Of a stretch of 64,000 nucleotides of DNA, positions 1 to 64,000 are shown in pieces (position 1 is the first letter of the stretch; each line of letters begins with the position of its first letter). The notes under the pieces were generated by a model that saw only the letters and a program-made list of their open reading frames with translations, ran no database searches and was not told the DNA's origin. The position numbers were made by a program, and so were the translations under genes. This DNA comes from Geobacillus kaustophilus (GTDB lineage Bacteria; Bacillota; Bacilli; Bacillales; Anoxybacillaceae), in contig NZ_JYBP01000003.1 in the NCBI RefSeq assembly GCF_000948285.1, positions 1,054,001 through 1,118,000 of the forward strand. Reading direction: 5' to 3'.

Positions 1-1
1 C

Positions 2-298
2 GTGATCGTGTTGGATCCGCTTCCAAGCGCGGTCATCGGCGGGGTGCTGGTCGGCGCGGTCATCGGCTTGATGCTGCGCGAGGAGACGAGCACGGGCGGG
101 ACCGATCTGCTCGCCCAGTTTATCGCTAGATGGACGAACTGGAACGTCGGGATCATCATTTTTGTCATTGACGCCGCCATTATTTCAGCTGGAAGCATGA
201 TCATCGATTCAGTGCCGTTTGTCCACTCGCTTGTCGTTGTCACGGTCGTCGGGGCGGTGACGACGATGTTGACGCGCGAAAAAACGATGGGGGTATAG
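2..298 (+). CDS. YitT-family membrane protein, C-terminal part
   Basis: The frame is already open at the window edge, so the true start lies upstream and about 98 C-terminal residues are visible. Three hydrophobic stretches and the motif TGGTDLLAQ are typical of the YitT/DUF161 integral membrane family, whose biochemical role is unknown. The protein ends soon after the last membrane segment, without the soluble DUF2179-type tail of longer relatives, which fits the short YpjC-like type. A strong hairpin overlaps the stop codon, so this is probably the last gene of its transcript. The family call is fairly secure; the function is not known. Confidence 0.75.
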   Translation: MIVLDPLPSAVIGGVLVGAVIGLMLREETSTGGTDLLAQFIARWTNWNVGIIIFVIDAAIISAGSMIIDSVPFVHSLVVVTVVGAVTTMLTREKTMGV

Positions 299-318
299 CT
301 CGAATCCCCATCGTTTTT
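285..318 (+). terminator. Rho-independent terminator after the YitT gene
   Basis: CGATGGGG (285-292) pairs with CCCCATCG (306-313) and is followed by five T. It overlaps the stop codon of the upstream gene. The 200 bases beyond it, up to the convergent protease gene, hold no gene that I can see. Confidence 0.8.
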
Positions 319-525
319 CGTTTCAGCAGATAGGCGCTCCTCTATGGGAATGCGGCACCGCTTGCCGACGCGGACTGCTCGTCACTGAAGGCGCCGTTTC
401 CAGCTGTTTGCTGATTTGATGCTGTGGGGGAGTTTTAACGTTGTTCCCACAGGGGATGAGAATCTTGTCCGTTTGATCTTTCCCAGCGAAGGGTTCCCCA
501 ATGCCATCGGCGGAAGGAGCATCGG

Positions 526-1887
526 TTATCGCTTAGCCAGCTCGAGCGCGCGATAGACATTGATGAGCCCGTAGCCATAATACGGATCTTTTCCTCTCTC
601 CCCCAAATCGTCAGCGCTTTCGAGAATAATGTCGCGCACTTCATCGTTCGAAAGCTGCGGGTTGATGGAGCGGATCAAGGCGGCGAGCGCGGTGACGTGC
701 GGCGCGGCCATCGATGTGCCGGAAAGCGCGGCGTACCGGTGGCCGGCAAACGTGCTGGCGATGTTCGTTCCAGGCGCGACGACGTCCACATAGTCGCCGT
801 AGTTGGAATAAAGCGCATAGGAAAGATCAGGGTTGACAGCCCCAACGCTGATCACTTCTGGATAGGCGGCTGGAAAGCTCGCCTGCGATGTGCTGTCATT
901 GCCGGAAGCGGCGACAAGCACGACATCATGAGCGTCGGCGTAGCGGATCGCTTCTTCGAGCACTGAGGACGGTTGGTAGTTGCCAAGGCTTAAGTTGATG
1001 ACTTTTGCCCCGTGGTCGACCGCCCAGCGGATTCCTTTCGCTACATCAATGCTCGTTCCGTAGCCGTCGGCGTTCAACGCTTTGACTGCCATGATCGGGT
1101 TGAACCATGTCATGCCGGCGACCCCTTCGCCGTTGTTCGGCTGTGAGGCGATGATGCCGGCGACATGGGTGCCATGGCCGTTTTCGTCAAGGGGCGAACG
1201 GTTGTCTGCCAACACGTTATATCCGGTGATCAGGCGCCGGGCTAAATCGGGATGGGTCAAATCAACTCCGCTGTCGATGATGGCGACAGCTACATTCCGC
1301 TGGCCGCGCGACAGCGTCCACCCCTCTTCCGTATGAATGGCCGGCAAGTTCCACTGGTAGCGGGTGTAAAACGAATCGTTCGGCAACAACGCTGGCTTGT
1401 TCCACTCATTTTGCATGTAAATGTAGTGCGGTTCGCAATAATCGACCATCGGAAGAGAGCGGAAATAGCGGCGCAACTCTTCGTACGTTTGCCTGCGCGA
1501 ACGGAATACAAACGCGTGATCGACCTGCTTGATGAGCTGGCCGGCGATGGCTGCCTCCATTTGTTTCAAGCGGCTTTCGGACGGCAATGCCCGAAAGCGG
1601 ACAGCGATCTCATTTGAAAAATAATGACTTCGATCGCCGCGGCGATTATGGAGGATTTCCCGAATGCGCGGGTGCTCGTTCAGCTGCTGTTTCAGCTGCT
1701 CGCCTGCACTTAGGCTGTCCAACGCGACAACGGTTGGATGGGTGGGTGCGACCTCGGCGTCAAACGGCTTCAGCCGCGGCGGAGCCGGGGCGTTTTCTTC
1801 TGGAGCCGGTCGCCCCAAGGCGGCTGCGGCGACGAGTAGAGCAACAACCGCGCTGGCCGCGGCCCATATTCGGTATCGGCGTTTCAC
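526..1887 (-). CDS. Secreted or membrane-anchored S8 (subtilisin-like) serine protease
   Basis: Subtilase of about 453 residues. The N-terminus is basic and then hydrophobic (residues about 5-25), a signal peptide or anchor, so the enzyme acts outside the membrane. A propeptide-like region (about 90-155) precedes the catalytic domain. The triad is visible: Asp in AIIDSGVD (about 205), His in NGHGTHVAG (about 238), Ser in SGTSMAAPH (about 392), with the oxyanion Asn in AASGND. The longest frame begins at a GTG (1894-1896) inside the Shine-Dalgarno AAGGAGGTG; the GTG at 1885-1887, eight bases after AGGAGG, is the better start. Monocistronic in this window. Substrate unknown. Confidence 0.9.
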   Translation of the reverse strand: MKRRYRIWAAASAVVALLVAAAALGRPAPEENAPAPPRLKPFDAEVAPTHPTVVALDSLSAGEQLKQQLNEHPRIREILHNRRGDRSHYFSNEIAVRFRALPSESRLKQMEAAIAGQLIKQVDHAFVFRSRRQTYEELRRYFRSLPMVDYCEPHYIYMQNEWNKPALLPNDSFYTRYQWNLPAIHTEEGWTLSRGQRNVAVAIIDSGVDLTHPDLARRLITGYNVLADNRSPLDENGHGTHVAGIIASQPNNGEGVAGMTWFNPIMAVKALNADGYGTSIDVAKGIRWAVDHGAKVINLSLGNYQPSSVLEEAIRYADAHDVVLVAASGNDSTSQASFPAAYPEVISVGAVNPDLSYALYSNYGDYVDVVAPGTNIASTFAGHRYAALSGTSMAAPHVTALAALIRSINPQLSNDEVRDIILESADDLGERGKDPYYGYGLINVYRALELAKR

Positions 1888-1940
1888 GCTGTTCACCTCC
1901 TTCGTTGTTAGGATGAGCGAATGGCGGGCAAATCATGAAA

Positions 1941-1973
1941 AATGGGATTCCCCTGCAGAGGGCGAATCCCATT
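1941..1973. repeat. 10-bp inverted repeat, possible terminator on the minus strand
   Basis: AATGGGATTC (1941-1950) and GAATCCCATT (1964-1973) form a perfect 10-bp stem. On the minus strand the stem is followed by a short T run. It lies upstream of the protease gene and at the degraded 5' side of the cytochrome c remnant, so it may once have ended a gene that is now lost. Confidence 0.5.
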
Positions 1974-2051
1974 TGTACGTTCAGCGGCCGACCGATTGCA
2001 TACAGATGCAATTTGAAGTTTTTACATTTGCGGCTTTTACCGAGCATTTGA

Positions 2052-3065
2052 TCGACTGTCGGGAGACCGAACAACGCCGCTTTCAGCAACAACGTGCATG
2101 CGCAAAACGCCGATTCGCTCGCGCAGGCGGAAATTAGCCAAGAACTGTTTGGCATTGACAAAGAAGTGTATATTGGCACGATTTTGCAAAACGCCGCCCA
2201 TCCGCGGTTTCGCTATCAGCCGACGACAAAGGAGAAACCGTCCGCCTTTTTCGCGAAAGTCGACCCGACGCCGAAAACGGTTGGCGTCAACCAGCTTGTC
2301 GCCCCGCCGCAGTTTCCGAAAGTCTCGCTTGCCGCTCCGGACGGGCTCGTCGTCAGCGAGCCAGGCTACCGTTTTAATGAGCAAAACAATGCCGTGGCCG
2401 CTTGGCAAAATACGCTCAATCCTCCGCCGCCAAACGAACGAATCAACGAGGAGAGGGCGGCGAGAGGAAGAGAGGTGTTTGTCCGCGCCGGTTGCATCCG
2501 CTGTCATGCCGGGGCGTATTTAACGAACAACCGCGTCATCGCTGCCAATGTGATCGGCACCGAGCCGTCGCGGGCCCAGGCGCTGAAAAAGACAGAGAAC
2601 GTGTTCGGGGAGGCGGTGATTTACGCTCCGAATACGCCGGTGCCGATTCCGAAAGGAGCGAAAGTATTGAAAGTGCCGACCGATCATTTAGACCCGGAAC
2701 AAATCCGGCTTGCTTTCGCCCACGGTGATTCACCGGGGGGGTATAAAGTGCCAAGCCTCATCGGGCTTGCCTGGAGCGCCCCGTACTTGCACGATGGGGG
2801 TGTGGCCGTCGGGCCGAACGGGGAACTTGGGCTTTCAGATACGGTTGGAAAAGGCGTTGCTCCTGATGCGCGCAACAGCTTACGGGCGTTGATCGACCGG
2901 ACATGGCGCCAGCGCGTCATTGCCGCGAACGCTGCCGATCCAGCTTTGAAGGCAGTGCATGTGACGGGCGCCGGACATGGGTATTGGATCGACTGCCAGG
3001 CCGGATTCACGAAGGAAGAGCAAGAAGCGGTATTGGACTATTTGTTGTCGCTCACCTCGCGCTGA
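2052..3065 (+). pseudogene. 5'-truncated c-type cytochrome (electron transport protein) remnant
   Basis: The frame is open from 2052 (a TGA lies at 2049) to 3065. It encodes a cytochrome c-like domain with the heme motif CIRCH and, further on, a candidate axial-ligand region (KVPSLIGLAW). A c-type cytochrome needs export, yet there is no signal peptide, and neither the GTG at 2094 nor any later start has a ribosome binding site. The visible part reads like the C-terminal two thirds of a larger di-heme-type electron transfer protein. I therefore call it a truncated gene; a short cytosolic protein is the unlikely alternative. The loss of the 5' end is seen, the ancestral function is inferred. 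Confidence 0.65.
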
Positions 3066-3167
3066 CCGCATCGTGCGTCGTTTATTCTGCGCTCATGCCG
3101 CTGGGAATAGTTCCCTTGCAACGCTGTTATAAGACGGCTCACACTAATAGGCAAGGGAGGGAAAGCG

Positions 3168-3308
3168 ATGAACGAAACATGTTTTTACTGTCAGTGCGAG
3201 TGCGATGACAAGGTGCATTACGTATCGTTCCATACGAATGGCGAAGAACGTGAAGAGGCGCTTTGCCCAGAATGTTACCAAGAATGGCTGCAGGGCATGA
3301 AAGGTTGA
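3168..3308 (+). CDS. Small cysteine-rich protein with two CxxC pairs
   Basis: A 46-residue protein beginning MNETCFYCQCECDD. The spaced pairs CFYC and CPEC, plus two extra cysteines between them, suggest one zinc ribbon-like site. The start is ATG with a good site (GGGAGGGAAAGCG) just upstream. The gene stands alone between the cytochrome remnant and a convergent gene and is closed by a strong bidirectional terminator. I do not recognise a named family. Its small size, strong start signal and coherent Cys spacing argue for a real gene. Confidence 0.6.
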   Translation: MNETCFYCQCECDDKVHYVSFHTNGEEREEALCPECYQEWLQGMKG

Positions 3309-3363
3309 CCTTTCTTCCTGCTTTCGTTTCGCTCGGAAGCGGGGCTTTTTCGCGAAATGATGA

Positions 3364-3403
3364 TGAAAAAAACCGCACCGTGGTCAAACCGGTGCGGTTT
3401 TTT
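3364..3403. terminator. Bidirectional terminator between convergent genes
   Basis: AACCGCACCG (3371-3380) pairs with CGGTGCGGTT (3390-3399), flanked by A and T runs on both sides, so it can stop transcription from either strand. It overlaps the stop codon of the minus-strand gene. Confidence 0.85.
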
Positions 3404-3740
3404 GGGACAGCGGCGGAGTGGCGATGATGTCCGACAAATCGCCGTCTTCGTCATAGGCGCGGTAGACAGCGGCTTTCGTACGCGGAGCATGGACCGATAA
3501 AAAGAGAATGCGCTCCTTGCCTTCGCGGGCGACTTTCGTTTCCATTTTCAATGACACTCCGTTTATCGTGAGCGAGTAGAACCGGTACGTCAAGCCAAGC
3601 CACGTGCGTTCTGACCGAACGGTATCCGGATGATGGCGGATGAACGCAGCGAGCTCGGCGAACGAATGCATTTCCCGCTCGAGCCATTCACGGATGGCGT
3701 TTGCCGCCTGCTCCAACCAACTTTTCCAAGACGTTTTCAT
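3384..3740 (-). CDS. Hypothetical protein, about 118 residues
   Basis: I do not recognise this family. The protein is soluble, with an amphipathic N-terminal half rich in Trp, Glu and Arg (MKTSWKSWLEQAANAIREW) and a C-terminal half of likely beta strands. Of three possible starts (3749, 3746, 3740) the ATG at 3738-3740 is best, because AAAAAGGTGAT precedes it at proper spacing while the first two overlap that site. It is convergent with the small Cys-rich gene and lies downstream of, and on the same strand as, the histidine kinase gene, so the two could share a transcript. Confidence 0.6.
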   Translation of the reverse strand: MKTSWKSWLEQAANAIREWLEREMHSFAELAAFIRHHPDTVRSERTWLGLTYRFYSLTINGVSLKMETKVAREGKERILFLSVHAPRTKAAVYRAYDEDGDLSDIIATPPLSQKTAPV

Positions 3741-3784
3741 CGGCATCACCTTTTTTCATCCATCATGCCCATTTCCGCTGTTCA

Positions 3785-4909
3785 TTATACAGGGAGGCGG
3801 ATGGAAAACGTCGTCACGTTGTCATCGGAAAAACAGCAGATGTCTCCACCGTGATCTTCGATGACTTTTTTGCAAATGTATAAGCCGATGCCGGTTCCAA
3901 GCTTTTTCGTCGTAAAAAACGGCTCGAAAATCGTTTCTACAATGTCGGCCGGAATCGACGGACCGTTGTTGGCGATTTCGATGATGATGCTTCCGTCTTG
4001 GCAACGGGCGGCGATGTTGATCCGCCGCGGTTTTTCCTTCTCTTTCACCGCTTCGATCGAGTTGAGCAAAATGTTCACCAGCACCTGGCGCAGCTGATCT
4101 TTATAGGCAAATATATGTATGGATTCATCGATCGCCACCGAAAGGTCGACATCACTGTCGACGATCGTGGCGTATAAAAACTCGATAATTTCCTCCAACA
4201 GCTGGCGCAGCGAAAACATTTCTTTTTCGCTTTCAACAATTTCTTTGCGTGAGGCATGCAAAAATTGTGAAATGCGAAATTTCAGCTGTTGCAACTCATG
4301 GTCGATAATGTCTAAATAAGGAAGATGCGGATATTCAAATTTCAATAATTGAATAAAACCGATAATAGCCGTAAGCGGGTTGCGAAACTCATGGACAAAA
4401 CTCGATGACATTTGCCCAAGCAACGTGAGCCGGTCTTGATGAGACTTGGCGATGAGCGTGTTTTTTTCATGCAATTCTTTTTCTTTTAGCTCATTGTATT
4501 TTGTGACAGCATGAAACAAAAATTGGTCAAACAGCTCGTTCAAATGGTCGATGAGCGGGGCCAACTCTGTGACCGACAGCGGCGCGGCCAGCGCGTGGTT
4601 GATGACGAGCCGCCGCCCGAGGTTGACGTTGTAGACGAGGGCGCCGATGCCGGCGTTCATTTCCGCCCGCTCTTTGGCGATTTTGTTGGCTAACCGTTCG
4701 ATCGTCTCGCCGGATAGCGACTGCAGCAGGGCTCCTTTGACGAGCTCAAATACTGCTAAGCCGTTTTGTTCGACGCAGTCAATGTATTTGTCATCGTTGG
4801 CGATTTTCATATGCTGCCGCCAATAGGCGAGAAAGTTCGGCAAATGGGCTTCTAAATGGGTGACGAGCTGCTGTGCCGCAGATGCCAAAAAAGCCACCTC
4901 GCTTTCCAT
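3785..4909 (-). CDS. Soluble sensor histidine kinase, sporulation-kinase type
   Basis: Histidine kinase of 374 residues with no membrane segment. Residues about 1-140 form a helical sensor region resembling the HisK_N domain of Bacillus sporulation kinases. A short coiled linker leads to the H box (SSFVHEFRNPLTA, His about 173), then the N box (ILLNSIEAV), a D/G box (IEIANNGPSIP) and the F/G2 boxes (FEPFFTTKKLGTGIGLY). It should autophosphorylate and feed a response regulator, perhaps the Spo0 phosphorelay; no regulator gene is adjacent. The start is uncertain: the ATG at 4909 has no clear ribosome site, while a TTG at 4886-4888 follows GAGGTGG. Confidence 0.85.
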   Translation of the reverse strand: MESEVAFLASAAQQLVTHLEAHLPNFLAYWRQHMKIANDDKYIDCVEQNGLAVFELVKGALLQSLSGETIERLANKIAKERAEMNAGIGALVYNVNLGRRLVINHALAAPLSVTELAPLIDHLNELFDQFLFHAVTKYNELKEKELHEKNTLIAKSHQDRLTLLGQMSSSFVHEFRNPLTAIIGFIQLLKFEYPHLPYLDIIDHELQQLKFRISQFLHASRKEIVESEKEMFSLRQLLEEIIEFLYATIVDSDVDLSVAIDESIHIFAYKDQLRQVLVNILLNSIEAVKEKEKPRRINIAARCQDGSIIIEIANNGPSIPADIVETIFEPFFTTKKLGTGIGLYICKKVIEDHGGDICCFSDDNVTTFSIRLPV

Positions 4910-5040
4910 CGTTTATCTTTTATTATAAGGGGGAAGATCGGACTAGAACAGGGGAAAAATCGCAATCGGTCCGGCCGAACGAACGTCCTTTTGCTAAAAA
5001 CGATCCAAAAACACCTGGTGTTGCGGGCGGGACAGACTGT

Positions 5041-5070
5041 TTGAACGAAAAAAGAAAAATCATTTATAAT
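5041..5070 (+). promoter_or_regulatory. SigA-type promoter of the cysteine synthase gene
   Basis: TTGAAC (5041-5046), an 18-base spacer and TATAAT (5065-5070), placed about 40 bases before the GTG start. I see no T-box or S-box leader here. Confidence 0.65.
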
Positions 5071-5112
5071 GAATGAGGCAAACAAATATTTTGCAAAAGG
5101 TTGGGGACGATC

Positions 5113-6036
5113 GTGAAATTGTATGACTCGATTTTAGATTTGATCGGCGGCACGCCGATTGTGAAGTTGCGGCGCCTTCCTGATCCGAACGGCGCGGATG
5201 TATATATGAAGCTTGAATCGTTCAATCCGGGCGGCAGCGTCAAAGACCGGCCCGCTTGGGAAATGATCCGCCGCGCCGAGGCGGAAGGGAAAATTGCGCC
5301 TGGAAAAAGCACGATCATCGAACCGACGTCCGGCAACACCGGCATCGGCCTGGCGATGGTGTGCGCCGCCCGCGGCTACCGTTGCATCATTACAATGCCC
5401 GACAACGCGACGGTCGAACGGGTGAAAATTTTAAAGGCGTACGGAGCCGAAGTCTATTTGACGCCGGCGGAGAAGCGGATGCAAGGGGCGATTGATGAGG
5501 CGAACCGGCTCGCTCACGAAATCCCTGACAGCTTTATCCCGATGCAGTTTGAAAACCCGGCCAATCCGGATGCGCATCGGCATACAACAGCGGTGGAAAT
5601 TTACGAAGCGTTTGACGGGCGGCTCGATGCGTTCGTGTTAACCGCCGGCACCGGCGGGACGGTGACCGGAACAGGAGAGGAGCTGAAAAAGCGCATTCCG
5701 AATTTGCGCATTTACGTCGTCGAGCCGTACGGCTCGCCCGTCTTGTCGGGCGGCAAGCCGGGGCCGCACAAAATTCCTGGCACCGGTCCTGGTTTTATTC
5801 CGAAAATTTTAAACCGCTCGATTTACGACGACATTTTTTTGATTAAAGATGAAGACGCCCAGCAGATGGCCCGCCAGCTCGCGGCGAAGGAAGGCATTTT
5901 CGTCGGCGCCTCCGCGGCAGCGAGCGCTTATCACGCCATCAAAGTGGCGAAACAGCTGCCAAAAGGAGCGCGCGTCCTTTGCATGGCGCCCGATTCCGGC
6001 GAGCGGTATTTGTCATCCGATTTATTCGCTGATTGA
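5113..6036 (+). CDS. Cysteine synthase / O-acetylserine (thiol)-lyase family
   Basis: PLP-dependent enzyme of 307 residues that replaces the acetoxy group of O-acetylserine with a thiol (sulfide for CysK, homocysteine for MccA-type paralogues). The PLP lysine lies in NPGGSVKDR (about residue 44), the substrate loop is TSGNTG, and the phosphate loop is GTGGTVTG. The frame is open from TTG 5101, but GTG 5113 is preferred because GGGGA lies six bases upstream. It has its own promoter and a strong terminator, so it is monocistronic. Bacilli carry several paralogues (CysK, YtkP, MccA) and I cannot tell which this is from sequence alone. Confidence 0.85.
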   Translation: MKLYDSILDLIGGTPIVKLRRLPDPNGADVYMKLESFNPGGSVKDRPAWEMIRRAEAEGKIAPGKSTIIEPTSGNTGIGLAMVCAARGYRCIITMPDNATVERVKILKAYGAEVYLTPAEKRMQGAIDEANRLAHEIPDSFIPMQFENPANPDAHRHTTAVEIYEAFDGRLDAFVLTAGTGGTVTGTGEELKKRIPNLRIYVVEPYGSPVLSGGKPGPHKIPGTGPGFIPKILNRSIYDDIFLIKDEDAQQMARQLAAKEGIFVGASAAASAYHAIKVAKQLPKGARVLCMAPDSGERYLSSDLFAD

Positions 6037-6111
6037 GCGGACGGCTCATGGGCGAAAAAAATCGAGCTGTTGGCTGCACTGTCCGCCCTTTGCCATGCAT
6101 GGGAAGGCAAG

Positions 6112-6146
6112 CATTCCTCTCCGCCAAAAAGGAGAGGAATGTTTTT
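6112..6146 (+). terminator. Terminator of the cysteine synthase gene
   Basis: CATTCCTCTCC (6112-6122) pairs perfectly with GGAGAGGAATG (6131-6141), followed by five T. Confidence 0.9.
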
Positions 6147-6161
6147 GTTTGGGTATTTCGG

Positions 6162-6605
6162 CCCTGGTCATTGCCGGCGCTGTTGTTGGACGTGGCGCAA
6201 ATCGCGATGGGGGCTTACCTCGGTTTAATGCTTAAGCCAGCCCGCATCGCAGAAAAGGGAAGAGTCATGCTGGCGGCTGTGGCAACCGGGTTGGCGCTCA
6301 TTTTGTTTTCCATGGCTTCGGCGTTTGTGTTAACGGCTCTGCACGGTGTGCCGTATTTGACGGCGTTCATCGCCTTGGCGCCGGGGGGCATGGATCAAAT
6401 GGGAATTTTGGCGCAGGAAGCAACTGCCGACCTTGCCGTTGTGACAAGTTATCAAATGTTCCGCATTTTTTTCATTTTGCTTGTCGTCCCGCCGGTGTTG
6501 AAAAAATGGTTTGCCGCCCGCTGGTTTCGATGGATCGAACGACGGACCATACATCATGGTGGACGGTCCATGCAGTCTGCGTCAATCAAAAAGAAAGGGC
6601 TGTGA
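6162..6605 (+). pseudogene. C-terminal fragment of an AbrB-family (ammonia monooxygenase-like) membrane protein
   Basis: From about 6162 the frame encodes the C-terminal part of the AbrB/DUF1112-type membrane family, with hydrophobic helices and the motif LAPGGMDQMGILAQE followed by ADLAVVTSYQMFRI. Intact members are about 350 residues and contain two such repeats; here only the last 148 residues or so remain. The frame continues upstream only through the terminator of the preceding gene, where the codons have no similarity to the family and no ribosome site. A deletion appears to have joined the terminator to the middle of this gene, so it is probably non-functional. Confidence 0.65.
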
Positions 6606-6653
6606 CAAGAAACAAATATATGTTAAACTAGAAAGAAAAAGGAGGGGGTTGCC

Positions 6654-7292
6654 ATGAACCATTCGACCGTTTATCGTCCGCATAGCCCAGTGGCAAAATT
6701 GGCGGTTTCCTTTTTAGCGGCGCTGGCCGTCGCGACGGCGGGGCTGTATGCCGGGCAATGGGTGCCGGTGGGGATGTATTTGCCGCTTTATGCTCTTGAA
6801 CTGATTTTGCTTCTTGTTATGATTTTCGCCCGCAGCAAAAAAGCGGTCGGCTATCCGCTCATGTTTGCGTTTATGTTCGTGTCGGGCGCGACGCTCTATC
6901 CGTTGATCGGCTATTACATTTCCGTCATCGGCGCCTCGGCGGTGTTCAAAGCGTTCGCATTGGCGGTCGTGTCGTTTTCCGGCGTCGCCATTTATGCGGC
7001 GAGAACGAAGGAAGATTTTTCGTTCCTCGGTGGCTTTCTCATGCTCGGGGCGTTTGCCTTGCTCGGCTTGCTCATCATTCAATGGTTTATCCCGTTTTCA
7101 AGCGTCGGGCAAATGGGGATTGCCGCGTTAGGGATTTTGATTTTCCTCGGTTTTACGATTTACGATATTAACCGCTTGGCCCGCTATGGCTTTACGGAAG
7201 CGGATATTCCGATGATTGTCGTCAATATTTATCTTGATTTCATTAACTTGTTTGTTTATATTTTGCGCTTTTTCGCCAGCGATGAGGACTGA
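6654..7292 (+). CDS. Bax inhibitor-1 / YetJ-type membrane protein
   Basis: Integral membrane protein of 212 residues with about seven transmembrane helices and a short acidic C-terminus (ASDED). It belongs to the BI-1/YccA/TMBIM family; the Bacillus member YetJ is a pH-sensitive calcium leak channel gated by a pair of aspartates. Aspartates in the equivalent regions are present in YDINRL and NIYLDFINLF. The ATG start follows AAGGAGGGGG. It is monocistronic with a clear terminator. The family call is firm; calcium flux is inferred from YetJ. Confidence 0.9.
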   Translation: MNHSTVYRPHSPVAKLAVSFLAALAVATAGLYAGQWVPVGMYLPLYALELILLLVMIFARSKKAVGYPLMFAFMFVSGATLYPLIGYYISVIGASAVFKAFALAVVSFSGVAIYAARTKEDFSFLGGFLMLGAFALLGLLIIQWFIPFSSVGQMGIAALGILIFLGFTIYDINRLARYGFTEADIPMIVVNIYLDFINLFVYILRFFASDED

Positions 7293-7303
7293 GCGTCAAA
7301 AAA

Positions 7304-7333
7304 GGGCTGCCCCAAAGGGAGCAGCCCTTTTTC
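7304..7333 (+). terminator. Terminator after the BI-1 gene
   Basis: GGGCTGC (7304-7310) pairs with GCAGCCC (7321-7327), followed by five T; an A run precedes it. Confidence 0.85.
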
Positions 7334-7476
7334 CATGGCAGAGGCACGGATCAAAGCGGCAAGTCGAAATGGTGCGGCTGTTTTTTACGGCACTAAAGAT
7401 GAAACGCGGTGAGGCAGGAATCGGCAAACGGTGGAGCGAATATAGAGAAAGAAATGGAGAAGAAAGGGGCCTCATG

Positions 7477-8274
7477 ATGAAATTTGCCGTCAATGTATCG
7501 ACGATTTTCACGGAAGCGCCGTTTCTCGCCCGGTTTGCCAAGGCGAGGCAGCACGGGTTTTCGCTCGTCGAGTGCCAGTTTCCGTACGCGGCGGCGCCTG
7601 AGGCGATCGTCGGTGAACTTGAAGAATGCGGGCTGTCCCTTGTTTCGATCAACTTGCCGGCCGGCGATTGGGAGAAGGGGGAGCGCGGGCTCGCCATCTT
7701 TCCTAACCGTCATGATGAATTTCGGCGTGCACTAGAGGAAGGAGTGCGTTATGCGCTCGCGCTCGGTGCACCGCATCTTCATTGCATGGCCGGAGTGTTG
7801 CCAAGGGACTTGCCGCGCGAGCGGGCGAAGGAGACGTATATGCGCCGCATTGACGAAGCGGCGGCAACGCTTGCTGTTCATGGCTTGACGCTGACGATTG
7901 AACCAATCAATCCGTTCGATATGCCCGGCTACTTTTTAACCGATATTGACGAAGCGGCGGCGATTGTCCGCGATCTCGGCAGGACGAATGTGAAATTGCA
8001 ATATGACGTTTATCATATGGCTCGGCTTGGGCGCGATGTGACGGCGACGTTTGCCGCCTACGCCCCGCTCATCGCGCATGTGCAATTCGCTGACGCCCCC
8101 GGGCGGCATGAGCCGGGGACGGGAGGGCTTCCGTATCGCGAGATTTTCGCATTTTTGCAAGAGTGCGGCTACAATGGAGCGATTGGCCTTGAGTACATTC
8201 CGTCAGGGGAAAGCAGCGAAAGCTTTTCTTGGTATGATGAATATCGGAGCGGCACGAAAGGAGGTGACCGATGA
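7477..8274 (+). CDS. hyi: Hydroxypyruvate isomerase
   Basis: TIM-barrel isomerase of about 265 residues that interconverts hydroxypyruvate and tartronate semialdehyde. Family signs are the N-terminal strand MKFAVNVSTIFTE, the region EPINPFDMPGYFL, the metal ligands around QYDVYHMAR, and HVQFADAPGRHEPGTG. A long open frame runs in from 7216, but the usual N-terminus begins at ATG 7474 or 7477 after GAAAGGGG; I chose 7477. It overlaps the next gene by four bases (ATGA), so the two are translationally coupled. Together they convert C3 intermediates of glyoxylate metabolism to glycerate, but no glyoxylate carboligase gene is visible nearby. Confidence 0.85.
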   Translation: MKFAVNVSTIFTEAPFLARFAKARQHGFSLVECQFPYAAAPEAIVGELEECGLSLVSINLPAGDWEKGERGLAIFPNRHDEFRRALEEGVRYALALGAPHLHCMAGVLPRDLPRERAKETYMRRIDEAAATLAVHGLTLTIEPINPFDMPGYFLTDIDEAAAIVRDLGRTNVKLQYDVYHMARLGRDVTATFAAYAPLIAHVQFADAPGRHEPGTGGLPYREIFAFLQECGYNGAIGLEYIPSGESSESFSWYDEYRSGTKGGDR

Positions 8275-9179
8275 TGACCCGAATCGGCTTTATTGGGTTG
8301 GGTGTAATGGGCTCGCGCATGGCCAGCCGGTTGCTTGAAGCGGGATTCAACGTCACGGTGTACAACCGCACGCCGGAAAAAGCAGCGCCGCTTCTCGAAC
8401 TCGGCGCTCGGCAGGCGGAGACAGTTGCGGCGCTGGCCGGCGAATCTGACGTCATTTGCACCTGTTTATCAATGCCGGATGATGTGATCGACGTATATAC
8501 GGGAGAAGGAGGCGTCCTTAGCACGGCCCGTCCGGGGACGATTTGCCTTGATTTTACGACCGTCGGTCCGAAAACAAGCCGGTTTGTCGCTCGGCGCGCC
8601 GACGAGCACGGCGTCGCCTATTTGGACGCGCCGGTGAGCGGCGGTCCGGAAGGGGCGGAGCAAGGGGCGCTGACGATCATGGTCGGCGGAGCGAAAGAAG
8701 CGTGGGAGCGGGTGCGTCCGCTGCTTAGCGTGTTAGGAAAAACGGTTGAGTATTTAGGGGAAAGCGGCGCGGGCAGTGCGGCAAAAGTAATTAACCAATA
8801 TTTGGTCGCCGTTCATTCTGTCGCTGCAGCGGAAGCGATGGTCGCCGGCACTGCCTACGGGCTTCATGCCGGGAAGCTGTATCGGCTGTTAAAAGAAAGC
8901 TATGGAGACAGCCGGATGCTGCGCCGCCATATGGAGCAGTTCGTGTTGCCGCGTCAATTCGCACCCGGCGGAGCGGTCAAATACGTACATAAAGATGTGC
9001 GCTTGGCGAATGAGTTGATGGACGGAGTCGGGCTCGGCCGATGCCTTGGTGCCCAAGCGGAAGAAGCGTTCGCCGAAGCGATCGCCGCAGGCCTTGCCGA
9101 TTTGGATATGTCAGCGGTGATCCAGCCGCTCGAGCGGCGGGTCGGAGTGGTGGTAAAAGAGACGGAATGGACAAAATAA
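8271..9179 (+). CDS. 2-hydroxy-3-oxopropionate (tartronate semialdehyde) reductase
   Basis: A 302-residue member of the 3-hydroxyisobutyrate dehydrogenase superfamily that reduces tartronate semialdehyde to D-glycerate with NAD(P)H. Visible are the dinucleotide fold GFIGLGVMGSRMA, the substrate loop LDAPVSGGPEGA, and the catalytic lysine in SGAGSAAKVINQ. The start ATG overlaps the hyi stop and follows GGAGGTGA. Pairing with hyi supports the glyoxylate role (GlxR/GarR type) over hydroxyisobutyrate dehydrogenase. A short hairpin about 130 bases downstream may end this transcript before glcE. Confidence 0.85.
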   Translation: MMTRIGFIGLGVMGSRMASRLLEAGFNVTVYNRTPEKAAPLLELGARQAETVAALAGESDVICTCLSMPDDVIDVYTGEGGVLSTARPGTICLDFTTVGPKTSRFVARRADEHGVAYLDAPVSGGPEGAEQGALTIMVGGAKEAWERVRPLLSVLGKTVEYLGESGAGSAAKVINQYLVAVHSVAAAEAMVAGTAYGLHAGKLYRLLKESYGDSRMLRRHMEQFVLPRQFAPGGAVKYVHKDVRLANELMDGVGLGRCLGAQAEEAFAEAIAAGLADLDMSAVIQPLERRVGVVVKETEWTK

Positions 9180-9305
9180 TCATCAAATTCTAAAAAATTC
9201 GTTGAAAAAATGGGTGAGCGATGGTTTAATAGAAGTAGCAGGGAGGGTTGGCCCCAAAGGTTGTTTTGAGCTAAACCACTGTATATATGACGCTGTTCAG
9301 AAAAG

Positions 9306-9328
9306 GTGTCCCGATTCTTTTGGGACAC
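9306..9328 (+). terminator. GTGTCCC hairpin after the reductase gene
   Basis: GTGTCCC (9306-9312) pairs with GGGACAC (9322-9328). There is no strong T run. The sequence closely resembles the end of the MITE-like element found elsewhere in the window, so it may be a solo element end acting as a terminator. Confidence 0.55.
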
Positions 9329-9383
9329 TCTCCGCCTGATGAAGAAAACGGTTCGAGCGGTTCGCTTTTTTTTTACAGATAAA

Positions 9384-9410
9384 AAGAAACATTGTTTCTT
9401 ATTGTGAAAC
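9384..9410 (+). promoter_or_regulatory. Double palindromic operator upstream of glcE
   Basis: Two overlapping inverted repeats: AAGAAACATTGTTTCTT (9384-9400) and GTTTCTTATTGTGAAAC (9394-9410). They sit directly before the glcE ribosome site. Nearly the same pair occurs before glcB (13612-13638). I infer a binding site for the IclR regulator at 18191-18976; that assignment is not proven by the sequence. Confidence 0.65.
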
Positions 9411-9424
9411 GGAGGAGGGCGCTC

Positions 9425-10747
9425 ATGCTTTCATTGACATGGATTGAGGAGCTGCAGGCGTTTTTGCATCCAGAACAAATCAAACGGAATGAATCGTTCC
9501 ACCCCCTCGGCAATGATGGGGCGGTGACCGTCTATCCGCAAACAGAGGAAGAAATCGCTGCGGTGCTCCGCTATGCCGACCGCCATGGCAAAAAAGTCGT
9601 CATCGCTGGACGCGGCACAAAACGGGGGTTTGGCGGGCAGCGGGAGCAGGCGGACATTTTGCTGTCGTTGGAACACTATGCCGGCATTGTCGAACATGCG
9701 GCCGCCGATATGACCGTTACCGTCAAAGCGGGGACGGTGTTCGGCGATTTGCAGCGCGCGCTTGCTCCGTATCGGCAAAAGGTCGCCTTGGACCCGTTTT
9801 GGCCGGACGAAGCGACGATCGGCGGGGTCATTGCGGCGAACGACAGCGGGCCGAAGCGGCTTGGCTACGGGTCGGCGCGCGATTCGGTCATCGGCTTGCG
9901 CATCGTCTATCCGAACGGGACCGTCATCCGCTCCGGCGGCAAAGTGGTGAAAAACGTCGCCGGCTACGATATGAACAAGCTGTTCATTGGAGCGATGGGG
10001 ACGCTCGGCGTGCTGAGCGAGATTACGTTAAAACTCCGGCCGCTGGCGAAATATGAAAGCGTTGTGTTGTTGTCGTTTCCAAGCGGCGATGTTCATGACA
10101 TCCGTTCGTTTGCTGTTTCGTTCCTTGACACGATGATGGAGCCGGTTTGTTTTGAACTGTTCAACCCGACGCTTGCTGAACGGCTGACGGGACGGCCGGT
10201 CTATACGCTTGCGATTGGGTTTGAAGATGTGGAAAACGCCGTCCATTACCAAGAGCAATGGGTCGAACGGCTGCGGCCGAAAGCGGCCGAGATGGCCGTC
10301 TTGGCTGGGGAAGAGGCGGCGGCGTTTTGGCGGACGTTTAATACGGTTGCGCCGAACGGGCGTCTGGCGCAGGCGGAAAACGGGATTGAAGCGGCAGTGA
10401 AAATCGGCGTCGTCAACCTGGATGTGCTCTCCATCTTGCGTGAAAGCGTTTTAATTGCTGACCGCTGCCATGTCCGCATCGAGGCGCACGGCGGGTTGGG
10501 CCACGGTCTTTGCCAGGCGTATGTGCACGGCAGCGAAGAGGGGGTGTTGGCCGCAATGGAGGAGCTGCGCCAAACGGCGGTTCGCTTGGGCGGCTACGCC
10601 ATCGTGAAACATTTGCCGTTTTCGCTCCGCCAACGCATCGACGTCTGGGGCGGAAAGCCGTCGTACTTTTTCTTGCTCGAAGGCATTAAGCGGAAAATCG
10701 ATCCGAACAAAACGATCAACGATCAACGCTTTATCGGGGGGATTTAA
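9425..10747 (+). CDS. glcE: Glycolate oxidase FAD-binding subunit GlcE type
   Basis: FAD-binding subunit, 440 residues, with the PCMH-type FAD fold: VIAGRGTKRGFGG near the N-terminus and TIGGVIAANDSGPKR, followed by NVAGYDMNKLFIGAMGTLG. With GlcF and GlcD it oxidises glycolate to glyoxylate and passes electrons to the membrane quinone pool. The frame is open from 9392, but ATG 9425 follows GGAGGAGGG and is the clear start. It overlaps glcF by one base. The order E-F-D differs from the enterobacterial D-E-F. A palindromic operator lies just upstream. Confidence 0.85.
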   Translation: MLSLTWIEELQAFLHPEQIKRNESFHPLGNDGAVTVYPQTEEEIAAVLRYADRHGKKVVIAGRGTKRGFGGQREQADILLSLEHYAGIVEHAAADMTVTVKAGTVFGDLQRALAPYRQKVALDPFWPDEATIGGVIAANDSGPKRLGYGSARDSVIGLRIVYPNGTVIRSGGKVVKNVAGYDMNKLFIGAMGTLGVLSEITLKLRPLAKYESVVLLSFPSGDVHDIRSFAVSFLDTMMEPVCFELFNPTLAERLTGRPVYTLAIGFEDVENAVHYQEQWVERLRPKAAEMAVLAGEEAAAFWRTFNTVAPNGRLAQAENGIEAAVKIGVVNLDVLSILRESVLIADRCHVRIEAHGGLGHGLCQAYVHGSEEGVLAAMEELRQTAVRLGGYAIVKHLPFSLRQRIDVWGGKPSYFFLLEGIKRKIDPNKTINDQRFIGGI

Positions 10748-12108
10748 TGATGAGCACGATGACGAATGAACGGGCGGACAGCCCGGCGTGTGCGACCGTA
10801 AGTCTTGGCAACTATCGTTTTCCCGATTTGCCTGACCCGAGCAAGTGGGCGGATTGCGTCCATTGCGGCATGTGTTTGGAATCATGCCCGACGTACGAAC
10901 AGACGGGTGAAGAACAGCACTCCCCGCGCGGCCGCGTTCATCTCATGAAGTCAGTCGGCGAGGGGAAGCTTGAGTTGACGCCCGATTTGCTCGATCCGAT
11001 TTTTACATGCTTGGATTGCCGCGCCTGCACGACGGCTTGCCCGGCCGATGTCGATGTCGGTGGGCTCATTGAACAAGTGCGCGGCCAGCTTCGCCAGGCG
11101 GTGCCGCTTGCCGGTTGGAAAGCGCTTGTCAGCGGCGTTTTCTTAAAAGGCATTTTTCCGCATCCGTCGCGCCTCGATTGGCTCGGCCGCCTGCTGAAAC
11201 TGTACCAAAAAAGCGGCTTGCAGACGGTGGCGCGCAAAGCCGGACTGTTGCGTGTCATGCCCGATCACTTGGCTGAGATGGAGGCGATTTTGCCAGCGGT
11301 CGGTACGCCGGTGCGGAGAAAGTATAAACATCAGCCGCTCATTAAGGCGAAGGGGGAAACGAAACGGACAGTCGCCATTTTGACCGGCTGCGTCATGGAC
11401 GTGATGTTTTCCGACATTAACGAAGCGACGATCCGCGTATTGACCCATAACGGCAACGATGTCGTCATCGTTCCGAGCCAAACGTGCTGCGGCGCGCTTC
11501 ACGTTCACGCCGGCGACCGCGAAACGGGCCGGAAGCTCGCCAAGCAGAATATCGAAGCGTTTCAAGATGTTGACTATATCATCGTCAATGCTGCCGGCTG
11601 CGGCTGCATGTTGAAAGAATATCCGGAACTGTTCCGCAACGATCCGGAATGGCATGAAAAAGCGGAGCGATTTGCCGCGAAGGTCGAGGATGTGTCGAAA
11701 TTTTTGCATGACACCGGCTTCAAACCGCCGAAAGCGGAATTGAACGTGCGCCTCACCTACCATGATGCGTGCCATTTGGCCCACGGCCAAGGCATCCGCA
11801 AAGAACCGCGCGCTTTGATCGAAAGCATTCCGGGGGTGGAAATGGTCGCCATGCCAAACGCAGACCGTTGCTGCGGCAGCGCGGGGATTTACAATATCAC
11901 TCATCCGGAAATGGCCGAGGCCGTTTTAGAAAGCAAAATGCAAAACGTGCCGCAAGAGGTGGAGCTCATTTCGATGGGCAATCCGGGCTGCATGCTGCAA
12001 ATGGCGCTTGGCGTCATGAAACATGGACGAAACCAGAAAATCGTCCATACGGTGCAGCTGTTGGATTGGGCGTACCAAAAAGAAGAAGGGAAGGACGTGC
12101 GCATATGA
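10747..12108 (+). CDS. glcF: Glycolate oxidase iron-sulfur subunit
   Basis: Fe-S electron transfer subunit, 453 residues. Two 4Fe-4S motifs are visible, CVHCGMCLESCP near residue 38 and CLDCRACTTACP near residue 90, followed by two CCG domains (TCCGALHVHAGD and RCCGSAGIYN) typical of GlcF, LutA and heterodisulfide reductase-like subunits. It carries electrons from the flavin subunits towards quinone. The start ATG overlaps the glcE stop (TAATG) and follows a G-rich site; the second ATG at 10750 is an equal alternative. The stop overlaps the glcD start (ATATGA). Confidence 0.9.
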   Translation: MMSTMTNERADSPACATVSLGNYRFPDLPDPSKWADCVHCGMCLESCPTYEQTGEEQHSPRGRVHLMKSVGEGKLELTPDLLDPIFTCLDCRACTTACPADVDVGGLIEQVRGQLRQAVPLAGWKALVSGVFLKGIFPHPSRLDWLGRLLKLYQKSGLQTVARKAGLLRVMPDHLAEMEAILPAVGTPVRRKYKHQPLIKAKGETKRTVAILTGCVMDVMFSDINEATIRVLTHNGNDVVIVPSQTCCGALHVHAGDRETGRKLAKQNIEAFQDVDYIIVNAAGCGCMLKEYPELFRNDPEWHEKAERFAAKVEDVSKFLHDTGFKPPKAELNVRLTYHDACHLAHGQGIRKEPRALIESIPGVEMVAMPNADRCCGSAGIYNITHPEMAEAVLESKMQNVPQEVELISMGNPGCMLQMALGVMKHGRNQKIVHTVQLLDWAYQKEEGKDVRI

Positions 12109-13550
12109 GAAAACGGTCCATTGCAACGAACGACCCGCACATTCAGGCGCTCGCCCGCATCGTCGGGGAACGGGCGATTTTATACCGGAAAGAAGATTTG
12201 ATGGCGTATGACTGCGACGGCTTTACCGTCCATCGCCATTTGCCGAAGGCGGTCGTGTTTCCGACAAGCACGGAGCAAGTGGCGGCGGTCGTCCGATATT
12301 GCCATGAACATGATTTGCCGTTTCTCGCCCGCGGCGCCGGCACAGGGTTAAGCGGCGGGGCGATTCCGTTGAATGGCGAAGTCGTCATCAGCTTAACAAG
12401 GATGAAGCGGCTGTTGCACGTCGATCTCGAAAACCGACGCGCTGTCGTCGAGCCGGGGTTTGTCAACTTGAAGCTGACGAACTCCGTCGCCCACCGCGGC
12501 TATTACTATGCGCCCGATCCGTCAAGCCAATATTGCTGCACGATCGGCGGCAACGTCGCTGAAAACGCCGGCGGCGCCCACTGCTTAAAATATGGGGTGA
12601 CGACGAACCATATTTTAGGGCTTGAAGTCGTCTTGCCAAACGGCGAAGTGATTGAAATCGGCGGAAACGGCGTTCCCGATCCACCCGGCTATGATTTGCT
12701 CGGGCTGTTGACTGGATCGGAAGGGACGCTTGGCATCGTGACGAAAATTACCGTCCGCTTGCTGAAAAATCCGGAGACGAAACAGACGGTGCTCGCCTAT
12801 TTTGATGAAGTGGAAGACGCGAGCCAGACCGTTTCCGACATCATTTCCGCCGGGATCGTGCCGGCGGCGCTTGAGATGATGGATCAAACGGCCATCGAGG
12901 CGGTCGAAGCAGCCGCGTTTCCGGTCGGGCATCCGAAAGACATCGCGGCGCTTTTGCTTATTGAAGTGGACGGCATGTCCGCCGGGATCGACGAACAAAT
13001 CGACGATATTTTGGCGATTTGCCGACGCCATCATGTGCGTGAAGTGAAAGTCGCTCAGTCGGAAGAAGAGCGGGCCCGCTGGTGGGCAAACCGGAAAACC
13101 GGGTTTGGCGCCATGGGGGCGATTTCGCCCGACTATTTAGTGCAAGACGGCGTCATTCCGCGCAGCCGTCTGCCGGAAGTGCTGCGGGAAATCGCCAACA
13201 TCAGCCGCAAGTATGGACTTAGAATCGCAAACATTTTCCACGCCGGCGACGGCAATTTGCACCCGCTTGTGCTGTTTGATGCAAGCAATCCCGGGGAGAC
13301 GGAGCGGGCGCTTGCCGCCGGAAGCGAATGCCTCAAGGCGTGCGCGGCGGTCGGCGGATCGATTACAGGGGAACATGGTGTCGGCATTGAGAAAAAAGAA
13401 GAGATGCGCTTCATTTTCACTGATGAAGAGATTTTGGCGCAAACAGCGATTCGCGACGTGTTTAACCCGAAAAACTTGCTCAACGCCGGCAAGCTGTTCC
13501 CAACGCCGGGGCGGTGTGTAGAGACAAAGATGCCGTCGACAGTGAAATGA
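12105..13550 (+). CDS. glcD: Glycolate oxidase FAD-linked subunit GlcD
   Basis: FAD-linked catalytic subunit, 481 residues, of the GlcD/D-lactate dehydrogenase family. The FAD-binding part shows LARGAGTGLSGGAIPL and IGGNVAENAGGAHCLKYG, then LLTGSEGTLGIVT; the C-terminal cap holds NIFHAGDGNLHPLV and ITGEHGVGIEKK. It oxidises glycolate (possibly other 2-hydroxyacids). A longer open frame begins at 11769 inside glcF, but ATG 12105 with GAAGGGAAGG upstream gives the family's usual length. It is translationally coupled to glcF. A 107-base gap holding the second operator separates it from glcB. Confidence 0.9.
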   Translation: MRKRSIATNDPHIQALARIVGERAILYRKEDLMAYDCDGFTVHRHLPKAVVFPTSTEQVAAVVRYCHEHDLPFLARGAGTGLSGGAIPLNGEVVISLTRMKRLLHVDLENRRAVVEPGFVNLKLTNSVAHRGYYYAPDPSSQYCCTIGGNVAENAGGAHCLKYGVTTNHILGLEVVLPNGEVIEIGGNGVPDPPGYDLLGLLTGSEGTLGIVTKITVRLLKNPETKQTVLAYFDEVEDASQTVSDIISAGIVPAALEMMDQTAIEAVEAAAFPVGHPKDIAALLLIEVDGMSAGIDEQIDDILAICRRHHVREVKVAQSEEERARWWANRKTGFGAMGAISPDYLVQDGVIPRSRLPEVLREIANISRKYGLRIANIFHAGDGNLHPLVLFDASNPGETERALAAGSECLKACAAVGGSITGEHGVGIEKKEEMRFIFTDEEILAQTAIRDVFNPKNLLNAGKLFPTPGRCVETKMPSTVK

Positions 13551-13611
13551 AAATTTTGTGAAAATGATTGTCAGCCATTTCGTTTCATGTTATCATCTTT
13601 TTAGAGTTATT

Positions 13612-13638
13612 AAGAAACAATGTTTCGTAATAAGAAAC
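13612..13638 (+). promoter_or_regulatory. Double palindromic operator upstream of glcB
   Basis: AAGAAACAATGTTTC (13612-13626) overlaps GTTTCGTAATAAGAAAC (13622-13638). The reverse complement of the second palindrome differs from the glcE site at only two of 17 positions. The site lies 20 bases before the glcB start, where a repressor would block initiation. Likely bound by the IclR regulator of this cluster. Confidence 0.65.
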
Positions 13639-13657
13639 AAGAGAGGGGAAGAGGACG

Positions 13658-15841
13658 ATGGGCGAATATGTACAAAAAGGGAACATCCAAGTCGCCAAAG
13701 TGCTGTACGATTTTGTCAACGAGGAGCTTCTGCCGAACAGCGGGCTGGATCAAGATCAGTTTTGGCGCGACTTCGGCGCGCTCATTGTCGATTTGACGCC
13801 GCGCAATAAAGAATTGCTTGCCCGCCGCGACGAAATTCAAGAAAAATTGAATGAGTGGCATAAAGCGCATCGCGGCCGCTTTGATTTTAACGAATATAAA
13901 GCGTTTTTGACGGACATCGGCTATTTGGAGCCAGAAGTCGAGGATTTTGAAATCACAACGGATAACGTCGATGACGAAATTGCGGTGCAAGCCGGGCCGC
14001 AGCTCGTCGTTCCGCTGACGAACGCCCGCTATGCGTTAAACGCCGCCAACGCCCGCTGGGGCAGCTTGTACGATGCGCTGTACGGCACCGATGCCATCAG
14101 CGAAGAAGACGGCGCCGAGCGCGGTTCGTCGTACAACCCGGTGCGCGGGGCGAAAGTCATCGCCTATGGACGAAAGTTTTTGGATGAAGCAGTGCCGCTG
14201 GCGGAATACTCCCATAAAGATGCTGTTCAATATGCGGTTGTTGATGGCCAGCTTGTCGTGACAATCGAAGGCGGCGTGACGACGGGGTTGAAGGAGCCAG
14301 AAAAATTTGTCGGCTTCCAAGGCGACCCGCAAAACCCGGCAGTGGTGTTGTTGAAAAACAACGGTCTTCACATTGAAATTCAAATCGACCGCAACCATCC
14401 GGTTGGACAAACGGATAAAGCCGGCGTGAAAGACATCGTGTTGGAAGCGGCGGTCACGACGATCATGGACGGCGAAGATTCAGTGGCAACTGTTGACGCC
14501 GAAGACAAAGTGCTCGTCTACCGCAACTTGTTTGGCTTGGTCAAAGGCGATTTGACGGCGACATTTGAGAAAAACGGCAAAATGATGACGCGCGCGTTGA
14601 ATCCGGACCGCGTATACAAAACGCCGGATGGCGGAGAGCTCGTGCTGTCGGGCCGATCCCTCCTGTTCGTGCGCAACGTCGGACACTTAATGACGAACAA
14701 CGCGATTTTGCATGCGAATGGCGAGGAAGTGCATGAAGGGATCATGGACGCCGTCATTACAAGCTTGATTATGAAACATTCGCTCATCGGCAATACGCGT
14801 TACTTGAATTCGCGCAAAGGCTCCATTTACATCGTCAAGCCGAAAATGCACGGATCGGCCGAAGTGGCGTTTGCCAACGAGCTGTTTGACCGCGTCGAAG
14901 ATATGCTCGCCCTTCGACGCAACACGATTAAAATCGGCGTGATGGATGAAGAACGCCGGACGTCGCTCAACTTGAAAAACTGCATCTACCAAGTGCGCGA
15001 CCGCATCATTTTTATCAACACCGGCTTCCTCGATCGGACCGGAGACGAAATTCATACGTCGATGGAAGCGGGGCCGATGCTGCGCAAAAACGATATGAAA
15101 TCATCGACTTGGCTGCAGGCGTATGAAAAATCGAACGTCGCTGTCGGGCTTGCCGTCGGCTTCCGCGGACGGGCGCAAATCGGCAAAGGAATGTGGGCGA
15201 TGCCGGACTTGATGGCGGAAATGTTGAAGCAAAAAGGAGCGCAGCTGAAAGCCGGCGCCAATACGGCATGGGTGCCGTCGCCGACAGCCGCCACGCTCCA
15301 CGCGCTTCATTACCATCAAGTGAAGGTTGTTGCGGTGCAAAGCGAACTGGCGAACGAGCGGGCCGATTACCGCGACGACATGTTGCAAATCCCGGTCGTT
15401 GATCATCCGCAATGGACGGCGGAAGAGATTCAAGAAGAGCTCGACAACAACTGCCAAAGCATTTTAGGCTATGTCGTCCGCTGGATCGACCAAGGGATCG
15501 GCTGCTCAAAAGTGCCGGACATTCACAACGTCGGACTGATGGAAGACCGGGCGACGCTTCGCATCTCGAGCCAAATTCTTGCCAACTGGCTCCATCATGG
15601 CATTTGCACGAAAGAGCAAGTGCTCAAGACGCTCAAGCGGATGGCGAAAGTCGTTGACGAACAAAACGCCGGCGATCCAAACTATCGCCCGATGGCGCCG
15701 AATTACGATGATTCGGTGGCGTTTCAAGCCGCGTGCGACCTCGTGTTCCTTGGCTATGAACAGCCAAACGGCTATACGGAGCCGATTTTGCACCGCCGCC
15801 GTCAAGAAGCAAAAGCGAGATTCGCTGCTGTTCAGCCGTGA
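13658..15841 (+). CDS. glcB: Malate synthase G
   Basis: Malate synthase of the G type, 727 residues, which condenses glyoxylate with acetyl-CoA to malate. The length matches the family (about 720-730). Recognisable segments are [33 protein letters not shown] and [17 protein letters not shown]. The ATG follows GGGGAAGAGGA. Its place after glcEFD closes the route glycolate, glyoxylate, malate, and the malic enzyme gene downstream then yields pyruvate. A palindromic operator just upstream suggests its own regulated promoter. Confidence 0.95.
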
Positions 15842-15856
15842 ACGGACGATTATTGG

Positions 15857-15884
15857 AGGAACAAGGGGAAACGCCCTTGTTCCT
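15857..15884 (+). terminator. Hairpin after glcB
   Basis: AGGAACAAGGG (15857-15867) pairs with CCCTTGTTCCT (15874-15884). The stem is strong but lacks a T run, so it may only attenuate transcription into the malic enzyme gene. Confidence 0.55.
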
Positions 15885-16022
15885 TCCTATCCAATGAGAT
15901 CAGAAAATTTTGAAAAAATGGAAGGGGGCAGTTCCTAGTTGCGACTGGTCGGTTGTCGAAGACAAAGCAGCACAAAAGACGGAACAAGGAAATGGAATAA
16001 GGTTGGCAGCTAGGGATCAAAA

Positions 16023-17240
16023 ATGGAGAATTTGAGAGAAAAAGCATTATTGGTCCATCAGCAAGCGAGAGGAAAACTATCCGTCGAAGTAAAGGTGTCC
16101 GTAGCGGATGCGCATGACTTAAGCGTCATTTACTCTCCGGGAGTGGCTGAGCCGTGCAAGGAAATTTATATCAACCAAGATGAAATATACACTTACACGG
16201 TGAAGGGAAATTTTGTCGCCGTCGTCTCGAATGGCACGGCGGTGCTTGGGCTTGGCAACATCGGCGCGCGGGCGGCGCTTCCGGTCATGGAAGGAAAAGC
16301 CGCCTTGTTCAAAGCGTTTGCGGGCATCGATGCTGTGCCGCTTTGCCTCGATACCGAAGATCCGGAACAAATCATTCAAACGGTCAAGCTGCTTGAACCG
16401 GCGTTTGGCGGCATCAATTTGGAAGATATTGCTGCTCCCGCCTGCTTTGTCATTGAAGAGCGGCTTCGCCAAGAGATGGCGATTCCGGTGTTTCATGACG
16501 ATCAGCACGGCACAGCCATCGTCGTTGCCGCCGGGCTGACGAACGCCTTAAAAGTCGTTGGCAAACAGCTCGCCGATTGCCGGGTTGTCATCAACGGAGC
16601 TGGCGCTGCTGGGGTGGCGATCGCCAAATTGTTGTTGTCAATCGGGGTCGGCGATTTGATTATGTGCGACACGAAAGGCGCCATTTACGAAGGACGCCCG
16701 CATGGGATGAACGCCATCAAGGAAGAAATCGCCCGGCAAACGAACCGCCGCCGCGTCTCCGGGGCGCTGGCGGAAGTTATTCAAGGTGCGGATGTGTTTA
16801 TCGGCGTCTCAGTCGCCGGGGCGTTGACGCCAGCGATGGTTCGGACGATGAACCGCAGGGCGATCGTATTCGCCTTGGCCAATCCGGTGCCCGAGATCAT
16901 GCCAGATGAAGCGAAAGCCGCTGGGGCTGCCATTGTAGCGACTGGCCGGTCGGATTTGCCAAACCAAGTGAACAACGTGCTGGCGTTCCCCGGCGTCTTC
17001 CGCGGAGCGCTCGATGTGCGGGCGACGCAAATTAATGAGGCGATGAAAATCGCCGCCGCCGAAGCCATCGCCGGGCTGATCCAGCCGGAAGAGTTGACCG
17101 AGGAATACGTCATCCCGAACCCGTTTGACCGGCGTGTTGTCGAAGCGGTGGCTTCCGCCGTCGCCCGCGCCGCCATTGAGACAGGGGTGGCTCGAATCAA
17201 GGAAAAAGACGAGGAACAAGATCGTGTCAGAGAGGGGTAA
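16023..17240 (+). CDS. NAD-dependent malic enzyme
   Basis: Malic enzyme, 405 residues, converting malate to pyruvate and CO2. The short bacterial form is indicated by the length and by SVIYSPGVAEPC, the metal-binding FHDDQHGTA, and the nucleotide fold INGAGAAGVAIAKLLL. The ATG follows AGGGAT six bases upstream. It lies 181 bases after glcB and six bases before the FAH-family gene, so it forms a transcript with the latter and possibly with glcB. In this setting it drains the malate made by malate synthase into pyruvate. Cofactor preference (NAD or NADP) cannot be read with certainty. Confidence 0.9.
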   Translation: MENLREKALLVHQQARGKLSVEVKVSVADAHDLSVIYSPGVAEPCKEIYINQDEIYTYTVKGNFVAVVSNGTAVLGLGNIGARAALPVMEGKAALFKAFAGIDAVPLCLDTEDPEQIIQTVKLLEPAFGGINLEDIAAPACFVIEERLRQEMAIPVFHDDQHGTAIVVAAGLTNALKVVGKQLADCRVVINGAGAAGVAIAKLLLSIGVGDLIMCDTKGAIYEGRPHGMNAIKEEIARQTNRRRVSGALAEVIQGADVFIGVSVAGALTPAMVRTMNRRAIVFALANPVPEIMPDEAKAAGAAIVATGRSDLPNQVNNVLAFPGVFRGALDVRATQINEAMKIAAAEAIAGLIQPEELTEEYVIPNPFDRRVVEAVASAVARAAIETGVARIKEKDEEQDRVREG

Positions 17241-17246
17241 CTGCCG

Positions 17247-18035
17247 ATGAAATTTGTTCGTTTTCTCGCCGACGGCGCGATTCGCGCCGGTGTGGTGAAC
17301 GATGAAGTGATCCGCGAAATCGAAGGAAATATGTTTGCTGATTGGGATTATACGGGAAATGTATTCCGCTATGATCGTGTTTCGCTTTTGGCGCCGCTTG
17401 CGCCGCGCCATGTGATCGGCATCGGCGCCAACTATGCGGCTTCCCATGAACAGCTGCCGGCTGAAATGCCGGACATTCCCGTCTTTTTCTTTAAACCATC
17501 TTCATCCGTCGTCGGGCCGGAAGCGGAGGTTGTCATTCCAAGCGCGGCCGGTGAAGTGAAATTTGAATCCGAGCTGGCGGTCGTGATCAGCAAAGAAGCG
17601 AAGCAAGTAAGCGAGGAAGAGGTATGGGCGCATATTTTTGGCTATACGGTCGCCAACGATGTCACCGCGCCGCAGTTTTTCCACCCGGACGGCCATTGGA
17701 CGGCCGGCAAATCGTTTGATACATTCACCCCGCTTGGCCCGGTCATTGAAACAGAGCTTGATCCTCGGGCCGTATCGGTGAAAGCGCGGGTCAATGGCGA
17801 GGAAAAACAAAACAGTCCGACTGAGTTGATGATCATTTCGATCAGTAAAATGATCTCGTATTTGTCCCATGTTATGACGTTGCAGCCAGGTGACGTCATT
17901 TTAACCGGAAGCCCGGTCGGCGCCGAGCTCGTCGGTCCAGGGACGGTCATTGAATGCGAAGTGGACGGCATCGGTACGCTCCGCAATACGTTTGTCGCCG
18001 CCAAAGCGCCGGCCGTTTCCATCCGACGCTCATAA
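17247..18035 (+). CDS. Fumarylacetoacetate hydrolase (FAH) family protein
   Basis: A 262-residue member of the FAH superfamily, which includes hydrolases, decarboxylases and isomerases acting on 2-oxo acids with Mg. The metal-binding region is visible: KFESELAVVISKEA supplies the acidic ligands, followed by YTVANDVTAPQFF, then the loop KSFDTFTPLGPV and PGDVILTGSPVG near the end. The exact substrate cannot be told; in this cluster oxaloacetate decarboxylation or tautomerisation is a reasonable guess. The ATG follows GAGAGGGG and lies six bases after the malic enzyme stop. Confidence 0.85.
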   Translation: MKFVRFLADGAIRAGVVNDEVIREIEGNMFADWDYTGNVFRYDRVSLLAPLAPRHVIGIGANYAASHEQLPAEMPDIPVFFFKPSSSVVGPEAEVVIPSAAGEVKFESELAVVISKEAKQVSEEEVWAHIFGYTVANDVTAPQFFHPDGHWTAGKSFDTFTPLGPVIETELDPRAVSVKARVNGEEKQNSPTELMIISISKMISYLSHVMTLQPGDVILTGSPVGAELVGPGTVIECEVDGIGTLRNTFVAAKAPAVSIRRS

Positions 18036-18190
18036 CGAACCCGCGGCATCCTTGCGCCAAAGAAGCAAAGCATCAGGTGTGCCACCGGTCAAAGCATTCC
18101 GTTTTGACGGCAGCGCCGCGCCGCTCACCTGCAAAAGCCCGGCCGTTCGTGTATAATAGCGAGCAGAGAGAATAAATCGAGGTGAAAGGA

Positions 18191-18976
18191 ATGGAAAAAG
18201 AAAACACGGTCAAATCGGTCCGCCGGGCGCTGCAAATCATCGACATCGTCAGCGGGAAAAAGGATGGGCTGGGCGTTACGGAAATCGCCAGACAAATGGA
18301 CATCAACAAAAGTTCGGTGTACCGCATTTTAACGACGCTCGCCCAATACGGTTATATCGAACAACATCCGGAAACGGAGCGGTATAAGCTTGGGTACAAG
18401 TTTTTAGAGCTCAGCTCGAAGCTGCTCGATTCCATTGATTTGCGTCAAGAGGCGAAGCCATATTTGCGCCAGCTTGAAAAAGAAACGAACGAGGTCATCC
18501 ATCTCGTCGTCTATGACCAAGGGGAAGTCATTTATATTGAAAAATTGGAAGGAACAGAGACGCTGCGCATGCACTCCAAAGTCGGCAAACGGGCGCCGAT
18601 GCATTGCACGGCAGTTGGCAAGGCGATTTTGGCCCATTTGCCGCCGGCGGTGGCTGCGGAGATCGTGGACCGAAAAGGACTGCCAAAGCATACGGATTGG
18701 ACGATCACCGACCGCGAGACGTTTTTTCGTGAGCTTGAGACTATCCGGCAAAACGGGTATGCGCTTGACTTGGAAGAAAACGAGTACGGCATCCGCTGCG
18801 TGGCCGTTCCGATTTTTGACTATACCGGCGGCGTCGTCGCGGCAATCAGTGTTTCCGGCCCGACGATCCGCATGACGGACGACCGCATCAAAGGGCTCAC
18901 TGTGCGCATGCGCCAGATCGGCCAAGAACTGTCGGCAAGGCTTGGCTATCGTGGAGCCCATTCCGTCCAGCTGTAG
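18191..18976 (+). CDS. IclR-family transcriptional regulator
   Basis: Regulator of 261 residues: an N-terminal winged helix (residues about 5-65, VKSVRRALQIIDIV ... VTEIARQMDINKSSVYRIL) and a C-terminal IclR effector domain (HCTAVGKAILAHLP and YGIRCVAVPIFD). The frame opens at GTG 18182, but ATG 18191 is better spaced from GAGGTGA. A good -10 (TATAAT, 18152-18157) lies before it. As the last gene of the glycolate block it is the natural candidate to sense glyoxylate or a related acid and to bind the palindromes before glcE and glcB. That link is inferred. Confidence 0.9.
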   Translation: MEKENTVKSVRRALQIIDIVSGKKDGLGVTEIARQMDINKSSVYRILTTLAQYGYIEQHPETERYKLGYKFLELSSKLLDSIDLRQEAKPYLRQLEKETNEVIHLVVYDQGEVIYIEKLEGTETLRMHSKVGKRAPMHCTAVGKAILAHLPPAVAAEIVDRKGLPKHTDWTITDRETFFRELETIRQNGYALDLEENEYGIRCVAVPIFDYTGGVVAAISVSGPTIRMTDDRIKGLTVRMRQIGQELSARLGYRGAHSVQL

Positions 18977-18993
18977 CGGCTGGACGTTTTTTT
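18964..18993 (+). terminator. Terminator after the IclR gene
   Basis: CGTCCAGC (18964-18971) pairs with GCTGGACG (18979-18986), followed by seven T. The stem overlaps the stop codon. Confidence 0.9.
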
Positions 18994-19221
18994 GTGCGAA
19001 GAAGAATGACCCATGTGGATGCCGCCTTGGCGGGGAAGGTGAGAAGAAGGAATCCTTTTTCCAAAACCGTTCAGATACAATAGTTCTGTCGTTCGGTCGG
19101 CTCCGATATATCGCTTGTCTGCCAATCTTAAACGGGAGAGGACTGCCTCTTGGTGGGCGGGCGTTTTTTGTAGTGCAAACAAACGGAATGCATGTAAAAT
19201 AGAAACGAGGTGATATGCGAC

Positions 19222-21498
19222 GTGAAAAAACAGACGCTTTCGGAATGGATCGAACAGCTTCGCCAAGATCCGAATGTCGTGTATTGGCATGAAATCGAAC
19301 CGAAAGAAGCGAATTTCGTTCCGTTTCCAGACGAACTCGATCCGCGGTTGCGCGCGGCGCTCAAAGCGCGCGGCATCGCTTCGTTGTATACGCACCAGGC
19401 GGCCGCTTATGACGCGGTCCAAAGCGGGCGGAACGTTGTCGCCGTGACGCCGACCGCTTCAGGGAAAACGCTTTGCTACAATTTGCCGGTGCTCGATGCC
19501 ATTGCCAAAGAGCCATCGAGCCGCGCCCTTTATATTTTTCCAACCAAGGCGCTCGCTCAAGATCAAAAAAATGAACTAAACGAGATCATCGCCGAGATGG
19601 GGGTGTCGATTTACAGCCATACATACGACGGCGACACGGCGCCGGCGCTGCGGCAAAAAATCCGTCAGGCGGGTCATATTGTCATCACCAACCCGGACAT
19701 GCTTCACACGGCGATTTTGCCGCACCATACGAAATGGATTTCTCTTTTTGAACAACTGCGCTACGTCGTCATCGATGAACTGCATACATACCGCGGTGTA
19801 TTCGGCAGCCATGTGGCGAATGTCATCCGCCGCTTAAAGCGCATTTGCGCCTTTTACGGGAGCCGACCAACATTTATTTGCACGTCGGCGACGATCGCCA
19901 ATCCGAAAGAGTTGGCGGAGCGGCTGATCGGCGAACCGGTGACGCTTATTGACAACAACGGGGCGCCGCGCGGGCGGAAATATTTCGTGTTTTACAATCC
20001 GCCGGTTGTCGAGCGGACGATGAACATCCGCCAAAGCGCGACAAAAACGGCCGTTGAGCTCACAAGACGGCTGCTTGTCAACCGCATTCCGACGATCGTT
20101 TTCGCGCGCAGCCGCGTCCGTGTCGAGTTGATTTTAAGCCATTTGCAGGCGGCGGTGAACGAACGAATCGGCGATACGATGATCCGCGGCTACCGCGGCG
20201 GCTACTTGCCGAACGAACGGCGCGCCATTGAAAAAGGGTTGCGCAGCGGGGAGATTATCGGTGTGGTAAGCACGAATGCGCTCGAGCTCGGCGTCGATAT
20301 CGGCCAATTGCAAGCGTGCGTCTTAACAGGGTATCCGGGAACGATCGCCAGCACGTGGCAGCAAGCCGGGCGCGCCGGCCGGCGCCAGGGCGATTCGCTC
20401 GTTGTGATGATCGCAAGCGCAAGCCCTCTCGATCAGTACATCATCTCCCATCCAGAATACTTTTTCGGCCGCTCGCCGGAGGCGGCGCGCATCAATCCGG
20501 ACAATCTGCTCATTTTGGTCGATCATCTCAAATGCGCCGCCTATGAGCTTCCGTTCCGGCGCGGCGAGACGTTCGGCGGCGTCGAGGTCGAAGAGATGCT
20601 CGATTTTTTGGCCGAGCAAGGGGTGCTCCATGAGCGAGCTGGGCGCTGGCACTGGATGAGCGACGCGTTTCCCGCGCATGATATCAGTTTGCGCTCCGCG
20701 GCTCAGGAAAACGTCGTCATCATCGATATTTCCGACACCGCCCGCCATCGCGTCATCGGCGAAATGGACCGCTTCAGCGCGATGACGCTGCTTCATGATG
20801 AAGCGATTTATTTGCACGAAGGAGCACAATACCAAGTGGAAAAGCTCGACTGGGAGGAGAAAAAGGCGTACGTCCGCCAAGTTGATGTTGAATATTTTAC
20901 GGACGCCAATTTGGCTGTCCGGCTTGATGTGCTGTCGGAAGACCGAAGCGAAACGCGCGGACAAATGGCGGTGCGTTACGGTGATGTGTCGGTCCGAGCG
21001 ATGGCGACGATTTTTAAAAAGCTGAAGCTGTCCACGTTTGAAAACATCGGTTCGGGGCCAATCCGCCTTCCGGAGGAAACGCTTCATACGTCAGCGGCGT
21101 GGATGGAGTGGGAGGCGGTGCCATCGCGCTTTTCCCCGGCGTTGTTTGAGCAATTGCTGATCGGCATGGCTAATGTGCTTGGTCATCTCGTGCCGGTGTT
21201 TGTTATGTGCGACCGCTCTGATGTTCACGTTGTGCCGCAGCTTAAGGCGCCGCATTCCGGGCGGCCGACGATTTTCCTTTATGATCGCTATCCAGGCGGA
21301 GTCGGCCTGTCGGAGGCGGTGTTTGAACGGTATGAAGAGATCATGAAACATGTGAAAGAATGGGTCGAACGTTGCCCGTGTGCGGACGGCTGCCCATCGT
21401 GCATCGGCATTTCAAACGCTGACGGACCGTCGTTGAAGCGCGAACTTGTCCAGTTTTTGGACGAACAACTTGCCGTTTGGGCCGGTCCGTCCGTTTAA
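19222..21498 (+). CDS. mrfA: DEAD/DEAH helicase MrfA (YprA) with C-terminal zinc domain
   Basis: Superfamily 2 helicase of 758 residues, close to the 749 of Bacillus subtilis YprA. Motif I is TPTASGKT, motif II DELH, motif III TSAT, motif VI QQAGRAGRR. The C-terminal DUF1998/MZB domain ends with the four-cysteine cluster CPCADGCPSC. In B. subtilis MrfA works with the exonuclease MrfB in an excision-type repair of mitomycin C lesions; the mrfB homologue follows here. The start is GTG 19222, eight bases after GAGGTGA, rather than the GTG at 19210 inside that site. Confidence 0.9.
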   Translation: MKKQTLSEWIEQLRQDPNVVYWHEIEPKEANFVPFPDELDPRLRAALKARGIASLYTHQAAAYDAVQSGRNVVAVTPTASGKTLCYNLPVLDAIAKEPSSRALYIFPTKALAQDQKNELNEIIAEMGVSIYSHTYDGDTAPALRQKIRQAGHIVITNPDMLHTAILPHHTKWISLFEQLRYVVIDELHTYRGVFGSHVANVIRRLKRICAFYGSRPTFICTSATIANPKELAERLIGEPVTLIDNNGAPRGRKYFVFYNPPVVERTMNIRQSATKTAVELTRRLLVNRIPTIVFARSRVRVELILSHLQAAVNERIGDTMIRGYRGGYLPNERRAIEKGLRSGEIIGVVSTNALELGVDIGQLQACVLTGYPGTIASTWQQAGRAGRRQGDSLVVMIASASPLDQYIISHPEYFFGRSPEAARINPDNLLILVDHLKCAAYELPFRRGETFGGVEVEEMLDFLAEQGVLHERAGRWHWMSDAFPAHDISLRSAAQENVVIIDISDTARHRVIGEMDRFSAMTLLHDEAIYLHEGAQYQVEKLDWEEKKAYVRQVDVEYFTDANLAVRLDVLSEDRSETRGQMAVRYGDVSVRAMATIFKKLKLSTFENIGSGPIRLPEETLHTSAAWMEWEAVPSRFSPALFEQLLIGMANVLGHLVPVFVMCDRSDVHVVPQLKAPHSGRPTIFLYDRYPGGVGLSEAVFERYEEIMKHVKEWVERCPCADGCPSCIGISNADGPSLKRELVQFLDEQLAVWAGPSV

Positions 21499-21581
21499 GC
21501 GTCGTCATGCGTGTTTTTGCCGATTGTGGGAGAATCAACTTATAGAAGCAAGCCGATGTCAAGCACGGAGGGGGTGAACGG

Positions 21582-22844
21582 ATGAAGCCGAAGTTGGCGC
21601 AATGGAAAGAATTGCTTGCCGCCCGGCATAAAAAGGAGAGCGATGAAGAAAAAAAAGAGAAACCGGACGGGCAACCTGTGACGGACGTGCCGTATGCCGA
21701 CGTGTGGCGGGAGTACGGCGCCAAGCCGTATTGGTTTGACGGCGATTACTGCCTCATTCGGGAAACGGTGTATCCGCTTGACTATCAGCACGGCCGCTAT
21801 CGGCTCGGAGCGCTGTATGAGGTGCACGAAAGATGGCAGGAGGCGCCGTTTTCCCATCCGCTCTCCTGCCGCGGCTTTGCCGTTAGCGACTTATTCTTTT
21901 TTGACACGGAGACGATGGGACTTTCAAGCGGGGCGGGAAACATCATGTTCTTGCTTGGCCACGCCCGCGTGTTTGGCGATTTCGTCACCATCCGCCAGCA
22001 CCTTCTGCCATACCCAGGGGCGGAAGTGGCGCTCTATCAAAGTTTTTTGTCCGATGTCGATTATACGACGCTTGTTACATATAATGGAAAATCTTTCGAC
22101 TGGCCGCGCCTGAAAACGCGCCATGCGCTTGTCCGCGACATGGTGCCAAAATTGCCGGCGTTCGGGCATTTTGATTTGTATCACGCCGCCCGCCGCTTAT
22201 GGAAAGACAAATTGGATTCGCTGCGCCTTTCAGAAGTGGAGCGGCACATTCTCCATGTCGAGCGGGGCGATGATGTGCCGGGCTTTTTGGCGCCGATGAT
22301 GTACAAAGAGTTTTTGCAGACGCCCCATCCAGACCGGCTCATGCCAGTATTGCGCCATAACGAGCGCGACGTGTTGTCGCTCATTGCTCTCTACATTCAC
22401 TTATCCGTTCAGCTGCTTGAAGCCGACCGGCTCGCTGACCCCAAGGAGCAGTTGGCCGCCGCCCGTTGGTTCGAAGCGGTCGGGGAAACAGCGGCTGCAA
22501 GGGGGGTGTACGAGGAGGCGAGCGGCAAAGGGGCGAAGGAAGCGCAGGCGGCGAAATGGCAGCTTTCGCTTTTATACCGAAAAGAAAAACGATATGAAGA
22601 GGCTGCTCTCCTTTGGCGCGACTTGTTTGTCCACGGAAATGGCTATTGGAAGGCGAAGGCCGGGCTTGAACTAGCGAAGGTGTATGAACATTATTTCCGG
22701 GATGCGGCCGAAGCGCACCGTTATGCCGTTATGGCATATGAAGCGTGGCGGTCGCTCGCTAGGATGAGCCGACAACATAGCGAGAAAGAAGAAGCGGAAT
22801 GGCGCAGTCGGCTCGCGCGGCTCGAACGCAAGAAAAACGGGTGA
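21582..22844 (+). CDS. mrfB: Exonuclease MrfB (YprB), RNase H-like fold with TPR tail
   Basis: Protein of 420 residues. The central DEDD-type exonuclease domain shows LFFFDTETMGLSSGAG, a second metal motif around TLVTYNGKSFDWPRL, and HNERDVLSLIAL. The C-terminal 130 residues are helical TPR-like repeats (AARWFEAVGETAAARGVYEE). In B. subtilis MrfB is the nuclease partner of MrfA in repair of DNA adducts. It starts with ATG after GGAGGGGG, 84 bases downstream of mrfA, consistent with one transcript. Confidence 0.85.
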   Translation: MKPKLAQWKELLAARHKKESDEEKKEKPDGQPVTDVPYADVWREYGAKPYWFDGDYCLIRETVYPLDYQHGRYRLGALYEVHERWQEAPFSHPLSCRGFAVSDLFFFDTETMGLSSGAGNIMFLLGHARVFGDFVTIRQHLLPYPGAEVALYQSFLSDVDYTTLVTYNGKSFDWPRLKTRHALVRDMVPKLPAFGHFDLYHAARRLWKDKLDSLRLSEVERHILHVERGDDVPGFLAPMMYKEFLQTPHPDRLMPVLRHNERDVLSLIALYIHLSVQLLEADRLADPKEQLAAARWFEAVGETAAARGVYEEASGKGAKEAQAAKWQLSLLYRKEKRYEEAALLWRDLFVHGNGYWKAKAGLELAKVYEHYFRDAAEAHRYAVMAYEAWRSLARMSRQHSEKEEAEWRSRLARLERKKNG

Positions 22845-22917
22845 GAACTTGTCCATTTCCCTGGCAAGCGCAAAATATGACAGAAAACGAAAATGTTTCG
22901 TCTTTTTGTTGTGAATC

Positions 22918-22946
22918 TTGTAGAAAAAAGAAAAAACGTGTACAAT
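22918..22946 (+). promoter_or_regulatory. Promoter-like sequence upstream of a 27-residue ORF
   Basis: TTGTAG (22918-22923), a 17-base A-rich spacer and TACAAT (22941-22946) precede the small membrane ORF at 22989. Confidence 0.5.
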
Positions 22947-22988
22947 GGCATCGGAATGAACGAAAACGATGGCAGGGAGAAGAAGACG

Positions 22989-23072
22989 ATGCGGAGCATG
23001 TACAAAAAAATTTTGTATCTCTTTTTTATTGTCGTCGGTTTGACGTTTGTCGTGTTCAATTATATCTATTAA
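22989..23072 (+). CDS. Very small membrane protein, 27 residues
   Basis: The ORF MRSMYKKILYLFFIVVGL... has a basic start followed by one hydrophobic helix and ends NYIY. It has a good promoter 40 bases upstream and a G-rich site (AGGGAGAAG) about ten bases before the ATG. I know no named homologue. The gap between mrfB and cotD has no other convincing gene. A single-pass membrane peptide is the only inference possible; it could also be a chance ORF. Confidence 0.45.
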   Translation: MRSMYKKILYLFFIVVGLTFVVFNYIY

Positions 23073-23229
23073 TGAACGTCAGAGCGGCCGGCGCCGCATA
23101 ACGGATTCAAAAAGACGAATGACGATGCCAAAACGCTCGAAGCACCGGGGGCGAGAGAGCCGATAGATTTTTGGCGCGAATGGCTGCTCAAAATGGGTGT
23201 TTATACTAGTACGAGTCCACTCCGCTCAT

Positions 23230-23238
23230 CATAGGCTA
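23230..23238 (+). promoter_or_regulatory. Putative SigK -10 element of cotD
   Basis: CATAGGCTA matches the SigK -10 pattern CATAnnnTA exactly and lies 46 bases before the cotD start. CotD is known in B. subtilis as a late mother-cell (SigK) gene. The -35 element is not clear. Confidence 0.5.
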
Positions 23239-23283
23239 GTATTGTCAAGCTACAGCCTAACTCGATGAAAGGAGAGGAATAGT

Positions 23284-23529
23284 ATGCATTGCCTGCCGAA
23301 TGTAACGGCGCCGATCGTTCATCCGCCTCATTGCAACGTTTTGCATCACTTCGAAGCAACGATTGTGCCGCACATCCATCCATCGCATACGACGCATGTT
23401 TATCATCACCTGTATGAACATCAACATTATTTCCCGCATACGGAATCGGTGGTGGCTCAGGCTGCCAGCCGCCATCTGTACTGCCCGGGTCCGGGGCCGA
23501 TGCCATTTCCGCCGTTTCCGCTGCGATAG
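23284..23529 (+). CDS. cotD: Inner spore coat protein CotD
   Basis: An 81-residue His- and Pro-rich protein. The pattern PIVHPPHCNVLHHFEATIVP, then HIHPSHTTHV and HQHYFPHTESV is that of CotD from the Bacillus spore inner coat; the C-terminus CPGPGPMPFPPFP is also coat-like. The gene lies between mrfB and gpsB exactly as in B. subtilis. The ATG has GGAGAGG upstream. Expression in the mother cell late in sporulation is expected from the SigK-like element. Confidence 0.9.
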   Translation: MHCLPNVTAPIVHPPHCNVLHHFEATIVPHIHPSHTTHVYHHLYEHQHYFPHTESVVAQAASRHLYCPGPGPMPFPPFPLR

Positions 23530-23540
23530 TAAGGGCCAAA

Positions 23541-23571
23541 ACAGAAGCCGCTTTGTCGGCTTCTGTTTTTT
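23541..23571 (+). terminator. Terminator of cotD
   Basis: ACAGAAGCCG (23541-23550) pairs with CGGCTTCTGT (23557-23566), followed by a T run. Confidence 0.9.
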
Positions 23572-23590
23572 AAAAAGAAAAGATAGGAAA

Positions 23591-23949
23591 GTATAAAATT
23601 TTCCAATTGGGCAGAGAGCTGTCTAGCTCCAAGCGCCATCGGTGTGATGCGCTCCGCCCCTTCTTTCGGCGGCGACACACTGAGTTCGCTTCTTTGAAAT
23701 ATCCCACGCAAGGGGGTGTCCCAAAAGGATCGGGACACCCTTGCTCATCACCATATATCGCCACGAAACAATGAATCATGGGCAATATGTTGTATTTCGT
23801 TTGAGAGGAATGACGCTTTTGGGTCAGCCCCGAGCCTCCCCGGTGGGGCTTGTGCGCTCTTCGCGGAGCCAAGGATGGCGACATTTCGCCGTTGCCCGCA
23901 GGATGCGGGCTGTCTTTAGGCGAAATTGGGGCGCTTTGCGCTTTTCTTA
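23591..23949 (+). repeat. Composite dispersed repeat, copy A (about 360 bp)
   Basis: This stretch recurs with only scattered differences at 51347-51707. It has three modules: a left part with the palindrome-like GAGCTGTCTAGCTC and a GCGCTCCGCC...GGCGGCG hairpin; the 120-bp MITE-like element (23712-23831); and a right part with CCCGCA/TGCGGG and GGGGC/GCCCC stems. Frames through it are chance ORFs and have no ribosome sites. It sits between cotD and gpsB, which are adjacent in B. subtilis, so it is an insertion. The left module recalls the bcr-type repeats of Bacillus, from memory only. Confidence 0.85.
23712..23831 (+). mobile_element. MITE-like element, copy A (120 bp)
   Basis: The ends are inverted repeats of the form GGGGnTGnCCCAAAAG (left end 23712-23727, right end 23816-23831 in reverse). 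A second hairpin GGTGTCCC/GGGACACC lies inside the left end. No coding capacity. The same length is kept in copies at 28254-28373 (inverted) and 51469-51588. The ends suggest mobilisation in trans by a transposase encoded elsewhere. Confidence 0.75.
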
Positions 23950-24131
23950 GGATGGAAAACGCCGGCGGCGTTTGGGCGGGAGGGCGGCGTTTCGGCGCCA
24001 CCGGGAAGTCTGCGTGGGCGCCGTGCGGCTTCCCGATCGATGCGGCAAGCCAACCATCAATTGACAACCGGCTGAATTTCTGAAAAAATAAAGAGAAGAT
24101 GATTGTTGAATGCGGATTGAGGTGAAAAGCC

Positions 24132-24428
24132 ATGTCAGCCCATCAAGTGAAACTGACGCCGAAAGACATTTTAGAAAAGGAATTTAAGGTAAGCATACGG
24201 GGGTACAACCAAGACGAAGTGGATCAATTTTTGGATCTCATTATTAAAGATTATGAAGCATTTCAGCAAGAAATTGACGAGCTGCGCCAGGAAAACGCCC
24301 GGTTGAAGCGGCAAGTCGAGGAGCTGCAAAAACGGCCGGCGATGTCGGCGGGAACGACGAACTACGACATTTTGCAACGCCTCTCCAACTTAGAAAAGCA
24401 TGTGTTTGGCCGGAAACTGTATGAATAA
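24132..24428 (+). CDS. gpsB: Cell division regulator GpsB
   Basis: A 98-residue DivIVA-like protein. The N-terminal membrane-binding domain shows [28 protein letters not shown]-like sequence, split here as [12 protein letters not shown] and [14 protein letters not shown], followed by a coiled coil (about 35-70) and a short C-terminal trimerisation helix [17 protein letters not shown]. GpsB links divisome and PBP1 (PonA) during the switch between septal and lateral wall synthesis. It has ATG with GAGGTGA upstream and precedes rnpB, as in B. subtilis. Confidence 0.95.
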
Positions 24429-24476
24429 CCAGCCGGCAGGGCGAAGTTGATGCAGGTGATTTCTAATTTTTTCTTC

Positions 24477-24505
24477 TTGATTCTCACACCAAGATCAGCT
24501 ATACT
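24477..24505 (+). promoter_or_regulatory. Promoter of rnpB
   Basis: TTGATT (24477-24482), a 17-base spacer and TATACT (24500-24505), with transcription expected to begin close to the RNA 5' end near 24515-24522. Confidence 0.75.
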
Positions 24506-24521
24506 GTAAGATGCTCGCAGC

Positions 24522-24936
24522 GTTAATCATGTTCGGGTAATCGCTGCGGCCGGTTTCGGCCGTAGAGGAAAGTCCATGCTCGCACGGTGCTGAGATGCCC
24601 GTAGTGTTCGTGCCTAGCGAATCCATAAGCTAGGGCAGTCTGGCTTCGGCTGGGCTGACGGCGGGGAAAGAACCTACGTCCGCATGCGGATATGGTTCGA
24701 TTACCCTGAAAGTGCCACAGTGACGCAGCTCTAAGGGAAACCTTAGAGGTGGAACGCGGTAAACCCCACGAGCGAGAAACCCAAATGATGGTAGGGGCAC
24801 CTTCCCGAAGGAAATGAACGGAGGGAAGGACAGGCGGCGCTCGCTGCCTGTAGATAGATGATTACCGCCGGAGTACGAGGCGAAAGCCGCTTGCAGTACG
24901 AAGGTACAGAACATGGCTTACAGAACATGATTAACG
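24522..24936 (+). ncRNA. rnpB: RNase P RNA, Bacillus type B
   Basis: The catalytic RNA that trims tRNA 5' leaders with the RnpA protein. Conserved blocks are unmistakable: GTTCGGGTAATCGCTGC near the 5' end, GAGGAAAGTCCATGCTCGCA, GTGCCACAGTGACG, GGAACGCGGTAAACCCC, GAGCGAGAAACCCAAAT, and near the 3' end GCTTGCAGTACGA and ACATGGCTTACAGAAC. The 5' and 3' ends (GTTAATCATG and CATGATTAAC) pair to form helix P1. Ends are given as the P1 boundaries and could be off by a few bases. The position between gpsB and rlmL matches B. subtilis. Confidence 0.98.
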
Positions 24937-24951
24937 CGGTGATTGGAACGT

Positions 24952-24990
24952 GGAAAAGCCCTCCGCAGGAAGGAGGGCTTTTCCATTTCT
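24952..24990 (+). terminator. Terminator of rnpB
   Basis: GGAAAAGCCCTCC (24952-24964) pairs with GGAGGGCTTTTCC (24972-24984), followed by a T-rich tail. Confidence 0.85.
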
Positions 24991-25061
24991 TTTTGCGGCT
25001 TTTTTCGCTGTCATGGCTATAATGAGAAGTGTACATACGCTTGTCAGATAGGGGGAACACC

Positions 25062-26204
25062 ATGACTTCGTTTTCGCTGATTGCCACGGCCGCGATGGGG
25101 CTCGAATCGGTCGTCGCGGAAGAAGTGCGCCGGCTTGGCTATGAGTGCCAAGTGGAGAACGGCAAAGTGACGTTTGCAGGCGATGCGCTCGCCATTTGCC
25201 GCGCCAACCTTTGGCTGCGCGCCGCTGACCGCGTGAAGCTGAAAGTCGGCGAGTTTCGGGCGACGACGTTTGACGAACTGTTTGAACAAACGAAGGCGCT
25301 GCCGTGGGCCGATTATTTGCCGAAAGATGCCGAGTTTCCGGTGATCGGGAAGTCGGTCAAATCAACGCTGTTCAGCGTTTCCGACTGCCAAGCCATTGTG
25401 AAAAAGGCAGTCGTCGAAAGCTTAAAAGCGCGCTATCATTTGTCGTGGTTTCCGGAAACCGGGCCGTTGTATCGGATCGAGGTGGCGCTTCACAAAGATA
25501 TCGCGACGTTGACGATCGATACAAGCGGCGCTGGGCTGCATAAGCGCGGCTACCGTGCTCGCCAAGGAGAGGCGCCGCTAAGAGAGACGCTCGCCGCTGC
25601 TTTAGTGCTGCTCACCAACTGGACACCCGAACGCCCGTTTGTCGATCCGTTTTGCGGGTCGGGCACGATTGCCATTGAGGCGGCGCTGATCGGCCAAAAC
25701 ATCGCCCCAGGGTTTAACCGGGATTTCGTCTCAGAGCAATGGCCGTGGATCGGGGAATCGGTATGGGAAGAGGCGCGCCAAGAGGCGGAACAGATGGCGC
25801 GTTACGACCAACCGCTTGATATTTGCGGGATTGACCTTGACCCGCACATGGTCGAGATCGCCAAGATGAATGCAACGGAAGCGGGGCTTTCCGATCTCAT
25901 TTCTTTTCGGGAGGGCCGCGCCGAGCAGTTTCGGACCGATGCACAATACGGGGTGATCGTCGGCAACCCGCCATACGGCGAACGGCTTGGCAAACAACGG
26001 GAGGTCGAAGCGCTCTATCGCGCCATCGGGCGCGCCTTCGCCGCCTTGGATACGTGGTCGGTGTACATTTTAACCGCCCACCGCGGTTTTGAAACGCATT
26101 ACGGCCGCCCGGCGACGAAGCGGCGCAAACTGTTTAACGGCTTTATTGAAACGCATTACTACCAGTACTGGGGGCCGCGGCCGCCGCACGAAGCTCGAAG
26201 TTGA
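25062..26204 (+). CDS. rlmL: THUMP-domain 23S rRNA guanine-N2 methyltransferase (RlmL/YpsC type)
   Basis: SAM-dependent rRNA methyltransferase, 380 residues. An N-terminal ferredoxin-like plus THUMP region (residues 1-160) precedes a Rossmann methylase domain with FVDPFCGSGTIAIEAA (SAM loop) and the catalytic NPPYGERLG of N6/N2 methylases. It is the single-domain Firmicute YpsC type, expected to methylate G2445-type sites in 23S rRNA. The frame opens at 25029, but ATG 25062 with AGGGGGA upstream fits the family. The rnpB-ypsC-ypvA order is that of B. subtilis. Confidence 0.9.
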   Translation: MTSFSLIATAAMGLESVVAEEVRRLGYECQVENGKVTFAGDALAICRANLWLRAADRVKLKVGEFRATTFDELFEQTKALPWADYLPKDAEFPVIGKSVKSTLFSVSDCQAIVKKAVVESLKARYHLSWFPETGPLYRIEVALHKDIATLTIDTSGAGLHKRGYRARQGEAPLRETLAAALVLLTNWTPERPFVDPFCGSGTIAIEAALIGQNIAPGFNRDFVSEQWPWIGESVWEEARQEAEQMARYDQPLDICGIDLDPHMVEIAKMNATEAGLSDLISFREGRAEQFRTDAQYGVIVGNPPYGERLGKQREVEALYRAIGRAFAALDTWSVYILTAHRGFETHYGRPATKRRKLFNGFIETHYYQYWGPRPPHEARS

Positions 26205-26326
26205 CTTCTCGGCGGCCATCGATCATAATATTGTCTTGTTACTAGGGATCGGGCGCGCAACAAACTTGTTGCGCGCTTATGCATGATATGCCGGGGGAGT
26301 TTATGCCAATTGGAGGGGTGGCGACG

Positions 26327-28261
26327 ATGGGCCATGAGCGTTATCCGTTTGTTGTAGAAAAACATGAAAACTTTTTTGACAAGTTGAGCCAGTGGATCGG
26401 CGATGTTTTTTATGACATTTTGCCGGAAGCCGGCTTTGAGCTGCGCGACGAGCAAATTTATATGGCGTTTCAGCTCGAGCGGGCGTTTCGCGAAAAAAAG
26501 GTGATCTTCGCCGAAGCGGGAGTTGGCACAGGGAAAACGATCGTGTATTTGCTGTATGCAGTCTGCTACGCCCGCTATACCGGCAAGCCGGCTATTATCG
26601 CCTGCGCCGATGAGACGCTCATTGAGCAGCTCGTCAAAAAGGAAGGCGATATTGCGAAGCTATCGAACGTGCTCGGGCTGGAAATCGACGTCCGGCTGGC
26701 GAAATCGCCGGATCAATATTTGTGTTTGAATAAACTGGAAGAAGTGACGACGTATGACGATGACGACATCGAGCTGTATGAGCAAATTTACGATGAACTT
26801 CCGGCCTTCGTCCATGACAACAAACCGCTGCAGTCGTTCTACCGCTACGGCGACCGAAAAGAATACGCCCACCTGACTGATGAGCAGTGGAAAAAAATCG
26901 CCTGGGATCCGTTTCAAGACTGTTTCACGTGCGAAAAGAGGCACCGCTGCGGACAGACGCTTTGGCGCGACTATTACCGGAAGGCGGCGGATTTGATCGT
27001 CTGCTCGCACGATTTTTATATGGAACATGTTTGGACGTATGAAGCGCGCAAGCGGGAAGGACAGCTGCCGCTGTTGCCGGAAGCGAGCTGCGTCGTATTT
27101 GACGAAGGGCATTTATTGGAGTTCGCAGCGCAAAAGGCGTTGACATATCGAATGAAAGAGACGACGCTTGAGACGTTGCTGACACGTCTTCTTGAAAACG
27201 ACATCCGTGAAGAGCTCGCCTATTTGATTGAGGAGACGCTGGAGACGAGCACGCGCTTTTTTGATGAGCTGAAAGCGTGTGCGAAAGACGTTCCCGGTTC
27301 GAACCGGAAAGAAATTTTGCCGTCGCCGCGTCTTGAACAATGGGCGAAGCGGCTCCGCGGCCAAATGGTCGAAATCGGCAACGAGCTTGTGTTTGAAAGC
27401 GAGACGTATACGATCGATCATTACCAGCTGAACATTGTCGATGAATATTTGGACCAAATCCAGTATTCACTCGATTTGTTTTTAACAAACGCCGACGCCA
27501 TTACGTGGCTTGAGTCGTCGCGTCAAGAGGCGACGTTTGTCGTCATGCCGCGCACCGTTCAAGAAGTGCTGCGTGAAAAAGTGTTCGCGAAACGCATGCC
27601 GTTTGTCTTTTCGTCGGCAACACTATCAAATGGAAAATCATTCCAATATATAGCACAAAGCTTAGGCATTGATGACTATTTATCGTTCAGCGTGCCGTCG
27701 CCGTTTGATTATGACGAACAGATGACGATTTTTATGCCGACGTTCCGTGTGGATGAGACGCTGTTTGCCAAAAAATACGCATATGCGCTTAAAAAATTGC
27801 GCGAAACCGGAGGCCGGGCGCTCATCTTGTTCCCGACGCGCGAGGAGCTTCTTCAGTTTAAAGAGGCGGCAGCCGGCGAACCATTTTCGTTTTTGTTTGA
27901 AGGCGACCGCGAAATCAGCGATTTGGTCGCTGAATTTCAGCGTGAGGAAGAGACGGTGCTTTGTTCTGAACATTTATGGGAGGGGCTGGACATCCCGGGG
28001 CCGTCGCTGTCGAACGTCATCATTTGGTCGCTTCCGTATCCGCCGAACGATCCGGTGTTTCAGGCGAAGCGAAAAGCGTATCGCAACCCGTTTTGGGACG
28101 TCGATGTGCCGTATATGCTTCTTCGCCTTCGCCAAGGAGTCGGACGGCTCATTCGCACGCGTGATGACCGCGGCATCGTTTCCATTTTCGTCACCGACAG
28201 GGAAGAAGAACGGGTCATTGCGGCGATCAAAGACGTGTTGCCGACAGCGGTGAGGGGCTGA
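26327..28261 (+). CDS. DinG/XPD-family ATP-dependent helicase (YpvA)
   Basis: Superfamily 2 DNA helicase, 644 residues. Motif I is EAGVGTGKT, motif II DEGH, and motifs V-VI appear in LWEGLDIPGPSLSNV and RQGVGRLIRT. Cysteines around residues 130-225 (YLCLNK, DCFTCEKRHRCG) could hold the 4Fe-4S cluster of XPD/DinG helicases. The start is ATG 26327, eight bases after GGAGGGG; upstream ATGs are less well placed. The stop codon TGA (28259-28261) lies inside the terminal repeat of an inserted MITE-like element, so the C-terminus may differ from the ancestral one. Repair or recombination role inferred. Confidence 0.85.
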   Translation: MGHERYPFVVEKHENFFDKLSQWIGDVFYDILPEAGFELRDEQIYMAFQLERAFREKKVIFAEAGVGTGKTIVYLLYAVCYARYTGKPAIIACADETLIEQLVKKEGDIAKLSNVLGLEIDVRLAKSPDQYLCLNKLEEVTTYDDDDIELYEQIYDELPAFVHDNKPLQSFYRYGDRKEYAHLTDEQWKKIAWDPFQDCFTCEKRHRCGQTLWRDYYRKAADLIVCSHDFYMEHVWTYEARKREGQLPLLPEASCVVFDEGHLLEFAAQKALTYRMKETTLETLLTRLLENDIREELAYLIEETLETSTRFFDELKACAKDVPGSNRKEILPSPRLEQWAKRLRGQMVEIGNELVFESETYTIDHYQLNIVDEYLDQIQYSLDLFLTNADAITWLESSRQEATFVVMPRTVQEVLREKVFAKRMPFVFSSATLSNGKSFQYIAQSLGIDDYLSFSVPSPFDYDEQMTIFMPTFRVDETLFAKKYAYALKKLRETGGRALILFPTREELLQFKEAAAGEPFSFLFEGDREISDLVAEFQREEETVLCSEHLWEGLDIPGPSLSNVIIWSLPYPPNDPVFQAKRKAYRNPFWDVDVPYMLLRLRQGVGRLIRTRDDRGIVSIFVTDREEERVIAAIKDVLPTAVRG

Positions 28262-28373
28262 CCCAAAAGCGTCATTCTTCTCAAACGAAATACAACATAT
28301 TGCGCATGATTCATTGTTTCGTGGCGATATATGGTGATGAGCAAGGGTGTCCCGATCCTTTTGGGACACCCCC
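28254..28373 (-). mobile_element. MITE-like element, copy C (120 bp, inverted)
   Basis: Inverted copy of the elements at 23712 and 51469, with ends GGGGCTGACCCAAAAG (28254-28269) and its partner at 28358-28373. Internal sequence is nearly identical to the others. It lies between ypvA and ypwA and provides the ypvA stop codon. The GTGTCCC...GGGACAC hairpin plus T run near 28348-28379 should act as terminator for ypvA. Confidence 0.75.
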
Positions 28374-28482
28374 CTTTTTCATTTTCCATAAAAATAGCAT
28401 TTTCTCGCTGGCAAGCAGGAAAACGGCACCTTGTTATGGAAATGATGATACGGCCATGAAATACATAGGGGGACTGAGTATA

Positions 28483-29985
28483 GTGAAACCAATCGAAGCG
28501 CAGTTTTTGCAATACGTGAAAAAAATGACGGGCTACCGCGAAGCGATTGGCCTCATGTATTGGGATTTGCGGACTGGCGCCCCGAAAAAAGGGGTCGAGC
28601 AACGATCAGAAGTGATCGGCATGCTGTCAGAAGAAGTGTTTCGCATGTCAACATCTGAGGAGATGGCAGCATTTATCGCCAAGCTGTCGCCCAAAGCGGT
28701 CTACGAGCAACTGGATGACGTGACAAAGAAAACGCTTGATGAATGCAAAAAAGAATACGAGCGCAATAAAAAAATTCCAGCGGATGAATACAAAGAGTTT
28801 GTCGTGCTTTGTTCCAAAGCGGAAAGCGTTTGGGAAGAAGCGAAAGCGGCTGCTGATTTCGCCCGGTTTCGCCCATATTTGGAGCAAATCATCGAGTTTC
28901 AGCGCCGCTTTATCCATTATTGGGGGTATGAAGGACACCCGTACAATACGCTGCTTGATCAATACGAGCCGGGCATGACCGTCGATTTGCTTGATGAGCT
29001 GTTCAGCCGCCTGCGCGAACGCATCGTCCCGCTTGTGCACGCCATTTCCGTCGCGTCCGACAAGCCGGACACGTCCTTTTTGTTCGCGCCGTTTCCAAAA
29101 GAAAAGCAGCGCGCTTTTCTGCTTGAGTTGCTTAAAGAGCTCGGCTATGATTTTGGCAAGGGGCGGCTTGATGAGACGGTCCATCCATTTGCGATCGGGC
29201 TCAACCCGAACGATGTGCGCATTACGACGCGCTACGACGAGCGCGACTTCCGCACCGCAGTGTTTGGCACGATCCATGAATGCGGCCATGCGCTGTATGA
29301 ACAGCACATTTCCGAGGCGCTTGTCGGCACGCCGCTTGCAAGCGGGGCGTCGATGGGTATTCATGAATCGCAGTCGCTCTTTTTTGAAAATATGATTGGA
29401 CGCCACTACGCGTTTTGGAAGCGCCACTACCCACGCCTGCAGCAATACGCGCCCACGCAGTTCGCCGATGTTTCGCTTGATGCGTTTTACCGGGCGATCA
29501 ATGAAGCGAAGCCGTCGCTCATTCGCATTGAAGCCGATGAATTGACGTACCCGCTTCATATCATCATCCGCTACGAAATCGAAAAACAGCTGTTTGCCGG
29601 GAAGATTGAAGCGGCCGACTTGCCGGATGCATGGAATGAGAAATATGAACAATACCTTGGCATCCGCCCGCACAACGATGCGGTCGGCGTCTTGCAGGAC
29701 GTCCATTGGTCTGGCGGCAGCTTCGGCTATTTCCCCTCGTATGCGCTCGGCTATATGTATGCGGCGCAATTCAAGCAAGCGATGGAAAAAGAGTTGGATG
29801 TAGCTGGGCTGCTTGAAGAGGGGAACATCGCACCGATCCGTGAATGGCTGACCGTTCATATCCACCAGTTTGGAAAAATGAAAAAGCCGCTCGAACTTGT
29901 GCGCGATGCGACGGGTGAAACGCTGAAAGCCGATTATCTTATTCAATATTTAGAAGAAAAATATAAGGCGCTTTATCGATTATAG
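28483..29985 (+). CDS. Carboxypeptidase Taq (M32 metallopeptidase, YpwA)
   Basis: Zinc carboxypeptidase, 500 residues, almost exactly the family length. The active-site motif HECGH (HEXXH) is in FGTIHECGHALYEQH, followed by GIHESQSLFFEN holding the third ligand glutamate, and YPLHIIIRYEIEK further on. M32 enzymes are thermostable cytosolic carboxypeptidases of broad specificity. The frame extends back to 28300 through the MITE, but GTG 28483 after AGGGGGA is the proper start. It follows ypvA as in B. subtilis, and a bidirectional terminator closes it. Confidence 0.9.
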   Translation: MKPIEAQFLQYVKKMTGYREAIGLMYWDLRTGAPKKGVEQRSEVIGMLSEEVFRMSTSEEMAAFIAKLSPKAVYEQLDDVTKKTLDECKKEYERNKKIPADEYKEFVVLCSKAESVWEEAKAAADFARFRPYLEQIIEFQRRFIHYWGYEGHPYNTLLDQYEPGMTVDLLDELFSRLRERIVPLVHAISVASDKPDTSFLFAPFPKEKQRAFLLELLKELGYDFGKGRLDETVHPFAIGLNPNDVRITTRYDERDFRTAVFGTIHECGHALYEQHISEALVGTPLASGASMGIHESQSLFFENMIGRHYAFWKRHYPRLQQYAPTQFADVSLDAFYRAINEAKPSLIRIEADELTYPLHIIIRYEIEKQLFAGKIEAADLPDAWNEKYEQYLGIRPHNDAVGVLQDVHWSGGSFGYFPSYALGYMYAAQFKQAMEKELDVAGLLEEGNIAPIREWLTVHIHQFGKMKKPLELVRDATGETLKADYLIQYLEEKYKALYRL

Positions 29986-30093
29986 AACAGGCGCGTCAGT
30001 GCAAACATCGTTCTTACGCTGTTCGTTGGGATGTCTCAAAGGGCTGCTTTTCTGTCGACAAATATTGTGTCTCAGTTTTATGCACATAAAGAG

Positions 30094-30124
30094 GAAGGTG
30101 TCCCGACTGCTTGGGGACACCTTC
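30094..30124. terminator. Bidirectional terminator between ypwA and the cytochrome oxidase genes
   Basis: GAAGGTGTCCC (30094-30104) pairs with GGGACACCTTC (30114-30124). The core GTGTCCC/GGGACAC resembles the MITE-like element ends found elsewhere in this window. Confidence 0.75.
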
Positions 30125-30129
30125 TTGTT

Positions 30130-31779
30130 TCACCATAATTTGTATCCTTTCGACCCCGGCGGAGCGTTTTGAATGATGTCGATAATCGGCACCGTATAGG
30201 CGATTAAAATGAGCGCAACAACGAGGCCGATCCAAAGTTTCCAGTTTTCAAGCGCCAGCGCAGCCCGTTCATACGGAGCGGCCGCCTCGGCGACCGGAAA
30301 CTCCGTTTCGCCTTTCGGAGCGAAAAATGCCAAGTTGATGACGATCACGAGAATCAAAATAATGCCGATGAACAAAATGGTGCCGCCGACCGCCTGAGCG
30401 ATTTGATACGGGATCCATTCAAGCGCTTGCGGCGAATTGCCGTACGTTGAGAACGCCGAGCGTCGCGGTGCGCCGAGCAGACCGGCGAAATGCATCGAGC
30501 CGGACATGAACGTCATCCCAACCGCCCAAACGATTGTTTGAATGATGGCGAGCCGGTTCATCGCTTTCGTCATCACCCGGCCGGTCAGGTGCGGAATAAG
30601 CCAATACGATGCGCCGAAAAATGTTAAGACAACGGTCGTCGCTACGGTTAAATGGAAGTGGCCAGTCACCCAAATTGTATTATGGACGACTTGGTTGAGC
30701 TGATGCGAGGCGTTAATGATGCCGCCCGTGCCCGCCGGAATGAAAAACAGCATCCCGACAAACGGCGCGAAAAACCGAGCATCGCCCCAAGGCAATTTTT
30801 TGAACCAGCCGAACAAGCCGGTCGCCCCTTGCGAGCGGCCGTACGATTCAAACGTCGCAAACATAGCGAATGCGGTCATGAGCGACGGAATGATGACCAT
30901 GAACGTCAAAACGACTTGCACGTATTTCCAAAACGGCGAAATCCCTGGCTCAAGCAATTGGTGATGGAAGCCGACCGGAATCGAAAACAGCAAAAACAAG
31001 ATGAATGCCAGCCGTGCGAGCGAATCGGAGAACATTTTGCCGCCGATCACTTTCGGAATGACGGCGTACCAAACCATATACGCCGGCAATAGCCAGAAGT
31101 AGACGAGCGGATGCCCGAAATACCAAAACAGCGTCCGGCTCAAAAGCACGTTCACCCGATCGGTGAGTCCGAGCGACCACGGAATAAGCTGGAAGACAAC
31201 AGTCGCGGCAACGCCGAGCGTGCAGACGAGCCATAGCACCATATTCGTCACGGACATGAACGCCAGCAGCGGGCTCACTTGACCGCGGTGCGCCTTCCGC
31301 CAGCGTGCGTAATGGGCAAACATTCCAAAGCCGCTCACCCAGCTGCCGACGACGACAAGCGCCAAGCCGATGTAAAAGCCGGCGTGCGCCTGAAGCGGCG
31401 CATAAAACGTATACAAGACAGACGCCTTGCCGGTTAAGATGAAAAACGCACTCATGGCTGTTCCGATTGTCATCAGCCAAAAACCGATCCAACCGGTCCG
31501 GCGCGAACCGTCTGAGAGCGCCCCGGTTGTACGGCTGACCGCGGCGAACTGAAAGCCGATAATGAAAAACGTCGTCAGCACGAGTCCAAGCAAGACGCCG
31601 TGCGTCGTCAAAATCGTGTAATAGCTGACCCCAGCCGGGAGCTCAAACTTGCCGGAACGGACTAATGTTTGCAATAGGCCGGCGAACCCCCCGAGCGCGA
31701 GGGCGGTAAAGGCGACGAACAAATGGGCAAGCGCCAGTTTCGCATCGCGGCGATCGACTTTTTCCAACGGTTGTGCCAT
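30130..31779 (-). CDS. cbaA: ba3-type cytochrome c oxidase subunit I
   Basis: Heme-copper oxidase catalytic subunit, 549 residues with about 13 membrane helices. Ligand motifs include HGVLLGLVLTTF (low-spin heme region), FGHPLVYFWLLPAYMVWY (copper B histidine with the Tyr region of B-type oxidases) and VTGHFHLTVATTVVLTFF. It reduces O2 to water at a heme-copper centre and pumps protons. Length and companion subunits fit the b(o/a)3 oxidase of thermophilic bacilli. The ATG follows GGTGGAGTAAC, next to the cbaB stop. Last gene of a minus-strand operon. Confidence 0.9.
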   Translation of the reverse strand: MAQPLEKVDRRDAKLALAHLFVAFTALALGGFAGLLQTLVRSGKFELPAGVSYYTILTTHGVLLGLVLTTFFIIGFQFAAVSRTTGALSDGSRRTGWIGFWLMTIGTAMSAFFILTGKASVLYTFYAPLQAHAGFYIGLALVVVGSWVSGFGMFAHYARWRKAHRGQVSPLLAFMSVTNMVLWLVCTLGVAATVVFQLIPWSLGLTDRVNVLLSRTLFWYFGHPLVYFWLLPAYMVWYAVIPKVIGGKMFSDSLARLAFILFLLFSIPVGFHHQLLEPGISPFWKYVQVVLTFMVIIPSLMTAFAMFATFESYGRSQGATGLFGWFKKLPWGDARFFAPFVGMLFFIPAGTGGIINASHQLNQVVHNTIWVTGHFHLTVATTVVLTFFGASYWLIPHLTGRVMTKAMNRLAIIQTIVWAVGMTFMSGSMHFAGLLGAPRRSAFSTYGNSPQALEWIPYQIAQAVGGTILFIGIILILVIVINLAFFAPKGETEFPVAEAAAPYERAALALENWKLWIGLVVALILIAYTVPIIDIIQNAPPGSKGYKLW

Positions 31780-31780
31780 G

Positions 31781-32251
31781 TTACTCCACCACCTTTATGC
31801 GCGCCGTCATCATATGGTGGCCGGCGCCGCAATATTCGTTGCAAAGAATCGTATATTCGCCCGGTTTGTCAAACGTGGTTGTTAAGCTGTTCACATAACC
31901 GGGTTCGACCATCATGTTCACGTTCGTTCCCGGGATTTCAAATCCGTGGATGACGTCTTTCGAAGTGACGTTGATCGTCACTTTCGCTCCTTTTGGAATT
32001 TCGATCGCATTCGGTGTAAAAGAAAACGCGGCGACGACGATGTTCAACTCGTATTCCTTGTCTCCTTTTTTGACGAGCCCCGGATGATCAAACGGCGGGG
32101 TCGAATCGACTTTTTCTGGATCGATCGTCGTCAGGCAGCTCGGCGGCTGCTGTCCGGCGGCGAAGGCGCTTACGCCGACGACTGTCAAAAAGACGATCAA
32201 ACAGCCGATGCCAAACACAAGCCAAATTTTTTCATACTTATGGATGTGCAT
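31781..32251 (-). CDS. cbaB: ba3-type cytochrome c oxidase subunit II (CuA)
   Basis: A 156-residue subunit with one N-terminal transmembrane helix (about 9-31) and a cupredoxin domain outside. The CuA ligands are visible: His in KDVIHGFEIPG and the CNEYCGAGHHMM cluster with two Cys, His and Met. It accepts electrons from cytochrome c and passes them to subunit I. The single helix is typical of ba3-type enzymes (two in aa3 type). ATG after AAAGGAGGAAC. It lies one base from cbaA. Confidence 0.9.
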   Translation of the reverse strand: MHIHKYEKIWLVFGIGCLIVFLTVVGVSAFAAGQQPPSCLTTIDPEKVDSTPPFDHPGLVKKGDKEYELNIVVAAFSFTPNAIEIPKGAKVTINVTSKDVIHGFEIPGTNVNMMVEPGYVNSLTTTFDKPGEYTILCNEYCGAGHHMMTARIKVVE

Positions 32252-32272
32252 TCCAAGTTCCTCCTTTGCCGT

Positions 32273-32419
32273 TTACAGGCGGTGCAAAAATAACAAGTAG
32301 ACGCTGACCCAGGCAAAAATGATGAAAAAGCCAAGCAAAAACACGGATGCCAGCGTGCCTTTGAGCGCCGGCTCTTTTTCCTGTTTCGTTTGCCGGGCCG
32401 CTTCAGCTGTTTTTGCCAT
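32273..32419 (-). CDS. Cytochrome c oxidase subunit IIa-like small membrane protein
   Basis: A 48-residue protein, MAKTAEAARQTKQEKEPALK followed by one hydrophobic helix ending YLLFLHRL. It is the first gene of the oxidase operon, 21 bases before cbaB. Its size, one helix and position match the subunit IIa of ba3 oxidases, which supplies the helix missing from their short subunit II. The ATG has AAGGGGGG upstream. It is too short for ordinary ORF calling but well supported by context. Confidence 0.75.
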   Translation of the reverse strand: MAKTAEAARQTKQEKEPALKGTLASVFLLGFFIIFAWVSVYLLFLHRL

Positions 32420-32622
32420 GTTTGATCCCCCCTTGCTTTGTTGGATTCATTCCCCATAACAGCAATTCGGCAGGTGCGCCAAACGGCCCTTTCCCCGCTT
32501 TGACACTATCATAACTGTACAAAACTGGGGCAACAGTGACTTTTCTCACAAAAATGATGCTGGAAGTGTGAACAAATGGTGACGTTTGTGAAAAAATGAT
32601 GAAAAAGTATGACGGCAAAGGG

Positions 32623-32830
32623 ATGAAGGGAACGCTCTCCCGTCTACGCTAGGGCGTAGAAATTGGGAATTTTTTCGGAACAACCGCCATGCGGCAGGAT
32701 CTCTGTGCGTCCCGCGGTTCAGTTGCCTTGTGAAGGCAACAAACTCAATCTTTGGACGGCACTCCCGTCTTGGTCACGGGCAGCTTCGCATGGCGGCTCC
32801 CATTTTCGTTAGAAGTAAGAGTCTTCACGG
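32623..32830 (+). ncRNA. Orphan structured RNA, HEARO/omega RNA-like, with IS200/IS605-like palindromes
   Basis: An intergenic block with a dense set of stems: CTACGC/GCGTAG (32644-32659) near the left end; a 10-bp outer stem CCGCCATGCG/CGCATGGCGG (32684-32693 with 32787-32796); GTGCGTCC with GGACGGCAC (32705-32712, 32754-32762); a perfect GTTGCCTT/AAGGCAAC (32722-32740); CCCGT/ACGGG (32764-32780); and GAAG/CTTC (32812-32826). The left boundary is an ATGA (32623), the insertion preference reported for HEARO elements, the omega RNAs of IscB. No iscB gene follows. Identity is inferred; the structure is seen. A different leader RNA is possible. Confidence 0.45.
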
Positions 32831-32844
32831 TTGGAGAGGACAAA

Positions 32845-32883
32845 CGAATAATAAGGGTATTTTAGTTTTAAATGTTCGCTTTT
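32845..32883 (+). promoter_or_regulatory. Candidate PurR operator (two inverted PurBoxes)
   Basis: CGAATAAT (32845-32852) faces AATGTTCGCTTTT (32871-32883). The second box reads AAAAGCGAACATT on the other strand, 12 of 13 matches to the Bacillus PurBox AWWWCCGAACWWT; the first is weaker. B. subtilis xpt-pbuX is under both PurR and a guanine riboswitch, as seems true here. A -10 (TATACT, 32921-32926) follows. Confidence 0.5.
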
Positions 32884-32950
32884 TTGTCGGAAACGGCTTC
32901 CCAAACGCCGCTGCTCGTGGTATACTGCTAATAACTGAATCACGCTGACT

Positions 32951-33021
32951 CACTCATATAATCGCAAGAATATGGCTTGCGAGTCTCTACCAGCCGACCG
33001 TAAATCGGCTGACTATGAGTG
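32951..33021 (+). promoter_or_regulatory. Purine (guanine-type) riboswitch aptamer
   Basis: The P1 stem CACTCAT/ATGAGTG closes the aptamer. Core elements ATATAATCGC, AATATGGC, GTCTCTACC and CCGTAAATCGG match the purine riboswitch, and the two loops can form the usual contacts. The specificity base in GACTATGAG is C, which selects guanine, hypoxanthine or xanthine rather than adenine. It controls xpt-pbuX. GGCAATGTC just after it can pair with GACATTGCC of the terminator, so ligand binding favours termination. Confidence 0.95.
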
Positions 33022-33081
33022 GCAATGTCAAGGGAAGGGGGCAATGATGTTTTGCGCCTTTCTTTTGGCTTGGCTTAAAAG

Positions 33082-33122
33082 ACATTGCCTGACTCATGGA
33101 ATGAGTGAGGCCGGTGTTTTTT
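33082..33122 (+). terminator. Riboswitch-controlled terminator before xpt
   Basis: ACATTGCCTGACTCAT (33082-33097) pairs with ATGAGTGAGGCCGGTGT (33101-33117), followed by six T. Its 5' strand can pair instead with the end of the aptamer (antiterminator). Confidence 0.85.
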
Positions 33123-33150
33123 AAGCTTTTTTTATTGGGGGGAACCAAAT

Positions 33151-33738
33151 ATGCGTGAGTTGCTTGAGAAAATCGCCGCTGAAGGGGAGGTCGCCACGGA
33201 CGGGGTGCTGAAAGTCGACCGGTTTTTAAACCATCAAGTGGATCCTCAGCTGATGAAGCGAATCGGCGAGGAGTTTGCCGATCGGTTTCGCGACGAGCGG
33301 CCGACGAAAGTATTGACGCTCGAGTCGTCCGGCATCAGCCCGGCGCTTATGGCCGCCTATGAACTCGGCATTCCGCTTGTCGTTGCCCGCAAGCGGCGGC
33401 CGTTGACGATGACCGGCGACGTGTACCGCACGGAAGTATACTCCTTTACAAAGCAAGAGGCAAATGAAATCATCGTTTCTCGCTCGCTGCTCGGCTGCGG
33501 CGACCGGGTGCTGATCATTGATGATTTTTTAGCCAACGGCCAAGCGGCGCTCGGAATGGCAGAGATCATCGAGCAAGCGGGGGCTGATATGGTCGGCATC
33601 GGTATTGTCATTGAAAAAGCGTTTCAAGACGGCGGCCGGCTGCTTCGTTCGCGGGGCTTCCGTGTTGTGTCGCTCGCCCGCATCGCATCGCTTGATGGTG
33701 GCGCCATTCAATTTGCTGACGAGGTGATGATTCGATGA
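33151..33738 (+). CDS. xpt: Xanthine phosphoribosyltransferase
   Basis: Cytosolic salvage enzyme, 195 residues, which makes XMP from xanthine and PRPP. The PRPP-binding loop is [14 protein letters not shown]; the N-terminal part [13 protein letters not shown] and the flexible loop around [11 protein letters not shown] are typical of Xpt. The ATG follows GGGGGGA. The stop overlaps the pbuX start (ATGA), coupling uptake and salvage. Regulation by the upstream guanine riboswitch and probable PurR site is clear from the leader. Confidence 0.95.
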
Positions 33739-35042
33739 AGATGAAATGGTGGCAAGTTGGGTCGCTCGGCATCCAACATGTATTGGCCATGTACGCCGGG
33801 GCGATCGTCGTTCCGCTCATCGTCGGTGGGGCGCTGCATTTAACGAGCGAGCAGCTGACGTATTTAGTGGCCATTGACTTATTGACGTGCGGCATTGCGA
33901 CGTTTTTGCAAGCGTGGAAAAACAAGTGGTTTGGCATCGGCTTGCCAGTTATGCTTGGCTGCACATTTACGGCGGTCGGGCCGATGATTGCTATTGGTGG
34001 ACAGTATGGGATGCCGGCGGTGTATGGGGCGATCCTTTGCGCCGGAGCGGTTGTGGTGCTCATCAGTCCGTATTTTGGCAAATTGCGGACGTTGTTTCCG
34101 CCAGTTGTCACCGGTTCGGTCGTGACCGTCATTGGCTTGACGCTCATCCCGGCAGCGGTGAACAATATGGCCGGCGGGCAAGGGGCGAAAGACTTTGGTG
34201 ATCCGGCTAACTTGGCGCTGTCGTTTGGCGTGCTTGCGCTCATTATCGTGTTGTACCGCTGCTTCAAAGGGTTCATTCGTTCCATTGCCATTTTGCTCGG
34301 CATGGCAGCTGGCACGGCAACAGCGGCCATGATGGGAAAAGTGAACTGGACAGCGGTCGCTGAGGCATCGTGGGTTCATTGGCCGCAGCCGTTTTACTTC
34401 GGCGTCCCGTCGTTTCATGGGCCCGCTGTTTTCACAATGGTGCTCGTCGCGATCGTCAGCCTTGTCGAATCGACCGGCGTCTACTTCGCTTTATCCGACA
34501 TTTGCCGCCGGCGGCTGACGGATGATGATTTGGCGGGCGGCTACCGCGCCGAGGGATTGGCTATCATCATCGGCGGGCTGCTGAACGCGTTTCCGTACAC
34601 GACGTACTCGCAAAACGTCGGTCTTGTTCAACTATCGGGCGTGAAAACGCGCAGCGTCATTTACGCCGCGGCGGCGTTCCTCGTTTTGCTTGGGTTCGTG
34701 CCGAAAATCGCCGCGGTGGCGACGATCATACCAGCACCGGTTTTAGGCGGGGCGATGCTCGCGATGTTCGGCATGGTCATTGCCTACGGTGTAAAAATGT
34801 TAAGCCAAGTTGACCTAACGTCACAAGAAAACTTGCTGGTCATCGCCTGCTCGGTCGGCGTGGGGCTTGGAGTGACGGCGGTGCCGAACTTGTTTGCCGA
34901 GCTGCCGACCGGCTTGCGCATTTTAACCGACAGCGGCATCGTCGCCGGCAGCATGACCGCCATCATCTTAAACGCCGTCTTCCATTTCGGTAAGGCAAGA
35001 AAATCGGCTGCACTGCCGCTGCAGGAACAAAAAATCTCATAA
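33735..35042 (+). CDS. pbuX: Xanthine permease
   Basis: NCS2-family purine permease, 435 residues, with 12-14 membrane helices. The family signature appears as [18 protein letters not shown] at the start and, later, [19 protein letters not shown] and [20 protein letters not shown]. It imports xanthine with protons for Xpt. The ATG overlaps the xpt stop and follows GAGGTGA. The gene ends at a strong terminator. Confidence 0.95.
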
Positions 35043-35061
35043 TTCTGGTCATGGACTTGGT

Positions 35062-35111
35062 AGTCATCTTCATTTTCCGGGTGTCGCTTGGGAAATGGGG
35101 ATGACTTTTTC
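35062..35111 (+). terminator. Terminator of xpt-pbuX
   Basis: AGTCATC (35062-35068) and inner CATTT/AAATG segments pair with the strand ending GGATGACT (about 35098-35105), followed by a T run. Confidence 0.75.
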
Positions 35112-35196
35112 TTGTTTGCGCCTCGATTGACGGGAAGAATGCTAGAAGATGGTGAAAGGCTGATGGTATAATGGAGAGGAAAAAGGAGGTGAAACA

Positions 35197-35601
35197 ATGG
35201 ACGAATGGGTGGAGCGCCTTTTCGATGAATTGCGGCAAATGCGGACTCAGATGGCGACCAAAGAGGATGTTGCGCGGTTAAACGGGCGCATCGAGCGACT
35301 TGAACAGACCGTGGCGGCGACGAGAGAAGACGTCGCCGCGCTGGATGAGCGCATCGGGACCATCGAGCGGACGATGGCGACGAAAGAGGATGTTGCCGAA
35401 TTGCCGTTTATTCGGCAAGCTGTCGTGGAAACGTTAGAAACGCTCAATGAAATTTCGGCGATGAAACAAACCCTCACAGAAGTGCAGCAAAAAGTCAATG
35501 AAACCATTGCCGGACAAGCCCGGCAAGAGCTCGTGCTTCAATCCCTCGCTTTGCACTTGCTCGAACATGAAAGCGAAATCCGCGCGCTAAAAGCTAGGTA
35601 A
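35197..35601 (+). CDS. Coiled-coil protein, 134 residues
   Basis: No named family is recognised. The sequence is almost wholly heptad-like helix with a repeated unit: MATKEDVARL near residue 19 and MATKEDVAEL near residue 60, separated by a related TREDVAAL. This suggests an internally duplicated coiled coil. There is no membrane segment or signal peptide. A very good site (AAAGGAGGTGAAACA) precedes the ATG. It stands alone between pbuX and bpsA. Repeats of this kind occur in small structural or phage-tail-like coiled-coil proteins, but no function can be assigned. Confidence 0.7.
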   Translation: MDEWVERLFDELRQMRTQMATKEDVARLNGRIERLEQTVAATREDVAALDERIGTIERTMATKEDVAELPFIRQAVVETLETLNEISAMKQTLTEVQQKVNETIAGQARQELVLQSLALHLLEHESEIRALKAR

Positions 35602-35652
35602 ACGACAAACATCTCTATGTACATCCTCGCTCATGATCATTTTCCTTCAAAA

Positions 35653-35683
35653 ACAGGCCGGCTTTGTCCGCGCCTGTTTTTTT
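35653..35683 (+). terminator. Terminator after the coiled-coil gene
   Basis: ACAGGC (35653-35658) pairs with GCCTGT (35672-35677), followed by seven T. Confidence 0.75.
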
Positions 35684-35846
35684 GATTGCTGCAACTTTTC
35701 TTCTTCATATGTTTTTTGGCCGCAAAAAATAAGGGATCGACCTGCTGTTCCTGAAAAAACGGGTGTACAAACACATTTTCCTTTGCATATGGATTGGCGT
35801 GTTGCGCATCCTAATATAGAAAAGAGGAAGAGACCGAGGTGTTTGT

Positions 35847-36914
35847 ATGCCGGTTCTTTTATCCGTCGGCACAGCAAGGATGCCGTATACGGCCGCCCAA
35901 GACGAGGTGAAGCAGCATGTCGCCGGGCTGTTCGCCGGGCGAATGGCGCGTGCGGAGCGGCTGCTGCAGGCATTTGACAACAGCGGCATCCATACGCGCG
36001 CTTTTGTTCAGCCGCTTGCCTGGTACAGCGTGCCGCGCGGCTTTGGAGAAAAAAACGGGGTGTATATCGACCGCGCCGTCCGCTACAGCGGTGAGGCAGT
36101 CAACGACTGTTTGCGCAAGGCTTCGTCCGGCCCTATTTTGCATGAGGAGATCGATGCGCTGTTTTACATCTCAACGACGGGACTGTCGACACCGAGCATT
36201 GAGGCGCGGCTGATGAATGTATTGCCGTTCTCCCCTCATGCCGTAAGAGTGCCGATTTGGGGGCTCGGTTGTGCGGGAGGAGCGGCAGGGCTCGCCCGGG
36301 CAGCCGACTATTGCCGGGCGTTTCCGAATGCCAAGGCGCTTGTGATCGCCGTTGAGTTTTGCAGTTTGACGTTTCAACCCAATGATTGGTCCAAACGCAA
36401 TGTGATCGGTACGTCGCTTTTTTCCGACGGCGTAGCGTGCTTGCTTGTGGCCGGCGACGGAGCGGCGTCGGCAGCCGGCGCACCGCGTGTCATCGCCGCC
36501 CGCTCGGTGCTCATGCCCGGCTCGGAAGACGTGATGGGTTGGGATGTTCGTGACGAAGGTTTGTTTGTCATCTTTTCAAAAGACATTCCGGCAATCGTTC
36601 GTTCTTGGCTGCGCCCGCAAGTCGAGTCGTTTTTGCAGGAACATGGGTTAGGGCTTGGGGATCTTCATTATTTCATCGCCCACCCGGGCGGGAGGAAAGT
36701 CATTGAAGCGTACGAGGAGGCGTTCGGATTTGGTCCGGAACAGACAAAAGCCGCTAGAGACGTGCTCGCCCGCTACGGCAACATGTCGTCGGCCACTGTG
36801 TATTTTGTGCTCGAGCAGATGACGCGGCAGCCGCTTGCGCCCGGGTACGGGCTGCTTGTCGCCCTTGGCCCGGGCTTTAGCGCGGAGATGGTGCTGCTTC
36901 AATGGGAGGGATGA
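35847..36914 (+). CDS. bpsA: Type III polyketide synthase (BpsA type)
   Basis: Chalcone synthase-like enzyme, 355 residues, that extends long-chain acyl-CoA with malonyl-CoA to alkylpyrones. The catalytic triad is visible: Cys about 142 in GLGCAGGAAGLA, His in FIAHPGGRKV and Asn in YGNMSSATV; LALGPGF-like GLLVALGPGFSAE closes the fold. In B. subtilis bpsA and bpsB make triketide pyrones and their methyl ethers, and the bpsB homologue follows directly here. ATG after GAGGTG. The frame neighbours dynA as in B. subtilis. Confidence 0.9.
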   Translation: MPVLLSVGTARMPYTAAQDEVKQHVAGLFAGRMARAERLLQAFDNSGIHTRAFVQPLAWYSVPRGFGEKNGVYIDRAVRYSGEAVNDCLRKASSGPILHEEIDALFYISTTGLSTPSIEARLMNVLPFSPHAVRVPIWGLGCAGGAAGLARAADYCRAFPNAKALVIAVEFCSLTFQPNDWSKRNVIGTSLFSDGVACLLVAGDGAASAAGAPRVIAARSVLMPGSEDVMGWDVRDEGLFVIFSKDIPAIVRSWLRPQVESFLQEHGLGLGDLHYFIAHPGGRKVIEAYEEAFGFGPEQTKAARDVLARYGNMSSATVYFVLEQMTRQPLAPGYGLLVALGPGFSAEMVLLQWEG

Positions 36915-36916
36915 TC

Positions 36917-37489
36917 GTGCGGTTTCTGTTCGTGTTTTTGGCGGTTGCCGGCATGCGCGTCATTGAGCTTCGGCTTGCAAAACGGAACGAACAGTATGTG
37001 AAAGCGCTCGGGGCGCGGGAGTTCGGCGCTCGCCATTACCCGTTGATCGTATTGATGCATGTCGGTTTCTTTTTGTCGTTGGCTGTTGAGGCGCTTCGAA
37101 AAGGCGCGCGCCCGTCGCGCCGCTGGCCGCTCTTGTTTCCGCTTTTTCTTGTCGTGCAAGGGCTGCGCGTATGGACAATTGGATCGCTCGGCCGTTTTTG
37201 GAATACGAAAATTTTGATCGTGCCAAACGGCCAAGTAGTGAAAAAAGGGCCGTACCGATGGATCCGCCACCCCAACTATCTCGTCGTGGCTTTCGAGATC
37301 GCCCTGTTGCCGCTGTTGTTCGAAGCACATATAACCGCTATCGTGTTTTCGCTTCTCAATGCACTTTTGCTGTCCGTTCGCATCAATGTTGAGGAACAGG
37401 CGTTGGCGGCGTTCACGGACTATCGGGAAGCGTTCCGCGCCCGGCCGCGCTTTTGGCCAAAGATTTTCGGAACGCTGCGGCCCTCTTAA
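36917..37489 (+). CDS. bpsB: Isoprenylcysteine methyltransferase-like alkylpyrone methylase (BpsB)
   Basis: Membrane methyltransferase of 190 residues of the ICMT/YpbQ family. It has four or five hydrophobic helices and the C-terminal motif GPYRWIRHPNYLVVAFE, with the conserved RHPxY that binds SAM. In B. subtilis BpsB O-methylates alkylpyrones made by BpsA. The GTG at 36917 lies six bases after GGGAGGG and is preferred to the ATGs at 36902 and 36911, which overlap the site. It sits immediately after the bpsA stop. Confidence 0.85.
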   Translation: MRFLFVFLAVAGMRVIELRLAKRNEQYVKALGAREFGARHYPLIVLMHVGFFLSLAVEALRKGARPSRRWPLLFPLFLVVQGLRVWTIGSLGRFWNTKILIVPNGQVVKKGPYRWIRHPNYLVVAFEIALLPLLFEAHITAIVFSLLNALLLSVRINVEEQALAAFTDYREAFRARPRFWPKIFGTLRPS

Positions 37490-37627
37490 AGCGGCGGTCA
37501 ACGAAACTAAATTGGCTGATAGGAAAAGAATGGGGCGCGGTGTTTTCTCCTATTCTTATATAAGGTTGGTGAAAAACAACGGATTCGCTCGGTCCGTGAG
37601 AAATCACATGGAATGAAAACAAGGTGT

Positions 37628-37671
37628 TGCAAAGTTTCTTAGTTTGAGAAATACTGCTGTAAAGCTTTGCA
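37628..37671 (+). other. Nested hairpin in the 317-base gap before dynA
   Basis: TGCAAAG (37628-37634) pairs with CTTTGCA (37665-37671), and TTTCT (37635-37639) with AGAAA (37647-37651) inside it. There is no T run, so it is not an obvious terminator. The rest of the gap 37490-37806 shows no convincing gene. Confidence 0.4.
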
Positions 37672-37806
37672 TTCGTTAAATCACCGGCCTTCTATGCGAT
37701 CCTGTCCTCTTGTGGGCGGGATTTTTCATTTTTTCTATTGGGAAACGGGGCGAAATGCAGTAAAATGAATGTAAATGACATTGACGGAAACAAAGGGGTT
37801 TTGGTC

Positions 37807-40800
37807 ATGGGGCATATTGCGATTGAGCGGCCGTCATTGCGGCTGTGGCTTTCGAAAATGATCGACATGCACGATCAGCTTCAGTCCGCCGATGACCAGG
37901 AGCATGCGGACAAAGTGAAGCAGCTCATCAAAAAAGCGGCATCCGGTGAGCTTATTGTCGCGTTTTGCGGCCATTTTTCCGCCGGCAAATCGAGTTTGAT
38001 CAACGCGTTGCTCGGCGAGCCGATGCTGCCGTCCAGCCCGATTCCGACGAGCGCCAATCTCGTCAAAGTGAAAGCCGGTCCGGACTATGTGCGCGTCTTT
38101 TTCCACCGCGATGAGCCGGTCGAGTATGAACCGCCGTACGACCCGGACTTGATTCGCGCCCAATGCCGGGACGGGGAGACGATCGAATGGATTGAAATCA
38201 GCCGAACGACGGACGCCATCCCGCCGGGGGTCGCTATCCTAGATACGCCGGGCATCGATTCGACCGATGACGCCCATCGGCTGGCGACGGAGTCAGCGCT
38301 TCATTTGGCGGATGTCGTCTTTTACGTCATGGATTATAACCATGTGCAGGCGGAATTAAATTTCCAATTTACGAAACAATTAACAGATGAAGGAAAGACC
38401 GTTTATTTGATCATCAACCAAATCGATAAACATCGCGACGACGAGCTGCCGTTCGCTGAATTTCGCGCCTCGGCCGCCGAGGCGTTCCGGCGTTGGGGGG
38501 TTGAGGCGGCCCGTTTGTTTTTCTTGTCGCTGAAGGACCCGTCACATCCGCACAACGAATGGCATGAGCTTGTCGCTTGTTTGCGCCGGTTGTTTGCCGA
38601 CAAGGAGGAATGGCTCGTCCGCGGCGCCGAGTCGGCGTTAAAACGGATCGCCGCCCGCCATCTTGAGCATCTCCGAGCGCGGCACGAGCCGCTTGAGCAA
38701 GAGATTGAGGCGCGCCTCGAGGCGCTTGGCGGCGCCGATGACGAGGCGGCGGCCATCGCGGAGCTCGATCGCCTTGAGGAGGAGCTTGCCGATTGGCAAA
38801 CAGCGCCCGTGCGGGCAGAGGGGGCGTTCCGTTCGGAGCTTGAGCGCGTGTTGCAAAACGCGTACGTGATGCCGTTTGAGACGAGGGAGCGGGCTGAGGC
38901 GTACTTGCAGGCGATGCAGCCGAATTTCAAAGTGGGCTTGTTGTTCGCGAAGACAAAAACGGAGCAAGAGCGCAAGCGGCGGCGCAAATCGAATGGCACG
39001 TCCGCCAGCTCCTTGTTCAGTTTGGGAAAGAATGGAATGATGATGACGCTTGGCTCAGCGAGTCCCAGCAATGGACGGCGGAGTGGGATGAGACGATGCT
39101 TGCCGGCCTCGTCAAACAAGGGGCGGAATCAAGCGGCGCCGCGCTATTAAATTATACGGATGAGGTGGCGGCGGCGCTGAAGAAACTCTACCGAGACTCG
39201 GCGCTCGCCTTGTTTGCCGGACTGAAGGAACAAATCGCCAAACGGGCGGCCGCTCAAACAGAAATATTGAACGGACAGCTTTCGGCAGCGCGCGAAAAAG
39301 TGGAGATCACCGCCCGCCTCGCCCGCCTCAGAGCCGAGCAGGACGAGCGCCGGCGTGCGTTCGAGCAGCTGATCGCGGCTCCACGCGAGTCTGCATCGCT
39401 TGATGAAAACCGTCTCGCCGCGTTGACGGAGCCGCCGGTCTTCCGGAAAGCGCGTCATGCCGAGGCGGCAAAACCGCAAGCAGCATCCAAGCCAGCGGAA
39501 ACAAACCGTCTTTCCGCCAAAGAGCAAGCGCTCGGTCAGGAAGCGGCCGGCCTCGGAGTGAGCGAAAGAGCGGACGAAGCTCGGACGCTTTCAAGCGGCG
39601 GAAAACAGCGGAGCGAAGAGGCGGCCGAGCGGCTTGAGGAAGCGGCGGCTTGGCTTGAACGGTTCGAAATGCTTGGCCGCTTCGCTGGACCGTTGCGCGA
39701 CAAGGCGCGCCGGCTTCGCGAGCGATCGTTTACCGTCGCCTTGTTTGGCGCCTTCAGCGCCGGCAAATCGTCGCTGGCGAACGCCTTGCTCGGCGCCCCG
39801 CTTCTGCCGTCGTCGCCCAACCCGACAACCGCCGCTATCAGCAAAATCGCGCCGCCCGATCACGAGTATCAGCACGGCACGGCGGTGGTCAAGGTGAAAA
39901 GCGAACCGCAAATTTGGACGGATGTGCAATCGTCGCTTCGGCAGTGCGGCTATGAGGCGGATACATGGGATGAAGCGCTCCGCCTTTGCGCCCGCCTGGC
40001 TGAATCGGGAGCCGAACATCCGGCGCAAAAGCCGCATGTGTCTTTTTTGGCAGCTGCCGCGGCCGGCTATGAGCGGATGAACGGTCGATTCGGGGAGATC
40101 GTCTCCATCGGTTGGGAAGAACTCGAGACGTATGTCGCTGACGAAGCGGTGTCATGTTTCTTAGATGAGGTCGTGTTGTACGCCGACTGTCCACTCACCC
40201 GCCAAGGGGTGACGCTTGTGGATACCCCGGGGGTGGACTCGCTGAACGCCCGCCATACGGGAGTGGCGTTTCATTACATGAAGCATGCTGATGCGTTGTT
40301 GTTTGTGACGTATTACAACCATGCGTTCTCGAAAGCAGACCGCGAGTTTTTGCTTCAGCTTGGGCGCGTCAAAGACGCGTTTGCTCTTGATAAAATGTTT
40401 TTCATCATCAATGCGGCCGATTTGGCCCAGTCGAAAGAGGAGCTTGAGGCCGTCATTTCCTATATGAATGGCGAGCTCGCCCGCTTCGGCATCCGCTTCC
40501 CGCGCCTTTATGCGCTCTCAAGCCGTTTGGCGTTGGCGGAAAAAGCAGGAGCGGAAGCCGTTTCACACGGCGTCTTGTCTGATTCCGGCCTTCCCGCGTT
40601 TGAGGCTGACTTCTTCCGCTTCTTAACGGAAGAACTGGCGGAAGTCGCCGTCGAGAGCGCATATACCGAGCTTGAGCGGGCGCGGCGGACGACAGAGGAA
40701 TTCGCGCGCGCCGCCGGGCAAAGCGAAGCGGAAAAAGCGGCGAAACGGCAGGCGCTTGAGGCGGTGAAAACGAAGATGCACGCCGTGCTGGCTGGCATTG

Positions 40801-41516
40801 ATGATTCCTACGGCCGGCAGGCGCTTCGCCAGGAAGTCGGCGAATTGCTCTATTACGTCAAGCAGCGGGTCTTTTTCCGCCTCAATGATGTGTTTAAGGA
40901 GGCGTTCAACCCGGCGGTGCTCCGCGACGACCAAGGCCCGGCCCGTCGGGCGCTTGAGCGTTGCCTCGATGAGCTGCTCGCATCGGTTGGCTTTGATTTG
41001 GCCCAAGAGCTGCGGGCGACGAGCTTGCGTGTTGAGTCGTTTTTGCACAAGCAGCTGGCCGAGCAGTTCTCGCGCCTATTCCATGAGCTTCGTCGTTTAG
41101 ATGATGCGCTCGCGCTCACGCCGCCTGAGCCGTTTGCCTTTTCGGCGCCGGAGTTTGCCAACGCCCTTGGGGATGTAGACCGGGTGCGGTTTACCAAGGC
41201 GCTTTCGCTGTATAAAAACGCCAAATCGTTTTTTGAGCGCGACGAAAAGCGGCGGATGAAAGAGGAAATTGAGGCGGCGCTTGTCGAACCGATCGACGCC
41301 TATTTGGCTGAGCAAAAAGAGCGGCTTGTGGCGACGTACGCAGAACAATACAAGGCTGCCGTCGCCGCACTTTCGGCCGCTCTCGCGGAACAAGTCGAAA
41401 GCTATATGGAGGGCTTGGTTGCCGTGCTCTCCGCAACGGCGGATCATGAGGCGCTCGCCCGCATCGAAGCGGCGCTTCGCGGCCTTCTTTCGGGCCGTGG
41501 CGGGGAGGCGCGTTGA
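37807..41516 (+). pseudogene. dynA: Dynamin-like GTPase DynA (YpbR), frameshifted
   Basis: Two frames together spell one double dynamin of about 1236 residues (B. subtilis DynA has 1193). Frame one (from ATG 37807, after AAAGGGG) carries the first GTPase: GHFSAGKSS, DTPGIDS, NQID. Near 38975 the reading shifts: CGCAAGCGG gives a Lys/Arg-rich dead end to 39150, while one more A would read on as AAAQIEWHVRQLL. Frame two carries the second GTPase (GAFSAGKSS, DTPGVDS) and ends at 41516. DynA tethers and fuses membranes and aids phage and antibiotic tolerance. A one-base sequencing error would give the same picture. Confidence 0.8.
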
Positions 41517-41704
41517 TGAACCGGTTTCACGCTTGCGCCACATGCATCCACTACTGTATAGAAAAGCGAGCCGACGGGCTGTACACGTATTGCCGCCGGC
41601 TCGGCTATGCGACGAAACCAAACTATCGGTTCAACTGTTGGACGCCGAAATCGAACGTCCGGCGTTTGATGGAAAAAGAAGAAGGAAAGGACGAGGACCA
41701 TTGA
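41516..41704 (+). CDS. Small Cys-rich protein downstream of dynA
   Basis: A 62-residue protein, MNRFHACATCIHYCIEKRAD near the N-terminus with CATC and three later cysteines (YC, YCRR, FNCW), likely one zinc or disulfide site. The ATG overlaps the dynA stop (TGATG) and follows GGGGAGG, so it is translationally coupled to dynA. It also overlaps the next gene by four bases. I do not recognise a characterised family; the close packing argues for a real gene in the dynA-ypbS operon. Confidence 0.7.
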   Translation: MNRFHACATCIHYCIEKRADGLYTYCRRLGYATKPNYRFNCWTPKSNVRRLMEKEEGKDEDH

Positions 41705-41976
41705 GCGAAGTGCATCACGCGATCACTGCCCATGTGCAAAAACAACATGCCATCTTGAAGCAATTTGCTATGCTCGACGCCGAGCGCGAGCGGCTCATCG
41801 ACGAAGCGGTTGAGCGGTGCCGCTGCGGCGCGTCGTTTACGGTTGATGGGATCAATGAAGTGACGAAGCGGATGAACGAACTGGCCAAAAGCGGCCTCGT
41901 GCCGGCGCGCCGGTACGTGACGCCGGAGATGGTGTGCGAGTACGTGAGCCGGCTTGAAGGGAAAGAGCGATCGTGA
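41701..41976 (+). CDS. YpbS-like (DUF2533) small protein
   Basis: A 91-residue protein starting MSEVHHAITAHVQKQHAILK from a TTG at 41701 that overlaps the preceding stop (TTGA). Sites GGAAAGGA and GAGGA precede it. The helical sequence with the central VNEVTKRMN-type segment and RYVTPEMVCEYV resembles B. subtilis YpbS, which follows ypbR (dynA), so context and sequence agree. The function is unknown. A longer open frame reaching back to 41269 is a shadow inside dynA. Confidence 0.75.
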   Translation: MSEVHHAITAHVQKQHAILKQFAMLDAERERLIDEAVERCRCGASFTVDGINEVTKRMNELAKSGLVPARRYVTPEMVCEYVSRLEGKERS

Positions 41977-42096
41977 CGATGGTGAGCGCCGGCTGAGCGT
42001 GTCGGTGCCGTCGGCGTCCTGTTGATGATTGGCTGCTTTCCGTTTCGATCAAGAAACAACGTTTGGCGTCAGCAAAAACAAAGAGGGGGAGGACAT

Positions 42097-42945
42097 ATGG
42101 AGTCGCTTGTTTCCCATGAATGGCTCCTTCGCCATTTGCACGACGAAAACACGCGCATTCTTGATTGTCGGTTTTGGCTTGGCGATCCTGCGAAAGGAGC
42201 GGCCGTTTACCAGGAAGATCATATTCCTGGCGCCGTGTATATGAACTTGGAACGCGACTTGTCGGGCCCAGTCGGAGAGCACGGCGGCCGCCACCCGCTT
42301 CCGTCAGCCGAGCAAGCGGCGGACGTGTTCAGCCGGGTCGGCATCGATGAAACGGTGACCGTTGTCGCTTACGACGACCAAGACGGGGCGATGGCGGCGC
42401 GTTGCTGGTGGCTGCTTCGCTATTTCGGCCATGTCCACGCATACGTATTGGACGGCAATTATAGTGAATGGAAAAAGAAAGGGCATCCGGTGACGAATGT
42501 CGTCCCTGCTGTGGCGTCCCGCCTGTTTCGGCCGCATCCGGATCGGTCATGGCTGGCGACGGTTGAGGATGTGCGCGCCGCCGTCCGCGACCGCTCAGCC
42601 GTGCTCATTGATTCGCGTGAATGGAATCGATATGCCGGCCTGGAAGAACCGATCGACCGCCGAGCCGGCCGCATCCCAGGAGCGGTGCACCGGTTTTGGA
42701 AAGACGGAATGACGGAAGGCGGCTACTGGAAAAGCGCTGTCGAGCAGGCGGCTCGGTTTGCCGATTTTGACCGTGGGCAGCCGTTGATCGTTTACTGTGG
42801 TTCCGGCGTCACCGCCTGCCCGAACGTGTTGGCGCTCCACGAAGCTGGCTACTGCAACGTTCGGCTGTACGTCGGCAGTTTCAGCGACTGGATTTCCTAT
42901 CCGGACCACCCGATTGAAACGGGTGACCCGTCATCCGATGCTTAG
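42097..42945 (+). CDS. Sulfurtransferase with two rhodanese domains
   Basis: Thiosulfate or 3-mercaptopyruvate sulfurtransferase, 282 residues, with tandem rhodanese domains. The first (residues 1-140) has RILDCRFWLGD and HIPGAVYMNLE but is inactive-type; the second (155-280) carries the active cysteine in YCGSGVTACPN. It moves sulfane sulfur to cyanide or a protein thiol. ATG 42097 follows GAGGGGGAGG; the frame is open from 42022 without a better start. It is transcribed alone. GTTTC/GAAAC repeats just upstream (42042-42057) resemble, weakly, the operator of the glycolate genes. Confidence 0.85.
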   Translation: MESLVSHEWLLRHLHDENTRILDCRFWLGDPAKGAAVYQEDHIPGAVYMNLERDLSGPVGEHGGRHPLPSAEQAADVFSRVGIDETVTVVAYDDQDGAMAARCWWLLRYFGHVHAYVLDGNYSEWKKKGHPVTNVVPAVASRLFRPHPDRSWLATVEDVRAAVRDRSAVLIDSREWNRYAGLEEPIDRRAGRIPGAVHRFWKDGMTEGGYWKSAVEQAARFADFDRGQPLIVYCGSGVTACPNVLALHEAGYCNVRLYVGSFSDWISYPDHPIETGDPSSDA

Positions 42946-43195
42946 TTTTCTCCGATTCAGGCTGAAACATCATTCGACGCCTCGGTGTTGTCGGATGGAA
43001 CCGTTGTTTCCTTTTCGTTTTCTTTTTTCGGTCCGCATGAGGTCGAAGCGTTGTTGATTTTCAGCGATTTTCACCTAGTGTTTGTTTCGCTTTTCTTCCA
43101 TCTGTTTCGGCCGCCGGTTGAAGCCGCTGTATGCATAGTTTTTTGGCCGCCGGCGGATACTATAGGTGAATCGACGGAAGCAGAGGAGGAGACGC

Positions 43196-43345
43196 ATGGG
43201 CCGGACAAAACTTGGCAATGCCAATGCCCAACGAAACAACAACGCGAAGAAGAAAAACGGCTTTAACGAATGGAGGAGCGAATTCGCTTCGTACGCAGAA
43301 GTCGAAGCGGAGAAAATGAAAAACGATCATAAAAACATCCGATAA
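43196..43345 (+). CDS. Small basic Asn/Lys-rich protein, 49 residues
   Basis: MGRTKLGNANAQRNNNAKKK is followed by an acidic helix (EFASYAEVEAEKMKN). The ATG has AGAGGAGGA upstream and the gene ends at a clear terminator, so expression is likely. Composition and the neighbourhood of sspN and tlp suggest a small spore protein, but I do not recognise a specific Ssp family. The 250 bases between the rhodanese gene and this one contain no other gene. Confidence 0.6.
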   Translation: MGRTKLGNANAQRNNNAKKKNGFNEWRSEFASYAEVEAEKMKNDHKNIR

Positions 43346-43349
43346 TGAT

Positions 43350-43370
43350 GAGGGTGCGCCCTCGTTTTTT
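43350..43370 (+). terminator. Terminator of the 49-residue gene
   Basis: GAGGG (43350-43354) pairs with CCCTC (43359-43363), followed by six T. Confidence 0.75.
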
Positions 43371-43387
43371 CATGTTGAGCACGATCG

Positions 43388-43417
43388 TTGGCAAAAAACA
43401 AACATATGTGCTATAAT
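43388..43417 (+). promoter_or_regulatory. Promoter of the thiol-disulfide oxidoreductase gene
   Basis: TTGGCA (43388-43393), 18-base spacer, TATAAT (43412-43417). Confidence 0.7.
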
Positions 43418-43459
43418 CGTGGACAGAGCGGCGGGAGGCGCCGGTAGGGAGGGGACAAT

Positions 43460-43981
43460 GTGCGGAAATGGCTAGTCGTTCTTTTGTTCTTGGCTGTCGC
43501 CGGCTATGGCCTTTGGAATGTGATGGCGGCTGACAAACCGAGTGAAGCAAACGGAGCCGGTCCGGAAGTGGGCCAGACGGCTCCTGACTTGACCTTGCCG
43601 GCACTGGGGGGTCAGTCGGTCAAGCTGTCGGCGCTGCGCGGCAAAGCGGTCGTCCTCAACTTTTGGACGTCATGGTGCCCGCCGTGCAAAAAGGAAATGC
43701 CGGAGCTTGCCGAGTTTTACGAGCGGCATGGCCGCGAAGTTGCGCTCCTTGCCGTCCATTTGACGACGCAAGATACGTTGGACAACGCTGCGCGGTTTGC
43801 GAAAGCGAACAGGCTCGTTTTTCCAGTCGGCCTCGATGTGCGCGGCGAAGCGCTTCGTCAATATCGAATTCAAACGATTCCAACGACGTATATTATCGAT
43901 CCAAACGGCGTCATTCGGCGAAAAATTGTCGGCCCGGTGACGACGAAGCGGCTCGAGCAGGAAACAGCGCTTTTTCGTTGA
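43460..43981 (+). CDS. Membrane-anchored thiol-disulfide oxidoreductase (TlpA/ResA/YneN type)
   Basis: A 173-residue thioredoxin-fold protein with an N-terminal signal anchor (about 4-23) and the active site WCPPCKKEMPEL. The cis-proline region is IQTIPTTYIIDPNG. It faces the outside of the membrane and reduces or isomerises disulfides, for example in cytochrome c maturation or spore cortex formation. The GTG start follows GGGAGGGG. B. subtilis yneN occupies a similar place near sspN-tlp-yneP. Precise substrate unknown. Confidence 0.85.
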   Translation: MRKWLVVLLFLAVAGYGLWNVMAADKPSEANGAGPEVGQTAPDLTLPALGGQSVKLSALRGKAVVLNFWTSWCPPCKKEMPELAEFYERHGREVALLAVHLTTQDTLDNAARFAKANRLVFPVGLDVRGEALRQYRIQTIPTTYIIDPNGVIRRKIVGPVTTKRLEQETALFR

Positions 43982-44038
43982 GCAGATGGCTGCAGCGAAA
44001 GGCGCTTTCTTTGCGGTTCGTTATTTTTCAAAAAGTTG

Positions 44039-44053
44039 TCATAATTTTTATCT
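44039..44053 (+). promoter_or_regulatory. Candidate Fur box upstream of fbpB
   Basis: TCATAATTTTTATCT agrees with the 7-1-7 Fur consensus TGATAATnATTATCA at 11 of 14 fixed positions. FbpB-type proteins belong to the iron-sparing response under Fur in B. subtilis, which makes the site plausible. Confidence 0.5.
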
Positions 44054-44102
44054 TTTTTGGGCATGAATAAGATTACAATAAAAGTGAGGGGAGGTTGAAG
44101 CG

Positions 44103-44234
44103 ATGAGACGATTCCGCAAAATGACTCTCCAAGAACTGATCAGCGAGAACAAACGGCAGTTGCTGAACGACCGGGAAGCGCTCGAAAAAATCGAGAAAAA
44201 GCTGGAAGAGCGGATGCTCAAAAAAGCAGAATGA
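44103..44234 (+). CDS. fbpB: FbpB-family small basic protein
   Basis: A 43-residue basic protein: [20 protein letters not shown] followed by [16 protein letters not shown]. This is the FbpB (YdbN) pattern, small Fur-regulated proteins thought to assist the sRNA FsrA in repressing iron-rich enzymes. The ATG follows GAGGGGAGG, and a Fur-box-like site lies about 50 bases upstream. No FsrA gene is recognised in the window. The family call rests on size, charge and the LISENK..LL.D...LE.IE pattern. Confidence 0.8.
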
Positions 44235-44289
44235 CCCATGCATAGCGGTTCTCCGGGTGGACAGACTAGATGGCGAGGAGGCGAAGACG

Positions 44290-44433
44290 ATGAGCAATCC
44301 GAAAGGAAGCCGCAAACATTTCGTGCCGAACCATATCGGCACACAGCCTCGCGCCGCAGGAGGAAACAAGGGCAAACAAATGCAAGACCAGTCCGGCCAG
44401 CACGCCCAAGTCATCCAAACGAAGGGCGAATAG
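44290..44433 (+). CDS. sspN: Small acid-soluble spore protein N
   Basis: A 47-residue spore protein: [20 protein letters not shown] and the end [16 protein letters not shown] match SspN of Bacillus. The ATG follows GGAGG with eight bases of spacing. It precedes tlp, as in B. subtilis, where sspN and tlp form a forespore (SigG) operon. Minor SASPs are packed in the spore core; their exact role is unknown. Confidence 0.9.
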
Positions 44434-44463
44434 CCGGAAACTCTTGTGAAGGAGGAAGCCTAT

Positions 44464-44691
44464 ATGCCGCGTCCGAAACCGGATGACCGCAGCGACAATG
44501 TAGAAAAGCTGCAAGAAATGGTGCAAAATACCATTGAAAATATCGAAAAAGCCGAGGAAACGATGCAGTTTGCGTCGCCGGAGGAACAGGAGAAGATTCG
44601 TGCGAAAAACCGCCGCCGCGAAGAAGCGATCGCTGCGATGCGCGCGGAAATTAAAGACGAAGCAGCTGCACGGGAACACGGCTACCAGTAA
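44464..44691 (+). CDS. tlp: Small acid-soluble spore protein Tlp
   Basis: A 75-residue acidic helical protein: MPRPKPDDRSDNVEKLQEMV with ENIEKAEETM and KIRAKNRRREEAI. It matches Tlp, a minor forespore protein. The frame is open from 44446, but ATG 44464 after AAGGAGGA is the true start. It forms an operon with sspN (31-base gap) and ends at a strong terminator. Confidence 0.95.
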   Translation: MPRPKPDDRSDNVEKLQEMVQNTIENIEKAEETMQFASPEEQEKIRAKNRRREEAIAAMRAEIKDEAAAREHGYQ

Positions 44692-44728
44692 ACGAAGCAG
44701 CCCTCATGCGGGGGCGGCTTCGTTTTTT
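44691..44728 (+). terminator. Terminator of sspN-tlp
   Basis: AACGAAGC (44691-44698) pairs with GCTTCGTT (44717-44724), with additional GCC/GGC pairing inside, followed by seven T. Confidence 0.85.
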
Positions 44729-44807
44729 TGTCTACCGCTTGAGTGAGCCGACGGGCGAATGGTAACATAGAAGAGGAGGCCCGGAAAAAAATGGAGGGAG
44801 AACGAAC

Positions 44808-45224
44808 GTGAAAGTGGCAGAAAAACAAATTGAAGTGCGTTATGCGGAAACAGACCAAATGGGCGTCGTCTACCACGCGAACTATTTAGTTTGGATGGAG
44901 GTCGGGCGCACGGAATTGATCAAACAGCTCGGCTTTCATTATGCTGACATGGAGAAAGAAGGTATCATTTCACCCGTTGTCGATTTGCAAGTGTCGTACA
45001 AAAAGCCGCTCCGTTATGGGGAAACGGCGATCGTTCGCACGTGGGTTGACGCCTATGACGGCATCCGTGTCACGTACGGCTACGAGATTCTCGCCCCGGA
45101 TGGCGAGGTGGCGGTGATCGGAAAGTCGCAGCACGTTTGCGTCAAGCGCGACACGTTTCGGCCGATCGTGATCCGCAAATATTTTCCTGACTGGCATGAA
45201 GCATATGTGCGGGCGAAGCGGTAA
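44808..45224 (+). CDS. YbgC-type acyl-CoA thioesterase (YneP)
   Basis: A 138-residue hotdog-fold thioesterase. The 4-hydroxybenzoyl-CoA thioesterase signature is visible as VRYAETDQMGVVYHANYLVW, with the catalytic Asp and the HANYL helix. It probably hydrolyses short or medium acyl-CoA. The GTG start follows GGAGGGAGAAC. It begins a run of three closely packed genes (with yneQ-like and a second hotdog enzyme), and its place after tlp matches yneP in B. subtilis. Confidence 0.9.
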   Translation: MKVAEKQIEVRYAETDQMGVVYHANYLVWMEVGRTELIKQLGFHYADMEKEGIISPVVDLQVSYKKPLRYGETAIVRTWVDAYDGIRVTYGYEILAPDGEVAVIGKSQHVCVKRDTFRPIVIRKYFPDWHEAYVRAKR

Positions 45225-45238
45225 AGGGGAGCGGTGCG

Positions 45239-45553
45239 ATGGCGTTTGGCATCCGCCGACATGAGCTCGCGGCATGGAAAGAGAAAGTGAAGCGCGGTGA
45301 AATCGCCTTTTTGACCCACTATTGGTACGACGAACGGTTTCCGCATTGCACGACAGTGACGAAAGTCGGCTGCGCCGATGTCGAAAAACTCGCCGCTTGG
45401 GGGCGGCAGTACGGGCTGAAGGAAGAGTGGATCGACCGGCGCGGTGAGTTTCCGCATTTCGATTTGCTCGGTGAGACGCAAACACGCATTTTGCAACAGG
45501 AAGGACGGCTTTTTGAGTTGGAACGATTCACGAAACGGGGGAAGAAGGAATGA
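45239..45553 (+). CDS. YneQ-like conserved hypothetical protein
   Basis: A 104-residue soluble protein with no membrane segment. The region AFLTHYWYDERFPHCTTVTK and the segment DRRGEFPHFDLLGETQ are its notable parts; the His, Trp and Cys content suggests a ligand- or metal-binding site, which is speculative. It lies 14 bases after yneP with ATG after GGGGAGCGG, and its end overlaps the next start. B. subtilis yneQ has the same place and similar length. Function unknown. Confidence 0.75.
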   Translation: MAFGIRRHELAAWKEKVKRGEIAFLTHYWYDERFPHCTTVTKVGCADVEKLAAWGRQYGLKEEWIDRRGEFPHFDLLGETQTRILQQEGRLFELERFTKRGKKE

Positions 45554-45960
45554 TGATCGATTTAGCCGTTGTGAAGGAAATGGCGAAACATACGTTGATC
45601 GATACGCTCGGCATCGAAATTGTTGAGATTGGAGAAGGCCGCGTCGTCGCGACGATGCCGGTCGACTGGCGCACGCACCAACCGGCCGGGCTGTTGCATG
45701 GCGGCGCCTCAGTCGCACTCGCTGAGACCGTTGCAAGCATCGGCGCATATGCGCTTGTTGATCTACATAAGGAAAATGTTGTAGGATTGGAGATTAATGC
45801 CAACCATGTCCGCTCCGTCCGCAGCGGGACGGTGACGGCAACGGGCACGGTGCTGCACCGCGGGCGGACGACGATGGTGTGGGACGTGCGCATCACGAAC
45901 GAGCAAGGGGAGCTCGTCTGCATCTCCCGCTGTACGATCGCCATCATTCGAAAAAGCTAG
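45550..45960 (+). CDS. PaaI/MenI-type hotdog thioesterase
   Basis: A 136-residue hotdog thioesterase of the PaaI/YdiI/MenI family. The catalytic region is QPAGLLHGGASVALAETVAS (conserved HGG and Glu). Likely substrates are aromatic or hydroxylated acyl-CoAs such as dihydroxynaphthoyl-CoA of menaquinone synthesis, but this cannot be settled from sequence. The start overlaps the preceding stop (ATGA), so the three genes are coupled. A terminator overlaps its stop codon. Confidence 0.85.
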   Translation: MMIDLAVVKEMAKHTLIDTLGIEIVEIGEGRVVATMPVDWRTHQPAGLLHGGASVALAETVASIGAYALVDLHKENVVGLEINANHVRSVRSGTVTATGTVLHRGRTTMVWDVRITNEQGELVCISRCTIAIIRKS

Positions 45961-45979
45961 CTCTGACGCTAGCTTTTTC
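45952..45979 (+). terminator. Terminator after the yneP-yneQ-thioesterase run
   Basis: AAAAGCTAGC (45952-45961) pairs with GCTAGCTTTT (45968-45977). Confidence 0.85.
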
Positions 45980-46028
45980 CTTTATCGCGAACCGGTTGAC
46001 GAACGCTTTAACAGCGCCGGCCGCAGAT

Positions 46029-46319
46029 TTAATGAAGCAGAAACACCGGCTCGTCGCTTTTTTCATCCAGATCAACCGTTAAATTGCCGCCGTCGAAATA
46101 CCATTGGTCACCCTCTTCCACAAAAAAGGTGATGCCGTCCACCGTCGTCTGCGCTGCGGGTTCATCCGCGGACTCTTCTTTGCTCACGCCAAGCGAGAAC
46201 CCTTTTTGCACCGTGCTGCATCCCCCATAGCGGACAAAAAAGCGGATCGCATCGCCCGGCTTCAGCCCGAGCTCTCGCTTGTACCAATCGAACGCTTTTT
46301 TGGTGATCACAATGTTCAT
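46029..46319 (-). CDS. HesB-like protein YneR
   Basis: A 96-residue protein of the HesB/IscA-like fold, of the YneR branch. It has the N-terminal ITKKAFDWYKRELGL and one central cysteine (RYGGCSTV), but lacks the C-terminal Cys-x-Cys of true A-type Fe-S carriers, so cluster transfer is doubtful. The ATG follows GAGGAGGGG. Transcribed alone and convergent with the thioesterase genes. It is adjacent to yneQ as in B. subtilis. Function unknown. Confidence 0.85.
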   Translation of the reverse strand: MNIVITKKAFDWYKRELGLKPGDAIRFFVRYGGCSTVQKGFSLGVSKEESADEPAAQTTVDGITFFVEEGDQWYFDGGNLTVDLDEKSDEPVFLLH

Positions 46320-46499
46320 GGCTTCCCCTCCTCACTTGTTTATTATAAGTGAATGGACGGCGCCGGTAAAACGATTGTGTGAACATTGGCTGACAATTTG
46401 AGGATGAAACAATTTCCAAAAAATAGATTAACCTAGCCTTGACTGACTCGAGTAAAATGCCGGCCGACGGCGAACAGTAAAAGTGAGGGGGTGAAGAGA

Positions 46500-46646
46500 G
46501 TGAGCAAGAAGCGGCCGTTTGCGCCAAGCTATGAATCGGATGGGGTGATGGGCGAAAAGAAAGAACAACGCCCGCGCCGTTCCAACCGTCGGCCAGTTGA
46601 CAAACAAGCGCCTGATTTTTTCAACACGACGCCATCGAGCGAATAA
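46500..46646 (+). CDS. Small basic protein, 48 residues
   Basis: Starting at GTG 46500, MSKKRPFAPSYESDGVMGEK is followed by QRPRRSNRRPVDK and a short acidic end. It is hydrophilic and basic, without Cys or membrane segments, with the look of a small spore or nucleic-acid-binding protein. The site GAGGGGGTGA precedes the start. No family recognised. The flanking gene yneR is divergent, so it has its own promoter. Confidence 0.5.
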   Translation: MSKKRPFAPSYESDGVMGEKKEQRPRRSNRRPVDKQAPDFFNTTPSSE

Positions 46647-46698
46647 AAACGCCGAATCGAGCGGGCGATGGTTGAACATCGCGCTGTTTTGTGAATAA

Positions 46699-46722
46699 AG
46701 TAGCCAGTAGGCTGCTTTTTTT
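46699..46722 (+). terminator. Terminator after the 48-residue gene
   Basis: AGTAGCC (46699-46705) pairs with GGCTGCT (46710-46716), followed by a run of T. Confidence 0.75.
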
Positions 46723-46959
46723 ATGACACCTACTATACAAATGGGCCGGTCCGCGCTATCATTACTTGAGGGACATCTTTTTCGAAAGGAGTGGCGTTTT
46801 CGTATATGAGTAGTTCAAGCCCGAACGAACCGGAACCGGAATATAGCGGGGAACGCGGCCTGTTCCTTTTCTTGCCGGCTGCTCATCATACGAAAACGGG
46901 CTCCGGATGGAAAGGAAGAGGCGCCGCCTTCCTCGCGTGAAAAGGAGGAAGGATGCCAG

Positions 46960-47898
46960 ATGATGAAAATGTATTTGTCCGATGCCAGCGGCAAAATGCG
47001 CGAAATCGATCATATTGAAAATGGCTGCTGGATCAATCTCGTCGCCCCGACGGAAGACGAAATTCGCTACATCGCCCACCATTTGGACATTCCGATCGAT
47101 TCGATCAAAGACGCGTTGGACGACGAGGAGCGATCGCGCGTCGAAAAGGAAGACAACCATGTGCTCATTATCGTCGACATTCCGATTGTCGCTCATGATG
47201 AAGTAGACGGCCCGATTTACGAAACGATTCCGATCGGCATGATCATTACGAACACGTGCTTTATTACGGTTTGCTTGCAGGAGAATCCGATTTTCGAAGA
47301 ATTCTCCAAAAACAAAATCAAAAACTTTTACACGTTTATGAAGACGCGGTTTGCGTTGCAGATGCTGTACATGATTTCCACGTATTATTTGCGCTACTTG
47401 AAGCAAATCAACCGGCGGACGAGCGAAATCGAAAAGGAATTGCACCAATCGATGAAAAACAAGGAGCTGTTTTCGCTTCTCAGCATGGAAAAAAGCTTAG
47501 TGTATTTCATGACGTCGCTGAAGGCGAACAACATCGTCATGGAGCGGCTCATGCGCCTCAACTATTTGCGCATGTACGAAGATGACCAGGATTTGCTGCA
47601 GGACGTCATTATTGAAAACAAGCAGGCGATTGAAATGGCGGAAGTGTACAGCAGCATTTTAAGCGGCATGATGGACGCGTTCGCTTCGGTCATCTCAAAC
47701 AATTTAAACATTGTGATGAAGTTTTTGACGGCCATTACGATCGTCATTTCGCTGCCGACGATGGTGGCGAGTTTCTACGGCATGAACGTACCGATTCCGT
47801 ACCAACACTCTCCGTACGCCTTTTTGATCGCGATGGCGCTCGCCGGTTCACTGTCAGCGGCGACGGCGTACATCTTTTGGAAAAAGCGCTACTTTTGA
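46960..47898 (+). CDS. corA: CorA-family magnesium/cobalt transporter
   Basis: Divalent metal channel of 312 residues. A large cytoplasmic domain and long helix (residues 1-245) lead to two C-terminal transmembrane helices. The selectivity loop YGMNVP lies between them and the protein ends with the basic tail FWKKRYF. CorA works as a pentamer for Mg uptake. ATG 46960 or 46963 follows AGGAGGAAGG. I looked for an M-box leader and saw none. A second corA at 60216 carries a frameshift, so this may be the working copy. Confidence 0.9.
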   Translation: MMKMYLSDASGKMREIDHIENGCWINLVAPTEDEIRYIAHHLDIPIDSIKDALDDEERSRVEKEDNHVLIIVDIPIVAHDEVDGPIYETIPIGMIITNTCFITVCLQENPIFEEFSKNKIKNFYTFMKTRFALQMLYMISTYYLRYLKQINRRTSEIEKELHQSMKNKELFSLLSMEKSLVYFMTSLKANNIVMERLMRLNYLRMYEDDQDLLQDVIIENKQAIEMAEVYSSILSGMMDAFASVISNNLNIVMKFLTAITIVISLPTMVASFYGMNVPIPYQHSPYAFLIAMALAGSLSAATAYIFWKKRYF

Positions 47899-47929
47899 CG
47901 GCCAGGCGTGTTTTGGATGGCCATGCGAA

Positions 47930-47959
47930 CGGCTGCCCTGTCATTGGGGCAGCCGCTTT
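47930..47959. terminator. Bidirectional hairpin between corA and the DUF502 gene
   Basis: CGGCTGCCC (47930-47938) pairs with GGGCAGCCG (47947-47955). It overlaps the 3' end of the minus-strand gene. Confidence 0.7.
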
Positions 47960-48534
47960 TGCTTTCGGACGGCCACACCGCCGGAGAGGATGAATTTCAT
48001 CGCCTCTTCCGGCGAGATGTCGACGACTTCCACTTGCTCTTTCGGAACGAGCAGGGTGAGCCCGGCGACTTGAAACGCCTGCGGGATATAGACGGCGACG
48101 TAGTCGGCGAGAGGATCATGCCAAGCGCCGACATCATCCATTGTCATGAAGCCGAGGCATTTCCAGCCGCTTTCCGGCACCGTGACGAGCACGACTTGCG
48201 AAAACGATCGTTTTTCCCCGACGAAGGAAGCGATTGTATCTTTGGCGACGGAATAAACCGTTTTCATCAAGGGAATGCTTTCAAGCAACCGGTCGATCAG
48301 CCGAATGAGGCGGCCGCTTACGTATTGCGTCGACAGCCAACCGCAGACGGTAATGAGCGCCACGGTCGCCAATAGGCCTAGGCCGGGAATGTAGCGGCCA
48401 TCCAAATACGGACGGACGTATTGGCCAAGCAGCCCATCCAAAACGGTGAACACTTTGTAGCACACATAGACGGCGAGTAAAATGGGCACGATCGTCAGCA
48501 TGCCGTTCAGAAAATGTTTCACGAAAAAGCGCAT
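47941..48534 (-). CDS. DUF502 membrane protein
   Basis: A 197-residue protein of the DUF502 family. It has two N-terminal membrane helices (about 10-32 and 52-72), then a soluble part with LLESIPLMKTVYSVAKDTI, typical of the family, and GFMTMDDVGAW. The ATG follows GGGGAGGGAAAGGG. Nothing is known of its activity. It is transcribed away from the FAD oxidoreductase and converges with corA. Confidence 0.85.
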   Translation of the reverse strand: MRFFVKHFLNGMLTIVPILLAVYVCYKVFTVLDGLLGQYVRPYLDGRYIPGLGLLATVALITVCGWLSTQYVSGRLIRLIDRLLESIPLMKTVYSVAKDTIASFVGEKRSFSQVVLVTVPESGWKCLGFMTMDDVGAWHDPLADYVAVYIPQAFQVAGLTLLVPKEQVEVVDISPEEAMKFILSGGVAVRKQKRLPQ

Positions 48535-48607
48535 CCCTTTCCCTCCCCGCTATTCATTCTCTACCACCATACCAATTTTTTGTGCTTTATACAACTCTCT
48601 ATTATAT

Positions 48608-48642
48608 CGAACATTTTTTGTTATATCAGGTAATAAAGTTCG
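48608..48642 (+). promoter_or_regulatory. PurBox-like inverted pair upstream of the FAD oxidoreductase
   Basis: CGAACATT (48608-48615) and AAAGTTCG (48635-48642) both match the PurBox core CGAACWWT and face each other 19 bases apart, just before the promoter. The spacing is slightly longer than usual, so PurR control is only a suggestion. Confidence 0.35.
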
Positions 48643-48651
48643 TGTTTTTCC

Positions 48652-48680
48652 TTGACGAACGGCCCAATGTTCCGTATACT
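48652..48680 (+). promoter_or_regulatory. SigA promoter of the FAD oxidoreductase
   Basis: TTGACG (48652-48657), 17-base spacer, TATACT (48675-48680). Confidence 0.8.
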
Positions 48681-48713
48681 TCCGAATGGAACATGAGAAA
48701 TGGGGGATGGATC

Positions 48714-50153
48714 GTGAACAATCATTACGATGTGATCGTGGTCGGCGCCGGACCGGCCGGCATTTTCACTTGCTACGAACTGACGCTCAAACTCCCTGGA
48801 GCGAACGTGCTCTTGATCGATAAAGGGCACGATATATATAAACGCAATTGTCCGATTTTGCAAAAAAAAATTGAAAAGTGCCCGCCGCCGGCCGGCAAAA
48901 AAGACTATGCCGGGTGCGTGCCGGCTTGTTCGATCACGAATGGATTCGGCGGAGCGGGGGCGTATTCGGACGGCAAATTCAATATCACGAGCGAATTCGG
49001 CGGCTGGATGACCGACTATTTGCCGGCTTCGACCGTACTTGAGCTTATCCGCTATGTCGATGAGATCAACTTGAAGCACGGAGCGACGACATCGATCACC
49101 GACCCGATGACGGACAAAGTGAAAGAGATCGAACGGCGCGCCTATGCGGCCGGGTTGAAGCTGTTGCGCGCATACGTCCGTCATTTGGGCACAGAGCAAA
49201 ACTTGGAAATTTTGAAAAGCATTTTTGAATATTTGCACGAGCGGATTGCGATGCGCTTTACAACGGAAGTCGATGATATCGTGACCGAGCGGACGGAGAG
49301 CGGCCATCGAGTGAAAGGCGTTGTGCTGAAAAACGGCGAAACGTTGACAGCGGAAAAAGTCGTCATCGCTCCGGGGCGCGATGGCTCGGTTTGGCTGAGC
49401 AAAGTTTTGCGCAAACGCCGGCTGCGGATGATCAATAACCAAGTCGACATCGGAGTGCGCGTGGAAACATCGAACATTGTCATGCAAGAGATTAACGAAC
49501 ATCTGTATGAAGGAAAATTCATTTTCAACACGTCGGTCGGGACGCAAGTGCGCACGTTTTGCAGCAACCCGTCCGGACATGTCGTCGTCGAAAACCATTC
49601 CGGCATCATGCTCGCCAACGGCCATGCGTACAAAGATCCTAAGCTTGGCAGCAACAACACGAACTTTGCCCTGCTTGTTTCACATAAGTTTTCCGATCCG
49701 TTTGACAAGCCGAACGAATACGCCCATGAAATTTCCCGGCTGGCGAACGCTTTGTCCAACGGCGGCATCATCGTGCAAAAATATGGCGACATTTTAAAAG
49801 GACGGCGATCGACGGAAAAGCGGATCAAAGAAGGGTTCATCGAACCGACGCTAAAAGAAGCGGTGCCGGGCGATTTAGGCCTCGTTTTGCCGTACAACAC
49901 GATGAAAAGCTTGATCGAAATGACGGAGGCGCTCAACCACGTCACTCCGGGGCTTGCCTCTGAGCATACGCTCTTTTATGGGGTGGAAGCGAAGTTTTAT
50001 TCGGCGCGCCCGAAACTGAACGACCGCTTTGAAACCGAAATCGCCGGGCTGTATGTTGGCGGCGACGGCGCCGGCATTACGCGCGGCCTCGCTCAGGCGA
50101 GCGCCTGCGGCGTTTGGATCGCCCGCGACATCGTCGGGAAATTAACGCATTAG
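48714..50153 (+). CDS. FAD-dependent oxidoreductase, HI0933/YhfW-like flavoprotein
   Basis: Flavoprotein of 479 residues. The N-terminal FAD fold is VIVVGAGPAGIFTCYEL, and the C-terminal FAD motif is LYVGGDGAGITRGLAQA. A cysteine-rich region after residue 55 (KRNCPIL, EKCPPP, YAGCVPACSITNGFGG) is typical of a bacterial family of uncharacterised FAD proteins. The GTG at 48714 follows GGGGGA with six bases; the frame extends upstream without a better start. It has its own strong promoter and terminator. Substrate unknown; possible purine regulation is noted separately. Confidence 0.8.
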   Translation: MNNHYDVIVVGAGPAGIFTCYELTLKLPGANVLLIDKGHDIYKRNCPILQKKIEKCPPPAGKKDYAGCVPACSITNGFGGAGAYSDGKFNITSEFGGWMTDYLPASTVLELIRYVDEINLKHGATTSITDPMTDKVKEIERRAYAAGLKLLRAYVRHLGTEQNLEILKSIFEYLHERIAMRFTTEVDDIVTERTESGHRVKGVVLKNGETLTAEKVVIAPGRDGSVWLSKVLRKRRLRMINNQVDIGVRVETSNIVMQEINEHLYEGKFIFNTSVGTQVRTFCSNPSGHVVVENHSGIMLANGHAYKDPKLGSNNTNFALLVSHKFSDPFDKPNEYAHEISRLANALSNGGIIVQKYGDILKGRRSTEKRIKEGFIEPTLKEAVPGDLGLVLPYNTMKSLIEMTEALNHVTPGLASEHTLFYGVEAKFYSARPKLNDRFETEIAGLYVGGDGAGITRGLAQASACGVWIARDIVGKLTH

Positions 50154-50168
50154 GTGAGAAATTGAGGG

Positions 50169-50199
50169 CAGGCCCCTTCAAACGAGGGCCTGTTTTTTT
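50169..50199 (+). terminator. Terminator of the FAD oxidoreductase
   Basis: CAGGCCC (50169-50175) pairs with GGGCCTG (50186-50192), followed by seven T. Confidence 0.85.
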
Positions 50200-50247
50200 G
50201 CTGTCTGCCTGGGACGGATTAAAAAGTAAACTGAAATGAAAATATAG

Positions 50248-50277
50248 TTGACAAATATGCAGCTGGTCCGTTACGAT
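50248..50277 (+). promoter_or_regulatory. Promoter of bioB
   Basis: TTGACA (50248-50253), then 17-18 bases to TTACGA/TACGAT (50271-50277). I see no BirA operator (TTGTTAACC-type inverted repeat) over it. Confidence 0.6.
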
Positions 50278-50309
50278 GAATGTAATGATATGGAAAGGGG
50301 AGAGGAGAG

Positions 50310-51311
50310 ATGGCAAACTGGCTGGTGTTGGCTGAGCAAGTGTTGGGAGGCCACGAGCTGACCGATGAGGAAGCATTGGCGATATTGGATTGTCCGGACG
50401 AGGAGCTGCTCCTTTTGCTGCAAGGGGCGTACCGGATTCGCTCCGCCTATTATGGAAACAAAGTGAAGCTGAACATGATCATCAACGCCAAATCTGGCCT
50501 CTGTCCGGAAAACTGCGGCTACTGTTCGCAGTCCGCCGTATCGACGGCGCCGGTGAAAACGTATAAAATGGTCGACAAAGAGACGTTGTTGCGCGGCGCG
50601 GAAGAAGCACACCGTTTGCGCATCGGGACGTACTGCATCGTCGCCAGCGGCCGCGGACCGAGCGATAAAGAGATCGACACCGTTGTGTCCGCGGTCAAGG
50701 AAATTAAAGAGCGGTTCGGGCTGAAAGTGTGCGCCTGCCTTGGGATCTTAAAGCCGGAGCAGGCGGCGCGGCTGAAAGAGGCGGGGGTGGATCGCTACAA
50801 TCATAACATCAACACGTCGAAGCAGCATCATCCGAACATTACGACGTCCCATACATACGACGATCGGGTGCGGACGGTGGAAACGGTGAAAGAAGCCGGC
50901 CTTTCGCCTTGTTCCGGCGTCATCATCGGCATGAAAGAAACGAAGCGGGATGTCGTCGATATGGCGCGCAGTTTGCGGGCGCTTGACGCCGATTCCATTC
51001 CAGTCAACTTTTTGCATGCGATCGACGGCACGCCGCTGGCCGGCACAAACGAATTAAACCCGCGTTACTGTTTGAAGGTGCTGGCCCTTTTTCGCTATAT
51101 GAATCCAACCAAAGAAATCCGCATCGCCGGCGGGCGAGAAGTGAATTTGCGGTCACTTCAGCCGCTTGGCCTGTATGCCGCCAACTCGATTTTTGTCGGC
51201 GATTATTTGACGACCGCCGGGCAAGAAAAGTCAGCCGATTATCAAATGCTTGAGGACCTTGGGTTTGAAGTCGAATTTGCCCCGGTTCCGCAAGCCGGAG
51301 TCGTATCATGA
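50310..51311 (+). CDS. bioB: Biotin synthase
   Basis: Radical SAM enzyme, 333 residues, that inserts sulfur into dethiobiotin. The 4Fe-4S motif is GLCPENCGYCSQ (Cys 65, 69, 72). The 2Fe-2S ligands are in YCIVASGRGP, CACLG and GLSPCSGVIIGM, with the Arg in EIRIAGGRE. ATG after GGGGAGAGGAG. It stands alone; no bioA, bioD, bioF or bioY is near, so the pathway is split in this genome. The terminator follows within six bases. Confidence 0.95.
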   Translation: MANWLVLAEQVLGGHELTDEEALAILDCPDEELLLLLQGAYRIRSAYYGNKVKLNMIINAKSGLCPENCGYCSQSAVSTAPVKTYKMVDKETLLRGAEEAHRLRIGTYCIVASGRGPSDKEIDTVVSAVKEIKERFGLKVCACLGILKPEQAARLKEAGVDRYNHNINTSKQHHPNITTSHTYDDRVRTVETVKEAGLSPCSGVIIGMKETKRDVVDMARSLRALDADSIPVNFLHAIDGTPLAGTNELNPRYCLKVLALFRYMNPTKEIRIAGGREVNLRSLQPLGLYAANSIFVGDYLTTAGQEKSADYQMLEDLGFEVEFAPVPQAGVVS

Positions 51312-51316
51312 ACGAT

Positions 51317-51340
51317 GCCGCCAGAAGATGGCGGCTTTTT
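51317..51340 (+). terminator. Terminator of bioB
   Basis: GCCGCC (51317-51322) pairs with GGCGGC (51330-51335), followed by five T. Confidence 0.85.
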
Positions 51341-51346
51341 GTTAAG

Positions 51347-51707
51347 ATATAAAGTTTTGCGATTGGTTAGGGAGCTGTCTAGCTTCAAGCACCATCGGTG
51401 TGATGCGCTCCGCCCCTTCTTTCGGCGGCGACACACTGAGTTTGCTTCTTTAGAAATATCCCACGCAAGGGGGTGTCCCAAAAGGATCGGGACACCCTTG
51501 CTCATCACCATATATCGCCACGAAACAATGAATCATGCGCAATATGTTGTATTTCGTTTGAGAAGAATGACGTTTTTGGGTCAGCCCCTGAGCCTCCTCG
51601 GTGGGGCTTGTGCGCTCTTCGCGGAGCCAAGGATGGCGACATTTCGCCGTTGCCCGCAGGATGCGGGCTGTCTTTAGGCGAAATTGGGGCGCTTTGCGCT
51701 TTTCTTA
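51347..51707 (+). repeat. Composite dispersed repeat, copy B (about 360 bp)
   Basis: Second copy of the repeat at 23591-23949, same orientation and same module order, with the MITE-like element at 51469-51588 in the middle. Differences between copies are scattered substitutions, so duplication was not very recent or the copies are under some constraint. The frames seen here are not genes. Confidence 0.85.
51469..51588 (+). mobile_element. MITE-like element, copy B (120 bp)
   Basis: Ends GGGGGTGTCCCAAAAG (51469-51484) and the inverted partner at 51573-51588 (TTTTTGGGTCAGCCCC). Same length and almost the same interior as the copies at 23712 and 28254. Non-coding. Confidence 0.75.
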
Positions 51708-51962
51708 ATGTGCGCTCACCGAGGACAAGACCTGGCGAAGCGGGAGGCATGGGAGGCCCCATGCGGTTTCAGATGGGACGCCACGATGGCGCATCGCAAA
51801 AGCCTTGGCGAGAAGCGGAGCGCATGATAAGACGGTGGACTTGGCCTGCCTATGCTCTGACGAGAAAGTGGATTGAACCCCTATTGCGCCGTTTGACGCG
51901 CTTTTTTGGCATGAAAAGCCAACCCGACGCGTACGATGGGAATACAAGCGGCGAAAAAAGGC

Positions 51963-51991
51963 TTCACAAACAGCCAAAAGCTCATTATAAT
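51963..51991 (+). promoter_or_regulatory. Promoter of yozE
   Basis: TTCACA (51963-51968), 17-base spacer, TATAAT (51986-51991). The 250 bases between repeat copy B and this promoter contain short hairpins but no gene that I can support. Confidence 0.7.
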
Positions 51992-52023
51992 AGCAACAAA
52001 AGGAAAGGAAGAGGATGGGGGAC

Positions 52024-52242
52024 ATGGCAAAGTCATTCTACCGTTACTTGCTGCGCTTCCGCCATGGACACCAGGAAGATCCGGTCGTCCGGTTTGCGAA
52101 TGGAGCGTATGAAGACCACAGCTTTCCAAAAGGGTCGACGGACTATGAAGAACTGAGCGGCTATTTGGAGCTTAACGGTGACTATTTGGAAAGCATGGTT
52201 GTGTTTGATGAATTATGGGAGCAATTTTTGCATGAAGCGTAA
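52024..52242 (+). CDS. yozE: YozE family (UPF0346) protein
   Basis: A 72-residue protein, MAKSFYRYLLRFRHGHQEDP with ANGAYEDHSFPKGSTDYEEL and LELNGDYLESM, matching YozE of Bacillus, a small helical sterile-alpha-motif-like fold of unknown role. Two starts are possible: ATG 52015 (after AAAGGA) and ATG 52024 (after GAGG, nine bases). The family's N-terminus favours 52024. It is transcribed from its own promoter and followed by a hairpin. Confidence 0.9.
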   Translation: MAKSFYRYLLRFRHGHQEDPVVRFANGAYEDHSFPKGSTDYEELSGYLELNGDYLESMVVFDELWEQFLHEA

Positions 52243-52248
52243 CTAGGG

Positions 52249-52282
52249 AAGCGTTCCTATTTCATAAATTGGGAGCGCTTTC
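52249..52282 (+). terminator. Hairpin after yozE
   Basis: AAGCGTTCC (52249-52257) pairs, with one G-T pair, with GGGAGCGCTT (52271-52280). There is only a short T tail, so termination may be weak. Confidence 0.5.
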
Positions 52283-52372
52283 AAATAGCTTTTTCCGCGC
52301 GGTTGCAGGTGTCCACCCTTCTCTGCATGCATATACTATACTAACCATTTGTTCCAAAGGGTGGAGATGCCA

Positions 52373-53017
52373 ATGAGCGCGCCGAAACGCCCGAAATTTT
52401 CCGTCGGCGACATCGTCGTCAATACATTGTACGGAACGGTCGGAACGATCACCGATATTCAGCAGATTGACGGTACGTTTTTATACGAGATCAACCATGG
52501 CCATAGCTTGTTTGCTGAGCAAGCGCTCATTTTATTGTCTGAGTTTGCGGGTGATTTATGGATCGCGGAAGAGATTGAAATCGAGCTGCCGTTTTTTCTC
52601 GGCGAAATTGTCCGCGTCCGCGATTATGGCGGCCATTTGTTCAAAATTGTCGGGGTGCGGACAGAAATTTACCGCTACTACGGGGAAGGATGGGAAGAGA
52701 CGATTTACGAATTGAAACGGCTGACGGATGGTTGGGAGATTGAAGTCCATCTGGAAGACATCATTCCGCTTGCCGACGGAGAGGAGACGTCCGTCACGCT
52801 CGTGCAAGATATCGTCATCGCCGCGCCGGTGAAAGCGTCGCTTCTATTGCCGCCGGCCGACAGCGGAGAGAAAGGGCCGTCGGTCGACGAGCTGCTTGAC
52901 ATGTACAACGATTACAAAGCGTTATATGAATGGTTCGGCGATGAACAGTATCAACGGATGATGGAAACAGTTGTAAAACGTTTGCGGACAATCGCCGATC
53001 ACCAGGATAGAAATTGA
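52373..53017 (+). CDS. YodN-like conserved hypothetical protein
   Basis: A 214-residue soluble protein rich in beta strands. The first half holds two SH3-like stretches, PKFSVGDIVVNTLYGTVGTI and FLGEIVRVRDYGGHLFKIVG, both typical of small beta-barrel (KOW-like) modules; the C-terminal 45 residues are helical. I infer a duplicated barrel plus a helix, function unknown. ATG 52373 follows GTGGAG with six bases. It lies just before a yozD-like gene, as yodN does in B. subtilis. Its 3' end overlaps a small minus-strand gene by 19 bases. Confidence 0.7.
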   Translation: MSAPKRPKFSVGDIVVNTLYGTVGTITDIQQIDGTFLYEINHGHSLFAEQALILLSEFAGDLWIAEEIEIELPFFLGEIVRVRDYGGHLFKIVGVRTEIYRYYGEGWEETIYELKRLTDGWEIEVHLEDIIPLADGEETSVTLVQDIVIAAPVKASLLLPPADSGEKGPSVDELLDMYNDYKALYEWFGDEQYQRMMETVVKRLRTIADHQDRN

Positions 53018-53121
53018 TAAAGAATAAAAAGAAAATAAGGAATGCCGGCGAAAATGACGATCGCGCCCAATCCATTGACAACTGTTTCCATCATTTTATC
53101 GATCGCAGTGAGTTTGTCCAT
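52999..53121 (-). CDS. Small single-pass membrane protein, 40 residues
   Basis: MDKLTAIDKMMETVVNGLGA is followed by a hydrophobic helix and ends QFLSW. The ATG at 53121 has an excellent ribosome site (CGGAGGCGGGC), which is the main reason to believe it. Its 3' end overlaps the end of the YodN-like gene on the other strand by 19 bases, tail to tail. Transcripts from the two genes would be complementary there. No named family recognised; the short amphipathic N-terminus plus one helix recalls small membrane regulators, which is speculative. Confidence 0.6.
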   Translation of the reverse strand: MDKLTAIDKMMETVVNGLGAIVIFAGIPYFLFILYQFLSW

Positions 53122-53251
53122 TTTGCCCGCCTCCGTGTTTTTTGTTTTGTTGGTACATATGTATGGGAGAGACCGAAAAAATAGTACAACATGATTTTTG
53201 ACATAAAACGGAAGGCGGCGACATACAACATTACAAAGGGGGCGAGATGCG

Positions 53252-53431
53252 GTGAAGGAAATTGAAGTGATTATCGATACGGAAGAAATCGCTGAGTTTT
53301 TTTACCAAGAACTCATCCGCCGCGGTTTTGTGCCAACGCAAGAGGAGCTTGAGGAGCTCGCGGATATTACGTTTGACTATTTGCTTGAAAAATGCATCAT
53401 CGATGAAGAGATTGACATCGATGGGGAGTAG
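53252..53431 (+). CDS. YozD-like small acidic protein
   Basis: A 59-residue acidic protein: MKEIEVIIDTEEIAEFFYQE, then RRGFVPTQEELEELADITF and the end DEEIDIDGE. It matches the YozD family of Bacillus (about 58 residues). The GTG start at 53252 follows GGGGGCGAG. The role is unknown. Its end lies 11 bases from the end of the convergent yppC-like gene. Confidence 0.8.
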   Translation: MKEIEVIIDTEEIAEFFYQELIRRGFVPTQEELEELADITFDYLLEKCIIDEEIDIDGE

Positions 53432-53442
53432 TCCTCGTCGTT

Positions 53443-54564
53443 TTATGATGAAGTTGATTTGGCCGCCGCGATGGCGGCTGTTTTCATCATGGCCAAATGC
53501 CGATCGTAGCGGTTGGTCATGTCGCCCGAGGCCGGAAGCGGGAGCGTTTCAAGCGCCTGCATGATCGCCTCATCGATGAACCAATCGCGATGATCGTGGA
53601 ACGGGTGCGCAAGATCCGGCCAAGCCGCCTCAAGGCGGGGGCTGTAAAGGCGGCGCCCATCGGGCGTTTCAGTGAACGACTGCGGCCAGAAGTCGGCGCG
53701 TGAGCCGCTGTGGGGGACGCAGCGGGCAAAGCGGCAGGCGCCGCGAAACAGCCGGGCGTCAAACAGCAGCAGACTGTACAGCGTTTTGCCTATATGGATG
53801 CGGTGGTGGACGTCGGCGAAATCGCGCACGGTCGTTCCGGCAAGCGCTACGCGGCGGCCTTTGGCATATGGGATGAGCACATCGTTGAACCCGAGCCATT
53901 GCTCGACAATAAACGGCCAGCTTGTCAGCACGCGGGTGCGGAAAAACGGATGTTCGATGACGCGAAGCTGGATGTACTGCTGCTCGTTGATGATCAGAGC
54001 AACCGTAAGAAGCGCGGCATTCCCCGTTTCCCAAAAATGTTCCCACATCGGCTTCATAAACGAAGACACCGCTAGCGCCGGCAACAAATGAAACAGCGGC
54101 GTCTCCCTCCGTTTGCTTTCTTCGTACAGCAGAAGCTGCGGATAGGCGTCATGAAAAATGAGGGCATTGGCGCGCTCCAAAAACAAAAAAAGGGGTGCAA
54201 TGATTTGTTCCGGCAGCAAAAACGGAAGAAGGCCGCCGCGCAAATCAGTCATGTTCCAACCGCCGTTGCGCGAGACGAGATGGGCTAAAAACGCCCAATG
54301 AATTTCCTGGTGGCGCTCAAAAAACGCCAAGTAGGCGGCGGTGCGCGTCACGTTGTTGCGGTTATGTTCCGCCGTTTTCCGGCGAATGGCGGCAACAATG
54401 CTCGTTTCTTCCGCGCTGAGCGGTCCGTCAGTCGGGACAGTTGTGCGGGCGGCCATCCGGCGAAGCAGGCCGTCATCGGCGAGGCGGATCGGATGGCGGT
54501 ACAAAAAGGAGCGGTAGGCATACTGAAGCGGATGGCGCAGCCAAGCGAACGGACGAGTCGGCAT
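53443..54564 (-). CDS. DUF2515 family protein (YppC-like)
   Basis: A 373-residue soluble, helix-rich protein with many aromatic residues (RHQEIHWAFLAHLVSRNGGWNMTDL, split here as HWAFLAHLVSRNGGW; WPFIVEQWLGFND). It matches the DUF2515 family, of which B. subtilis YppC is a member. Function unknown. The longest frame reaches 54687, but ATG 54564 with AAAGGAGA nine bases upstream is the better start. It is convergent with the yozD-like gene and divergent from yodL. Confidence 0.8.
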   Translation of the reverse strand: MPTRPFAWLRHPLQYAYRSFLYRHPIRLADDGLLRRMAARTTVPTDGPLSAEETSIVAAIRRKTAEHNRNNVTRTAAYLAFFERHQEIHWAFLAHLVSRNGGWNMTDLRGGLLPFLLPEQIIAPLFLFLERANALIFHDAYPQLLLYEESKRRETPLFHLLPALAVSSFMKPMWEHFWETGNAALLTVALIINEQQYIQLRVIEHPFFRTRVLTSWPFIVEQWLGFNDVLIPYAKGRRVALAGTTVRDFADVHHRIHIGKTLYSLLLFDARLFRGACRFARCVPHSGSRADFWPQSFTETPDGRRLYSPRLEAAWPDLAHPFHDHRDWFIDEAIMQALETLPLPASGDMTNRYDRHLAMMKTAAIAAAKSTSS

Positions 54565-54786
54565 CAGGCTGTCTCTCCTTTGCATCATTTGTGGACTTTT
54601 GTCAGAAGACCGCGATCGTTTCGACAAAAGGAGTGCTCGTTTGCTGAAGGAATCGACACGCCAAATCACCAAATAAGTACAATACACGTTTTTCTCAGCT
54701 TCGAAGACGATTCGCGATCGAATTCGACATCAACCATAGTATGGGACGCGGAGGGCCGATTTATTGGGAGAAGGGAGAGGAAAACA

Positions 54787-55104
54787 ATGGTTCGTTTATG
54801 GAGGAAACAGATGTGGATGACAAAACGTGCATATGAGGCGGTCGTTTTTCAAACACCGCGCTTTGGGGAAACGAAAGGCTACCGGCAAGTGTGCCGCATG
54901 ACGGTGACGGCGGCCGGACATGATGAAGTGCTGGCGGTGTTGTATAGGATGTTTAATGTCGCCGATCTGATGCCGAAAAACTGTCAAGCTCGGTTTATGC
55001 GGACTGGGGACGTTGTGCTGATCGATGAAGGGCGGAAAGGACAGACGTACTATCGCCTTTGTCCAGACGGATGGAAACAAGTGGAACGTCAGCTCATCCG
55101 TTGA
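54787..55104 (+). CDS. yodL: YodL-like protein (MreB-interacting sporulation protein family)
   Basis: A 105-residue protein: YEAVVFQTPRFGETKGYRQV, the central LYRMFNVADLMPKN, and GRKGQTYYRLCPDGWK near the end match YodL. In B. subtilis YodL is made under Spo0A control at the start of sporulation and inhibits MreB/Mbl-dependent wall elongation when overexpressed. ATG 54787 follows GGGAGAGG; the open frame upstream to 54298 is a shadow of yppC. The yodL/yodN/yozD neighbourhood agrees with B. subtilis. Confidence 0.8.
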   Translation: MVRLWRKQMWMTKRAYEAVVFQTPRFGETKGYRQVCRMTVTAAGHDEVLAVLYRMFNVADLMPKNCQARFMRTGDVVLIDEGRKGQTYYRLCPDGWKQVERQLIR

Positions 55105-55209
55105 CGAAATATTCAAAAATATAGTCGCCAGCAAGAGCTAGAGATGATATAATATGAATAAAGCCCCCTTGTTTCGGGAACGGATAAGAAAGGAAAGGGG
55201 GCGGACTTG

Positions 55210-55374
55210 ATGGAACATGACGAACGGCGGCGCGACATGCCGACGGTGGCCCCGGGCATCGACGACGATGAGGAACTGAATGAAAGAGCGACAAAAGAGG
55301 AAATTGAACGCGGGGAATATACAAAAGTCGTCACGCTTGCTTGGGACGAATCCGAGCCGTCGGAACCGCGATAG
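55210..55374 (+). CDS. Small acidic protein, 54 residues
   Basis: MEHDERRRDMPTVAPGIDDD is followed by an acidic helix (ELNERATKEEIERGEY) and ends DESEPSEPR. Soluble, probably largely disordered, no Cys. ATG 55210 follows AAGGGGG with eight bases; a TTG three bases upstream is an alternative. A long perfect hairpin follows the stop. No family recognised; such proteins are common in sporulating bacilli. Confidence 0.6.
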   Translation: MEHDERRRDMPTVAPGIDDDEELNERATKEEIERGEYTKVVTLAWDESEPSEPR

Positions 55375-55401
55375 AAACCCTTGTATCGCACAAGGGTTTC
55401 T
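55373..55401 (+). terminator. 12-bp perfect hairpin after the 54-residue gene
   Basis: AGAAACCCTTGT (55373-55384) pairs with ACAAGGGTTTCT (55390-55401). No T run follows on the plus strand. Lying between convergent genes it may stop or protect both transcripts. Confidence 0.6.
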
Positions 55402-55409
55402 GCGGTTTG

Positions 55410-55568
55410 TCACGATTCTGGATTGTTGTGATGGCCCGGACCGTTTTTCCGGCCGCCGGCGGCGGAATATTCTTTGGCATGCGCCTCATCTTCAGCGATC
55501 AATGCTTCTTTTGGAATATGGTTGTTCTTTTTCTGCCCGTTAATGCGGTTGCGGTGTTTTTTGCCCAT
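55410..55568 (-). CDS. Small basic His/Asn-rich protein, 52 residues
   Basis: MGKKHRNRINGQKKNNHIPK is followed by EALIAEDEAHAKEY and a Gly/His/Asn-rich end (GRKNGPGHHNNPES). The ATG has a strong site, CAAGGAGGGAAAACG. Composition (Lys, Asn, His, no Cys) is like small spore coat or core proteins of bacilli, but no family is assigned. It converges with the 54-residue gene across a perfect hairpin. Confidence 0.65.
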   Translation of the reverse strand: MGKKHRNRINGQKKNNHIPKEALIAEDEAHAKEYSAAGGRKNGPGHHNNPES

Positions 55569-55694
55569 CGTTTTCCCTCCTTGAACCGTCGTCGTCGTTA
55601 GTGTATGCGGTCTGGCGGCGGTTCATCGACGGAAAATGTTTGCAGGCGGCATAATGCGGCGGGCGCAGGAGAAAAGAGGGAAGGGGGCGAAACG

Positions 55695-56102
55695 ATGGCT
55701 GCACTGGCGCTGTCGCTGCTCTTGTGCGTCGTCTCGATTGCGGCATTGCTTTGGGTCAAAGGGCAAGTTGAGCGACTCTTGTTCCGCTGGAGAAGCGTGC
55801 CCCTTCTCCATGCGGTCAACGTCGTCATCATCGCTGCCATCGTTGCTGACATGTACTATCGGCTCAGCGGCATCGACGTGTACTTGCGCGATTTGGCCGA
55901 TATCAACGGTTTTTGGTATGTCTTTGCCGGCGCGATGCAGCTCGTCTTTCCGCTGTATTTGTTTTCTTGTTGGCTCATCAACAGGCGGTGCGAGCGCGAG
56001 AAAAAATATACGCGCAGCAAAGACAAAAAGGTGCTGTATATCAATGAGCGTTATTTGGCGCGCCGCCATCGCAGCGATTACCGCCGATCCAAAACATCAT
56101 AA
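55695..56102 (+). CDS. Hypothetical membrane protein, 135 residues
   Basis: Three hydrophobic helices can be seen (about 3-22, 38-54, 70-94), followed by a strongly basic tail (YTRSKDKKVLYINERYLARRHR). The N-terminus is inserted without a cleavable signal. ATG 55695 follows AAGGGGGCG. Family not recognised. The palindrome-rich region that begins right after its stop codon is described separately. Confidence 0.65.
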   Translation: MAALALSLLLCVVSIAALLWVKGQVERLLFRWRSVPLLHAVNVVIIAAIVADMYYRLSGIDVYLRDLADINGFWYVFAGAMQLVFPLYLFSCWLINRRCEREKKYTRSKDKKVLYINERYLARRHRSDYRRSKTS

Positions 56103-56103
56103 A

Positions 56104-56340
56104 AGAGAGCGGCTCCCCCGCAAACGACTCACCCACCTACGCGAGTGCATAGGGGTGGCTTTCTGCGATTTGCATATGTGCCAAACGACAAGCCGCACAA
56201 GGACCCTTTCCGCTTCTCTTCGTTTCGAAGGTGCCCGTTTGAACAACATGTGATTCGATCCGACGGCGATTGCCGGCCAAAATTCATCTCCCACATTGAC
56301 GGGTGCTCGTGCACCTTCACGTTTCGAAGTGGGAGACTTC
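56104..56340 (+). mobile_element. Palindrome-associated element with TnpB-type omega RNA-like right end
   Basis: The left part carries an imperfect hairpin, CCACC/GGTGG with inner CTA/TAG (56133-56158). The right part has an 8-bp stem TCTCCCAC/GTGGGAGA (56287-56294 with 56329-56336) enclosing GGTGC/GCACC (56302-56315). GAAGGTGC (56227-56234) is complementary to GCACCTTC (56311-56318), giving a pseudoknot, and CGTTTCGAAG is repeated (56221, 56320). This layout resembles the omega RNA at the right end of IS200/IS605 TnpB elements, ending near GTGGGAGACTTC, but there is no tnpA or tnpB. Such nuclease-free forms are known as PATEs in Geobacillus. Assignment inferred. Confidence 0.5.
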
Positions 56341-56353
56341 TTTTGGAATGATG

Positions 56354-56461
56354 TTAGAATTTGGTCTTTTCCTTTTTCGATGTGGACGGCTGATTGTTTG
56401 ATTTGGACGATGGATTGGTTTTGTTGGCGTATTCCACCGCTTGTTCGAGTTTCTTTTTCAT
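56354..56461 (-). CDS. Small Lys/Ser/Asn-rich protein, 35 residues
   Basis: MKKKLEQAVEYANKTNPSSK then Gln/Ser/Lys-rich to the end EKTKF. The ATG at 56461 has a very strong site (AAAGGAGGGAAAG). Hydrophilic, possibly disordered. No family recognised. Its stop lies 13 bases from the right end of the palindrome-associated element, so the element may have inserted just beyond it or trimmed its tail. Confidence 0.5.
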   Translation of the reverse strand: MKKKLEQAVEYANKTNPSSKSNNQPSTSKKEKTKF

Positions 56462-56617
56462 CGGTCTTTCCCTCCTTTCTCCTCCGGCAGGCACACATAG
56501 TATGCCCGTTCGTCGCCTCGGCTACTCGAAGGAAGACTGCCATTTTCCGCAAACATATGATATGATAGACGAGGGCATGGCCCGACAACGATCGTTCAAA
56601 CCAAAGGAGGAATCCCA

Positions 56618-57328
56618 TTGAGCGTACATATCGGAGCGAAGGCAGGGGAGATCGCGGAGCGCATTTTGCTGCCGGGTGATCCGCTGCGCGCCAAATACAT
56701 TGCCGAAACGTTTCTAGAAGGAGCGGTATGCTACAACGAAGTGCGCGGCATGCTCGGATTTACCGGGACGTATAAAGGGGAGCGCATTTCCGTGCAAGGG
56801 ACCGGCATGGGTGTGCCGTCCATTTCGATTTATGTGAACGAACTGATCCAAAGCTACGGCGTAAAGACGCTCATCCGCGTCGGAACGTGCGGAGCGATCC
56901 AGCCGGATGTGCGCGTCCGCGATGTTATTTTGGCGATGAGCGCGTCGACCGATTCGAACATGAACCGGCTCATTTTCCGCGGCCGCGATTATGCACCAAC
57001 CGCCGATTTCCATCTGCTGCGGACGGCGTATGAAGTAGGTGTGGAAAAAGGGCTGGCGCTAAAAGTCGGCAATGTGTTCACCGCCGACATGTTTTACAAT
57101 GATGAACCGAATTGGGAAACGTGGGCGCGTTACGGCGTACTGGCTGTCGAGATGGAAACGGCGGCGCTTTATACGTTGGCGGCGAAATTCGGCTGCCGGG
57201 CGCTGTCGGTGCTGACGGTCAGCGACCATATTCTCACCGGAGAAGAAACGACGGCTGAGGAGCGGCAAATGACGTTTAACGAGATGATTGAAGTGGCCCT
57301 TGAAGCGGCGATCCGCAATGGCGCGTGA
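56618..57328 (+). CDS. deoD: Purine nucleoside phosphorylase, DeoD type
   Basis: Hexameric phosphorylase, 236 residues, splitting purine (deoxy)nucleosides into base and (deoxy)ribose-1-phosphate. Family motifs: [39 protein letters not shown] and [12 protein letters not shown], with the catalytic Asp in TVSDHIL. The TTG start follows AAAGGAGG. It lies 49 bases before the yodJ homologue; the deoD-yodJ pairing is also found in B. subtilis. Confidence 0.95.
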
Positions 57329-57377
57329 TTGGGCTGCCGGGCGCTTGGGCCCGGGAAAACAGAAAAGGAGAAGGAAC

Positions 57378-58196
57378 ATGAACCAGCGATGGCAAGCGGC
57401 GATGTTGGTGTGCCTGCTGCTCGCCGGCTGCCAAACAGGGGAGAGCGGCAGCAACGGTGCGGCCGGTCCGTCTGGCCAGCCGCCGGAAAGCGTGGTGCAC
57501 CCAAGCGATCATCAACAGGGGAAAACGAGCGAGAGCCCCGTCGATCCCGATTTGCAGCTTGAGGCGAAATATTGGAACATCGTCGAGGTGCAAAACGGAC
57601 AAAAAGTGATCAAAAACCCTGACAACATTTTGGTGCTCGTCAATAAAGAACAGTCGCTCCCGCCTGGCTATAAGCCGGCGGACTTGGTCGTGCCGCGCGT
57701 GCCGTTTTCGTTTGCTGACCCGAACGCGGAAAAACGGCATATGCGGGCCGAAGCGGCCGCGGCGCTTGAGGAGATGTTTGCCGCCGCACGCCGCGATGGC
57801 ATTGAGCTGGTGGCCGTGTCCGCTTATCGTTCATACGAGCGGCAGCAGGCGATTTTTGCTGAAGAAGTGCGGCAAAAAGGAAAGGAAAAAGCGGTTCAAG
57901 CGGTCGCTCACCCAGGGCAGAGCGAGCATCAGACAGGGCTGGCGGTCGATATCAGCAGCCGCTCGGCCGGCTGTCAGCTGACCGAATCGTTCGGGGCGAC
58001 AAAAGAAGGGCAATGGGTGGCCGCCCATGCGCACGAGTACGGATTCATCGTCCGCTACCCGAAAGGAAAGGAAGCGGTGACCGGCTACAAGTATGAGCCG
58101 TGGCATCTCCGCTATGTCGGGCGGAAGGCGGCCGCGGTGATAAAAAAGCGCGGCTTGACGCTTGAAGAATATTTCAAAGTAGTGAAAAAAGTGTGA
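57378..58196 (+). CDS. D-Ala-D-Ala carboxypeptidase lipoprotein (VanY/YodJ)
   Basis: M15B metallopeptidase, 272 residues. The lipobox LLAGC near residue 20 marks a lipoprotein on the outer face of the membrane; a low-complexity linker follows. The zinc site is in SEHQTGLAVDIS (His and Asp) and EPWHLRYVG (Glu and His). It trims the terminal D-Ala of peptidoglycan stem peptides. ATG 57378 follows AAAGGAGAAGG. Homologue of B. subtilis YodJ and related to VanY, but no van regulators are present, so a wall-maturation role is more likely than glycopeptide resistance. Confidence 0.9.
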   Translation: MNQRWQAAMLVCLLLAGCQTGESGSNGAAGPSGQPPESVVHPSDHQQGKTSESPVDPDLQLEAKYWNIVEVQNGQKVIKNPDNILVLVNKEQSLPPGYKPADLVVPRVPFSFADPNAEKRHMRAEAAAALEEMFAAARRDGIELVAVSAYRSYERQQAIFAEEVRQKGKEKAVQAVAHPGQSEHQTGLAVDISSRSAGCQLTESFGATKEGQWVAAHAHEYGFIVRYPKGKEAVTGYKYEPWHLRYVGRKAAAVIKKRGLTLEEYFKVVKKV

Positions 58197-58226
58197 AAAC
58201 GGCGCCTCGTCGAGGACGCCGTTTTT
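58197..58226 (+). terminator. Terminator of deoD-yodJ
   Basis: AACGGCG with inner CTC (about 58199-58208) pairs with GAG and CGCCGTT (about 58212-58223), followed by five T. Confidence 0.8.
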
Positions 58227-58234
58227 CTTGCCAG

Positions 58235-58933
58235 CTATGGTTCGCAGCAAAAGACGCAATAGCCAAGACGGTCGCCGAATTGAGATGTCAACTGTTGGTG
58301 CATCTGCCACATGCTTGCCATCTCCGGTGTCGGCGGAAGGGCGATGACGATGGGGCCCCCAAGGCTTGGCGCTTCGGCTGCAGCCGCGTAGGAAAACTGG
58401 CGGCAGCGGAAGCCGCTTTGTTCGAGCACTTCTTTCCACTCCGCTGGTGTCATTAGCTGACGGAAGCCGTAAAAGGCGGCGATTTGCTTTTGCTCAGCGG
58501 CGCTCAGCCGCTCATGACACGCTTCAATGCCGACGAATAGGCCATCGTTTTTGAGCATGCGGCGGATTTCGGCGAGCGCGTTTGGCAATGAAACGAAAGC
58601 AAGCACCGATTCAGAAAGCGCGAGGTCAAACGTCCCGGCGGGAAACGGGAGCGCTTCGACCGAGGCGCGATGCAAACGGACCGAGACCGCCTTGGCGGCA
58701 AAACGCTGTTTCGCCTTGGCGATCATCGTCGGGTGGATGTCGATGGCGGTGACGTTGGCCCCGTACTGTTCGGCGATATAAGCCGCCGTCTGTCCGGTGC
58801 CGCAGCCGACGTCAAGCACGGATGTTGAACGATCGATCTTAAGTTTACGTAAGATTTGTTTTGTTAACTCAAAACCGCCTGGGTGAGCGCCATCGATCCC
58901 CATGTCCGCCAACCAGTCTAAATATGCAGACAT
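58235..58933 (-). CDS. SAM-dependent class I methyltransferase
   Basis: A 232-residue small-molecule-type methyltransferase. Motif I is VLDVGCGTGQTAAYIA, the acidic residue of motif II is in VTAIDIHPTMIA, and FDLALSESVLAFV forms motif IV. The substrate cannot be predicted; similar UbiE/Coq5-like enzymes act on small molecules. The frame extends to 58978, but ATG 58933 follows AAAGGAGAGG. Transcribed alone, convergent with yodJ. Confidence 0.85.
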   Translation of the reverse strand: MSAYLDWLADMGIDGAHPGGFELTKQILRKLKIDRSTSVLDVGCGTGQTAAYIAEQYGANVTAIDIHPTMIAKAKQRFAAKAVSVRLHRASVEALPFPAGTFDLALSESVLAFVSLPNALAEIRRMLKNDGLFVGIEACHERLSAAEQKQIAAFYGFRQLMTPAEWKEVLEQSGFRCRQFSYAAAAEAPSLGGPIVIALPPTPEMASMWQMHQQLTSQFGDRLGYCVFCCEP

Positions 58934-59061
58934 CTGTTCCTCTCCTTTTTTTGTTTCGACTTGGTTTATCATACGCAAATGCGCTCGATTTTGCCTTTAG
59001 ACAAAAAAATTTGCTTGTCCCTATTCTTATGAAAAAAGGAAATTTTCTTGCTGTAGACCCA

Positions 59062-59078
59062 ACCGGCTTTAAGCTGGT
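59062..59078 (+). promoter_or_regulatory. 17-base palindrome upstream of the CDF gene
   Basis: ACCGGCTTTAAGCTGGT is a nearly perfect inverted repeat 24 bases before the CDF start region. It could be an operator for a metal-responsive regulator or part of a leader hairpin. Confidence 0.35.
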
Positions 59079-59101
59079 ACACTGATACGTGCAAAAATGA
59101 G

Positions 59102-59989
59102 ATGGCTAGGTTGGTGAAGAAAGTGGATAGAAAACAAGGAGCCGAGGCGGGCGCACTGCTGAGCATTTTCGTCTATCTTCTCCTTTCGACCGGCAAGCTG
59201 TTGGCTGGGGCAGTGTTCGGCTCGGATGCGGTGGAAGCGGACGGTTGGAATAATTTGAGTGATATTATCGCTTCCTCGGCAGTCTATATCGGCATGAAAA
59301 TCGCGAAAAAACCGCGTGATTGCAACCACCCGTACGGACATTCGAGGGCGGAGAACATCTCCTCGCTGTTGGCCGCTTTTTTGATGATGTCCATTGGCAT
59401 TGACGTGATCACAAGCGGCGTCCGCTCGCTGTTTGGCAAGGAAAAGACAGCGGTTCCTGACGTTTTAGCGGCTGTGGTTGCGCTCGCCTCGGCGGCCGTT
59501 ATGATTGGCGTTTATGCCATCAATCGCCGGCTGGCGCGGCGGACGAACAGCATGGCGCTGGCAGCCGTGGCGAAAGACAATTTATCGGATGCGCTGGTGA
59601 GCATTGGCGCCGCCATGGGCATCGCCGGCGCGCTGCTTGGGTGGCCATGGCTTGATCCGCTGGCGGCGCTTGTGATCGGGGCGATGATTGGCAAGACGGC
59701 GTGGGAGGTGTTTATGGAGACGGCGCATACGCTCACCGACGGTTTTGATGAACGGCAGCTCGCTGTTTATAAAGACGAAATCGCGGCGGTGAGCGGCGTG
59801 CGCGATGTCGCTGACATTAAAGCGCGCATGTTAGGCAACGACATTGTGCTGGAAGTGACGATCCGTGTTGACTCGCATTTGACGGTGGCAAAAAGCCATG
59901 AAATCGCCGATGAAGTCGAGCGTTTGATGCGAAACCGGCATAACATTCGGGCGACGCACGTCCATGTGGAACCGGAAGCGGTGCGCTGA
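59102..59989 (+). CDS. Cation diffusion facilitator (CDF) transporter
   Basis: Divalent metal/proton antiporter, about 295 residues, exporting Mn, Zn, Fe or similar ions. Six membrane helices; site motifs are EADGWNNLSDIIAS (helix 2) and KDNLSDALVS (helix 5), with NHPYGHSRAEN between helices. A C-terminal ferredoxin-like cytoplasmic domain (about 205-290) ends VHVEPEAVR. The start is unsure: ATG 59102 lacks a ribosome site, while GTG 59123 follows AGGTTGGTG and gives the usual N-terminus. Metal specificity is not readable with confidence. Confidence 0.85.
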   Translation: MARLVKKVDRKQGAEAGALLSIFVYLLLSTGKLLAGAVFGSDAVEADGWNNLSDIIASSAVYIGMKIAKKPRDCNHPYGHSRAENISSLLAAFLMMSIGIDVITSGVRSLFGKEKTAVPDVLAAVVALASAAVMIGVYAINRRLARRTNSMALAAVAKDNLSDALVSIGAAMGIAGALLGWPWLDPLAALVIGAMIGKTAWEVFMETAHTLTDGFDERQLAVYKDEIAAVSGVRDVADIKARMLGNDIVLEVTIRVDSHLTVAKSHEIADEVERLMRNRHNIRATHVHVEPEAVR

Positions 59990-60215
59990 CTGGCTTCGGG
60001 CGCATTGGCGGGCGGACGCGGCGAGGCGCCTAGACAGCGAATGACTTGTCGGGATGTGACGCTTTGCAACCGGCAGAAGTTGCTTGTCGCCAACAGGGAG
60101 CGGATGCGGCCAAACCGTTGCTGCTGGCTTGTTTTTGGCGGCGGGAGAGGAGTAGTTTTGCAGCAAACAGCAAACAATACAATTAAAATCGTTTGCATGG
60201 AAAGGACGTCAGTCT

Positions 60216-61164
60216 ATGGTGATCGAGCAGAACTTTCGTTTGACGGTTGACGGAACGTACAAACGCCATGCGCCGGCAGGCAGCCAGTCGTGTTGGCTTC
60301 ATTTCACCGCCGCCGCCAAGCCGGATTTGGAGCAGCTTCTTTCTTCGCTTTCCATTCACCCTCTCGCCCAACAGCGGCTGATGAACGGGACGGACATTCC
60401 GGCGTTTGACGAATACGAAGGATGTTTCTTCTTATCGCTGTTTATCGTCCGTCCGGACAGTGAACGTTCGTTTGCTTGCCGGCAGCCAATATATGATCAG
60501 CTATATCGATGAAAACGATCCGCTTATTGATCACGTGAAAGAACGTTTGTTGAACCATCGCGATCAGGCGCTGTATCCCGGGTATGTGCTATATCACTTT
60601 TTAGACTTGGCCGCCATCCGTTTTTTGCAAGTCATCGATCAGATCGCTGACCGCATTCAGACGCTTGAACGGCAAGTGTTTGCGACCCCGTTTGCCAACG
60701 AAATCGGGCGCGAGATTTATCGGATGAAAACACATCTTCATGAGCTGCGCCAAATCGCCGAGGCGCAGGAAGAAGCGATCAAAATCATCCGCCACGCTGA
60801 TTTGCCGTATATCAACCAAGACACGAATCCGTATATCGAGGAAGTGGCGTCGCGATTCTCTCGCGTGCCCGCCGCGCTCGACGCGTTTAAGGAATCATTG
60901 TCCGCCATTTTCGATTTGCAACTGTCGCTCAAATCAGATCATATGAACGTCATTATGAAGACATTGACATTGGTGAGCGTCATCTTTTTGCCGATGACAT
61001 TTATTGCCGGTGTATACGGCATGAATTTTGCGTTTATGCCAGAGCTGAAATGGAGATACGGCTACCCGTTTGCTTTGTTGCTCATGGCAGCCGTTGCTGT
61101 GCTCATCGCCCTCTATTTTAAGCGAAAAGGTTGGTGGGGAGAGACGGGGGCGAAAGAAAAATAG
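60216..61164 (+). pseudogene. Second CorA-family transporter, frameshifted
   Basis: From ATG 60216 (after AAAGGA) the frame encodes a CorA N-terminal domain up to about 60465 (FFLSLFIVRPDSE), then goes out of frame and stops at 60512. The next frame resumes with RLLAGSQYMISYIDENDPLI, the long helix, and the pore motif YGMNFAFMP between two C-terminal helices, ending at 61164. Dropping one T in CGTTCG (60465-60470) would join both parts into about 315 residues. Either a real mutation or a sequencing error; an intact corA lies at 46960. Confidence 0.75.
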
Positions 61165-61377
61165 GCGTTTTTCTAGAAGGTCGGTGATGTAACGAAGAAA
61201 ACGCTCCAGCAAGGAGCTTTCGCCAATGGATCAACGACTCTTCCGTGCGTTCGTGGACCAATCTTTTTGAAGAAAACGCGGTTTTTCACCAATCTTTAGA
61301 AATTTGGGCATTCGCCCAGCCGTTTGGGCGGGTGGGCGCATATGATGGTCCGTGAACCGATGAAGGAGGTGCCCGCC

Positions 61378-61467
61378 GTGAGCGGTTTTGTCAACAGCGG
61401 TTATACGCTTGTCATCGTCCTGTTCATTTTACTGATTATTGTTGGCTGTGCCTGTGTCGCTTGGTGA
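61378..61467 (+). CDS. YjcZ-family sporulation peptide (29 residues)
   Basis: MSGFVNSGYTLVIVLFILLI followed by IVGCACVAW. A GTG start follows AAGGAGGT with seven bases. The hydrophobic FxLIVVLFILLIIVG core is that of the YjcZ family, small membrane peptides made in sporulating bacilli. Two more members lie beyond rarD (62706 and 62838). Function unknown. Confidence 0.8.
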   Translation: MSGFVNSGYTLVIVLFILLIIVGCACVAW

Positions 61468-61651
61468 GCGAAAAAATAAGAAAGGGCGGCGGTCAAACGG
61501 GCCGCGAAGGGGGCGGTTGCTCATATTCAGCTGCGCCCCTTCGCCATTGGGCAACTATGTCGAGCGATGCGGGTGAGTGTTTTGATGGATAAAGTGAAGC
61601 GGCGGCGGTATAATGGAACAGAAATGATCCAAGAGAAAAGGAGAAGACGAC

Positions 61652-62581
61652 GTGGGGCATTGGAGCGAAGAAAAACAAGGAATCTTGTATACGGCTGTTT
61701 CGTACTTGCTGTGGGGAGTATTGCCGCTTTACTGGAAGCTGCTAGAGGCGCGCCCGGCGCTTGAGATTTTGGCGCACCGCATCGTTTGGTCGTTCGTGTT
61801 TATGGCCATCCTTTTGGCAGCGACTGGGCAGCTTGGCGCCTTTCGCCGGGAGCTTCGGGCGATGCGCTGTAAGCCGGCCACGGCATGGGGGATCGCCGCT
61901 GCTGCCGTTCTCATCAGCGCCAACTGGTTTGTCTACATATGGGCGGTGAATCATCATCATGTCGTTGAAACGAGCCTTGGCTATTATATCAACCCGCTTG
62001 TCAGCGTGGCGCTTGGGACGATCGTATTGCGCGAGCGGCTAAGCGTTGGGCAGTGGGCCGCTGTTTTTCTTGCCGCCGCCGGCGTGGCGGCGATGACGGC
62101 GGAATATGGCGCATTTCCGTGGGTCGCCATATCGCTCGCGTTGACGTTCGGGTTTTACGGCTTAGTGAAAAAACTAGCCAGCGTTGACTCGTCCATTGGC
62201 TTGACGCTTGAAACAATGGCCGTCATGCCGCTTTCAGCCGTTTACTTATTATGGGTGTACAACGAAACGCCAGCCCTCGTCAAGACGGCCGAATGGTGGC
62301 AATGGGCGCTGTTGGCTGGAGCCGGGCCAGCGACAGCCATGCCGCTTTTGTATTTCGCCAAAGGAGCGAAGCGTGTGTCGATGACAACACTTGGTTTTTT
62401 GCAATACATTTCGCCGACGATCAGTCTTCTTCTTGGCGTCTTTTTGTTCGGCGAGCCGTTTACGAAAGCGCATTTTTATGCGTTTAGCTGCATCTGGGCG
62501 GCGCTTATGTTGTTTTCCGCTGTTCAAATCAAGCAAGCGCCAGGGCGGAAAAAATGGAAGCGAAGCTCCCTCGGAGCATAA
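61652..62581 (+). CDS. rarD: RarD/EamA-family transporter
   Basis: Drug/metabolite transporter superfamily protein, 309 residues, with about ten membrane helices in two EamA repeats. RarD signs are the N-terminal YLLWGVLPLYWKLL, NWFVYIWAVNHHHVVETSLGYYINPL (here split as NWFVYIWAVN and ETSLGYYINPL) and the later GFLQYISPTISLLLGVF. RarD proteins were linked to chloramphenicol sensitivity, but the natural substrate is not known. GTG 61652 follows AAAAGGAGAAG. It lies among YjcZ peptide genes with no clear functional tie. Confidence 0.9.
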   Translation: MGHWSEEKQGILYTAVSYLLWGVLPLYWKLLEARPALEILAHRIVWSFVFMAILLAATGQLGAFRRELRAMRCKPATAWGIAAAAVLISANWFVYIWAVNHHHVVETSLGYYINPLVSVALGTIVLRERLSVGQWAAVFLAAAGVAAMTAEYGAFPWVAISLALTFGFYGLVKKLASVDSSIGLTLETMAVMPLSAVYLLWVYNETPALVKTAEWWQWALLAGAGPATAMPLLYFAKGAKRVSMTTLGFLQYISPTISLLLGVFLFGEPFTKAHFYAFSCIWAALMLFSAVQIKQAPGRKKWKRSSLGA

Positions 62582-62584
62582 CAT

Positions 62585-62609
62585 CGGTCCACGGATGGAC
62601 CGTTTTTTT
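62585..62609 (+). terminator. Terminator of rarD
   Basis: CGGTCCA (62585-62591) pairs with TGGACCG (62596-62602), followed by seven T. Confidence 0.9.
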
Positions 62610-62705
62610 ATCGTTGCGGCAAATACCCATTTTTGTTGAAACATCTAACCATTTCCTCGGCTTCTGAATAGTCTACTAGTACAAAAACGAAGGAGGTGCT
62701 GGCAA

Positions 62706-62804
62706 ATGGGTGCAGCTTACGGCGGCGGGTTCGCGTTGATCGTCGTTCTGTTCATCTTGTTGATTATTGTCGGATGTGCATGTGTCGGTGGTTGGGTGTA
62801 CTAA
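62706..62804 (+). CDS. YjcZ-family sporulation peptide (32 residues)
   Basis: MGAAYGGGFALIVVLFILLI then IVGCACVGGWVY. The ATG follows AAGGAGGTG. It is almost the same as the peptide at 61378 in its hydrophobic core and Cys-Ala-Cys end, so the two are recent paralogues. It lies 33 bases before a third member. Confidence 0.85.
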   Translation: MGAAYGGGFALIVVLFILLIIVGCACVGGWVY

Positions 62805-62837
62805 TGCCTCTTACTTGCTAGCAAGGAGGTGACGAAT

Positions 62838-62978
62838 ATGCCATACGGCTTTTATGGCGGCTGGGGCTGGGGCGGCTATGGCTTCGGCTACCCGGGCTAT
62901 GGCGGCTACGGCTACGGCTTCGTGTTGATCGTCGTCTTGTTTATTTTGCTCATTATCGTTGGGGCGACATGGTGCTAA
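62838..62978 (+). CDS. YjcZ-family sporulation peptide with Gly/Tyr-rich N-terminus (46 residues)
   Basis: A Gly-Tyr-Trp repeat region (MPYGFYGGWGWGGYGFGYPG) precedes the YjcZ hydrophobic core FVLIVVLFILLIIVG and the end ATWC. The ATG follows AAGGAGGTG. The Gly/Tyr stretch recalls coat and crust proteins and may mediate assembly; this is a guess. Same transcript as the peptide at 62706, closed by a terminator. Confidence 0.85.
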   Translation: MPYGFYGGWGWGGYGFGYPGYGGYGYGFVLIVVLFILLIIVGATWC

Positions 62979-62995
62979 GCAGGTAATGGGCAGCG

Positions 62996-63038
62996 CGGGG
63001 GAGGCTGCTTGCGAGCGGCTGCCCCCGCCATTTTTTTA
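62996..63038 (+). terminator. Terminator of the YjcZ pair
   Basis: GCGGGGG (62996-63002) pairs with CCCCCGC (63023-63029), with further GC pairs inside, followed by seven T. Confidence 0.85.
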
Positions 63039-63110
63039 TGATGAAAGAGGCAGGAGAACAGAAGGGGGAAGGAGAAGAATAGAGGCGAGAAACTGCATGG
63101 AGGGAAAAAC

Positions 63111-64000
63111 ATGACCCGGATTTCAAAAGATCTCGTGGCGACGTTTTCGATCGTGGCGTTTGACCCGACGACCGGAGAGCTTGGCATCGCTGTCCAGTCG
63201 AAATTTTTAGGTGTCGGTGCGGTTGTGCCGTGGGCCAAGGCGGGTGTCGGAGCGGTGGCGACGCAGTCGTACGCCAATACGTCGTACGGACCGCGCGGCC
63301 TAGAATGGATGGCGAAAGGGAAATCGGCGCAAGAAACGCTTGAGTTGCTCGTTGCCGATGACAGCGAGCGCGATTTGCGCCAAGTCGGCATCGTGGATGC
63401 GAAAGGACGGTCGGCGACGTTCACAGGGGAAAAATGCTACCCGTGGGCTGGGGGCATCACTGGGCCGAACTATGCGGCCCAAGGCAATATTTTAGCTGGC
63501 GAGGAAACGGTGCGGGCAATGGGAAGGACGTTTGAGCAGACAAAAGGTCCGCTCGCCGAGCGATTGCTAAAGGCGCTTCAAGCTGGTCAGGTAGCGGGGG
63601 GCGACCGACGCGGGCAACAGTCAGCCGCTTTGCTTGTCGTGAAAGAAGGAGGGGGATATGGCGGCTACAATGACCGTTATATCGACTTGCGCGTTGATGA
63701 TCACCCGCGGCCGATCGAGGAGCTTATTCGCTTGTATCAATTGCGCCAGCTGTATTTCGAGAAGCCTCATCCTGAAAAGGTGGCGGCGATGGAAGGCGCC
63801 GTCAAGGAAGAGGTGGCCGCCCAGTTGGTCCGCCTCGGTTATTTGTCGAAAGAGCGCGCGGCGGACAATACGGCGCTTCATGAGGCGCTGACGGCGTATA
63901 TACATACGGAAAACTTTGAGGAGCGCGAACTGGAAAATGGAAAGATTGATCTTGATGTGCTCGCCTATATGAAAAGACAGCCGTCGCCACAAAGCGGAAA
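63111..64000 (+). CDS. DUF1028 family (Ntn-hydrolase-like) protein, 3' end cut by window
   Basis: The gene begins at ATG 63111 (GGAGGG upstream) and is still open at 64000, so about 296 residues are visible. The N-terminal part, TFSIVAFDPTTGELGIAVQS then GAVATQSYANTSYGPRGLE, is the DUF1028 domain, related to Ntn hydrolases. GGYNDRYIDLRVDDHPRPIEEL ends the domain; a helical C-terminal extension follows. Substrate unknown; members occur in nucleotide or amide degradation clusters in some bacteria. Confidence 0.8.
   Translation, partial: MTRISKDLVATFSIVAFDPTTGELGIAVQSKFLGVGAVVPWAKAGVGAVATQSYANTSYGPRGLEWMAKGKSAQETLELLVADDSERDLRQVGIVDAKGRSATFTGEKCYPWAGGITGPNYAAQGNILAGEETVRAMGRTFEQTKGPLAERLLKALQAGQVAGGDRRGQQSAALLVVKEGGGYGGYNDRYIDLRVDDHPRPIEELIRLYQLRQLYFEKPHPEKVAAMEGAVKEEVAAQLVRLGYLSKERAADNTALHEALTAYIHTENFEERELENGKIDLDVLAYMKRQPSPQSG

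Follow-up and report, generated by a model that had tools for sequence, protein, structure and literature searches.

A probable core-deleted IS200/IS605 TnpB element with an incomplete reRNA scaffold in Geobacillus kaustophilus, and related mini-elements of the genus

The element and its closest described relatives

HEARO/IscB omega RNAs are, like the reRNAs of TnpB, guide RNAs associated with IS200/IS605 elements. In ISDra2, the TnpB reRNA is an RNA from the 3′ end of tnpB and the right end of the element, and the flank 3′ of the right end provides the guide (PMC8612924; PMC10097598). Its scaffold comprises stems 1 to 4 together with a pseudoknot that involves the last bases. RuvC is contacted by stems 2 and 3a, and stem 3b is dispensable, its removal having raised activity (PMC10097598). 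Cleavage by TnpB has been reported to be inhibited by TnpB's own mRNA (PMC10278001). The palindrome-associated transposable elements (PATEs) of Haloquadratum walsbyi are transposase-free, with near-terminal palindromes like those of IS605-type ends, and some of them arise by core deletion of TnpB-coding IS605-type elements (PMC3119063). The available text of that 2011 description does not link PATEs to guide RNAs, whereas the bacterial mini-elements described here often keep a reRNA scaffold.

In this study, we analysed a stem-rich block that is flanked in G. kaustophilus by the cba oxidase operon and the riboswitch of xpt, within a stretch of 64,000 nt (the window). The sequence-only reading had proposed that it is an orphan HEARO/IscB omega RNA without its nuclease. 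The block is very probably a core-deleted IS200/IS605 TnpB-only element, PATE-like and in the past probably moved in trans by a Y1 transposase; its reRNA lies on the minus strand and points to the side of the oxidase genes. The parts assigned to it are as follows.

32630–32839, minus, left end to right end: whole mini-element of 210 bp, derived from an IS200/IS605 TnpB-only element and lacking TnpB; both ends called by homology, joined by the covariance model for the right end and by a pattern for the left
32630–32728, minus: right end with orphan TnpB reRNA (omega RNA) scaffold; model R1, 44.7 bits, E 3.9e-11, and stem counts
32636–32669, minus: right-end hairpin (reRNA stem 4; near-terminal palindrome), 7/10 scored pairs retained
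32684–32693, no strand: outer-stem arm one, CCGCCATGCG; same register in relatives, weakly supported
32729–32802, minus: decayed tnpB 3′ end, about 25 zinc-ribbon codons; boundaries approximate, frame read by eye
32787–32796, no strand: outer-stem arm two, CGCATGGCGG, within the tnpB remnant
32803–32839, minus: truncated left end; left arm of its near-terminal palindrome present, right arm gone
32840–32844, minus: target/TAM pentamer, degenerate (TTTGT); the Geobacillus jurassicus copy has TTTAT
32610–32629, minus: sequence in guide position, immediately 3′ of the right end
About 32600–32965: tract common with G. jurassicus, holding the element; its right edge is clear and its left one poorly defined; from windowed identities and alignment

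With full-length relatives and many TnpB-less mini-copies in the genus, the block fits the known PATE kind. Of the near-terminal palindromes that PATEs have, it has kept 7 of 10 pairs on the right and only half on the left. TnpB-only IS200/IS605 elements of the same genus (about 1380 bp), which we take to be of the IS1341 type, have the same ends, flanking pentamer and reRNA; the block differs from them in being internally deleted to 210 bp. Compared with ISDra2, the GGACGC–GCGTTC helix of the block's family corresponds in place to the pseudoknot (PMC10097598), the pentamer beside the left end is TTTAT rather than TTGAT, and the block has neither a tnpB gene nor stem 3a.

Alignment of the block with full-length copies leaves gaps of 3, 15 and 14 bases, of which the first two lie in the tnpB remnant and the third takes out the 5′ strand of stem 3a; both strands of the pseudoknot (GGACGC/GCGTTC), which joins the stem-1 loop to the terminus of the right end, are intact. 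At loci L001 and L006, tblastn coverage by the family TnpB was zero, the short decayed remnant being visible in the DNA alignment only. By eye, we recognised no iscB, tnpB or tnpA gene among the listed open reading frames of at least 50 aa over 28000–38000, which upholds the earlier statement that iscB and tnpA are missing. The left-end pattern has a single match in the window, at the predicted place (32823–32844, minus, 3 mismatches), where 0.16 were expected; at least one match somewhere in the window was found in 13 of 100 shuffles.

RNA family and dispersed relatives of the block

At gathering scores, cmscan of the window returned only RNase P (24529–24925) and the purine riboswitch (32934–33035), the latter complete. 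The former is a complete bacterial class B RNase P RNA on the plus strand (325.6 bits). Over 32400–33150, the Rfam HEARO model (RF02033) gave no match at E up to 10, and the only two further matches there were to microRNA models, weak and below their cut-offs. At E 0.001 the HEARO model likewise found nothing in the genome that carries the block, and 14 control genomes were silent as well. As a positive control, it scored above cut-off in 4 of the 14 genomes of the genus; therefore the model is effective in this lineage. At G012:C1:3311072–3311271, directly beside a strong match, lies a second one that is weak (37.2 bits, below cut-off), possibly a decayed or orphan HEARO.

A covariance model, R1, was built from the 112-base right ends of 20 copies with the block excluded. 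It matches the block on the strand running from the 3′ end of tnpB into the right end, and the score, with E-values that are rough owing to a short calibration, is low beside the 141 bits of the best copies among the matches listed. Up to E 10, R1 had one other match in the window, at 56133–56158 on the minus strand (10.9 bits, E 0.48). The sequence there is a palindrome resembling the right-end hairpin, a candidate unproven as an element. Across the genus, R1 at E 0.001 found matches in all 14 genomes, 200 by per-genome counts, weak ones and some from other reRNA subfamilies included.

By these searches the block is not a HEARO/IscB RNA, since it lacks a HEARO match and clearly matches the TnpB reRNA model. 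A HEARO/IscB omega RNA stranded without iscB would belong to the same broad IS200/IS605 world, the block is structured, and HEARO loci do occur in 4 of the 14 genomes; but the silence of the HEARO model at the block and in its genome, the clear match to a TnpB reRNA, and the remnant beside the scaffold, which aligns with the zinc-ribbon code of tnpB, make that reading extremely improbable. HEARO is a different RNA family. What stands of the sequence-only reading is a guide-RNA scaffold stranded without its nuclease, PATE-like and with IS200/IS605-type ends; its IscB identity gives way to a TnpB reRNA.

When the block was used as a DNA query, it matched five places in its own genome, itself included, and 9 of 61 genomes (again including its own), all of one genus; distant blastn of plasmid and phage collections gave no match. 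On the other strand, many of the homologous loci encode a TnpB C-terminus (..HDRDENAARNIL..) that runs to a stop and is followed by an RNA-like right end, the last bases of which are GAGCGTTC. Full-coverage copies of about 1380 bp consist of TTTAT, the left end, a TnpB of 367–375 aligned residues and the same right end as the block, and among the copies found no full-length element matched the block end to end. The family TnpB matches PF01385, PF07282 and PF12323; its best PDB match is an AI-designed nuclease (9yyg), followed by chains named TnpB (8h1j and 8bf8, E about 1e-101), which are presumably ISDra2 TnpB. In the genome of the block, the three tnpB copies with the block-type right end (L046, L047 and L061) are all truncated or interrupted, and open TnpBs belong to other subfamilies, e.g., L048 (373 aa). 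Open TnpB frames of the block's own subfamily (L014, L019 and L028) occur in G. jurassicus (G007), as does a further locus, L114, with full tnpB coverage. A second TnpB reRNA subfamily is represented by L048, L105, L111, L135 and L149, with the terminus ATGTC or similar and the stem-1 loop GGACAC or GGGCAC, which suggests that the pseudoknot co-varies between subfamilies.

Compensatory changes, which the sequence-only reading had proposed to look for among homologues, were found across the family, for a TnpB RNA rather than for HEARO. When 57 matches from 56 chosen sources were aligned to R1, 91.3% of cells were paired, in an alignment that leans to the model, being fitted to R1's own structure and including 5 of the 20 training loci; sliding the partners lowered pairing to 41–60%. 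Both-side changes were present in 16 of 32 pairs (1/500 shuffles as high) and in 43 cells, against 16.5 in shuffles (0/500 as high). In the helix of GGACGC with the terminal GCGTTC, 4 of 6 pairs changed on both sides.

Those stems of the first description that we checked were present: the arms of the outer stem (32684–32693 with 32787–32796) are perfect 10-bp complements, 32722–32740 folds into a perfect hairpin of 8 bp around a 3-base loop, and small hairpins lie at 32644–32659 and 32812–32826. ATGA does occur at 32623–32626, 4 bases outside the right end, but not as the insertion context proposed for it, the left end abutting TTTGT/TTTAT. Taken alone, the outer stem is only mildly unusual: 7 of 500 dinucleotide shuffles of the 208-base stretch contain a perfect 10-bp inverted repeat, and so do 34 of the 614 overlapping tiles taken across the window. 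The idea that the stem is conserved for a function was rejected as not well supported: 78.7% of cells were paired, both-side changes occurred in 2 of 12 pairs, and 6 of the 12 departed in relatives by mismatches only. Its 5′ arm lies within tnpB code, and therefore protein constraint may account for much of the pairing. In columns 22–33 with 158–169 of alignment A2, base-pairing is possible in full-length elements between the zinc-ribbon code of tnpB and stem 3b (its loop and 3′ side), with a possible link to the inhibition that TnpB's mRNA is reported to exert on cleavage (PMC10278001).

The fold of 32623–32840 is ordinary on the plus strand (z −1.23; 28 of 200 shuffles equally good) and stands out on the minus strand (z −4.42; 1 of 200). 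The plus-strand value would suit a chance structured intergenic region or a part of the xpt leader. However, the dispersed copies and the R1 match show by homology that the block is more than chance, and in 7 other species the aligned sequence upstream of xpt lacks it, so the probability left to this explanation is negligible.

State of the scaffold and history of the site

A first consensus fold of long sequences was set aside in favour of the published ISDra2 layout, and stems 2 and 3a were assigned in the family by our own mapping of that layout. All 14 full-coverage copies have complete stems 1, 2 and 3a (5/5 each) and a complete pseudoknot (6/6), "full" meaning full tnpB coverage; several of them (L029, L117, L119 and L121) match in more than one piece and are probably frameshifted. 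The block retains the pseudoknot (6/6), 3/5 pairs of stem 1, 4/5 of stem 2, 0/5 of stem 3a and 7/10 of stem 4; the G. jurassicus copy has the same counts except for stem 1 (4/5). Stem 3a scored at least 4/5 in 35 of 35 mini-elements, 0/5 in both copies of the block and 3/5 in the truncated copy L010. Stems 1, 2, 3a and 4 are thus not all formed in the block, which holds a homologous remnant with an incomplete scaffold. Because stem 3a, which contacts RuvC in ISDra2 TnpB, is lost, we judge by analogy with ISDra2 that the RNA of the block, if made, would no longer guide TnpB, and that the block may be regarded as a fossil rather than a working guide RNA. It is probably inactive today, although the perfect pseudoknot points mildly against a pure fossil, which need not keep it.

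The cba-side flank is present in all 14 genomes of the genus, and the block is held at the site by two, its own and G. jurassicus NBRC 107829 (contig NZ_BCQG01000013.1). Its presence at the same place in all relatives, named beforehand as evidence for a part of the xpt leader, was therefore not found, and this occupancy speaks for a mobile element. Among the 12 genomes without the block no clean empty site was found: seven align on both flanks with 106–316 unalignable bases between, and five have no near-right-flank alignment in the fetched stretch. The corresponding place reads TTTAT in G004 and CTTAT in G006.

The region 32600–32965 appears to be of mosaic ancestry, near-identical to G. jurassicus, with sequence to the right that fits G013. 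Over 32843–32945 the genome of the block is identical to G. jurassicus (103/103) and agrees with G013 at 79/103, whereas over 33036–33150 it agrees with G013 at 113/115 and with G. jurassicus at 98/115; the switch on the left is less clear (32501–32600: G013 99/100, G. jurassicus 95/100). From these identities we infer that a tract of about 0.36 kb with the block moved between lineages and that the block became common to the two species by recombination. Compared with G. jurassicus, the parts of the block are 94–96% identical, the right flank is 98.9% identical and the left flank 95.7% (66/69, plus a gap of 9 bases). In the block, 11 of the 213 aligned bases are changed, and in the right flank none of 103 (P 0.013, in a comparison chosen post hoc), which is not what would be expected from constraint on the block.

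These data bear on the idea of an active orphan reRNA, in which a minus-strand transcript would load a TnpB acting in trans, cut empty alleles and spread the block by homing. The retained pseudoknot and stem 2 agree with it, G. jurassicus has open TnpBs of the same subfamily and the genome of the block has open ones of others, and the identical tract at 32843–32945 is what co-conversion would yield; ordinary recombination, however, yields the same tract. Against activity stand the state of stems 3a, 1 and 4, the truncated or interrupted tnpBs that share the right end in the block's genome, the changes in the block beside an unchanged right flank, and a simple consensus scan of 32380–33160 in which no promoter-like site appeared on the minus strand. 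We consider such activity improbable. Within its own genome, no other site matches the guide-position sequence perfectly; the search of two genomes gave no second perfect target, and one site with 3 mismatches lies at G000:C3:1388205.

It had also been suggested that the block is a domesticated RNA affecting xpt-pbuX or cba. As a regulatory RNA or promoter part it would be well placed, lying between two divergent transcription units; it has been retained in two species, and a weak sigma-70-like plus-strand match (32824–32852) starts within the left end. Yet 12 of the 14 genomes lack the block and stem 3a is gone, the number of promoter-like matches, two, stands against 0.7 (sd 0.8) in shuffles, the purine riboswitch is complete and has a promoter-like site of its own at 32898–32926, and the block shows no excess conservation. 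Domestication is accordingly a most improbable account.

The reading as a core-deleted element would run as follows. Internal deletion of an element of about 1380 bp would have given the 210-bp block, which would have been moved in trans by a Y1 transposase in the past and inserted 3′ of a (degenerate) TTTAT pentamer; the two species would then have come to share it via recombination, and the block would since have lost its mobility. Y1 transposase genes are present in 11 of the 14 genomes, that of the block included. Two full-length ones in the latter, which by coordinates adjoin TnpBs of another subfamily, could have moved the block in trans.

TnpB-less mini-elements across the genus

Many TnpB-less mini-copies of about 60–250 bp occur in the genus beside the full-length relatives of about 1380 bp. 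Starting from the model, which favours scaffold-bearing copies by design, we parsed 102 loci, a part of the 200 matches, and obtained 95 that were distinct by their last 150 bases. Thirteen have full tnpB coverage and 18 have partial coverage; by a fuzzy left-end rule (up to 6 errors, no control), a left end lies within 340 bp in two of the 18 and in 34 loci without tnpB. The remaining 30, with neither tnpB nor left end, include the mis-anchored L096 (at a contig end), weak matches and the block itself, the last because its left end exceeds the fuzzy limit. The open copy L014 was masked in this census by L002, a truncated copy with identical ends.

Starting instead from the left end, we found 60 exact pattern matches in 11 of the 14 genomes and none to the reversed pattern. 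These represent 51 distinct matches: 16 of at most 125 bp without a scaffold, three with part of it, 12 (157–250 bp) with a scaffold and no tnpB, five with a tnpB remnant, six of full length and nine without a recognised right end, three of which have scaffold motifs. In 31 of the 51, a right end lies within 250 bp and tnpB is absent. Twelve elements of 62–63 bp without a scaffold (L162, L173, L177, L182, L183, L185, L196, L198, L199, L216, L218 and L219) occur across several species and look like fusions of the left-end and right-end hairpins.

Among 35 scored short elements that bear a scaffold, two of which (L124 and L126) carry tnpB remnants of 37–48 residues and some pairs of which are one insertion in two or several species, 18 have at least 4/5 pairs in each of stems 1, 2 and 3a and a 6/6 pseudoknot, stem 4 being outside this threshold. 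Scaffold retention was rejected as proof of selection, given that 16 of the 51 left-end matches are elements of at most 125 bp without a scaffold. TnpB-less elements of about 165–251 bp with intact core reRNA stems (L023, L104, L106, L109, L123, L137 and others) are found in several species, and the class of about 165 bp (157–168 bp) has 8 copies among the G. jurassicus loci read. In a class of 172–180 bp (L098, L128, L147 and L155), one side of stem 3b is lost (2/5) and stems 1, 2 and 3a are retained; these elements are a naturally occurring equivalent of the engineered Trim2 omega RNA. Our literature search, with key subscription literature outside its scope, found no paper on TnpB-less mini-elements that retain a reRNA in this genus.

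Such mini-elements with an intact reRNA, loaded by TnpB made elsewhere, could be non-autonomous RNA-guided homing elements, a proposal that we hold to be unlikely. If it were true, each mini-element would program the cutting of its own empty site and so spread or be retained, and the block would be an old product of this process, its shared flanks being the footprint of co-conversion.

In summary, the block alone is an ordinary fossil, but it leads to a swarm of mini-elements, spread across the genus, whose guide RNA is separated from the nuclease gene. This swarm is the livelier lead, and natural pairs from one genus would allow TnpB to be tested on stand-alone reRNAs in trans.
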